Part shown: positions 1 to 37,330 of the stretch, one piece after another
How the letters are laid out: each line of letters starts with the position of its first letter
How positions within the stretch are numbered: the first letter of the stretch is position 1
Assembly: GCA_937868565.1 (NCBI GenBank)
Contig: CALMND010000429.1
Span: 1-37,330 of the forward strand
Direction of reading: 5' to 3'
Origin: an uncultured Bacteroidota bacterium
Lineage (GTDB): Bacteria; Bacteroidota; Bacteroidia; B-17B0; Aurantibacillaceae
DNA length: 37,330 nt
The notes under the pieces: model-generated
Seen by the model: only the letters and a program-made list of their open reading frames with translations
Databases searched by the model: none
What the model was told of the DNA's origin: nothing
Program-made: the position numbers and the translations under genes

Positions 1-929
1 GTAACTTGACCCGCGCTAAACATGTTTAAACAAGGACCATTTGTGTAATCCATGTAGTTCATAAACATTTCACCATTTGGTCCGCTGCCGCAGTTATTGT
101 TGGCATTATAGGGGAAAGAAGGACAGTTACTATTACTGAAAACCGCTGGAGGAGTATCCGAAACCTGATCATCACCGCAAACAGCGTCGCCCCAAATGTG
201 GCGCAGATTAAACCAGTGACCCAATTCATGCATTAAGTAACGGCCTTTGAAATTTCCCCAGCCGGTGTTCGTAACAGCAGTACCAATGTTACTTATAAGG
301 TCGCCACGAATAATAACACCATCTATATTTGGGGCACCCCCCGGAAAACTTGCAAAACCACCGCCACCACAATCTAAATTACCATAGTGCATTGCCTGTA
401 CAATCCAAATATTTAAGTATTTATTACTTGGCCAATAAGATAAACTTTTTGGGTCTTCTTTCCCAAACGAGCAATCGGATAATGTGCTGTATATGCGGTT
501 AATTCCATTTGTACAATTGCCGTTGGGGTCTTTGGTTGCCAACCGAAACTCAACATCAAATGGAGCCGCAACAGGTTGAAAAGCGGGAGGAGTGAGCGCG
601 GCATCGGCCTGCAGGCGTTTGAATTCTTTGTTTAGAATAGTTATCTGATCCATTATTTGAGCGCTCGAAATATTTCCGGCTCCACCAGTGTGTATGACAT
701 GGAAAACAACAGGAATGGTGTAGCTCGGGGCTGCAGCGGCTTTATTTAAACTCATGGAATTAACAAGCATTTTTGTTTCTAACTCAAGTTGCTCTTGATT
801 TTTTTTGAATTGAGGGTCGGACTTTAATTGTTGTTCATAAACTTCATGGCTGAAACAATTAAAAGCATTTTGGCCCTTGCTTATTAAAAAGGCAAATAAA
901 AGAGGTGTAGTAATTAGAATATTTTTCAT
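1..929 (-). CDS. Secreted zinc metalloprotease, M43 (pappalysin-like), C-terminus cut by window edge
   Basis: The ATG is at 929 and the frame stays open for 309 codons to the window edge, so the C-terminus is missing. Residues 1-20 form a signal peptide (KNILITTPLLFAFLIS core). The extended metzincin zinc motif HELGHWFNLRH is at residues 234-244, with zinc ligands H234, H238 and H244 and catalytic E235, followed by IWGD. The Met-turn (MNYMDY) lies about 55 residues later. These features define the M43 cytophagalysin/pappalysin group of secreted endopeptidases. The usual Gly at motif position 8 is Asn here. Many such proteins in this phylum end in a T9SS sorting domain, but that part is outside the window. 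Fold and activity are well supported; the substrate is unknown. Confidence 0.9.
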   Translation of the reverse strand, partial: MKNILITTPLLFAFLISKGQNAFNCFSHEVYEQQLKSDPQFKKNQEQLELETKMLVNSMSLNKAAAAPSYTIPVVFHVIHTGGAGNISSAQIMDQITILNKEFKRLQADAALTPPAFQPVAAPFDVEFRLATKDPNGNCTNGINRIYSTLSDCSFGKEDPKSLSYWPSNKYLNIWIVQAMHYGNLDCGGGGFASFPGGAPNIDGVIIRGDLISNIGTAVTNTGWGNFKGRYLMHELGHWFNLRHIWGDAVCGDDQVSDTPPAVFSNSNCPSFPYNANNNCGSGPNGEMFMNYMDYTNGPCLNMFSAGQV

Positions 930-978
930 TTCGTTAGTTTAGGAATTTATGTAGTTTAGTTTTGAATAAAGTTAAAAT

Positions 979-1629
979 TTATTTTTTAAAGCCAAAATTA
1001 ATTGTTTCAGGATAGTAATTATGAAATGCAGCATAAAAAGCATAGCCAATTAGCAAACCGGCCGTACCTCCGATCAAGGATTTTGTTTTCCTTCTTTGCC
1101 TTGCCACTCTTTCGTAACCTAAAATATAGGCATCGCTTTCTACATATTTGGGATTACTGATTGTATTGTGTCTGATTCTTATTTTAGTAATGCCACTTAA
1201 AGCCATAAAGCCATAGGGAGCAATTGGAGCCCAAAAAGTCCCGGTCATACCCCCTAAAAGCCCCATAATACCTGCACCAATGAGCGCGCCGCGTGCCTTG
1301 AAACCCTTTCGGGCATCGTTTTCACCTTTCATATACATCCACATTTCTTGACGAGTGAACCAATTATTAATAGTAGAATCCTGATAATAATAGTAACGCT
1401 TGTAACCGTTAGTATATTTTACCATATACAATTGATCGAATTCAAAATTAATTTTTTCAGTATGTTTTTTTGGGTTATAAATTGTAACAGCTCCTAAAAC
1501 GGTGTCAATTATTTTTTCTCCAACAACCTGACCGTTCATTAAAAAAATAGTATCCTGCACCTGTTTTTGGCAGAAAAGAGGGTTACATAGAAAAATACCT
1601 GCGCTAAACAGAAAAATTTTCTTAAGCAT
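979..1629 (-). CDS. Small exported protein of unknown function with glycine-rich membrane segments
   Basis: The likely start is the ATG at 1629, giving 216 residues; an in-frame TTG two codons upstream (1635) is less likely. The N-terminus is a typical signal peptide ending at LFCQ (about residue 20). The next part, starting DTIFLMNGQ, resembles the short beta-rich repeat seen in many exported Bacteroidota proteins that sense or bind at the envelope. Two Gly-rich hydrophobic stretches follow, near residues 113-145 and 186-203. These could be membrane hairpins of the glycine-zipper type. No catalytic motif is visible and I do not recognise a named family. It is codirectional with the protease downstream (50-base gap). 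Confidence 0.75.
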   Translation of the reverse strand: MLKKIFLFSAGIFLCNPLFCQKQVQDTIFLMNGQVVGEKIIDTVLGAVTIYNPKKHTEKINFEFDQLYMVKYTNGYKRYYYYQDSTINNWFTRQEMWMYMKGENDARKGFKARGALIGAGIMGLLGGMTGTFWAPIAPYGFMALSGITKIRIRHNTISNPKYVESDAYILGYERVARQRRKTKSLIGGTAGLLIGYAFYAAFHNYYPETINFGFKK

Positions 1630-1632
1630 AAA

Positions 1633-1640
1633 CAAATATA
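1633..1640 (-). promoter_or_regulatory. Candidate Bacteroidota -7 box (TATATTTG)
   Basis: On the minus strand TATATTTG fits the phylum's -7 consensus TAnnTTTG and ends four bases before the ATG at 1629. No clear TTG is present 17-23 bases upstream. If used, transcription would start at or next to the start codon. Confidence 0.35.
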
Positions 1641-1677
1641 GTTTATAAATGCTTATTTATTTAACATTAAGTCTGAA

Positions 1678-2805
1678 TTAGTAGGTAATAATCTGCTCTA
1701 CTATATTTTCCGGAATCTCACGGAATTCATATTGCTGGTTGCGCAGTTGAGGCACAAAGCCTGCCTCGACAATGGATTCCTGAATTTGCTTATGAGTAAA
1801 ACGATGAGGTGCGCCGGCAGCACTTACCACGTTTTCTTCCAACATAATACTGCCAAAATCGTTAGCTCCGGCATGTAAACAAATTTGCGCTGTGGCTTTA
1901 CCAACAGTTAACCAACTTGCCTGAATATTTTCAATATTAGGTAGCATAATACGACTTAAGGCCAGCATACGAATGTATTCTTCAGATGTTACATTATTTT
2001 TTATGCCTTTAACTCTATTTAATAAAGTACCGTCATCCTGAAAAGGCCAGGGAATAAAGGCCAAAAAACCCTTGGCTTGGGAAGGTTTTTGTGACTGCAC
2101 ATCGCGAATCCAAACGAGATGTTCCATGCGCTCGTAAATCGTTTCCACATGTCCAAACATCATTGTAGCACTGGTGGTAATATTCAACTGATGGGCAGCC
2201 TTCATCACCTCCAGCCATTCGCGTCCTGTACATTTACCTTTGCTTATTAATCGTCTCACACGATCATTTAAAATCTCTGCTCCGGCGCCGGGCAAACTAT
2301 CTAAGCCAGCGTCCACTAATGCTTTTAAAACCTCAGTGTGTGTGCTTTTTTCTAGTTTGGTAATGTGCGCAATTTCAGGAGGTCCGAGTGCGTGCAACTT
2401 CAACGTCGGATAAAGCGATTTTAATTCTTTGAAAAGATTCACGTAGTAAGACAAACCCAAATCAGGATGATGACCACCCTGCAATAGCAGTTGTTCGCCC
2501 CCGTATTTAAAAGTTTCTTCTATTTTCCTTTTGTAGGTGGTAATATCTGTGATATAGCTTTCTGCGTGACCCGGAACGCGGTAAAAATTACAGAACTTAC
2601 AATTAGCCGTACACACATTGGTTGTGTTCACGTTGCGGTCAATTATCCACGTAACTTTATTGGAATTTTTCTTTTGAATTTTCCGTAGTTCATTGCCTAC
2701 AAAAATTAATTCAGAAACCGGGGCGTTTTCAAATAAGAACACGCCTTCGTCTATGCTCAGAAAATCAAATTTTAATGCACGGTATAAAAGAGAGTCAACT
2801 GTCAT
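1678..2805 (-). CDS. mqnC: Cyclic dehypoxanthinyl futalosine synthase (radical SAM)
   Basis: This 375-residue protein has full family length. The radical-SAM cluster motif CTANCKFC places iron-sulfur ligands at C65, C69 and C72. Further family hallmarks are LLQGGHHPDL, HALGPPEI, SLPGAGAEIL and TTSATMMFGHVET; the last favours MqnC over the sister enzyme MqnE. MqnC cyclises dehypoxanthine futalosine in the futalosine route to menaquinone, so this organism does not depend solely on the classical Men pathway. Other mqn genes are not in the window. The gene is a single unit: a terminator lies upstream, its own promoter candidate is at 2823-2857, and 48 bases separate it from the next gene downstream. 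Confidence 0.93.
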   Translation of the reverse strand: MTVDSLLYRALKFDFLSIDEGVFLFENAPVSELIFVGNELRKIQKKNSNKVTWIIDRNVNTTNVCTANCKFCNFYRVPGHAESYITDITTYKRKIEETFKYGGEQLLLQGGHHPDLGLSYYVNLFKELKSLYPTLKLHALGPPEIAHITKLEKSTHTEVLKALVDAGLDSLPGAGAEILNDRVRRLISKGKCTGREWLEVMKAAHQLNITTSATMMFGHVETIYERMEHLVWIRDVQSQKPSQAKGFLAFIPWPFQDDGTLLNRVKGIKNNVTSEEYIRMLALSRIMLPNIENIQASWLTVGKATAQICLHAGANDFGSIMLEENVVSAAGAPHRFTHKQIQESIVEAGFVPQLRNQQYEFREIPENIVEQIITY

Positions 2806-2822
2806 CTGGCAAAAGTGAAATG

Positions 2823-2857
2823 CAAATTTACCAATTGAAATTTAAATGGCAGCAAAA
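2823..2857 (-). promoter_or_regulatory. Candidate promoter for mqnC
   Basis: Read on the minus strand, TTTTG (2857-2853) is followed after 22 bases by TAAATTTG (2830-2823). This matches the Bacteroidota consensus TTG-N17-23-TAnnTTTG. It lies between the upstream terminator and the ATG at 2805, leaving a leader of about 14 bases. It is the best-matched primary-sigma promoter I see in the window. Confidence 0.55.
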
Positions 2858-2860
2858 TAA

Positions 2861-2895
2861 AAAAGCCCGTTTCGTAATGGGCGAAACGGGCTTTT
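2861..2895 (-). terminator. Rho-independent terminator after the T9SS protein gene
   Basis: A perfect 14-base inverted repeat (AAAAGCCCGTTTCG / CGAAACGGGCTTTT, arms 2861-2874 and 2882-2895) encloses a 7-base loop. On the minus strand the descending arm runs into CTTTTTTATTTT, a good U-tract. It sits 20 bases past the stop of the gene ending at 2915 and just ahead of the mqnC promoter. Confidence 0.92.
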
Positions 2896-2914
2896 AAAAA
2901 CATTAAAGTAAAAC

Positions 2915-4717
2915 TTAGTCCTTAAGCAATTTAAGGGTTCTTACCAATTCACCCTGGTTGTTATAGGCTTTTAAAATATATGCGCCCTTAGCAAGTTCGC
3001 TGGTATTAATGGTTTCAGTGTTTCCAGTCTTAACATCAATAACTACTTGACCTAGCGCATTAAATATTTGCACCTGACCATTTAAATCAGATATAGTAAT
3101 TTGATTTGTAAATGGATTCGGGAAAATGTGAGAACCATCACCATTTACTTTTTCAATACCGGTGCAAAGACTCACATTAACGTTAACTGCGGCCGTTCCG
3201 CTACAACCACTGGTTGTTGAAGTACCTACCACACTAAATGGTTTAAGACCCGCAGTTGAGGACGAATAGGTAAAAGGGGTATTAGTGCTAGAACTTGTTC
3301 CTGACCAAGAATAAGTATCGGCACCATTAGCGTTAATGCTAACCGTTTGATTAATACAAATAAAAGTTTTTGAAGCAACCGCTACTACAGTTGGCGTTGG
3401 TTCCGCGGTAAAGTTAACAACCCCTGAACTTACGCAACCATTGGCTGCGGTTCCTGATAAAGTAAAAAAGAAAGCGCCGGCTGCAGTCGGACTTGCAATA
3501 GTTTGAGGGTTAGAAGTACTTGCAAGATAAGTATATGAATTAGCTCCAGACGCGAGAATTGTAAAGCTACCACCTATACAAGCCGGAGTCAATGAAACAC
3601 TCAAACTAGGGCTAGCCAGAACATTAACTGTTATCGAATTCCCTCCAAAACACCCCGGACCATTTTGGCCGGCTACAGAATAAGTTGTGGTCGTATTTGG
3701 AGTAACTGTAATGACCGAATTATTAGCACCAGTGCTCCAGGTATATGTAGCAGCAGGGCTTATAGCGGTTAAAACAACAGATCTACCAGAACAAATAGTA
3801 GACGAGCTGGTAGTAAGGCTCATGGAAAGCTGCGCACCAACCGTAATAGTAGCGGTAACGGCATTTCCACAGGAAACGGTTCCGGCTGAAGGCGTCAGTG
3901 TATAAACGGTAGTTGTGTTTGGTGAAACCACCGCAGAAGATGTTGTTGCTCCCGTGTTCCACGAATAGGTGGTTGTGGCGGCGCCGCCAATAGCTGTTAA
4001 AGTAGTTGAAACTCCAGCGCAGGTAGTATAGCTTTGCACGGTTGGTCCGCAAGGAAGATTATATCTTACGGCATCAACCCCAATATAATCACTATTCGCA
4101 CCATTTGTACCGCCATCGTCAACAAAATAACGAAAAGCAAATCTACCGGTTACAGTGCCTGTTACCCCGGTTATGGCAATCGTGTAAACAGTCCATGAAG
4201 TTGGATAGCCATTAACACTTCCGTTGTTTACTGATAAGCCGACACTATTTGTCGTTAAATTAGGATTAATGTCTAGTAAAAGTGTGGTGAATGTGCCAAC
4301 ACTAGCGGTTCCTGATGGAATGGCAGAGTTTGTTCCGGCACTACTCATACGAACCTGCATTCTGTCGGGTGCGCTGGTAGAAAGGGCACATTTGGTAGCG
4401 AATTGTAATACGCCACCATTATAAATAGTAACAACCGGGGTTATTAGCCAATTGCTTATACCGCCCGGCGTTGCGCCCTGACTATTAAAATTGCAACCAT
4501 AATAATCGTTTGGACCTCCATTAAAAGCGGGGAACGTACCTGCCCCATTTCCTTGAAACCAGGTAGCCGAGCCAATGGGAGATGATAAATTTAAAACGCC
4601 CCAACCTGCCGCAGCAGGAGTAAAAGGAGCTGTAAAATCTTCCTGTAGCACTATTTGCGACGTCATTGTTAAAACAGAGCATGCCGCAATAAGTAGTAAT
4701 GTAATTTTTCTTTTCAT
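2915..4717 (-). CDS. T9SS-secreted adhesin-like protein (choice-of-anchor J domain, Ig-like repeats, Por sorting domain)
   Basis: The 600-residue protein starts at the ATG at 4717 with a signal peptide (residues 1-20, MKRKITLLLIAACS). Residues about 25-225 look like a choice-of-anchor J / cleaved-adhesin domain (EDFTAPFTPAAAGW, SNWLITPVV, DYIGVDAVRY). Residues 225-515 hold roughly four Ser/Thr-rich Ig-like modules, each with pairs such as TYSWNTGAT and TYTWSTGAN plus a conserved Cys. The last 75 residues are a type A T9SS sorting domain (IFPNPFTNQITIS, GQVVIDV, ELAKGAYILK, KLLKD). The protein should be exported by Sec, passed through T9SS and attached to or released from the surface. No enzymatic motif is visible, so adhesion or matrix binding is inferred. 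Confidence 0.9.
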   Translation of the reverse strand: MKRKITLLLIAACSVLTMTSQIVLQEDFTAPFTPAAAGWGVLNLSSPIGSATWFQGNGAGTFPAFNGGPNDYYGCNFNSQGATPGGISNWLITPVVTIYNGGVLQFATKCALSTSAPDRMQVRMSSAGTNSAIPSGTASVGTFTTLLLDINPNLTTNSVGLSVNNGSVNGYPTSWTVYTIAITGVTGTVTGRFAFRYFVDDGGTNGANSDYIGVDAVRYNLPCGPTVQSYTTCAGVSTTLTAIGGAATTTYSWNTGATTSSAVVSPNTTTVYTLTPSAGTVSCGNAVTATITVGAQLSMSLTTSSSTICSGRSVVLTAISPAATYTWSTGANNSVITVTPNTTTTYSVAGQNGPGCFGGNSITVNVLASPSLSVSLTPACIGGSFTILASGANSYTYLASTSNPQTIASPTAAGAFFFTLSGTAANGCVSSGVVNFTAEPTPTVVAVASKTFICINQTVSINANGADTYSWSGTSSSTNTPFTYSSSTAGLKPFSVVGTSTTSGCSGTAAVNVNVSLCTGIEKVNGDGSHIFPNPFTNQITISDLNGQVQIFNALGQVVIDVKTGNTETINTSELAKGAYILKAYNNQGELVRTLKLLKD

Positions 4718-4749
4718 TTTTAGTCGTTTTGTATGAGTACTAAAATAAA

Positions 4750-4757
4750 CAAATTTA
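4750..4757 (-). promoter_or_regulatory. Candidate -7 box (TAAATTTG) for the T9SS protein gene
   Basis: TAAATTTG on the minus strand is an exact TAnnTTTG match about 33 bases upstream of the ATG at 4717. I see no clear TTG partner at the expected distance. Confidence 0.4.
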
Positions 4758-4790
4758 CATCACGTTTTGAAGAATAATGTAAAGCGTTGT

Positions 4791-5144
4791 TTAGTAACCT
4801 TTTAGTTTTCGGATTTTTGCTGATAATGAGGTTATAACAAGCGAATACGAATCATCTATCCACGAAGAAAGTACCTTTTTTGGCACGGTGTCATTGCAGA
4901 TGATAGTGTTCCAATGCCTTTTATTCATATGGTATGCGGGTATTACACAAGGATACATCTCTCTCAGTTCAATCGCACGATTTGGCTCACATTTGACATT
5001 AAATCGGAGAGGCTTGGAATTTAGGGAAAGCAGCAAAAACATTTTACCTTCTACCTTGAAAACTAATGTTTCATTGTCAAAAGGAAAACTCTCTTCTGCG
5101 CCTTTTTTGGTTAAACAATAGTCTCTCAGTTCTTCTAGATTCAT
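4791..5144 (-). CDS. MmcQ/YjbR family protein
   Basis: The 117-residue protein starts at the ATG at 5144. The frame is open for 23 more codons upstream, but the family N-terminus aligns with MNLEELRDYCL. Visible hallmarks are the N-terminal helix with GAEESFPF, VFKVEGKMFLLLSL, the basic NVKCEP turn, and the C-terminal MNKRHWNTI followed by a helix with SY..V. This is the small alpha/beta CyaY-like fold often annotated as a predicted DNA-binding protein. Its biochemical role is unknown. It is separated from both neighbours and probably transcribed alone. Confidence 0.88.
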   Translation of the reverse strand: MNLEELRDYCLTKKGAEESFPFDNETLVFKVEGKMFLLLSLNSKPLRFNVKCEPNRAIELREMYPCVIPAYHMNKRHWNTIICNDTVPKKVLSSWIDDSYSLVITSLSAKIRKLKGY

Positions 5145-5364
5145 TAGTAACAATTTCTTAATACACAGCCCAAATATCTTAAAAATATGGCCAGTTATAA
5201 AAGAACGGCTCATTAAACCCAGAAAGTTTGAAATATTTGTACTAAAATGACGTTAAAAACATAAAAATACTGAGTTACGATTTTTTCTTCAAAACTATTT
5301 TAATTAAGTTTGGCGTTCTAATTTTCAAATGAATTTAAAGAAATACTAATAAAACAAAACAAAT
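5145..5364. other. Intergenic region between divergent mmcQ-like gene and exbB
   Basis: This 220-base, very A+T-rich spacer is the longest in the window. It must hold the start signals for both divergent units. I see the exbB -7 box at 5305-5312 but no RNA gene, hairpin or long repeat. Confidence 0.6.
5305..5312 (+). promoter_or_regulatory. Candidate -7 box (TAAGTTTG) for the exbB-tonB cluster
   Basis: This is an exact TAnnTTTG match 52 bases upstream of the exbB ATG, giving a leader of about 48 bases. The expected -33 TTG is not clear; only T-rich sequence is present there. Confidence 0.4.
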
Positions 5365-6168
5365 ATGAGCACAAAAAAAACATCGGGAGGGTTCCCATTA
5401 ATTGTTTCGGCGTTGGCAATTGTAATTTGCCTTTTAATAGGCGTTTTTATATATAAAGGCGTACTGGGAGCAGCTTCTAATTTTGAAGGTGGTGATGCGG
5501 ATAAAGGACACCCGCACAATATTTTAGGGACCATGTACAAAGGAGGGTTTATTGTGCCAATTTTGATTGGTTTTTTATTAACGGTGATTACGTTTGCAAT
5601 TGAGCGCTTTATAACAATCATGAAAGCTAGCGGTAGCGGCCAAACGGATAAGTTTGTGGGAAAAATTAAAACATTGATTTCTACTCACGACTTTGATGCC
5701 GCAGTTGCCGAATGTGATAAACAAAAGGGCTCCTTAGCTAATGTAGTTCACGAAGGTATTATGAAATACAAGTTTGTACAAAGTGATACCCATATGGACA
5801 AGGAAGCAAAAGTACATGCAATTCAAAAAGCTCTAGAAGAAGCAACCGCTTTGGAACTTCCTATGTTATCTAAGAACATGGTGGTTATTTCGACTATGGC
5901 GTCTATTGGAACTTTGGCTGGTCTTATAGGAACGGTAGTGGGTATGATTCGCGCTTTCGCTGCCCTATCAGCTGCCGGCGCGCCTGACACTTCTGCTCTT
6001 GCTACGGGTATTTCTGAAGCCCTTGTAAACACTTTGGTGGGAATTTTAACCTCCGCTTTTGCGATTATTTTTTACAATTACTTTAGTAACCGTATTGATC
6101 AGATAACTTATTCTATGGACGAGGCGGGCTTTTCTATCATACAAGAATTTCAGGCTACAGGGAAATAA
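5365..6168 (+). CDS. exbB: MotA/TolQ/ExbB proton channel family protein
   Basis: The 267-residue inner-membrane protein has four hydrophobic segments: near residues 9-33, 57-83, 170-200 and 212-237. The last two, with GTLAGLIGTVVGMIRAF and ALVNTLVGILTSAFAII, are the conserved ExbB/TolQ pore helices, and the stretch between helices 2 and 3 is cytoplasmic. The extra N-terminal helix is usual in Bacteroidota homologues. With ExbD it turns proton flow into work on TonB. It opens a cluster exbB-exbD-exbD-tonB with spacers of 67, 18 and 15 bases, so the four genes are probably one operon. Confidence 0.95.
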   Translation: MSTKKTSGGFPLIVSALAIVICLLIGVFIYKGVLGAASNFEGGDADKGHPHNILGTMYKGGFIVPILIGFLLTVITFAIERFITIMKASGSGQTDKFVGKIKTLISTHDFDAAVAECDKQKGSLANVVHEGIMKYKFVQSDTHMDKEAKVHAIQKALEEATALELPMLSKNMVVISTMASIGTLAGLIGTVVGMIRAFAALSAAGAPDTSALATGISEALVNTLVGILTSAFAIIFYNYFSNRIDQITYSMDEAGFSIIQEFQATGK

Positions 6169-6235
6169 AACTAGTAAAATTTTCCTGAGTTTTATGGAAA
6201 TTAAATAAAGTATTCATCTATATAATAAAGAAGTA

Positions 6236-6922
6236 ATGTCAAAAAAACCATCAAAAGGCGGAGCACCAGCGTTAGACATGACGCCCATGGTAGATTTGGC
6301 CTTCCTATTGGTTACCTTTTTTATGTTGACTGCTAGTTTCCGCATGGCAGAACCGGTAGTAGTTGACCCGCCTTCTTCAATAGGGATTGTTGATTTACCA
6401 GACAATCATATCATGGTAACCATTGATGATAAAGGAAGAGCTTTTTTTTTTTTTTTTAATTCCACCGCAAAAATGAATGCCCTAAGGGCTATGGCGGCCA
6501 GATACAAGGTAAATTTTACAGAAGAGCAAATAGTTAAATTTAGCGGCCTGCCTAGTTTTGGAGTTGATTTGAAAGATTTACCAAAGTACATTGATGCCAA
6601 GGAAGAAGAGCGCAAAAATTTTCAGCCGCAAAAAGGAGTGCCTTTAGATACGATTACCCCGAACAACCAATTAAAAGATTGGATTCAAATTGGAGGAACT
6701 GAAGCCGTGAGAATATTTGAAGCTGCAAAACAGAAGGCGCGAGAAGCTAACCAGGAATTTAAAGCAGAGAAACCCCGTTATGCCATAAAATGTGCAGCCA
6801 ACACAAAGTATATATATGTGAAAGATGTTATCAAAGCTTTTACCGATTTAAAACTATATCAATTTAATTTGATTACCTCGCTGGAAGGTGGGGGAACCGT
6901 AATTGAGCCAAGCAAAAAATAA
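6236..6922 (+). CDS. exbD: ExbD/TolR biopolymer transport protein, first copy
   Basis: The 228-residue protein has a short cytoplasmic N-terminus, one membrane helix (about residues 20-36) and a periplasmic domain. DMTPMVDLAF carries the proton-accepting Asp (D20). The periplasmic part is longer than in proteobacterial ExbD (about 140 residues), as is common in this phylum. It contains five Phe in a row (GRAFFFFFN) encoded by a run of sixteen T (6442-6457), exactly where a beta strand is expected. A one-base slip there would truncate the protein. It pairs with the second ExbD, and Bacteroidota often carry two in tandem. Confidence 0.94.
   Translation: MSKKPSKGGAPALDMTPMVDLAFLLVTFFMLTASFRMAEPVVVDPPSSIGIVDLPDNHIMVTIDDKGRAFFFFFNSTAKMNALRAMAARYKVNFTEEQIVKFSGLPSFGVDLKDLPKYIDAKEEERKNFQPQKGVPLDTITPNNQLKDWIQIGGTEAVRIFEAAKQKAREANQEFKAEKPRYAIKCAANTKYIYVKDVIKAFTDLKLYQFNLITSLEGGGTVIEPSKK
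6442..6457 (+). repeat. Homopolymer run of 16 T inside exbD
   Basis: Positions 6442-6457 are all T. The reading frame is intact at this length (last T of an Ala codon plus five TTT codons). Runs this long are prone to polymerase slippage and sequencing error. Confidence 0.97.
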
Positions 6923-6940
6923 AATTAAAAAACTTAGCAA

Positions 6941-7585
6941 ATGGCAGAAATAGCAGAAGGTGGTAGTGGTGGTCACAAGGGTGGAAAGAAACGTGCTAAA
7001 AAACAGAGTACGCGTATTGACATGACGCCAATGGTGGATTTGGCATTTTTACTATTAACGTTTTTCGTTTTAACAGCCACGTTTAGCAAACCAAAATCAA
7101 TGGAGTTAACCTTTCCCGCGCCTCCTCCACCGGATCAGAAAATCGAAGAGGTTAAAAAAGGGATAACTCTTTTACTATCAAAAGATAATCGCATTTTTTA
7201 CTACGAGGGGCAGTTTAGGGCGGCTGATGATGACAAAGGAAAAAAAACAGTGTTAGCAGAATTAAATTTTTCCCAGGATTCAAAAGAAAGTTTACATAAA
7301 TATTTACTTGAGAAAAATAAAGAAATGCATGAACAAATTAAAGCTTTGGATGCTAAGCATAAAGCCAATCAATTAGCCGACACTACATTTAAGCGCTTAG
7401 TAAGAGAACGTAAAGCGGATAAGGAATCATATACCTATTTAATTAAAACTGATGATAAAGCAACGTATAAAAATGTGATTGATGTAATTGATGAGTTAAA
7501 CATTAATGTAGTGGGCAAGTACGTGATGGTAGATATTTTGAAGCCAGAACTCGACTTGGTCGTAGAAAAAGTGGGAGCAAACTAA
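6941..7585 (+). CDS. exbD: ExbD/TolR biopolymer transport protein, second copy
   Basis: The 214-residue protein has the same layout as the preceding copy: a basic Gly/Lys-rich N-terminus, then DMTPMVDLAFLLLTFFVLT with the proton-accepting Asp at D33, one membrane helix, and a periplasmic domain. A Pro-rich link (PAPPPPD) follows the helix. The periplasmic part contains a long charged helix (about residues 105-160), then a strand-rich end (VIDVIDELNINVVGKYVMVDI). The N-terminal helix is near-identical to copy one, but the periplasmic domains differ strongly. The two may therefore form a hetero-oligomer or serve different partners. Confidence 0.94.
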   Translation: MAEIAEGGSGGHKGGKKRAKKQSTRIDMTPMVDLAFLLLTFFVLTATFSKPKSMELTFPAPPPPDQKIEEVKKGITLLLSKDNRIFYYEGQFRAADDDKGKKTVLAELNFSQDSKESLHKYLLEKNKEMHEQIKALDAKHKANQLADTTFKRLVRERKADKESYTYLIKTDDKATYKNVIDVIDELNINVVGKYVMVDILKPELDLVVEKVGAN

Positions 7586-7600
7586 TTTTAGGAGGTAAAC

Positions 7601-8455
7601 ATGTTAATTCTTTTAATATCAATTTTTTCGATAGTGTCCATAGTGATGCTGCGCCTCGATTTAAAAACCGGTTGGAATGGAGAGAGCTACATTTCAAGAA
7701 ATGGCATTGTATTTAGCGGGAGGAATCAGGATTACGGCGCTTATGAATTAAGAAATAATTATAACAGACGTTTAACCTTTATTATTGGAGGAGTAATTTT
7801 ATTTTCTTTTGTTGTTTTTGGATTAAAAATGTTTGTGGACAGACCGCAAGAAGAAGAAGTGGTTGAAAAAATGGAGGTCACACAAATAGATTTAACGCCA
7901 CCACCACCCGTGGAAGAAACACCACCGCCACCACCGCCACCACCGCCACCACCCATGGTTGAAATGGTAAAGTTTGTGCCACCAGTTATTAAAGATGACG
8001 CCGTTGAAGAAGAGCCTCAAAAATTACAAGAGGAGGTAAAAGACGCAAACGTAAGCACAAAAGATCAGGAAGGGGAAAAGGATATTGTTGCCCCACCAAC
8101 AGAAATTGCAGGCCCTGCTGAGCCGGCACAACCGGAGATTTTTACAATTGTAGAAGAGCAGGCTGAATTTCCGGGCGGGCAAATTGCGATGATGAAATTT
8201 ATGCAGGCTAACACACAATATCCTGCAGCCGCCCGTGAGGCTGGTATTGGTGGAAAATGCTTTTTAAAGTTTGTGGTAAATGAAAACGGAGACATAAGCA
8301 ATGTGGAAATATTAAAAGGCGTACCTGGTTGTTCGGACTGCGACAAGGAAGCAATTCGCGTTGTAAAGTCTATGCCAAAATGGAAAGCTGCGAAAATGAC
8401 CGGACGTGCCGTTAAATGTTATTTCAACCTACCTTTTAGTTTCAAAATTCAATAA
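7601..8455 (+). CDS. tonB: Energy transducer TonB
   Basis: The 284-residue protein has a GRNQDYGAYELR motif (about residues 40-51), typical just before the TonB membrane helix in this phylum, then the helix (about 59-77). A Pro-rich linker with eleven consecutive Pro follows, then an acidic stretch, and the C-terminal TonB domain (about 195-284: FPGGQIAMMKFMQANTQYP, GKCFLKFVVNENGDI, VVKSMPKW). It carries force from ExbBD to outer-membrane receptors. The start is debatable. ATG 7601 follows a perfect AGGAGGT at 7590-7596 and adds a second hydrophobic stretch (residues 2-16). ATG 7646 would give the usual one-helix form (269 residues). I kept 7601 because of the ribosome binding site. Confidence 0.92.
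   Translation: MLILLISIFSIVSIVMLRLDLKTGWNGESYISRNGIVFSGRNQDYGAYELRNNYNRRLTFIIGGVILFSFVVFGLKMFVDRPQEEEVVEKMEVTQIDLTPPPPVEETPPPPPPPPPPPMVEMVKFVPPVIKDDAVEEEPQKLQEEVKDANVSTKDQEGEKDIVAPPTEIAGPAEPAQPEIFTIVEEQAEFPGGQIAMMKFMQANTQYPAAAREAGIGGKCFLKFVVNENGDISNVEILKGVPGCSDCDKEAIRVVKSMPKWKAAKMTGRAVKCYFNLPFSFKIQ
7901..7955 (+). repeat. Proline-codon repeat (CCACCG units) in tonB
   Basis: A tandem run of CCA/CCG/CCC codons encodes the polyproline part of the TonB linker. Imperfect 6-base units (CCACCG, CCACCA) make expansion or contraction likely between strains. Confidence 0.85.
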
Positions 8456-8475
8456 TACGTATTCTAATAATCAAG

Positions 8476-8505
8476 AAGCCATAACAGAAGTTGTGGCTTT
8501 TTTTT
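8476..8505 (+). terminator. Rho-independent terminator after tonB
   Basis: A 10-base-pair stem (AAGCCATAAC / GTTGTGGCTT, one G-U pair, loop AGAA at 8486-8489) runs directly into eight T. It begins 21 bases after the tonB stop and ends 12 bases before the next start codon. Confidence 0.88.
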
Positions 8506-8516
8506 CGGACAAAAAA

Positions 8517-8732
8517 ATGAAATTAGGATTAAATTCAATTTCCAATTGGTTTGGAATGGTAATGATAGTAATAGTTCTTGCTGGAGCAATTGCAGTGAGT
8601 TTTACCGATTTTATGATCGACAGACTTTATGGAACCAAACGTATTTTTTTTGTGGTGCTTATGTTAGCTTATGCAATTTATCGAGGAGTTAGAATTTACC
8701 AGACAATGAAACAAAACCGCCATGAAGAATAG
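8517..8732 (+). CDS. Small two-helix membrane protein
   Basis: The ATG at 8517 gives 71 residues. The frame is open further upstream, but that part overlaps tonB and the terminator and is not protein-like. Two hydrophobic helices are visible (about residues 9-27 and 39-58), linked by a short loop with DFMIDRLYGTKR, and the C-terminus is basic. I do not recognise a characterised family; similar short proteins occur between tonB and PstS-like genes in this phylum. The stop overlaps the next start by 11 bases (ATGAAGAATAG), so the next gene is translationally coupled. Confidence 0.75.
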   Translation: MKLGLNSISNWFGMVMIVIVLAGAIAVSFTDFMIDRLYGTKRIFFVVLMLAYAIYRGVRIYQTMKQNRHEE

Positions 8733-9702
8733 TATTTCTTGTTCTTGGTTCTTCTCTTACCTTGCCTCTTGGCCCCCTTTCTGTCTTGCCTCCAGCCTTT
8801 TTTTACTGAATTCATGTTCTAATTATTTTAAAAACGACTATAAAGATAACTCCCCCACTTCGGGGCAATTAAGAGTGTATTATGATGAAGGTCTTCACCG
8901 CCACGCTAAAAATCAAATTTTTACGTTTGAATCACTGTACGGAGAGGTAGATATTACAGAGGCCTGCACTTCAGAAAGCGAAGCCATACAAGCCTTGTAT
9001 AACGACAGCTGCGAGGCAATTATGATTTCGCGCACACTCAACCTAAGCGAAAAGAAAGCATTTGAATCCAAAAAGTATTTTCCTAAATATTCGCCGGTCG
9101 CTTTGAGTGGAATTGCGCTCATTACTAATTCCGCAACGCCTTTAAAAGGATTAAAACAAGAAGAAATTTTAAAACTTCTAACCCAATCTTATTTTTTTAA
9201 CGACTCTTTGGGCAATGAAATTAAATTGAAAGTGTTATTGGATAAAAATAACTCATCCGTTATTCATTATCTAACGGATAGCGTTTTACACGCACAAAAA
9301 TTTTCTTCCGACTGTAATGTAATAGGGTCCACTTTACAAACCATCAATCATGTAGCAAAAAATAAAAACACGGTTGCATTTATTGATTTTGCTTGGCTAA
9401 GTGATGTGGATGATTCTATCACCAGAGCCAATAAAGATCTCATAAAATTAATACCAATAACAAAGACAGGAAGCAACGAATATGTTTTCCCAAGTCAAAG
9501 CAGTTTTAAAACAGGAAAGTATCCCTTTATCAGAACAGTTTATGTGATGCGAAAAACAGGAGATTTTACATTAGCAAAAGGGTTTGAAAGTTTTGTAGCG
9601 GGGCCTAAAGGGCAATTAATCTTTTTAAAACAAGGGCTTTTACCTTCACGACAGGCCGAAAGAATGGTTGAGATTAAATTGGAGCCTATGGATGTAAAAT
9701 AA
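8722..9702 (+). CDS. PstS-like substrate-binding lipoprotein
   Basis: The 326-residue protein has a lipoprotein signal with the lipobox LLNSC (lipidated Cys at residue 32). The mature part resembles the PstS-like periplasmic binding fold: GQLRVYYDEGL opening strand, EAIQALYNDSCEAIMISRTL, YSPVALSGIALITN, GLKQEEILKLLTQ, and the late VMRKTGDFTLAKGFESFVAGPKGQLIFLKQGLLPS. No pstC, pstA or pstB is nearby, so classic ABC phosphate uptake is not indicated. The link to tonB suggests a role at the outer membrane or in phosphate sensing; this is inference. The gene overlaps the preceding small membrane gene by 11 bases. Confidence 0.82.
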   Translation: MKNSISCSWFFSYLASWPPFCLASSLFLLNSCSNYFKNDYKDNSPTSGQLRVYYDEGLHRHAKNQIFTFESLYGEVDITEACTSESEAIQALYNDSCEAIMISRTLNLSEKKAFESKKYFPKYSPVALSGIALITNSATPLKGLKQEEILKLLTQSYFFNDSLGNEIKLKVLLDKNNSSVIHYLTDSVLHAQKFSSDCNVIGSTLQTINHVAKNKNTVAFIDFAWLSDVDDSITRANKDLIKLIPITKTGSNEYVFPSQSSFKTGKYPFIRTVYVMRKTGDFTLAKGFESFVAGPKGQLIFLKQGLLPSRQAERMVEIKLEPMDVK

Positions 9703-9750
9703 GTATGGAAAATCTCATAAAATTCCTTAAAAACACAACATTAATTTGGG

Positions 9751-9767
9751 TTGGCACCAGCTTTGCA
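9751..9767 (+). promoter_or_regulatory. Sigma-54 (RpoN) -24/-12 promoter
   Basis: TTGGCAC-N5-TTGCA fits the sigma-54 consensus exactly, with GG at 9753-9754 and GC at 9765-9766 separated by the required ten bases. It is intergenic, on the coding strand, 40 bases before the TPR gene ATG at 9807. Transcription would start near 9778. Such promoters need an AAA+ enhancer-binding activator; none is encoded in the window. Confidence 0.8.
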
Positions 9768-9806
9768 AACAGTTAAATAGTTATTTTTAAACTTTATAAT
9801 ACTAAG

Positions 9807-11558
9807 ATGAAAAACAAATTTTTTGCCCTATTTACGACTTTCACTTCACTAGTTGCTTTTGGGCAACCACTTCAGGACGCAGTGAAAAAAACAGAGAACG
9901 AAAACTTTGATGCAGCTGCGATTGATTTCAAGGGACTCATACAAAGAGAGCCAAATAAAGGCGAAAATTACTTTTATTTTGGAGAGAATTTTTTCAAACG
10001 TGGAGAAATTGACAGCGCCAATATGCTTTATACTAAAGGTGCTGAGGTGAATGCAACCAATCCCTTAAACTACGCAGGTTTAGGAAAAGTCCTTTTAGCC
10101 AAAGGAAATGTGAACGACGCCAAAACGCAATTTTACAAGGCGATTACTCTAGGGGCAAATAAAAATATGGTTTTACTAAGAAAGATTGCTGAAGCGTGGT
10201 TAGTCACAGATAATAAAAATCCTGATGAAGCCTTAATCCATGCAAACAACGCCGTTAAACTAGAGCCAAAGAATTCAGAAAATTATATTGTTCTGGGAGA
10301 CGCGCAATTGGAAAAAAACCCAACAGACGGCAGTGGCCCGATTAAAAGTTATAAAATGGCAACAACACTTAATCCCAAGAGCACTGCGGGAATTTTGAGA
10401 GAGGGAAAATTGTACCAGCGAGGCCGCAATTATCAATTAGCTTTGGACAAGTATAGAGAAGCGGAGGCGATTGACGCAAATTATGCCCCAGCATATCGCG
10501 AAAAGGCAGAGTTGTTTTTTCTAGTGGGGCAACCGGCAAAATCAATCGAGAACTGGAAAAAATACATGGAGCTTAATAATAGCGATTACGCGCGTTACCG
10601 TTTTATGAGCGCCTTGTATAATAACAAACAATTCAAAGAAGCTTCGGCCGAGTATGAGAATCTAAAAAGGCAAAATTTTAAAAATCTTTACATGGAACGG
10701 TTAGCAGGATACAGCTACGAGGAGATGGGTGATAAAACCGACAAGGACGCTTATAACAAAGGATTATTAGCATTAGATAAATTTTTCGAAATGGCGGGAT
10801 CTTCTTTTAAGTATATAGCAAACGACTATAAATACAGGGGCTTGCTATTGTACCATTTAGGAAAAGATTCGTTAGGACAAATCGAGATTGAAAAGGCAAT
10901 TGTATTAGATCCTGCGATTAAACCAGAAGTATATGGTAAGTTAGGTAAAATCGCTGTTGATGCGAAAAATTATAAAAAGGTAATTAGTTACTACGAAAAG
11001 AAAAAGGAAGGCGACTATAAGGCTCTTACGATTATTGAAAATTTTGATTTGGGAAAAGCTTATTACAATTATGGTTTAGGAATAAGAAAACAAATTAGCG
11101 AGCAGAAAGACGAGCTTATCAAAAAGAAAAAACCAACGGACAATCCGGAAATAAAAGCCAAAGAAACAGAAACAGTTTCCATTATGATTCATGCTGACTC
11201 TGCATTTAAAAGAGTTACGCAGTTAAATCCTGGATACATTTTAGGGCCTATTTGGAGAGGTCGCGTTAACTCATTATTGGACCCAGATGTAAAAAGTGAT
11301 TCAACGAAAGTATTTTATGAAAAAGCAATATCCATTATGAAGCCCGAAGACAAGACAGGGTCATATAAAAGTAATTTAATTGAGGCTTATGAATACTTGG
11401 GATATTACTATGTAAGCAAAAAAGATAAGGCGAACTCAGATGCTATATTTAATCAGTTAAAGGAAGTCGACCCCGCCAACGAGAAAGCCAAAAACTATTT
11501 TAATCCTCCTAAACCAGCTTCAGCAAAAACAGTAACAAAACCGACGGGAAAAAAGTAG
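9807..11558 (+). CDS. Exported tetratricopeptide-repeat protein
   Basis: The 583-residue protein has a signal peptide (residues 1-19, ending AFGQ), then TPR-type helical repeats across most of its length, for example YFYFGENFFKRGEIDSANM, YAGLGKVLLAKGNVNDAK and AYREKAELFFLVGQPAKS. A Lys-rich charged insert lies near 435-455 and the last 20 residues are Lys/Pro/Thr-rich. TPR proteins are scaffolds, and this one should act in the periplasm. It is the last member of the exbB-tonB-pstS-like cluster, a gene order common in this phylum. Here a 104-base gap and a sigma-54 promoter separate it from the preceding gene, so it may be expressed independently. Confidence 0.88.
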   Translation: MKNKFFALFTTFTSLVAFGQPLQDAVKKTENENFDAAAIDFKGLIQREPNKGENYFYFGENFFKRGEIDSANMLYTKGAEVNATNPLNYAGLGKVLLAKGNVNDAKTQFYKAITLGANKNMVLLRKIAEAWLVTDNKNPDEALIHANNAVKLEPKNSENYIVLGDAQLEKNPTDGSGPIKSYKMATTLNPKSTAGILREGKLYQRGRNYQLALDKYREAEAIDANYAPAYREKAELFFLVGQPAKSIENWKKYMELNNSDYARYRFMSALYNNKQFKEASAEYENLKRQNFKNLYMERLAGYSYEEMGDKTDKDAYNKGLLALDKFFEMAGSSFKYIANDYKYRGLLLYHLGKDSLGQIEIEKAIVLDPAIKPEVYGKLGKIAVDAKNYKKVISYYEKKKEGDYKALTIIENFDLGKAYYNYGLGIRKQISEQKDELIKKKKPTDNPEIKAKETETVSIMIHADSAFKRVTQLNPGYILGPIWRGRVNSLLDPDVKSDSTKVFYEKAISIMKPEDKTGSYKSNLIEAYEYLGYYYVSKKDKANSDAIFNQLKEVDPANEKAKNYFNPPKPASAKTVTKPTGKK

Positions 11559-11614
11559 AGCTTGACAAAGGAAAATTACTATAAAACACAGCAATCTTTC
11601 TTTTAATTTGATTG

Positions 11615-11622
11615 TAGATTTG
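11615..11622 (+). promoter_or_regulatory. Candidate -7 box (TAGATTTG) for dprA
   Basis: This is an exact TAnnTTTG match 14 bases before the dprA ATG, giving a leader of about ten bases. No clear TTG partner is seen upstream. Confidence 0.4.
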
Positions 11623-11636
11623 TGTGTCACTAAAAG

Positions 11637-12743
11637 ATGCGCGACGAATTGTTGTATCAAATAGGGCTCACCTTAATAGAAGGCATTGGCGATATTAACG
11701 CCAAAGCGCTATTAGCTTATTGTGGAAGTGCTGAAGAAGTATTCAAACAAAAAAAATCAAAACTTCAGAAAATACCCGGTATAGGAGAAACCTATGCTAA
11801 ATCTATTACCCAATCAAAATCAGTTTTAACGAGAGCCGAAGAAGAAATAAAATTTATTCAGAAATATAAAATAAAACCACTCTTCTTCACAGACGGAAAT
11901 TATCCAACGCGTTTAAAATTTTGTAGCGACAGCCCAGTCTTAATGTACTACAAGGGGAGCGCAAATCTAAATGCAGAAAGAATTGTTGGTGTAGTAGGTA
12001 CGCGCAAACCAAGTGAATATGGCCGCAACAAAACGCTGGAGTTTTTAAATGGATTAAGGGATTCTGGAATACTAATAATCAGCGGTCTTGCTTACGGGGT
12101 GGATGTAACAGCCCACAAAGCGGCACTCGAAAACAATATGGAAACCGTTGGAGTACTTGCTCATGGGCTAGACAGAATTTATCCTCAAACCCACGATAAA
12201 ATCGCTAAACGTATGTTAAACCAGGGAGGTTTACTAACCGACTTTATGAGTGGAACCAATCCCGATGCCGTAAATTTTCCAAAACGCAATAGAATTGTAG
12301 CGGGACTAGTTGATGCTTTAGTTGTTATTGAAAGCAAGCGCACCGGGGGAAGTTTAATTACGGCCACGATTGCCAGCAGTTATAACAAAGACGTTTTTGC
12401 GTTTCCCGGCAGGGCAGGCGATGAATTAGCGGAAGGCTGTAACGCTTTAATAAAACGCAACAAAGCAGCACTCATAGAAAGTGCCGAAGACCTTTTGTAT
12501 GCCATGCAATGGGAAGACAAAGAGCTGAAAAAAAGTAAAACTAAACAAATACCCTTGCAGGTAAATTTGTCGGAACAAGAAAAACTAATCATGAATTTAT
12601 TGGCAGACAAAAAAACAATTCACATTGACGAGTTGTGTCAAATCTGCGAATTCCCTGTCAGCAAAGCTTCCGCCCTTTTACTGCAACTCGAATTTTCTAA
12701 TTTGGTTAAAAGCAAGCCAGGGAAACTGTACGAGCTGTTGTAG
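11637..12743 (+). CDS. dprA: DNA-processing protein DprA (Smf)
   Basis: The 368-residue protein has an N-terminal helix-hairpin-helix-like part (about 1-75), the DprA Rossmann fold (about 80-290), and a C-terminal winged-helix-like domain (about 300-368). Hallmarks are GVVGTRKPSEYG, ISGLAYGVDVTAHKAAL, VGVLAHGLDRIYP, FPKRNRIVAGLVDALVVIESKRTGGSLITA and FAFPG. DprA binds incoming single-stranded DNA and loads RecA during natural transformation. The gene stands alone, 78 bases after the TPR gene, and ends 23 bases from a convergent gene. Confidence 0.96.
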   Translation: MRDELLYQIGLTLIEGIGDINAKALLAYCGSAEEVFKQKKSKLQKIPGIGETYAKSITQSKSVLTRAEEEIKFIQKYKIKPLFFTDGNYPTRLKFCSDSPVLMYYKGSANLNAERIVGVVGTRKPSEYGRNKTLEFLNGLRDSGILIISGLAYGVDVTAHKAALENNMETVGVLAHGLDRIYPQTHDKIAKRMLNQGGLLTDFMSGTNPDAVNFPKRNRIVAGLVDALVVIESKRTGGSLITATIASSYNKDVFAFPGRAGDELAEGCNALIKRNKAALIESAEDLLYAMQWEDKELKKSKTKQIPLQVNLSEQEKLIMNLLADKKTIHIDELCQICEFPVSKASALLLQLEFSNLVKSKPGKLYELL

Positions 12744-12766
12744 ACACCCAAAAACGCTTTCTGGGG

Positions 12767-13405
12767 CTATGTCAGTTTATAAACTACTGCCTCCAAATAC
12801 CTTCCTGTTTTAAACTCTTTTATCAAAACGAAGTTTTTATTTTGTAACGCAATCCGATGCAATGGATTCATATATATCAACCAGGTTTCACTTTGGGTTG
12901 AGAGAGAAATTTTACTTAACACCTTGCTTAAAACTCCTTCATTAAATGGATTGAATAAAAAATAAACCGTAGGCTTGTTTTTATACTCAAATTCCAAGGC
13001 GTTACAATGAAAAAAAGAAATAGAAGATTCTTTTCTTTTAAAGGCGTAGGTTTTTGTATTGTTTTTTGCAACATCTACCAGTTCTTCATCTAATTCTATG
13101 CCAATGAGGTTGTTAAATCCTGCACGTTCCGCCACGAAAACCGCCCTTCCTTTGCCAGAGCCAATGTCAACAAAATCAAAATGAGAAGTATTTGGATACA
13201 CTTGCTTTAAAATTTCCATTAATACCAGATAAGAAGCCCCCTGATAATGGAAGTATTTTTCAGATTCGCTTTTTTTAATTTTTGAAGTTTTAATGTTGAA
13301 TTTTTTTTCCCAACGAGGTTCATTCAAAATTAACAGGAAAGTTTTTCCCAAACCCCTCAGAAAAATCGAGCGAAAAAAGTAGTAGGCATAAATGAAAATT
13401 TTCAA
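12767..13405 (-). CDS. Class I SAM-dependent methyltransferase
   Basis: The SAM-binding glycine motif DIGSGKGRAVFVAERAG and acidic strand LIGIELDEELVDVAKNN define a class I methyltransferase, followed by a catalytic-loop-like FLFNPFNE. No ATG is available between the divergent rel gene and the conserved part. The TTG at 13405 gives 212 residues starting MKIFIYAYYFFRSIF, a natural hydrophobic N-terminus; a TTG at 13474 would give 235. The frame also stays open to 13630, but that part is antisense to rel and not protein-like. The substrate is unknown. Convergent with dprA (23-base gap) and divergent from rel. Confidence 0.82.
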   Translation of the reverse strand: MKIFIYAYYFFRSIFLRGLGKTFLLILNEPRWEKKFNIKTSKIKKSESEKYFHYQGASYLVLMEILKQVYPNTSHFDFVDIGSGKGRAVFVAERAGFNNLIGIELDEELVDVAKNNTKTYAFKRKESSISFFHCNALEFEYKNKPTVYFLFNPFNEGVLSKVLSKISLSTQSETWLIYMNPLHRIALQNKNFVLIKEFKTGRYLEAVVYKLT

Positions 13406-13428
13406 TATAGAGAATTTTATTTGTTTGG

Positions 13429-13436
13429 TAAATTTA
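13429..13436. promoter_or_regulatory. Palindromic TAAATTTA in the divergent methyltransferase/rel spacer
   Basis: TAAATTTA is its own reverse complement and differs from TAnnTTTG by one base on both strands. It lies 24 bases from the TTG at 13405 and 40 from the rel ATG, so it could serve as a shared divergent -7 region. Weak evidence. Confidence 0.2.
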
Positions 13437-13475
13437 ATACCTTCATAAGCAGATTCCCAGTAAATTGTATACAAG

Positions 13476-15677
13476 ATGCAAATTGATTTAGAAGCGGAGA
13501 GAAAAGAGATATTAAACCGATATAAACTTCTGCTAAAAGCCTGTAAGCGCCGTTTAGAAAAAGGGGATAAGGAAATCCTGAGGAAGGCCTTTGAGGTAGC
13601 CGTAGAAGCCCATAAGGAAATGCGCCGCAAAAGCGGGGAACCCTACATTTATCATCCAATTGCAGTAGCTCAAATATGCGCGGAGGAGATTGGTTTGGGA
13701 ACAACTGGAATTGTTTGTGCTTTGTTACATGATACTGTTGAAGACACTGACCTAAGTCTGGATGACGTAAAAGGCCTGTTTGGCGAGAAAGTATGTCAGA
13801 TTATTGATGGGCTGACAAAAATTTCTGGAGTAATTGATAACACCTCTTCCATTCAGGCTGAGAATTTCAGAAAAGTGTTGTTGACCATGAGTGAGGACAT
13901 CCGCGTTATCCTTATTAAACTCGCGGACAGATTGCACAATATGCGTACGCTAATACACATGAAGCGTGATAAACAGATTAAAATAGCCAGCGAAACCCTT
14001 TTTCTCTATGCTCCACTGGCACACAGGTTAGGATTAAACACTATAAAAACAGAGTTAGAAAATTACGGACTCAAATATACCGACTCCGATTCCTATAACG
14101 ATATAGAGCTTAAGCTGAAAGAAAATGAGCCAGATAGAAAACGTTTTATTCAAAAATTCATTGAGCCATTAAAGGAAATTCTTGCCGAGCAGGGGTTTAA
14201 ATTCAAAATTTTTGGCAGACCTAAATCTATCTATGGTATTTACAACAAAATGAAAACGAAACATGTTTCATTTGAGGAAGTTTATGATCTTTTTGCTATC
14301 CGAATAGTAATTGATTCTTCTGTTGAACAGGAAAAATCGGATTGCTGGAAGGTTTATTCTATCATTACTGATTTTTATCATCCAAGTCCTGAACGCCTGC
14401 GCGATTGGATTAGCACACCCAAAAGCAATGGTTACGAGAGTTTACATACAACCGTAATGGGCCCGGAAGGAAAGTGGGTTGAGGTTCAAATAAGAACCAC
14501 ACGCATGGATGATTTGGCAGAGAATGGCTACGCGGCTCATTGGAAATATAAAGACAGTGCAGCGGACAAAGAAAATAGGTTGGAGAGTTGGCTATTGAAA
14601 ATAAAGGAGATGTTAGAAAATCCTGATCCGAATGCGCTTGAATTTATTGATGATTTTAAACTTAATTTGTTTAGCGATGAAATGTTTGTTTTTACGCCTA
14701 AGGGAGACATGAAAACGTTGCCAGTGGGATCGACCGCACTTGATTTTGCTTTTGAAATTCACACGAAAGTGGGAGAGCAGTGCATCGGTGCGAAAGTGAA
14801 TCATAAGCTTGTTCCTTTAAGTAACGAGCTAACTAGTGGCGATCAAGTTGAAATATTGACCAGCAGTAAACAATCCCCAAAAGACGATTGGTTGAATTAC
14901 GTCATTACAGCCAAAGCTAAATCAAAAATTAAAAACAGTTTAAAAGATCAGCGTAAAAAAATTGCCGAAGAAGGTAAAGAAACCATGCGACGAAAGTTTG
15001 ATAGGCACAAACTGGAATTTAATTTGAAAAACATTAATGAGTTTTACACGTACTTAAAATTGCCTTCTTCACAAGAATTATTTTATCGTGCCGCTTTGGG
15101 TAATGTTGACATTAAGGAAATAAAAGAGTTTCTTAAACACAAAGAAAACCCTACAAAAAAAACAAAAAAAACGGATACATCAAGGCTTGAACAGCTGGTC
15201 ACGAGCGCGCGCGGCAAAACGGATATGCTGGTAATCGGAGACGACATGCAAAAACTGGATTATAATCTAGCACCTTGCTGTAACGCAATTCCTGGTGACG
15301 ACGTTTTTGGGTTTATTACTGTAGGTGAAGGGATTAAAATTCATCGGGTTAACTGTCCTAATGCTATAAAACTGCTATCAAATTATGCTTACCGGGTTGT
15401 TAAAGCTAAATGGGTGAACGACCAACTCATTTCCTTTCTGGCTGGTATTAAGATTATTGGCACAGACGAATTGGGCATTGTCAATAATATTACCAAAGTC
15501 ATTTCGAACGAATACAATGTCAATATGCGCTCTATTAATTTTGATACAGACGATGGCATATTTGAAGGAACTATTATGATTTACGTTCACGACACCAAAC
15601 ATTTGAATCATTTGATTGACAATCTCAGAAAAGTGAAGGGAGTTAACAAGGTGGAGCGTGTGGATGAAAAGAGCTAA
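13476..15677 (+). CDS. rel: Bifunctional (p)ppGpp synthetase/hydrolase (long RelA/SpoT homologue)
   Basis: The 733-residue protein has full long-RSH architecture. The N-terminal HD hydrolase domain keeps H60, H85-D86 and E89-D90 (HDTVED), so degradation of (p)ppGpp is likely. The synthetase domain has FGRPKSIYG (residues 246-254), YDLFAIRIVID and YESLHTTVMGPEGKWVEVQIRT. A TGS domain follows (about 395-460: VFTPKGDMKTLPVGSTALDF), then a helical region, a Cys-rich segment (PCCNAIPGD, HRVNCPNA) and a C-terminal ACT domain (about 655-730). It makes and removes the stringent-response alarmone. Its stop overlaps that of the convergent acetyltransferase by 4 bases. Confidence 0.96.
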   Translation: MQIDLEAERKEILNRYKLLLKACKRRLEKGDKEILRKAFEVAVEAHKEMRRKSGEPYIYHPIAVAQICAEEIGLGTTGIVCALLHDTVEDTDLSLDDVKGLFGEKVCQIIDGLTKISGVIDNTSSIQAENFRKVLLTMSEDIRVILIKLADRLHNMRTLIHMKRDKQIKIASETLFLYAPLAHRLGLNTIKTELENYGLKYTDSDSYNDIELKLKENEPDRKRFIQKFIEPLKEILAEQGFKFKIFGRPKSIYGIYNKMKTKHVSFEEVYDLFAIRIVIDSSVEQEKSDCWKVYSIITDFYHPSPERLRDWISTPKSNGYESLHTTVMGPEGKWVEVQIRTTRMDDLAENGYAAHWKYKDSAADKENRLESWLLKIKEMLENPDPNALEFIDDFKLNLFSDEMFVFTPKGDMKTLPVGSTALDFAFEIHTKVGEQCIGAKVNHKLVPLSNELTSGDQVEILTSSKQSPKDDWLNYVITAKAKSKIKNSLKDQRKKIAEEGKETMRRKFDRHKLEFNLKNINEFYTYLKLPSSQELFYRAALGNVDIKEIKEFLKHKENPTKKTKKTDTSRLEQLVTSARGKTDMLVIGDDMQKLDYNLAPCCNAIPGDDVFGFITVGEGIKIHRVNCPNAIKLLSNYAYRVVKAKWVNDQLISFLAGIKIIGTDELGIVNNITKVISNEYNVNMRSINFDTDDGIFEGTIMIYVHDTKHLNHLIDNLRKVKGVNKVERVDEKS

Positions 15678-16231
15678 GATCTTAACTCACGCGGTTTAAG
15701 TTTAATGGCGGGATTTCCCTGATAAATCCAAAATGGTTCCAGCGAACTAGTGGCAATGCTTCCAACCGTTAAAAGGCTATGACTTCCTAACCTCACACCT
15801 GGGCAAACCACAGTTTTGGCGCCAGCCCAAGCCCCTTCTTCGAGCGTAATTTCTCCAGTTACTAAATCGAAAGTAGACTTTTTATAATTATGGTTGCCAC
15901 ACAATAGCAAGGCTCCTTGAGATACGCAGCAGTTGTCTTTCAAAGTTACTTTGGCTAGATTGTCAATCCAGACTTCCTCCCCAATCCAAACATGGCTGCC
16001 AACAACTAGATTCCAGGGGTATTTAATCGAAACGTGCGGTTTTATGATAAGACCCTGACCCACTTTAGCGCCAAACAAACGTAAGAGAAAACGCTTGGGG
16101 CCGTAATAGGGAAAAAAGGATTTGAAAAACGCACGATTAACCAAATACCAGGCGCCAATTATAAAAGTAGATCGCCCCGGTTTGTACCAGTCATTATTAA
16201 AGGAAGATAGATCAGTTTTTAATACAGTCAT
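15674..16231 (-). CDS. WcaF-like sugar O-acetyltransferase (left-handed beta-helix)
   Basis: The ATG at 16231 gives 185 residues; the frame extends upstream, but that part is antisense-like coding of the neighbouring glycosyltransferase end. The N-terminus (LSSFNNDWYKPGRS) and FFPYYGPKRFLLRLFGAKVGQGL are typical of WcaF-type colanic-acid acetyltransferases. Hexapeptide repeats follow (VVGSHVWIGEEVWID, LKDNCCVSQGALLLCGNHNY with the catalytic His, GAWAGAKTVVCPGV), then GNPAIKLKPRE. It should transfer acetyl from acetyl-CoA to a glycan residue. It is the last gene of the glycan operon and overlaps the upstream glycosyltransferase by 20 bases. Confidence 0.9.
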   Translation of the reverse strand: MTVLKTDLSSFNNDWYKPGRSTFIIGAWYLVNRAFFKSFFPYYGPKRFLLRLFGAKVGQGLIIKPHVSIKYPWNLVVGSHVWIGEEVWIDNLAKVTLKDNCCVSQGALLLCGNHNYKKSTFDLVTGEITLEEGAWAGAKTVVCPGVRLGSHSLLTVGSIATSSLEPFWIYQGNPAIKLKPRELRS

Positions 16232-17366
16232 TGAACAGAATCTTGTATTGATTTGAGATTTGCCCCAAGTCAATTTTGTTACTAATATAATTAATTGCTT
16301 TTTCACTTTTCAATGAAAAATCGTCTTGATTCATGGAAGCATAATAAACAATGGCATCAATAAATAATGGTTTAGCATTTAAAGCTATGGTAAAACCAGC
16401 ACCACTCTCATTCAAATCGCTCCAAGGAGTTTGATCGCTTATAATAGCTGGGCAGCCGCAAAGCAATGATTCAACAATAGAGTGCCCGTAATTTTCATTC
16501 AATGTCGGCAGTAACAGGCAATGATAATTGCAAATAACGCCTTGGACTTCATCAAATGGCAAATCTTGTTTGTAACTAACCTTTATATGGGCAGGTAATT
16601 TGGCGATTAGTTCTTTGCAGAAATTCCAATAATCAGCGTCCTCTCTATTCCCAAAAACATCGTATTCAACATTATACTGTGATGGAATAGATGCCAATAA
16701 CTCGATCGCATAATGTAAATTTTTTACTCTAGCAACACGAGAAAGATAAAAAAGTTTAAGGTGATTAACCGTCTTAATAACTTTGTTGCGCATAACCGGT
16801 GAAGAGTTAACATTTGGCGCAACGAGTATTTTAGAGTGCATGAATTTTGATAGGATGTCAGACTCTTCTTGTTTTTGGGTTGCGTGAAAAATTATTTTTT
16901 TATAAGAATTGAGTATTTGTGCTATGAATATAAAAGCGCTTTTTTTAAAAGATTTTAGACCAAGAGCTCCTTTACCCAACATTCCTCTGGGAGCCAGTAA
17001 AATAGGTTGATTAATGAGACCTTTGTTTTTAAGTCGCACTATATTAATCGAAAAACTGTAGGACCAAAAACTATTTAAATAAATTAAGTTAGGATTTATT
17101 TTGTGAAACAGGCCAATCATGTTTTCAGAATTTAACCGGCCAGAACTAAAATAGTAGTAATGAACAGAATCTTTATACAGTAAGGTGTCTGCATCAACAC
17201 CCGAATACTGCTGTTCGCTACCTAAGTCTTTGTTAGTTGTAATAATATAAAAATCGAAATCGTTTTTTAAAAGATTCACTAAAGAATAAACAGAACGTAC
17301 CGGACCGCCAGCCCTTGTACCAGGAAGATACCAGTCAATTAAAACGGCTATTTTTGGTTTATTCAC
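16212..17366 (-). CDS. Family 4 glycosyltransferase
   Basis: The 384-residue protein has GT-B fold features. The N-terminal domain opens with KIAVLIDWYLPGTRAGGPVR, the usual glycine-rich acceptor loop of GT4 enzymes. The C-terminal nucleotide-sugar domain has FYLSRVARVKNLHYAIE and the E-x7-E signature (ENYGHSIVE) followed by SLLCGCPAIISDQTPW. It should act on the cytoplasmic face of the inner membrane in building an envelope glycan; donor and acceptor cannot be read. It overlaps asnB by 8 bases and the acetyltransferase by 20, so the three are coupled. Confidence 0.92.
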   Translation of the reverse strand: MNKPKIAVLIDWYLPGTRAGGPVRSVYSLVNLLKNDFDFYIITTNKDLGSEQQYSGVDADTLLYKDSVHYYYFSSGRLNSENMIGLFHKINPNLIYLNSFWSYSFSINIVRLKNKGLINQPILLAPRGMLGKGALGLKSFKKSAFIFIAQILNSYKKIIFHATQKQEESDILSKFMHSKILVAPNVNSSPVMRNKVIKTVNHLKLFYLSRVARVKNLHYAIELLASIPSQYNVEYDVFGNREDADYWNFCKELIAKLPAHIKVSYKQDLPFDEVQGVICNYHCLLLPTLNENYGHSIVESLLCGCPAIISDQTPWSDLNESGAGFTIALNAKPLFIDAIVYYASMNQDDFSLKSEKAINYISNKIDLGQISNQYKILFNDCIKN

Positions 17367-19254
17367 TAATTTGTATTTTATTTTCTTTTAACCAAGTATT
17401 TAAAACGACAATGTGCCAAACTCTAGCCCATGTAATAGTTGGGTCGTTTCTTAAAAAGCGACGCCATAATTCTAGGATTGCACTCTTGTGACAAAAAGAA
17501 TATTCAGAAAATTCTGAGATATTCAATTCACAAAAGCTTTTTAGTTCGTTTTTTAACCAATATTGCCAGGGGAGGGTAAATCCCATTTTAGGGCGGTTTA
17601 TAATTTCTCCTGGTAATAGCTCGGAAACACTATCAATTAATAATTTTTTAGGTGTGTGTGGAAACTTGTAAGCGTCTTTAACTCCCAAGACAAATTCAAT
17701 CAAATGATAATCTAAAAAAGGTTCCCGCACTTCCAAAGCAACCGCCATGCTCATTTGGTCGGTGTCTCTTAACAACGTGTTTTGTAAGTAAGTACCTATT
17801 TCGCTTAGCGAAACGGCACTTAAAAAGTGGTCTTCAACTTGTGGAACCTCCGCTATTAATTTTTCTATTTGAGAGAAGGGTTTAGCTTCTTTTAAAAGTT
17901 GTGAAAGCTCTTCTTGTGTAAATAGGCTCCTATTTAGAATGTATGCAGAGTTAAAGTTAATTACTTTCTGACCCAAGAGCTCCGAAATTTTATTTCCGCT
18001 TACAGAATGTTTCATTTTTTTAATAGCTAATCCAGCAGCATTTCTAGCAAACAGAGGAATAGAATTAATCCACGATTTATTTTGAAGACTCACCATTCGT
18101 TTAAAAACATCATACCCTGCAAATAGCTCATCGCCGCCTATACCGCTGAGAGCCATAGTTACACCCGCATTTTTCGTTGCTTTTGAAACAATATAAGTGT
18201 TTGGACCGTCTCCACTGGGGTGGTCAGTGGCAGAAAGCGCTTCCGGTAATTGTTTCAAAAAATCGGCAGGGCTTAATTTAACCTCATGATGTTCCGTATT
18301 AAATTTTTTGGAAATAAGTTTAGCGAATTTTGCTTCCGAAAATGCACTTTCATCAAAACTAACGTTGAAAGTTTGGATTTTTTTCGAACTGACCTTGCCC
18401 ATTAAACCAACGACAATACTTGAATCAATCCCACCTGAAAGAAATGCACCGAAAGGGACGTCGGCCACTAAGCGTCTTTGGACAGAAAGACTTAGTAGTT
18501 CATTCACTTTACTGCAAATTTCAGTGTAGCTTAAATCTATAGATGAGTTCTTGATGTTATTTATGTTATAGTACTTTATGATATTTGCTTTATTGCCTTG
18601 GTATTCGATGAGGTGTCCGGGTAGAAGCATTTTTATGCCTTTAACTACCGTGTTGGGGGCAAATACGGTTTGGTACATTAGATACTCTGCAATAACCTCC
18701 TTGTTAACATAGAAATTTTTTATGCCTGAGTGAATAATTGGCCTCGCTTCACTTGAAAAGATAAAACCTTCAGTGCCAAAATAATAGTAGAGGGGTTTTA
18801 CACCTACCCTGTCGCGGGCAAGAGTTAACTTGTTCTCTAGCGTATCATAGATGCAAAAAGCGTACATACCGTTAAATAACTGAAGACAATTATTGCCCCA
18901 CCTTTGAAAAGCGGCTAAAACGACTTCCGTGTCAGAATTAGTCTTAAAGAGATAAGGTATTTCGTTTGAACCTTGTTTAGATTGCTGCAGTTCAAGTTTG
19001 AGCTCTTTATAATTGTATAATTCGCCATTATAAACAATTACATATCGACCATCAGAAGACAGAAAGGGCTGATTGCTTTCCTCGCTTAAATCAATAATAG
19101 AAAGTCGTCTATGACCTAGGCTGACGAATGAATTACTCCAAAGTCCATCATTGTCAGGCCCTCTGTGCGCTAAGATTTTGTTCATTTTCCGAACAACTTC
19201 CAATCTTTTTTCGCTGGAATGAATTTCAGAAACAAAACCATTAATACCGCACAT
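17359..19254 (-). CDS. asnB: Asparagine synthase (glutamine-hydrolysing) family amidotransferase
   Basis: The 631-residue protein starts MCGINGF, leaving the nucleophile Cys2 after Met removal. The class II glutaminase domain has AHRGPDNDG, GHRRLSIIDL, NGELYNYKEL and SDTEVVLAAF. The synthetase domain has the PP-loop LSGGIDSSIV (about residue 272) and SGIGGDELFAGY. Both halves look intact. In glycan loci, AsnB-type proteins often amidate a uronic acid or an amino-acid side group of the polysaccharide instead of making free asparagine. Position between a glycosyltransferase and an epimerase favours that here, but ordinary asparagine synthesis cannot be excluded. Confidence 0.92.
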   Translation of the reverse strand: MCGINGFVSEIHSSEKRLEVVRKMNKILAHRGPDNDGLWSNSFVSLGHRRLSIIDLSEESNQPFLSSDGRYVIVYNGELYNYKELKLELQQSKQGSNEIPYLFKTNSDTEVVLAAFQRWGNNCLQLFNGMYAFCIYDTLENKLTLARDRVGVKPLYYYFGTEGFIFSSEARPIIHSGIKNFYVNKEVIAEYLMYQTVFAPNTVVKGIKMLLPGHLIEYQGNKANIIKYYNINNIKNSSIDLSYTEICSKVNELLSLSVQRRLVADVPFGAFLSGGIDSSIVVGLMGKVSSKKIQTFNVSFDESAFSEAKFAKLISKKFNTEHHEVKLSPADFLKQLPEALSATDHPSGDGPNTYIVSKATKNAGVTMALSGIGGDELFAGYDVFKRMVSLQNKSWINSIPLFARNAAGLAIKKMKHSVSGNKISELLGQKVINFNSAYILNRSLFTQEELSQLLKEAKPFSQIEKLIAEVPQVEDHFLSAVSLSEIGTYLQNTLLRDTDQMSMAVALEVREPFLDYHLIEFVLGVKDAYKFPHTPKKLLIDSVSELLPGEIINRPKMGFTLPWQYWLKNELKSFCELNISEFSEYSFCHKSAILELWRRFLRNDPTITWARVWHIVVLNTWLKENKIQISE

Positions 19255-19257
19255 GAA

Positions 19258-20220
19258 TTATTTTTCTCTAATGGAGTTTAAGAAGCGTTGATCGTTCATC
19301 ATTCGTTTTATCCCCTCTTCTATTCCAATTAATTTTTTTTGGAGAATTTCACGCATCTTAAAATTGTCGGGTTGTCTCCGTGTCATATCACCTTCCTTTA
19401 AAGGAGGCAGATGAATGATTTTAGATGAAGAGTTGGCAAGCTTGATCGTTAATTCAGCTAAAGATTTTATAGTGGTTAATTCATCATTGCCAATGTTAAT
19501 GACTTCATTGGTCAATAATTTATTTTCGAAAATATGATTACAAACGTCTACAGTGTCATCAACATAAGTGAATGTTCTAGTTTGCGAACCGTCTCCGTAT
19601 ACAGTAATATCCTTATTGTGAAGAGCCGCAGCCAAAAACCTAGCCACAACAAAATCAGTACTTTGGTTTGGGCCATAGGTATTGAAAAATCTGAAAATGG
19701 TATAAGGTAACTGGTAAATTTGTCCGTAGCTCCTGAAAAAACACTCGCCCACATTTTTCACAACGGCGTATGGAACTCTTGAGTTTAGTGGTGTGCGGTG
19801 TTCGTTTTGAGGAAGTTCAACGGGTTCTCCATAAACTTCTGAACTGGAAGAAAAATAAACATGTTTTACGGTTGAGTTTTTAGAAAAATTTAGTATATTT
19901 TTTATACCCTCAATATCATTAAGAACATCTATTGGATTTTCCTGTGTTCTTATAACCCCTACAACCGCAGAAAAATGAAAAACATAATCAAAATTGTAGG
20001 AAAGCATCACCGAGGAAATGTCATTCTTTTGATTGACATCGGCTTTAATAAATTTCCAATTCGGTTTTTCAGAGGAAGGAAGCTTTGACAGATAACCGGT
20101 AGAAAGATTGTCTACAATTACTACAAAGTTATTCGGATTGCTTATTAATTTTTCAACCAAAGCGCTCCCTATGTTTCCGGCTCCTCCGGTAACAAGAATT
20201 TTAATTTTTTCTGTAATCAT
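19258..20220 (-). CDS. NAD-dependent nucleotide-sugar epimerase/dehydratase (extended SDR)
   Basis: The 320-residue extended SDR has the NAD-binding motif VTGGAGNIGSALVE near the N-terminus, the acidic VDNLSTG strand end, and the catalytic SSSEVYG plus Y151-x3-K155 (YAVVK). FFNTYGPNQ and TRTFTYVDDTVD are typical of GalE/UDP-glucuronate-decarboxylase-like enzymes. It modifies a nucleotide sugar in the cytoplasm; exact activity (4-epimerase, decarboxylase or dehydratase) cannot be settled from sequence. It ends 3 bases before asnB and overlaps the upstream glycosyltransferase by 20 bases. Confidence 0.92.
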   Translation of the reverse strand: MITEKIKILVTGGAGNIGSALVEKLISNPNNFVVIVDNLSTGYLSKLPSSEKPNWKFIKADVNQKNDISSVMLSYNFDYVFHFSAVVGVIRTQENPIDVLNDIEGIKNILNFSKNSTVKHVYFSSSSEVYGEPVELPQNEHRTPLNSRVPYAVVKNVGECFFRSYGQIYQLPYTIFRFFNTYGPNQSTDFVVARFLAAALHNKDITVYGDGSQTRTFTYVDDTVDVCNHIFENKLLTNEVINIGNDELTTIKSLAELTIKLANSSSKIIHLPPLKEGDMTRRQPDNFKMREILQKKLIGIEEGIKRMMNDQRFLNSIREK

Positions 20221-21253
20221 CGTATATTTCTGACAAAGTATTTGCCCAGTCTTTCAAGTTTATTTGCTGAGCCAACGCGTTACTTTTTTCCGACATTAAA
20301 AGTAGTTCTTTATCGCTTAATTCGGTTATTTTTTTTAAATGTTGTTTTATATTGCTTACATTACCAGACAAAAAGGAATACCCGTTTTTGCTCTCCTCAA
20401 GAAAGACCTCCTTTGCCCCTACAGAATTGCTCAAAAGCAACGGAAGTCCCGCGGCAGCATATTCCTGAACAACAACTCCCCAAGGCTCAAAGCGACTCGG
20501 GAGCACAAACACGCCGCACTGACTCAATATTGGCTCCAGATCTTTAGGCTGGACAAAGCCAAAATGTTTAATGTGTGGATGTTTAATGGGTGTTATATCG
20601 CCTACCCCTAAACACCAAAGCTCCCAATCATTCGAATTTTCGGCCTTTAACTCGATGAAGGCCTCCCAAAGGTCGGTGATGCCTTTAAAATTGTAATACC
20701 TTCCAACATACAAGAATCGTTTTGGAAAAGCAAGATGTTTTTGATTCTTTTGTTTATTATAAATAGCGTTGAATCGGGTGAGGTCGCAACAGTAGAATTT
20801 TTTTTTAATTATGCCCTTTTTGAAGCCTAATTTATTTAAATACTTGGCCTGTATTTCACCTGGCACCCAGGCATGCGAAAATGTATTTAGTAGAAAGAAG
20901 GGACTTAAAAAAACGGCCAGATACTGTTTTAAACTACCTCTCCATTGTGTGTCGCAAGTGAGTACGGTAGGAATTTTTTTGAAGTAGCGTTTAGTGAGAC
21001 TTAAATAATCGCGGTCAACCCAACCGCTACAAACAATAATATCTGGATTGATTTTTGAGGCCAATTGAGAGAGCTGATTCTCACTAAACATTTTCTTGTC
21101 GTATACTTTTATTTTTTCTGAAAAATTGAAATGAAATGGAGCCTCATTATTCACAGGCCAGCGAATAATATGGACCTCATTAGTGGCAGAAAGTTCGTCG
21201 CAGCACTTCAAAAAGTAATCTGCTAGTTCAGAGTATAAAAACAAAACGGTCAT
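20201..21253 (-). CDS. Family 4 glycosyltransferase
   Basis: The 350-residue GT-B protein has a short N-terminal domain (VLFLYSELADYFLKCCDEL) and a C-terminal domain with RFLYVGRYYNFKGITDLWEAF and the E-x7-E signature in RFEPWGVVVQEYAAAGLP, followed by NSVGAKEVF. It resembles retaining GT4 enzymes of O-antigen or exopolysaccharide loci. The ATG overlaps the murB stop as TAATG, so translation is coupled to murB. Specificity is unknown. Confidence 0.9.
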   Translation of the reverse strand: MTVLFLYSELADYFLKCCDELSATNEVHIIRWPVNNEAPFHFNFSEKIKVYDKKMFSENQLSQLASKINPDIIVCSGWVDRDYLSLTKRYFKKIPTVLTCDTQWRGSLKQYLAVFLSPFFLLNTFSHAWVPGEIQAKYLNKLGFKKGIIKKKFYCCDLTRFNAIYNKQKNQKHLAFPKRFLYVGRYYNFKGITDLWEAFIELKAENSNDWELWCLGVGDITPIKHPHIKHFGFVQPKDLEPILSQCGVFVLPSRFEPWGVVVQEYAAAGLPLLLSNSVGAKEVFLEESKNGYSFLSGNVSNIKQHLKKITELSDKELLLMSEKSNALAQQINLKDWANTLSEIYDDYRKN

Positions 21254-22272
21254 TAAATGATATTTACCTCACGTTCAAGAATTACTCCAAATTTATCAAA
21301 TACTTTTTTCATAACGTGACTGGAAAGATTGTAAACATCAAGTCCGGTGCTGTTGTTTTTGTTGATGAGTACCAAAGCCTGCTTTAGGTGCACGGCAGCC
21401 CCCTTATGCTCGTATCCCTTTAAGCCACACTGTTCTATTAACCAGCCTGCTGCGAGTTTGTAATTTCCATTGTTTAACGGATAGGCAACCAAGTCTTTGA
21501 ATTGATGTTTAAGCTTCAAATATTGAGTAAATGGAATCTCAGGATTCTTAAAGAAGCTACCGGCATTTCCGGAAACTCTAGGGTCGGGCAATTTGCTTTG
21601 TCGAATATTTATAACAGCTCTTGAAACGTCTCTTATAGTTGGAGAGTCAATTCCCATAGCCTCGAGCTCGCTGTTAATTGCACCGTAAGTGGTATTCAGC
21701 ACACCATTTTTTGTGAGCCTAAAGGTTACTGAAGAGATTAAGAATAGATTCCTGTATTTGTTCTTAAAGACACTTTCCCTGTACCCAAAACCGCAGGCTT
21801 CTTTTTTGAAAATTTTGATGCTCGCGTCCTCAACAGAACAAGCCTCTAATTCTTCAAAAGTCTCTTTTATTTCAACACCGTAAGCACCTATGTTTTGCAT
21901 AGGACTGGCCCCCACGCAGCCTGGAATTAAGGATAAATTTTCTAATCCAGAAAAATTATGGTCTATGCTCCACATTACAAAATCATGCCAAACTTCTCCC
22001 GCTGCAACATTAACGAGGACTTCTTCTGAATTTTCAGAAATTATATTAATTCCTTTGAAATTATTTTTAATGACAATGCCGTTAAAGTCTTTTGTAAATA
22101 GTAAATTACTGCCGCCACCTATTATCAATTTCTGATTGTTTTGATAGACGACTTGCTTGGTAAGTTCAGAAAAGCTTGAAATGGAATCAACCTCCACGAA
22201 ATAGTCACAATAGGCCTCAATACCAAAAGTGTTATAAGGTTTAAGATTAACGTGTTCTTTTATGTTCAGCAT
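21253..22272 (-). CDS. murB: UDP-N-acetylenolpyruvoylglucosamine reductase
   Basis: The 339-residue enzyme is of the E. coli-like (type I) form. The FAD-binding half has LIIGGGSNLLFTKDFNG and CVGASPMQNIGAYGVEI. Catalytic residues are visible: the Arg in GFGYRES, Ser239 in GNAGSFFKNP, and the Glu in the final ILEREV. It reduces UDP-GlcNAc-enolpyruvate to UDP-MurNAc in cytoplasmic peptidoglycan precursor synthesis. It is unusual in heading a glycan operon instead of the mur-fts cluster; I see no second copy here. A possible -7 box sits just before the ATG. Confidence 0.96.
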   Translation of the reverse strand: MLNIKEHVNLKPYNTFGIEAYCDYFVEVDSISSFSELTKQVVYQNNQKLIIGGGSNLLFTKDFNGIVIKNNFKGINIISENSEEVLVNVAAGEVWHDFVMWSIDHNFSGLENLSLIPGCVGASPMQNIGAYGVEIKETFEELEACSVEDASIKIFKKEACGFGYRESVFKNKYRNLFLISSVTFRLTKNGVLNTTYGAINSELEAMGIDSPTIRDVSRAVINIRQSKLPDPRVSGNAGSFFKNPEIPFTQYLKLKHQFKDLVAYPLNNGNYKLAAGWLIEQCGLKGYEHKGAAVHLKQALVLINKNNSTGLDVYNLSSHVMKKVFDKFGVILEREVNII

Positions 22273-22279
22273 TTGGAAA

Positions 22280-22287
22280 CAAAAATA
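22280..22287 (-). promoter_or_regulatory. Candidate -7 box (TATTTTTG) for the murB-led glycan operon
   Basis: An exact TAnnTTTG match on the minus strand, ending 7 bases before the murB ATG at 22272. A start there would give an almost leaderless mRNA. No clear -33 TTG. Confidence 0.3.
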
Positions 22288-22340
22288 TATAATAATATAG
22301 GTGTAATATTTTTATCTTTAGGCCAATATCAACAAACTAT

Positions 22341-23471
22341 TTGTTTACAACACACAAAATAGCAACGGTTAGCGTTATTAACGATTTGGTTAGCGATAAC
22401 AGGGTTAATAAAACCTGCCTCGTACTTAAAGAATGCGGTTATGATGTAATATTGATAGGGAGAAAACTACCTAATTCTTCACGCATCCCTGATTGGCCAT
22501 TTAAATCCATTCGAATGCGTTTGTTTTTTTTAAGTGGGCCCGCTTTTTATTTGTTCTTTAACTTAAGGCTTTTCTTACAACTTATTTTTAGGAAAACACA
22601 TCTGTTGTACGCTAACGATTTAGACACATTACTGCCAAATTTTATTGTATCTCGAATACGGAATATACCAATGATTTATGATAGTCATGAGTTATTTTGT
22701 GAAGTTCCTGAATTGAAAAAATCAAAGATAAAAAAAGCTGTCTGGCTTTGGCTTGAAGGAGCGCTGGTGCCAAATCTTAAAACATGTATAACGGTAAATG
22801 ACAGTATTGCCAAAATTTTCGAAGAAAAATACAAGGTAAAATTTAATACAGTCAGAAACATATCTAATGCGCCTCGGCATATTAAATTGAAGCCGAGGGA
22901 AGAGCTTGGCTTACCAATCGACAAAAAAATCATCTTGATGCAGGGAGCGGGTATTAACATGGACAGAGGAGCCGAAGAACTGGTTGAGGCCATGCATTTG
23001 GTTGAAGGAGCGGTTCTGGTTATTATTGGTAGTGGTGATGTATGGGGCGTTTTGAAGAAAAAAGTTCTGAAAGAACAAATGGGCGAACGGGTAAGATTGA
23101 TAGATAAATTGCCAAAGGAAGATTTGGCACATTATACGGGAAACGCCGATATTGGTTTGAGTATTGATAAAAACACAAACCTTAATTATTATTATAGTTT
23201 ACCAAATAAAATCTTTGATTATATTCAGGCTGGCTTGCCAATTTTGGCTAGCCGATTGCCAGAGGTGGAGAAAATTATTTCAGCTTATCAGGTAGGAGAG
23301 TTTGTTGAAAGTCACGAACCAAAGGCATTAGCGCAAAAAATTATTAGCATGTTAAATTCTCGAGAACTGCTTAAATATAGGGAAAACGCTATGCAAGCAA
23401 GCGCTATACTCACTTGGGAAAAGGAAAAAGGAACCCTTGAAACAATAATAAAATCAGTTATACGCCAATAA
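22341..23471 (+). CDS. Family 4 glycosyltransferase
   Basis: The 376-residue protein starts at a TTG (22341); no ATG or GTG is available near the conserved N-terminus [19 protein letters not shown], which is the typical opening of this GT-B group. Conserved parts include [49 protein letters not shown], and [24 protein letters not shown] candidate -7 box with one mismatch (TATCTTTA, 22313-22320) precedes it. It is divergent from murB across 68 bases and precedes lpxD by 40 bases. It probably adds a sugar to lipopolysaccharide or another envelope glycan. Confidence 0.88.
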
Positions 23472-23511
23472 TCGGATAATTAATAAAAAATGTAATTTAG
23501 CTTTCAGATTT

Positions 23512-24549
23512 ATGGAATTTTCAGCGAAACAAATAGCAGAGCTTTTAAATGGATTGGTTGAAGGCGACGAAAACGCGAGAGTGAGGAATATATCCAAGAT
23601 TGAAGAAGGGAGCTCAGGCACTCTATCTTTTTTGGCTAACCCAATCTATACAAACTTTATTTATACAACCGACGCTAGTATTGTTTTGGTGAATAAAACA
23701 CTGGTATTAGACAGACCAATAAAATCAAGTTGCACTTTGGTAAGAGTTGAAAATGCTTATGAATCTTTTGCTAAACGCCTGCAAATTTATTCCCAGTTAA
23801 AGGAAAAAAAAGTAGGAATTGAACAACCAAGTTTTGTTTCGCCTAACGCGGTTTTAGGGATCGACTGTTATGTCGGCGCTTTTGCGTATATCGGTCAAAG
23901 CGTCAAAATAGGAAGTAACGTAAAAATATATCCTCATGTATTCATTGGAGATAATTGTGAGATAGGTGATAACACCACGCTGTTTTCAGGCGTCAAAGTT
24001 TACTTTGAGTGTAAAATCGGAAAGAACTGCACAATTCACGCAAATACCGTAGTTGGTAGCGACGGTTTTGGCTTTGCGCCGAACACAGAAGGGCAGACTT
24101 TTGTTAAAGTACCACAAATAGGAAATGTAATCATAGAGGATAATGTAGAGGTTGGCTCCAACACATCCATAGACCGAGCAACACTTGGTTCAACTATTTT
24201 GAAGGAAGGAGTTAAACTTGATAACCTTGTTCAAATCGCACACAATGTTTACATTGGCGAAAACACGGTAATTGCTGGATTGACGGGAGTTGCGGGCTCT
24301 AGCAAAGTTGGTAAAAATTGTATGATTGGTGCACAAGTCGGAGTCGCGGGACATCTTAAAATTGCAGACGGAGTAAAAATTGCTGGTCAATCTGGTATTG
24401 GCTCGAGTATCGAGAAAGAAGGAGAAATTGTACAAGGTTCCCCCGCTTTCAATATCGGAGAATATAAACGTAGTTATGTTTTGTTTAGAAGTCTACCAAA
24501 ATTAAACGATAAAATATCGGAATTAACGAGAAAACTAAATTCGAAATAA
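23512..24549 (+). CDS. lpxD: UDP-3-O-acylglucosamine N-acyltransferase
   Basis: The 345-residue protein has the LpxD uridine-binding N-terminal domain (about 1-100: [16 protein letters not shown]), then a left-handed beta-helix of hexapeptide repeats. The catalytic His is H244 in [19 protein letters not shown], and [14 protein letters not shown] and IDRATLG are further signatures. The C-terminus is helical ([16 protein letters not shown]). It adds the second acyl chain in lipid A synthesis. It is not next to lpxC/fabZ or lpxA, the usual lipid A neighbours in this phylum, and lies 1 base from bshB1. Confidence 0.96.
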
Positions 24550-24550
24550 A

Positions 24551-25267
24551 ATGAAAGTAGATATATTAGCCATCGGGATTCATCCGGATGATGTGGAACT
24601 CAGCTGTGCAGGTACAATTGCCAAACATGTAGCAATGGGTAAAAAAGTGGGTATTCTTGACTTAACACTTGGAGAGTTAGGAACGCGGGGTAATGCAGAA
24701 ACTAGAACCAGAGAAGCAATGGAAGCTGCTAGAATTGTTGGAGCTTCCTTTCGAAAACAGCTAAAGTTTAAAGATGGATTTTTTCAGAATAACGAAGAAC
24801 ATCAACGTAAAATTATCGAACAAATTCGATTAGCCCAACCTGATATTATATTGTGTAATGCTGTGAGCGATCGACATCCAGATCATGGCCGTGCTGCCAA
24901 GTTAACGTCTGAAGCTTGTTTTTATAGTGGTTTAGCCAAAATCGAAACTCTTTTTAATAGTAAACCACAAAATCCTTGGCGACCAAAAGTTGTTTATCAC
25001 TATATACAAGACCAATACATACATCCGGATTTTGTGATTGATGTTTCGGAGTATGTAGAAGTAAAACAAAAAGCAATAATGGCATTTGCTTCCCAATTTT
25101 ATGACCCAAAATCAAAAGAACCAGAGACACCAATATCGAGTAAAGAATTTCTAGAGTATCTTAATAGTAAAATGGCATTATGGGGGAGAGCAATTGGAGC
25201 AAAATACGCTGAGGGCTATACCGTTAGCCGCTACCCTGGAGTAAATTCTTTGTACGATCTTTTATAA
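24551..25267 (+). CDS. bshB1: Bacillithiol biosynthesis deacetylase BshB1
   Basis: The 238-residue protein of the PIG-L/LmbE fold has the zinc motif HPDD (residues 11-14) and the later DRHPDHGRAA. ILDLTLGELGTRGN and WRPKVVYHYIQDQYIHPDFVIDVS match the BshB1 subgroup. It removes acetyl from GlcNAc-malate, the second step in making the thiol bacillithiol; bshA and bshC are not in the window. It begins 1 base after lpxD, so the two are coupled. Its end overlaps the convergent hydrolase gene by 6 bases. Confidence 0.94.
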   Translation: MKVDILAIGIHPDDVELSCAGTIAKHVAMGKKVGILDLTLGELGTRGNAETRTREAMEAARIVGASFRKQLKFKDGFFQNNEEHQRKIIEQIRLAQPDIILCNAVSDRHPDHGRAAKLTSEACFYSGLAKIETLFNSKPQNPWRPKVVYHYIQDQYIHPDFVIDVSEYVEVKQKAIMAFASQFYDPKSKEPETPISSKEFLEYLNSKMALWGRAIGAKYAEGYTVSRYPGVNSLYDLL

Positions 25268-26056
25268 AAAATCTTTGATGTAAGCACAGACTTCATGCAC
25301 ATGTTCGATATTGAGCGTGTGTCCGGCGTTTTTTACAACAATAAATTTTGAACCGCTAATGTGTAAATGAACTTCGTTAGCCAAGTGAACCGGAAGCAAT
25401 AAATCTTTTTCGCCTTGAATAACTAAGGTGGGTGTTTTTATTTTTTCAAGTTCCTTTCTATAATCTCTCCTTTCCTTGGTAGCACGCATTAAATTAAAAA
25501 TGGCTTCAGAATTTTGATTGGATTCTTTTCTCATTTCCTTCATTGCAGAAATAGGAATGAGTGGATTTGCAAAATAAGCCTCACTTAACACGCTTGGTAG
25601 CATGATATCGAGCATTAAATTGTACCCGCCACTCTCTAACGCGCGCCACCAACTTAATTCCACAGCCTCATAATAAGGCGTTTTATGTGCGAAGGTAGAT
25701 ACTAAAACAATCTTATTCAGGTAGTGAGGATACAAAACAGCAAAATGTTGGGCTACCAGACTACCGTATGACAGTCCAACAACATGTACCTTAGAAATTC
25801 TCTCTTGATCCAGAACATATTTTAAATCGGCGGCATGCGTGTCAAAGTTGCGCCAATTCCCAGTTTTATCGCTTTGTCCTTGAAAAATAAAATCCAACAG
25901 AATAATATTGTAATTAGAACCAAAATAAGGAGTCACAAGCCCCCAAGACAATGTTGATTGAGTTAAGCCGTTCAGGAATACAATCGTCTCGCTAGAAGCA
26001 GAATTACCTTGTTTTTCGTAGTAGATACTTAGATTATCGGAAGTTTTACAAAACAT
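25262..26056 (-). CDS. Alpha/beta hydrolase
   Basis: The 264-residue protein has the alpha/beta hydrolase fold: an oxyanion-region FLNGLTQSTLSWG, the nucleophile elbow GLSYGS (Ser96), the acid in VIQGEKDLLLP, and the catalytic His in KNAGHTLNIEH. A cap region lies between about residues 120 and 200. There is no signal peptide, so it is cytoplasmic. Substrate is not readable. It ends the HNH/LD-carboxypeptidase/hydrolase operon, starting 1 base after the carboxypeptidase stop. Confidence 0.92.
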   Translation of the reverse strand: MFCKTSDNLSIYYEKQGNSASSETIVFLNGLTQSTLSWGLVTPYFGSNYNIILLDFIFQGQSDKTGNWRNFDTHAADLKYVLDQERISKVHVVGLSYGSLVAQHFAVLYPHYLNKIVLVSTFAHKTPYYEAVELSWWRALESGGYNLMLDIMLPSVLSEAYFANPLIPISAMKEMRKESNQNSEAIFNLMRATKERRDYRKELEKIKTPTLVIQGEKDLLLPVHLANEVHLHISGSKFIVVKNAGHTLNIEHVHEVCAYIKDFL

Positions 26057-26057
26057 A

Positions 26058-26954
26058 TTACAGAGAGTTTAAACTACTACCAGTTTTCTTGACTATTAAT
26101 TCTGTTTTTTTCCCAAAATAAAGAGCCATATTTTTTTCAACATGCCCTGCAGGGAAATTAAAACAAACCGGGTATTTGTATTCCTTTACAGCGTCCCAAA
26201 CAATTTCTTCAGCTGTTTTTCCGAACGGAATTGCATTGTCTTTCATGTCCGACATTCCGCCTATAATCAAGCCTTTAAGTTTTTCTAGCTTACCGCTCCT
26301 TTTTAACTGAAGCATCATTCTATCAATATGATACAATTGCTCATCGAGATCTTCAATAAAAAGAATTTTGTTCGTACAATCCAAATCATCTGTACTACCG
26401 GCTAATGCAAATAAAAGAGACAAATTGCCACCCACAATTTCTCCAATTGCCTTTCCGGGTCGGTTTAAGTTATTTGCCGGAATGTTGTATGAAACGTCTT
26501 CTCCAAAAAGCAATTGTTTTATGGAAAAGCTTGCAGTCAAGTTTTTTGTAAATTGAAATGCCATCGTACCGTGTATGCAAGCTATGTTAATTTTCGCGAG
26601 CCGACATTGGATAACTGTTGTATCACTGTATCCAACAAACCATTTCGGCTTTTTCATAAGAGGCTTAAAATTGACTGAGTCAATGATTCTTAAGGTACCA
26701 TAGCCACCGCCCGCTATTAAAACTGCTTTGGCAGAAGTATGATTAATGGCCCATTGCAAATCTGAGGCGCGCTGTGCATCTGTTCCGGCAAATTGATGAT
26801 GGGTACGAAATAAATTTTTACCTGTAATGACATTTAAACCCCAACTTTTCAAAATTGCAATTGCAGGCCGAATCGATTCTTTGCTTCTAGCACGGGCAGT
26901 GCCAATTATTAAAATAGTATCTCCTTCTTTGAGGAAGCGAGGCAGTAAAGACAT
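26058..26954 (-). CDS. LD-carboxypeptidase (S66 family, LdcA-like)
   Basis: The 298-residue protein shows S66 hallmarks: GTARARSKE near the N-terminus, AVLIAGGGYGTLRIID, the nucleophile Ser110 in WFVGYSDTTVI, HGTMAFQF, the catalytic Glu region ILFIEDLDEQLYHIDRMMLQL, and the final His in FPAGHVEKNMALYFG. The family removes the terminal D-Ala from tetrapeptides during murein recycling in the cytoplasm. It is preceded without any spacer by the HNH gene and followed after 1 base by the hydrolase, so all three are co-transcribed. Confidence 0.93.
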   Translation of the reverse strand: MSLLPRFLKEGDTILIIGTARARSKESIRPAIAILKSWGLNVITGKNLFRTHHQFAGTDAQRASDLQWAINHTSAKAVLIAGGGYGTLRIIDSVNFKPLMKKPKWFVGYSDTTVIQCRLAKINIACIHGTMAFQFTKNLTASFSIKQLLFGEDVSYNIPANNLNRPGKAIGEIVGGNLSLLFALAGSTDDLDCTNKILFIEDLDEQLYHIDRMMLQLKRSGKLEKLKGLIIGGMSDMKDNAIPFGKTAEEIVWDAVKEYKYPVCFNFPAGHVEKNMALYFGKKTELIVKKTGSSLNSL

Positions 26955-27665
26955 TTATTTTTTCTTTCTTCTAGCGGATTTTGCTTTTTCTTTTGGTTTA
27001 CTAAGTTTTCTTCTTCTGGAGTCAAGTATAGCTTTTTCTCTCGCTGTTTTTTTTTCATGAAAAGCGATATTATTTAAATTCTGCTTATATTTTTTGTGCA
27101 AAGGTTCGTTATCCACATGAATATGATACCAAAATTCTCCCGATTTAATGCGATAAATCTGCATTTCGGAAACACCAAATTTGTTGGCTATTTGTCTTAA
27201 TGACAATTTTCTTTTAGGATCCCAGATCATTTTCTTTAATGCGATTACATTTTTTTCATTCATTACTTTTGAATGTGTACTTCTGGTAATTGCCTTTTTA
27301 GTTCGTGCTTCTATGGAGCGAGGGCTTTTCGAAGTGTGAGCACGGTGCTCCTTTAATGTAGCCCATTTAAGATTATCCACATGGTCGTTTAAATAATTGT
27401 GGTCTTTGTGAATAACGAAAATATGTTTTGAAGAAGGTTTTTTTAAAAAAGCAATCGCAACTTCTCTAAAAAGAAAAATGGCTTTATTTTTACCGTGTTG
27501 TCTCACATTGTATCGGTAGTGCCCACTTGTTGCTTTAAAAGGTCTTACATCCACCTTCCCATTGGTCATTACACCAAAACGGCCGTGATTAGAAACCACA
27601 TAGGGGACTGTTGGCTTTTTACCGTGAATAAGTACTGCTTTCCAAATTTCTTTTTTGCTGCTCAT
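26955..27665 (-). CDS. NUMOD4/HNH-type DNA-binding protein with helix-turn-helix
   Basis: The 236-residue protein has three parts. Residues 5-45 resemble NUMOD4 (EIWKAVLIHG, YVVSNHGRFGV). Residues 80-103 form an HNH-like motif (VIHKDHNYLNDHVDNLKWAT), with H86, D88, N93 and N98. Residues 150-175 form a helix-turn-helix (LSLRQIANKFGVSEMQIYRIKSG). The last 40 residues are very Lys/Arg-rich. This layout is that of phage and homing-type HNH nucleases. Yet the gene starts an operon with cell-wall and hydrolase genes and has no spacer before ldcA, so it looks settled. Whether it still cuts DNA is unknown. Confidence 0.85.
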   Translation of the reverse strand: MSSKKEIWKAVLIHGKKPTVPYVVSNHGRFGVMTNGKVDVRPFKATSGHYRYNVRQHGKNKAIFLFREVAIAFLKKPSSKHIFVIHKDHNYLNDHVDNLKWATLKEHRAHTSKSPRSIEARTKKAITRSTHSKVMNEKNVIALKKMIWDPKRKLSLRQIANKFGVSEMQIYRIKSGEFWYHIHVDNEPLHKKYKQNLNNIAFHEKKTAREKAILDSRRRKLSKPKEKAKSARRKKK

Positions 27666-27712
27666 GTTACGTTAATTTAAAATAGATATACTTCGAAACT
27701 GTTTTTTACCTT

Positions 27713-27720
27713 TACCTTTG
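27713..27720 (+). promoter_or_regulatory. Candidate -7 box (TACCTTTG) for metG
   Basis: An exact TAnnTTTG match in the divergent HNH/metG spacer, part of a short direct repeat (TTTACC TTTACC). It predicts a leader of about 74 bases before the metG ATG. No clear -33 TTG. Confidence 0.4.
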
Positions 27721-27761
27721 TATAAAAGTAATAATTAATAATATATAAAGGAAAAAACGCC

Positions 27762-27775
27762 CGCAATATTTTGCG
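27762..27775 (+). other. Small hairpin in the metG leader
   Basis: CGCAA-TATT-TTGCG forms a 5-base-pair stem-loop 22 bases before the metG ATG. It lacks a U-tract, so it is not a terminator. It is too small to call a known riboswitch or T-box. Confidence 0.25.
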
Positions 27776-27797
27776 ATAGGTAAATACCGTAAAAAGC

Positions 27798-29840
27798 ATG
27801 GATTCAAAATTTAAAAGAACAATAGTAACAGCAGCGTTGCCTTATGCTAACGGTCCAGTTCATATTGGTCACCTTTCAGGATGCTACCTTCCTGCAGACA
27901 TCTATGTTCGCTACTTAAGATCTGTAGGTCATGATGTGAAATTTGTGTGTGGTAGCGATGAACACGGCGTGCCAATAACAATCAAGGCAAAAAAGGAAAG
28001 TATCAGTCCGCAGGCAGTTGTAGACAAATATCATAAAATGATGGGGGATTCTTTTCAGAAGTTTGGAATTTCGTTTGACATTTACTCAAGAACCTCTTCA
28101 AAAACGCATCACAAAACTGCTTCCGATTTTTTCAAAACATTGTATGACAAAAACGTTTTTACTGAGCAAATCACTGAACAGTATTACGATGAAAGTGCCA
28201 AGCAGTTTCTGGCAGATCGATATATAATTGGCACTTGCCCGAGGTGTTCTAATCCTAATGCTTATGGTGATCAGTGCGAAAAGTGTGGATCTTCTTTGAG
28301 TCCAACAGATTTAATAGATCCAAAATCAACATTGTCTGGCAATAAGCCTGTTCTAAAACAAACCAAGAATTGGTTTTTACCTTTAGATAAACTTCAGCCA
28401 AAAATAAGGAAGTATCTCGAGGAGCATACAGAATGGAAACCAAATGTTTTTGGTCAGTGTAAGAGCTGGCTTGATAGTGGCGACGGGCTTCAACCGAGGG
28501 CAATGACAAGAGACCTCGACTGGGGCGTACCAGTTCCGCTTAGCGATGCTAGCGGCAAAGTGCTCTACGTTTGGTTTGACGCTCCTATAGGGTATATTTC
28601 TGCTACCAAAGAATTATTACCGGAAACCTGGGAAAACTACTGGAAGAAAAAGGACACTCGGTTGATTCATTTTATCGGCAAAGACAATATTGTTTTTCAT
28701 TGCATCATTTTTCCGGCTATGCTTATGGAGCACGGTGAATTTATTTTACCAGACAATGTGCCTGCTAATGAGTTTCTAAATCTGGAAGGAGAAAAAATCT
28801 CAACTTCGCGTAACTGGGCGGTTTGGCTTCACGAGTATTTATCTGAATTTGTAGGTCAACAGGATGCGCTACGTTATACACTCTGTACGAATGCCCCTGA
28901 GGCAAAGGATAATGATTTTACTTGGAAGGATTTTCAGGCAAAAAACAACAATGAGCTGGTGGCAATTTTTGGAAACTTTATTAACAGGACCTTGGTTTTA
29001 ACACATAAATATTACGAAGGGGTTGTTCCTGAGACCCACACATATTTAAAAGAAGACTTATTGGTTTTAGAAGAACTGGCTGGCGCACCCGCTAAAATTT
29101 CAAGAGCGATTGAACAGTTTAAATTTCGTGAAGCAATAAGTGAATGGATGAATGTAGCAAGAATTGGAAACAAGTACCTCGCAGAAACCGAGCCGTGGAA
29201 ATTAATTAAAACAGATGAAAGCAGAGTAAAAACCATTATGAATGTGGCTTTGCAAATTTCCTGCAATCTCGCTATTCTTGCTGAACCATTTTTACCGTTT
29301 ACCTCCGTTAAACTTTTTGGTTTGTTGAATATAAACCCTTTAAAGTGGCTGTCTGCCAATCAAACCAACAATTTGCCTGTGGGACACAGAATTAACAAAG
29401 ATGAGCTACTTTTTTCAAAAATAGAGGATGAAGTCATTGAGCTTCAATTACAGAAACTCAGACAAAGTAAAGAAGAAAACGCAGCACCAAAAACGATAAA
29501 GGAAATAAAACCGGAAACATCATTTGACGATTTTGGAAAAATGGATATTCGAACGGCCACCATTTTGGAAGCGGAAGTAGTTCCTAAAACCGACAAGTTA
29601 TTAAAGTTGACACTTGATACCGGACTCGACAAAAGAACTGTTGTGAGTGGAATAGCACTATTCTATAAACCTGAAAACATTATAGGTCAAAAAGTGTGTC
29701 TGCTTGCTAACCTAGCGCCACGCAAAATCAAAGGCATCGAAAGTCAGGGTATGATTTTAATGGCAGAAAATGCGAACGGAGAATTGTGTTTTGTTTCACC
29801 TGTTAATAGTGATTTTGAAAATGGTTCCCTTGTCAAATAG
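27798..29840 (+). CDS. metG: Methionyl-tRNA synthetase
   Basis: The 680-residue class I synthetase has the HIGH signature (residues 22-25) in [15 protein letters not shown], a zinc knuckle ([21 protein letters not shown]), KISTS in place of KMSKS, and the methionine pocket [15 protein letters not shown]. The anticodon-binding helical domain follows (about 395-545). The C-terminal EMAP/Trbp111-type tRNA-binding domain (about 575-680: [33 protein letters not shown]) dimerises the enzyme. It charges initiator and elongator tRNA-Met. The gene end overlaps the next start by 20 bases. Confidence 0.97.
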
Positions 29841-30756
29841 AATCATTAACGTTATTGTCTTAACACTGTTAAGCACATCGGCGGTTTTTTCTCAGAATCA
29901 GAAGGAGATAAATCAGATGGAGCTTGACCGGCAGAACAACTATGGTAAGGAGTATAAAGACAAAAAACAATTTGAGAAATTCTATAAAAGAAGAAAAATT
30001 ATTGGAGCTTGGCAAATCAATCAACTAAGAGAAGGTGCTTTGGTTGTAAGATTAAAAACTAAAAGCCTGCTTATCAATTCTTTAATGAAAGCGGGGGATA
30101 TTGTAGGAGCGGAGCAAGTTAAACTGGAAATGAAAGCTACTAATTTGTGCGTTATGCGTGCTTATTACCGCAATTACAATTTTAGTAAGTTGTATTTTAT
30201 TTACAGTAACAGCAGTGATAGCCTGCAGAACGGTATACGAGAGAACATATTTTTGGATAGCTCCTTGGCTATTGACTCAAGAATAAAAATGCAGGAAAAA
30301 TTTTATCTAATCGCTGAAACTGATAATTTGTATAATTCTTCAATCGGATTTGTTAAGGAGGACACTGCAAAATTTGTGACAGAAGGAGGTTCCCCAACTT
30401 TGACGGATTTCCCGATTGTTATTAAGAACAAATTTGGACATCAACTTAAGAGACCCTTTCCGTATTGGTCTGGAGTGCGTATTATTCCAGACAAGGCGGT
30501 TTATGAAACTCTTGTTCTAGTGGATGGCCAAAAAATCCCGTTTAATATTGGGGACATAAAAAAATTTATGCGGGATAAAGTATACTATACAATTGGCAAT
30601 ACAACGGCAGCTTTGTTTATTCAAAGACAATTTACTTTTAGCATGTTTTCTGTTTCAGTAGATAACCTGAATCAGAACCTTTATGATTATCTGAGAGCAA
30701 ATCCAAAATATGAACAGGACAATATAAGCTCCGAAATTAAGCCTTTTCTATATTAG
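29821..30756 (+). CDS. Exported protein of unknown function
   Basis: The ATG at 29821 gives 311 residues; a longer frame to 29770 lies inside metG and lacks a signal peptide at its start. Residues 1-25 form a signal peptide ([18 protein letters not shown]). The mature part begins with a charged helical region (about 26-75), followed by a strand-rich region and [12 protein letters not shown] near the end. No cysteine motif, catalytic signature or sorting domain is visible. I do not recognise the family. The 20-base overlap with metG means it is co-transcribed with a housekeeping gene. Confidence 0.75.
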
Positions 30757-30758
30757 GA

Positions 30759-31346
30759 CTAGCTTTTCCCAAGCAATTTAGAAATATACTTCCCTAAAAT
30801 GTCAAATTCCAGATTGACTTTACTTCCTACTGTTAAGTTTTTAAAATTGCTATTTTCAAAGGTATAAGGAATAATGCACACTGAAAACTGGGAGTCACCT
30901 GACCTCACAACAGTTAAGCTAACTCCATTAACCGTTATACTTCCTTTTTCAACTGTAAAGCGATTTTTGCTTTTTTCGTAGTCAAATAAAAACTCCCAAC
31001 TTCCATTCAAATTTTTAATTTCACTGCAAATACCAATAGTATCCACGTGACCTTGTACCATGTGCCCGTCAAACCGACCATTAGCAAGCATGCAACGCTC
31101 CAGATTAACAAGACTACCAAGAGTTAATTCAGCGAGTGAAGTTCTCTTTAAGGTTTCTTCTATGGCTGTAACTGTATAAAGATTGCCATTTATTTTTACA
31201 ACAGTTAAGCAAACACCGTTATGTGATAAACTCTGATCAATTTTTAATTCGTGAGTAATGGAACTTGAAAAGGTAAAATGGATGTTCGAAGATTCTGCTT
31301 CGATTTTTTCAAGTTTAGCAAGCGTTTCGATAATTCCTGTAAACAT
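30759..31346 (-). CDS. ribE: Riboflavin synthase, alpha chain
   Basis: The 195-residue protein starts MFTGIIE, invariant in the family. It has two lumazine-binding barrels (about 1-90 and 95-190), with SLSHNGVCLTVV in the first and GSITVNGVSLTVV in the second, plus NGRFDGHMVQGHVDTIG. It converts two 6,7-dimethyl-8-ribityllumazine molecules into riboflavin and the pyrimidine by-product. The ATG overlaps the stop of the TlpA-like gene as TAATG. It ends 2 bases from the convergent exported-protein gene. Confidence 0.96.
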   Translation of the reverse strand: MFTGIIETLAKLEKIEAESSNIHFTFSSSITHELKIDQSLSHNGVCLTVVKINGNLYTVTAIEETLKRTSLAELTLGSLVNLERCMLANGRFDGHMVQGHVDTIGICSEIKNLNGSWEFLFDYEKSKNRFTVEKGSITVNGVSLTVVRSGDSQFSVCIIPYTFENSNFKNLTVGSKVNLEFDILGKYISKLLGKS

Positions 31347-32572
31347 TATTCTTTCAATAATTGATTAATTAAAGCCTCGGTATTGTTTTTAAAAAAAGCA
31401 TATTCCTGTCCGGTTGCAGGACCGCTGAAACCTGTGTGGATCTTAATAATTTCGTGCTTTTTATTTAAAAAAAAAGTAGTAGGAAAGGCTGAAATCTTAT
31501 TCACGATTGAAAAGAGTTCAGAAGCTCTATCTTTACCGGTTTGCTGGGTAATCAGGATTGGATATTTCACCGAGTATTTGTCTCTTAAGCGCGTCACTTG
31601 CTTTCTGGCTTTTTCGTACTCAGTTGTTTTTTCAAAAGCAAGAGCAATAATTTCAAGACCTTGCCTAGAATGCAGTTGGTATATTTCCGAGAGATAAGCA
31701 GTTTCATCCATACAATTTGGACACCAGCTGCCCATAATTTGAATAATAACGGCTTTGTTGTCGAATTTTTTGTCATTTAACGAAACTAAATTTCCGTTTA
31801 AATCAGGAAAAGAAAAACTTAGTTTTTGTCCTCTGTTTTTAATTGTAGTAATTTCTTCAGCATTTGTCAGGGAAAAAAGTTCGTTTTTTTTGCCAATCCA
31901 ATTTTCCTGCCAACTCACGCCGCTGTAAAATTTGCCATTCACTAAATCGTCACCGTTAATCTCGGCGCTGAATAGAAACGCATGACTTCCGTCGAAACAG
32001 GATAAAAAAAGTGTTTTGCCATTTTTCATACCTTCCAAATATCGATAGTCGCCTGTTTCAGTTAAAAATGTCCCCTCTACCAAATCCGTTTGCTCTATGT
32101 GATGGAAGAGCCCAATTGCTTTAGACAGATCTCTCGAATCAGGGGAGAATGTAACTTCCCATTTCCCTTCAAAAAGAGGCTCCGCTGTTCCGGGTTCAAA
32201 TAAAAAGCGTTTCGGTTCGCCATAGGTAGCCTTAAATCTTATTGTGTTAGAACTTGTTTTATAATTATTAATCCAAGTGCCCTCCAGATCATTTCCCTTT
32301 AGGACAGTTTTAAACTCCGTGTCGAACACAGGCATCTTAAAATTAACAGAATCACCCTTTATGCTAATTTCAGTTACCACAATTCTTTCGTCACCGTTTC
32401 TGATAATGATGCTGGGCTTTCTTTGCTTATACTTAACTTCAAAATTAAATGGAAGTTCTACATTGTTCCGCTCATTTAAGATTAAAACGCCTCTGTAAAT
32501 TCCTTCTTTCAGTTTTTTTGAAAACATGGTAATTGACAAAAAAACGCCAACAATTATTAGTAAATAGCGCAT
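31346..32572 (-). CDS. TlpA/ResA-like thioredoxin-fold protein, exported
   Basis: The 408-residue protein has an N-terminal signal peptide or anchor (RYLLIIVGVFLSITMF). Residues 20-240 form a beta-rich domain of unknown role, found ahead of TlpA domains in this phylum. Residues about 250-405 are thioredoxin-like, with GSWCPNC (CxxC near residue 285) and the late cis-Pro region ISAFPTTFFLNKKHEIIKIHTG. It should reduce or exchange disulfides in the periplasm, for instance for cytochrome c maturation, and a cytochrome-like lipoprotein is encoded two genes upstream. It overlaps both neighbours by 1 base (TAATG). Confidence 0.9.
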   Translation of the reverse strand: MRYLLIIVGVFLSITMFSKKLKEGIYRGVLILNERNNVELPFNFEVKYKQRKPSIIIRNGDERIVVTEISIKGDSVNFKMPVFDTEFKTVLKGNDLEGTWINNYKTSSNTIRFKATYGEPKRFLFEPGTAEPLFEGKWEVTFSPDSRDLSKAIGLFHHIEQTDLVEGTFLTETGDYRYLEGMKNGKTLFLSCFDGSHAFLFSAEINGDDLVNGKFYSGVSWQENWIGKKNELFSLTNAEEITTIKNRGQKLSFSFPDLNGNLVSLNDKKFDNKAVIIQIMGSWCPNCMDETAYLSEIYQLHSRQGLEIIALAFEKTTEYEKARKQVTRLRDKYSVKYPILITQQTGKDRASELFSIVNKISAFPTTFFLNKKHEIIKIHTGFSGPATGQEYAFFKNNTEALINQLLKE

Positions 32573-33627
32573 TAGTCTTTATAACTTCTATTTACCATAT
32601 TAGCAATTCTGTATAACAAGCGAGCGGCAACATTTGCATCCCAGTCTCCACCACCAAAACCAGGACTTACTTCGTTTAAATCAAAAGCAATTATTTTTCG
32701 GCCGCTGCTTACAATTTTTTCCAAAAGAAAGAGTACTTGTTCTGTTTCAAAGCCACCGGCAACAGGAGTGCCGGTATTTGGGCATAATTTTGGGTCTAAT
32801 CCGTCAATATCAAAACTTAAGTAAATATTTTTGGGTAATTCAGCAATTATTCTGTTACATATCCTATCCCAACTGTCGCCCGAAAACTGAGCATATTTTA
32901 TATCCCTATCAAAAAAAGTTTTGATTCTGCCTTGGCTTTTTTGAATTAAGTTCAGTTCTTCCTCACAATAATCGCGAATTCCGACTTGCACTAATTTTTC
33001 AATTTCTTTTATTTTAAGCGCATTGAACATAATAGAAGCGTGTGAAAATTCAAAACCTTCGTAAGCATTTCTCAAATCTGCATGCGCGTCAATCTGGAGA
33101 ATAGTGTAGTTCCCGAATTTTTCTGAAAGCGCTTGCATAAAACCTAAAGGAGTAGAATGATCGCCTCCTAATAATCCAACTATTTTATTTTGATTTAAAA
33201 AATGAAGTGTTCGATTTTTAACCCATTGATTTAGCCATAAGCACTCGTTGGTAATTTTCTGTGAAGCCTTTTTTAATTCTTCTGAGTTTTCGTCGCCACC
33301 ATTTGCAAGAGCGCCGATATACTCTTCCGCAGACGCACGTAGCAAAGTACTTTTCGTTTTTATTTCATCGTTTATTTCGTCTAGACCAATACCTTTTTTC
33401 CAGGCATCTTTCACAAAGGGATCATGAAGATCTACCTGATAACTCGCATCTAGGATGGCTCGTGGTCCGTTAACGGTACCACTCCCATAGCTAACTGTTA
33501 CTTCCCATGGAACAGGAACCAAAACAGTTTCGCATTCATCTAGAGTAAACGGTAAACCAAACATTCCATCGTTTAACTGGCCGATGCCATTGGCATCAAA
33601 GTTTTTGATTTTATCTTCTTTTGTCAT
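32572..33627 (-). CDS. Agmatinase/arginase family ureohydrolase
   Basis: The 351-residue ureohydrolase has all manganese motifs: GLLGGDHSTPLG, QIDAHADLRNAYEG (D-x-H-x-D) and LSFDIDGLDP, followed by PNTGTPVAGG. HADLR favours agmatinase (agmatine to putrescine and urea), but formimidoylglutamase or arginase cannot be excluded. No arginine decarboxylase is adjacent. Its ATG is 1 base after the stop of the cytochrome-like lipoprotein gene, and its stop overlaps the start of the TlpA-like gene, so it is embedded in that operon. Confidence 0.92.
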   Translation of the reverse strand: MTKEDKIKNFDANGIGQLNDGMFGLPFTLDECETVLVPVPWEVTVSYGSGTVNGPRAILDASYQVDLHDPFVKDAWKKGIGLDEINDEIKTKSTLLRASAEEYIGALANGGDENSEELKKASQKITNECLWLNQWVKNRTLHFLNQNKIVGLLGGDHSTPLGFMQALSEKFGNYTILQIDAHADLRNAYEGFEFSHASIMFNALKIKEIEKLVQVGIRDYCEEELNLIQKSQGRIKTFFDRDIKYAQFSGDSWDRICNRIIAELPKNIYLSFDIDGLDPKLCPNTGTPVAGGFETEQVLFLLEKIVSSGRKIIAFDLNEVSPGFGGGDWDANVAARLLYRIANMVNRSYKD

Positions 33628-33628
33628 T

Positions 33629-34027
33629 TTAATTAAACAAGCATCCTTGTTTAATCCATAAATTTAGGACTTTTATTTGACAGGAATCTAAAAGTTTTTT
33701 GGGAGGCGGGGGCATTTGAATATTGCCTGGAGTACAAATAACAACATTCATTAATTCACCCAGTGCGAGGGACTTTGTATGAGTGTAAGAATCCAAATTA
33801 ATACCTCCGGAACCCGGCGCGGAATGACAAGGCAAACAATTGTCACGAATAATTTTGCTTACGGTATTGGAATAGGAAATAATGGCCTTGGGAGCAACCT
33901 CACACGGTTTTGTAACTCCTGTGTTAGTAACCTGGGTAACAAGTGGAGTATCTTTTTTCGGATAACCTACAGTTTTACTACAAGAAAAGAGTATAAGGCA
34001 AAATATAAAAGTGACTATCAATTTCAC
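33629..34027 (-). CDS. Small cytochrome c-like lipoprotein
   Basis: Starting at GTG (34027), the 132-residue protein has a lipobox LFSC (lipidated Cys16) and a single haem c motif CLPCH (C64, C67, H68). SAPGSGGINLDSY follows, and a candidate axial Met105 in NIQMPPPPK. This is the short Cys-x2-Cys-His domain seen in many predicted membrane-anchored c-type cytochromes of this phylum. It should face the periplasm or surface and carry one haem. Electron partners are unknown. It is the first gene of the agmatinase/TlpA-like/ribE operon. Confidence 0.88.
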   Translation of the reverse strand: MKLIVTFIFCLILFSCSKTVGYPKKDTPLVTQVTNTGVTKPCEVAPKAIISYSNTVSKIIRDNCLPCHSAPGSGGINLDSYTHTKSLALGELMNVVICTPGNIQMPPPPKKLLDSCQIKVLNLWIKQGCLFN

Positions 34028-34078
34028 CTAGCAAAACTGTGAAATATAACAGGTATTGATATTACGGAATAGTTATCA

Positions 34079-34729
34079 CTAAGGAGACAGCCGCGAAATT
34101 ATCCAATTATTTTTTTCAAGGGTGTAACTAATTCTATCATGAAGCCTGCTTTTACGGCCCTGCCAAAATTCGTAATAGTTTGCTTTTAAAACCCAACCTC
34201 CCCAGTAAGAAGGGCGGGAAACTTCTTTACCTTCAAATTGTTTTTTATAAAATTCTAATTTTTCCTCTAACTCTTTACGAGACTGAAGCAGCTCGCTTTG
34301 CTGCGAAGCCCAAGCTCCCAATTTAGATTCAAGAGGCCTGCTATTAAAATAGGAATCACTTGTTATAGTATTGCAGGGAACAACAACCCCTTCAATTCTA
34401 ATTTGCCGTTCCAACTCGGGCCAAAAAAAATTGATACATGCGTTGGGATTCTGATTTAAGTGTTTACCTTTTTTAGACGAGTAATTGCCATAAAAAACAA
34501 AACAATTTTTATCGAATTCCCGCAAATAAACAATGCGTGATGATGGTTTATTTTTTTCTGAAACTGTGCTCAGAGTCATAGCTTGCACTTCGGGAATCAT
34601 GGCCTTTATAGCCTCTTGTAACCAGTTCTCAAATTGCAAGGCAGGATTTTCCTGGACATCTGATTCGTTTAATGTACCTTTGGTAAAATCCTCTCTCAAA
34701 CTATTAATGTGATTTCTTAAATCGTCCAC
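34079..34729 (-). CDS. pdxH: Pyridoxamine 5'-phosphate oxidase
   Basis: The 216-residue FMN enzyme has full family length. Visible are the N-terminal helices with NPALQFENWLQEA, PSSRIVYLREFD, FVFYGNYSSKKGKHL (FMN phosphate contact), FFWPELERQIRIEG, YFNSRPLESKLGAWASQQSE, and the C-terminal FWQGRKSRLHDRI. It oxidises pyridoxine or pyridoxamine phosphate to PLP. The start is GTG at 34729; no ATG is present at the expected position. It is separated from the operon downstream by 51 bases and from the upstream gene by 78. Confidence 0.95.
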   Translation of the reverse strand: MDDLRNHINSLREDFTKGTLNESDVQENPALQFENWLQEAIKAMIPEVQAMTLSTVSEKNKPSSRIVYLREFDKNCFVFYGNYSSKKGKHLNQNPNACINFFWPELERQIRIEGVVVPCNTITSDSYFNSRPLESKLGAWASQQSELLQSRKELEEKLEFYKKQFEGKEVSRPSYWGGWVLKANYYEFWQGRKSRLHDRISYTLEKNNWIISRLSP

Positions 34730-34807
34730 TATGTAAAGATACGAATGATTAGGAATTGAGAAAACAGGAAGTGTTGAACTAAACTTATGACCAAAGAAAG
34801 TAAATAA

Positions 34808-35293
34808 CTAAAAAATTAAGTTTCTCTTACTCGCAAGATCGTTCGGTTCTATAGATTGTATTTGTACGATTTCGGGGATTGATTTTATGGCATCAATTAT
34901 CTTGTATTGGAAGGTGTGCAAATTTTCTCCTTTCAAAATCAGAAAATAATCTGTTTTAGGTAGTTCCTTTATCAGTTTTACACTTTCGTCCACTTCGAAG
35001 CCGGCAAATAAATCATCTTTGACGGCACTATTCACATGAGGTTCTTCAAAGTTACTGGTGTTTGGAATGAAAAAATACTCGAGACTCAATTCCGAGTCAA
35101 CAAATCGAAAAAGGGAAAATTTAAATAAGCGCCCATCCTTTAGGCTAAAAGGAATATAATCACTCAAAAATAAACTAATCCCGAGAGTATCATCAATTTT
35201 GCCCGCTAAAAAATACTGGTTTTCAGGAGAAGTTATGCCTATTAAAACAAAATCAAAGTCTTCGTTGCTGGTATTTAAAATATGTTTAACCAA
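34808..35293 (-). CDS. Small protein next to rnc, resembling the IPExxxVDY family
   Basis: The 161-residue protein probably starts at TTG (35293), overlapping the rnc stop by 8 bases; no ATG is nearby. The start region DFDFVLIGITSPENQYFLAGKID and the acidic, strand-rich middle resemble the Bacteroidota family named IPExxxVDY, which is usually encoded just after rnc. The C-terminus (DYFLILKGENLHTFQYKIIDAIKSIPEIVQIQSIEP) fits in length but the name-giving motif is weak. Function is unknown. Assignment rests largely on position. Confidence 0.7.
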   Translation of the reverse strand: MVKHILNTSNEDFDFVLIGITSPENQYFLAGKIDDTLGISLFLSDYIPFSLKDGRLFKFSLFRFVDSELSLEYFFIPNTSNFEEPHVNSAVKDDLFAGFEVDESVKLIKELPKTDYFLILKGENLHTFQYKIIDAIKSIPEIVQIQSIEPNDLASKRNLIF

Positions 35294-36026
35294 GTTCTTT
35301 ACTTAATTCTTCTAATGTTAATTGGGCAGCTTTTTGCTCCGCTATGCGTTTACTAAAGTTCTCAAATTGAATATAGGGTTTATTATCGACAAACACTTGC
35401 ATAACATATAATTTATTGGCTCCCTGAGTTTCTTCCGAAATTAATTTGTATTCGAGCGTTAATTTCTTTTTTTGACAAAAAATTTGCAACTGACTTTTAT
35501 AGTCTACATTTGTATTTACAAGATTATCCACATCCAGATGTACTTTCACTATTTTCGAAATAACAAATTTTTTGGTTTTAACATAACCCATATCCAAATA
35601 TACTGCTCCAATAAAAGCTTCAAATGCATCTCCATATGCGCTTGATTTTGTTTTTTCATCTTTGGTTAGACTAGCCCTTAGAAAATCATTGAACCCAAAT
35701 TTTAAAGCCAATTCTTTTAATTTCTGACCGTTGACAATGCGGCTTCTTAATTGCGTTAAAAAACCTTCATCTTTAAAAGGGTAAATCTGGAAAAGATAGT
35801 CTGCAATGATGGCACCTAAAATGGCATCTCCAAGAAACTCTAAACGTTCGTTATTTATTTTGGCACCACTTTTTTTAGCAGAAGCACTACTATGAAAAAA
35901 GGCTTGTTGATATAGGGAAACGTTTTTTGGAAAGTATCCAGTTGTAATTTTTACCCAGTTTTTAAAATCCTTATCGTTTTTTGTGCTTTTATTTCCAAGT
36001 AGCGATAATAATTTTTTTAATGCCAA
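35286..36026 (-). CDS. rnc: Ribonuclease III
   Basis: The 246-residue protein has the RNase III signature NNERLEFLGDAIL, with metal ligands E63 and D67, and the second pair D133 and E136 in YGDAFEAFIGAVYLD. The C-terminal double-stranded-RNA-binding domain follows (about 170-246: DYKSQLQIFCQKKKL, RIAEQKAAQLTLEEL). It cuts rRNA precursors and structured RNAs. It starts 3 bases after the fabF stop, in the acpP-fabF-rnc order conserved across much of this phylum. Confidence 0.96.
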   Translation of the reverse strand: MALKKLLSLLGNKSTKNDKDFKNWVKITTGYFPKNVSLYQQAFFHSSASAKKSGAKINNERLEFLGDAILGAIIADYLFQIYPFKDEGFLTQLRSRIVNGQKLKELALKFGFNDFLRASLTKDEKTKSSAYGDAFEAFIGAVYLDMGYVKTKKFVISKIVKVHLDVDNLVNTNVDYKSQLQIFCQKKKLTLEYKLISEETQGANKLYVMQVFVDNKPYIQFENFSKRIAEQKAAQLTLEELSKELG

Positions 36027-36029
36027 GAT

Positions 36030-37283
36030 TTAGGGATTGAATTTTTTGACAACGATGGCGGCATTGTGCCCCCCAAAACCAAAAGTATTACTGATGGCAA
36101 TATTTACATTTCGGCTTTGCATTTTATTTAAGGTCAGATTTAATTTTGGGTTAATATCGGGGTCTGCCGTTGTATGATTAATAGTTGGCGGAATAATGTT
36201 GTTTTTTACTGCTAAAATGGTAGCTATACCTTCTATAGCACCAGCGGCACCTAATAAGTGACCGGTCATACTTTTTGTAGAGCTAATATTGAGATTAAAA
36301 GCGTGGTCACCAAACACATTAATAATTGCTTTTAACTCTGCTGTATCACCAAGCGGCGTACTCGTGCCGTGCGTATTAATATAGTCCACGTCTGTGGTAG
36401 AAATTTCAGCGTCTTTTAATGCGCGGTTCATAACTAGAGTTGCGCCCAAGCCGTCGGGGTGTGGTGCGGTAATATGATGGGCATCTGCACTCATGCCGCC
36501 ACCAATGATTTCGGCATATATTTTAGCGCCACGAGCTAGCGCATGTTCCATTTCTTCAAGAATAATAGCCCCACTTCCCTCACCCAATACAAAACCGTCA
36601 CGGTCTTTGTCGTAAGGGCGCGATGCCCTTGCAGGCTCTTCATTTCTTGTACTCATGGCCTGACAAGCATTGAATCCGCCCATCCCACTTTCATTAATCG
36701 CAGCTTCACTCCCGCCGGTAACGATTGCAATTGCTTTTCCAAGCCTTATATAGTTGAAAGCATCAATCAAGGCATTTGTAGAAGATGCGCAAGCAGAAAC
36801 TGTTGTGAAATTTGGCCCTCTGAAGCCGAAGCGCATAGAAATGTGCCCGCTGCAAATATCAGCGATCATTTTTGGAATGAAAAAAGGATTGAACCGGGGG
36901 GTGCCATCTCCTTTAGCAAAGGCAAACGTTTCAGTTTGAAATGTATCAAGACCTCCAATACCGCTACCCCATATGACGCCAACCTCATTTTTGTCAATCG
37001 TCTCGTCCGTCAAGCCACTATCGGCAACGGCTTGCACACTACTGGCAATACCGTACCACGAATACGCATCGAGTTTTCGCGCCTCTTTTTTGTCAAAATA
37101 ATGTTCAACATCAAAACCTTTTACCTCACATGCAAAGCGGGTTTTAAATTTTGAAGCATCAAAACGTTTAATAAGGGCAGCACCACTTACCCCGTTAATT
37201 AGGTTGTTCCAATAGTCGTTTACACTACTGCCCAATGGGGTAACAGCACCCAGTCCGGTTACTACTACACGTTTTAAATGCAT
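36030..37283 (-). CDS. fabF: Beta-ketoacyl-ACP synthase II
   Basis: The 417-residue thiolase-fold enzyme has the Cys-His-His triad: C165 in TTVSACASSTNAL, the His in INTHGTSTPLGD, and the His in KSMTGHLLGAAGA (with its Lys). GFGGHNAA is the conserved end. It elongates acyl-ACP with malonyl-ACP in fatty acid synthesis. It starts 8 bases after the acpP stop and is 3 bases from rnc, so the three genes are one operon. Confidence 0.97.
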   Translation of the reverse strand: MHLKRVVVTGLGAVTPLGSSVNDYWNNLINGVSGAALIKRFDASKFKTRFACEVKGFDVEHYFDKKEARKLDAYSWYGIASSVQAVADSGLTDETIDKNEVGVIWGSGIGGLDTFQTETFAFAKGDGTPRFNPFFIPKMIADICSGHISMRFGFRGPNFTTVSACASSTNALIDAFNYIRLGKAIAIVTGGSEAAINESGMGGFNACQAMSTRNEEPARASRPYDKDRDGFVLGEGSGAIILEEMEHALARGAKIYAEIIGGGMSADAHHITAPHPDGLGATLVMNRALKDAEISTTDVDYINTHGTSTPLGDTAELKAIINVFGDHAFNLNISSTKSMTGHLLGAAGAIEGIATILAVKNNIIPPTINHTTADPDINPKLNLTLNKMQSRNVNIAISNTFGFGGHNAAIVVKKFNP

Positions 37284-37291
37284 AAGAAAAA

Positions 37292-37330
37292 TTATTTTGT
37301 GGCGTGCTCTGTTATGTATTTGATAGCATC
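37292..37330 (-). CDS. acpP: Acyl carrier protein, C-terminal 12 residues only
   Basis: The last 39 bases read on the minus strand as DAIKYITEHATK followed by TAA. This matches the end of acyl carrier protein, and the position directly before fabF agrees. The Ser that carries phosphopantetheine lies outside the window. Confidence 0.85.
   Translation of the reverse strand, partial: DAIKYITEHATK

Follow-up and report, generated by a model that had tools for sequence, protein, structure and literature searches.

Introduction

In the metagenome-assembled genome of an uncultured Bacteroidota bacterium of the family Aurantibacillaceae, a gene for an exported TPR-repeat protein follows a TonB cluster and a gene for a PstS-like binding protein (PBP), and the spacer before it holds a string that reads as a sigma-54 promoter. 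The question raised by this locus, which lies in a stretch of 37,330 nucleotides (the window), is whether this string is a functional promoter, and if so whether RpoN controls the TPR gene alone and which activator would serve it.

The element and its setting

A first-pass annotation of the window had placed a sigma-54 promoter directed into the TPR gene at 9751-9767 on the forward strand, and its sequence, position and orientation are all exact (Table 1). The site combines the GG-N10-GC arrangement with the full TGGCAC-N5-TTGC consensus by which sigma-54 promoters are recognised. As also described, it lies in a 104-bp spacer, bounded by the PBP stop codon at 9700-9702 and the ATG of the TPR gene at 9807, and it is the single exact TGGCAC-N5-TTGC in the window. 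The spacer was checked for a terminator and for an E. coli-type sigma-70 promoter, and neither was found. Comparison of the TPR protein with solved structures returned generic TPR matches only.

Table 1. Coordinates of the promoter elements and genes discussed in the text.
Feature	Position	Strand	Basis
Sigma-54 -24/-12 element TTGGCAC-N5-TTGCA, TTGGCACCAGCTTTGCA	9751-9767	+	exact sequence match and conservation
Predicted sigma-54 transcript start	9778	+	12 nt past the C of the -12 GC; inferred from element positions
TPR-repeat protein gene, the promoter's target; 583 aa, apparent signal peptide	9807-11558	+	
PBP_like_2 (PstS-like) gene, upstream neighbour of the TPR gene	8722-9702	+	PF12849, 2e-18
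exbB-exbD-exbD-tonB plus 108-aa ORF	5365-8732	+	
TATTTTTA, TAnnTTTA, one base off the primary-sigma -7 box of Bacteroidota, TAnnTTTG	9782-9789	+	
Two A-tracts, AAAA 9719-9722 and TAAAAA 9728-9733	9719-9733	+	ungapped conserved columns
TAAGTTTG, primary-sigma -7 box of exbB	5305-5312	+	exact in the window and 4 relatives

Conservation within and beyond the genus

Alignment of the spacer in related genomes, proposed earlier as a check, shows a GG/GC-type site in much of the genus. Among the 35 genomes of the genus with a readable spacer, the window's included, the pattern TGGYAY-N5-TTGYA is full in 23, slightly different in five and lost in seven, counts that are not independent since the genomes are related, with about five changes of the full/not-full label needed on the tree. 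Shuffled spacers gave 0 matches to the same pattern in 9000 trials. In the 28 retained sites (23 full and five near), constancy at the GG, A and TTG positions is 96-100%, and variation is found mostly at C/T pairs and in the five-base spacer, which are positions that sigma-54 tolerates. Almost every genome of the genus has a TPR homologue, at a protein identity of only about 48-66%. The -24/-12 element is not essential, as the seven genomes that lost it retain both rpoN and the TPR gene. Loss of the site through loss of rpoN is ruled out, since every genus genome searched retains rpoN.

Several relatives have TonB_C-like genes, from one to three of them, separating PBP from TPR, and in most of these the site still adjoins the TPR gene. 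Small-gene insertions that match TonB were noted at L025, L027, L029, L036, L037, L043, L044, L045 and L048. Two genomes (G026 and G027) have their TPR gene apart from the TonB cluster, with a divergent 828-aa gene as upstream neighbour, and the site is still present in both. As judged from these arrangements, the promoter module belongs to the TPR gene. Gene order makes the earlier suggestion of a TPR protein that partners the TonB/PstS-like system plausible, although in G026 and G027 the gene has the site away from the cluster.

Beyond the genus, the site is carried by the sister genera g25 (TTGGCACTTAACTTGCT, TTGGCACCAAACTTGAA), g28 (ATGGCACCAAGCTTGAC) and g33 (TTGGCACACATTTCGCA), and g27 has the variant TGGCAGGYAAATTGA in its place. 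The other families of the class mostly retain the PBP-TPR gene neighbourhood but in most cases have no such site in the spacer, a possible exception being TAGGCACAATTTTTGTA in the L101 spacer. Deep conservation in these families was considered and rejected: look-alikes such as TTGGCATGGGATTTGTA sit inside the PBP gene, most of them being the codons for a Gly-Leu-Gly-X-Gly-Phe motif. At L095-L105 these codons mimic a -24/-12 promoter and form a trap for scans without gene masking.

A second promoter element in the spacer

The primary sigma factor of Bacteroidota recognises a -7 box of consensus TAnnTTTG (PMC9723704). Such a box, TAAGTTTG, sits 46-60 bp before exbB and is conserved in the window and 4 relatives, which bears out the earlier assignment of exbB to the primary sigma factor. 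In the TPR spacer, TATTTTTA comes shortly after the predicted sigma-54 start and ends in A, where the consensus has G. Throughout the genus every full -24/-12 element is followed by a TAnnTTTA, 30-33 bp downstream of the start of the site. Enrichment in the -45..-15 region before the genus's other genes is about 8-fold for TAnnTTTG and only about 2-fold for TAnnTTTA, so the A form would be a plausible yet weaker -7 box; TATTTTTA may thus be weak, or it may be a feature of the 5' leader. The -12 element contains a TTTG (9762-9765), 20 bp before TATTTTTA and about where a -33 TTTG is expected, and from the positions of these elements an alternative primary-sigma start would fall near 9794.

Further upstream, the two A-tracts are 10 bp apart and their distance from the -24 element does not vary; relative to the predicted sigma-54 start they lie at about -59 to -45. 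Across 28 aligned genomes their columns are conserved at 93-100% (-32..-29) and 82-100% (-23..-19), and they are largely retained in genomes without the sigma-54 site. They are a candidate UP element, contacted by the alpha-CTD, or a candidate bend.

The first-pass annotation had put the TPR gene under RpoN. Conservation of the site, together with the rpoN gene and activators described below, makes it very probable that a working sigma-54 promoter drives the TPR gene; control by RpoN alone has to be softened because of the conserved -7 box in the spacer, which nearly all site-loss lineages keep. The reading preferred here is a composite sigma-54/primary-sigma promoter before the TPR gene, to which a probability of roughly 0.55 is assigned. 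Were the gene instead wholly RpoN-dependent, the TAnnTTTA would be a 5'-leader or translation feature. That the box of the genus lacks the consensus G while exbB in the same genus has a perfect box is consistent with such sole dependence, which is nevertheless rather unlikely in view of the perfect TAnnTTTG that several sister genera have near the same place and of the retention of the box in nearly all lineages without the -24/-12 element. Less probable again is a promoter of the primary sigma factor only, in which the TTTG at 9762-9765 and TATTTTTA are the true elements and TGGCAC is incidental. The distance of about 20 bp is the expected one and the -7 box is kept more widely than the sigma-54 site, but this leaves unexplained why GG and A stay invariant, each a set distance ahead of the -12 G, in 28 genomes, and why the site recurs in sister genera.

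Chance matches and further sites in the genus

Within the window, 33 matches to TGGCAC-N5-TTGC with at most two mismatches were found against 27.6 expected, so the looser matches are noise. The 3.44-Mb genome holds 10 exact matches, most of them within genes. A genome-wide excess of the motif is absent in 23 genomes of the genus, where summed per-genome counts are 147 for the N5 spacing and 229 for N6. A lone exact match is therefore weak evidence. The N6 spacing served as control in place of the reversed pattern, which was discarded since it has CG dinucleotides and these are expected to be rare in AT-rich DNA. Such counts, and the codon artefact within the PBP gene that is the best match near the locus in other families, would suit a functionless look-alike, but this explanation is contradicted by the fact that most of the genus and some of the family conserve both position and pattern and by the presence of the site where the TPR gene lies elsewhere, and is barely credible. 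The TPR-gene site stands above chance because it is conserved in the same spacer across the genus.

In the absence of a genome-wide excess, the argument was replaced by one from intergenic position. With the TPR sites excluded, of the 80 other TGGCAY-N5-TTGCA sites examined, 16 occupy an intergenic position before a gene, compared with 0 of 40 for N6 (p = 0.001), the genomes of the two sets overlapping without being identical; when restricted to the same genomes, the fractions are 7/32 and 0/40 (p = 0.002). Several of the intergenic N5 sites sit before genes for exported proteins and are found again in two or three species. The recurrent sets comprise L140, L155 and L185; L158, L189 and L226; L156, L179 and L188; and L161 and L186, of which the first two sit before exported or lipoprotein-like genes. 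These sets are probably further sigma-54 promoters of the genus, and by inference from the positions of the intergenic sites sigma-54 would be active in it.

RpoN and the candidate activators

The first-pass annotation had called for a search of the genome for rpoN and for activators of sigma-54, and both are there. The window's genome encodes RpoN in a 500-aa ORF (PF04552, 8.7e-51), and the gene is likewise found in 36/36 other genomes of the genus (37/37 in total). The window's genome also has a second rpoN, truncated, at a contig edge (L002:1-348), and several relatives have two full rpoN genes.

Four strong PF00158 proteins are present in the window's genome: a partial one located on a contig edge, an AAA+-HTH_8 protein without receiver whose gene is flanked by MiaB-like and LptE-like genes, and two full response regulators. 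Two activators form a core pair that is kept in the genus and in the other families of the class that were sampled. The first, of 383 aa in the genus and somewhat more outside it, is a receiver-AAA+ protein that stops after the lid of the AAA+ domain and has no DNA-binding domain, and the second is an AAA+-HTH_8 protein without receiver, roughly 400-420 aa long; Pfam domains were run on one receiver-AAA+ protein and on the window's own AAA+-HTH protein, the remaining ones being assigned by length and sequence. Loci of the first kind are L273, L274, L276, L278, L280, L282, L283, L284 and L286, and of the second L004, L275, L277, L279, L281 and L285. Activators without a DNA-binding domain and activators without a receiver are each known separately, as groups 5 and 4 (PMC7175178).

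Three genomes, G018 (100% complete), G002 and G028, combine a full site with only two activators, the receiver-AAA+ protein having been read out directly and the AAA+-HTH protein deduced from the count. If the promoter is sigma-54-dependent there, its activator is one or both of the core pair, which narrows what had been an unknown activator to two core candidates, the receiver-AAA+ protein and the receiver-less AAA+-HTH protein. The region upstream of the TPR promoter where activator sites usually lie overlaps the PBP coding sequence.

Proposed mechanism

In the composite promoter favoured here, sigma-54 RNA polymerase would bind the -24/-12 element, perhaps aided by alpha-CTD contacts at the A-tracts, and the closed complex would wait until a core AAA+ activator opens it for transcription from about 9778. 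The overlapping primary-sigma promoter would use the TTTG of the -12 element as its -33 and TATTTTTA as its -7 element, with its start downstream of the sigma-54 one. Since both polymerases cannot occupy the DNA together, the effect of sigma-54 would be twofold, an additional, inducible transcript and modulation of the basal one. Binding, transcript starts and polymerase competition are here deduced from the elements. The inducing signal may be envelope or protein-folding stress, by analogy with Flavobacterium psychrophilum.

A division of labour between the core activators is conceivable, as one has a receiver without a DNA-binding domain and the other the reverse. The receiver-AAA+ protein would then give the signal and the AAA+-HTH protein, encoded beside lptE/miaB, the DNA address. 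That the split pair runs the promoter as a mixed hexamer, with the waiting sigma-54 polymerase blocking the primary-sigma promoter so that TPR expression alternates between a basal and a stress mode, is a speculative and rather doubtful extension.

Relation to known systems and significance

In F. psychrophilum, sigma-54 promoters were mapped before chaperone, envelope-stress, gliding and exported-protein genes, and one of them was confirmed by mutagenesis (PMC9723704). The TPR site resembles the motif SM4 of that species, which belongs to the same phylum and is of the same -24/-12 type, with exported proteins among its targets and few AAA+ activators (PMC9723704). However, the promoters there were mapped while the TPR start is predicted from sequence, and the SM4 table in the main text of that study, which is a selection, has no TPR gene of a TonB/PBP cluster (PMC9723704). 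Overlapping sigma-54/sigma-70 promoters of E. coli likewise have a sigma-54 site inside the footprint of a housekeeping promoter (PMC4551910); competition was shown in vitro for E. coli (PMC4551910), whereas here it is proposed and the primary-sigma consensus differs. Sigma-54 control has also been predicted for TonB (COG0810) in Flavobacteriia, which ties sigma-54 to TonB loci in Bacteroidota (PMC12316311). That prediction concerns TonB itself (PMC12316311), in contrast to the present locus, where the -24/-12 site is confined to the TPR gene and exbB is preceded by a primary-sigma box.

The TPR-gene site is a new, well-conserved example of a known promoter type, the sigma-54 promoter. Some site-bearing relatives have only two activators, of which one has no DNA-binding domain, and this makes the locus a small test case also for the way in which such activators find their promoters. 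The role of sigma-54 in uncultured Bacteroidota is little known, and a site that is genus-wide and partly family-wide singles out one target for study, namely an exported TPR protein whose gene usually adjoins a dedicated ExbBD-TonB set and the gene of a PstS-like binding protein and which would be regulated separately from that set.
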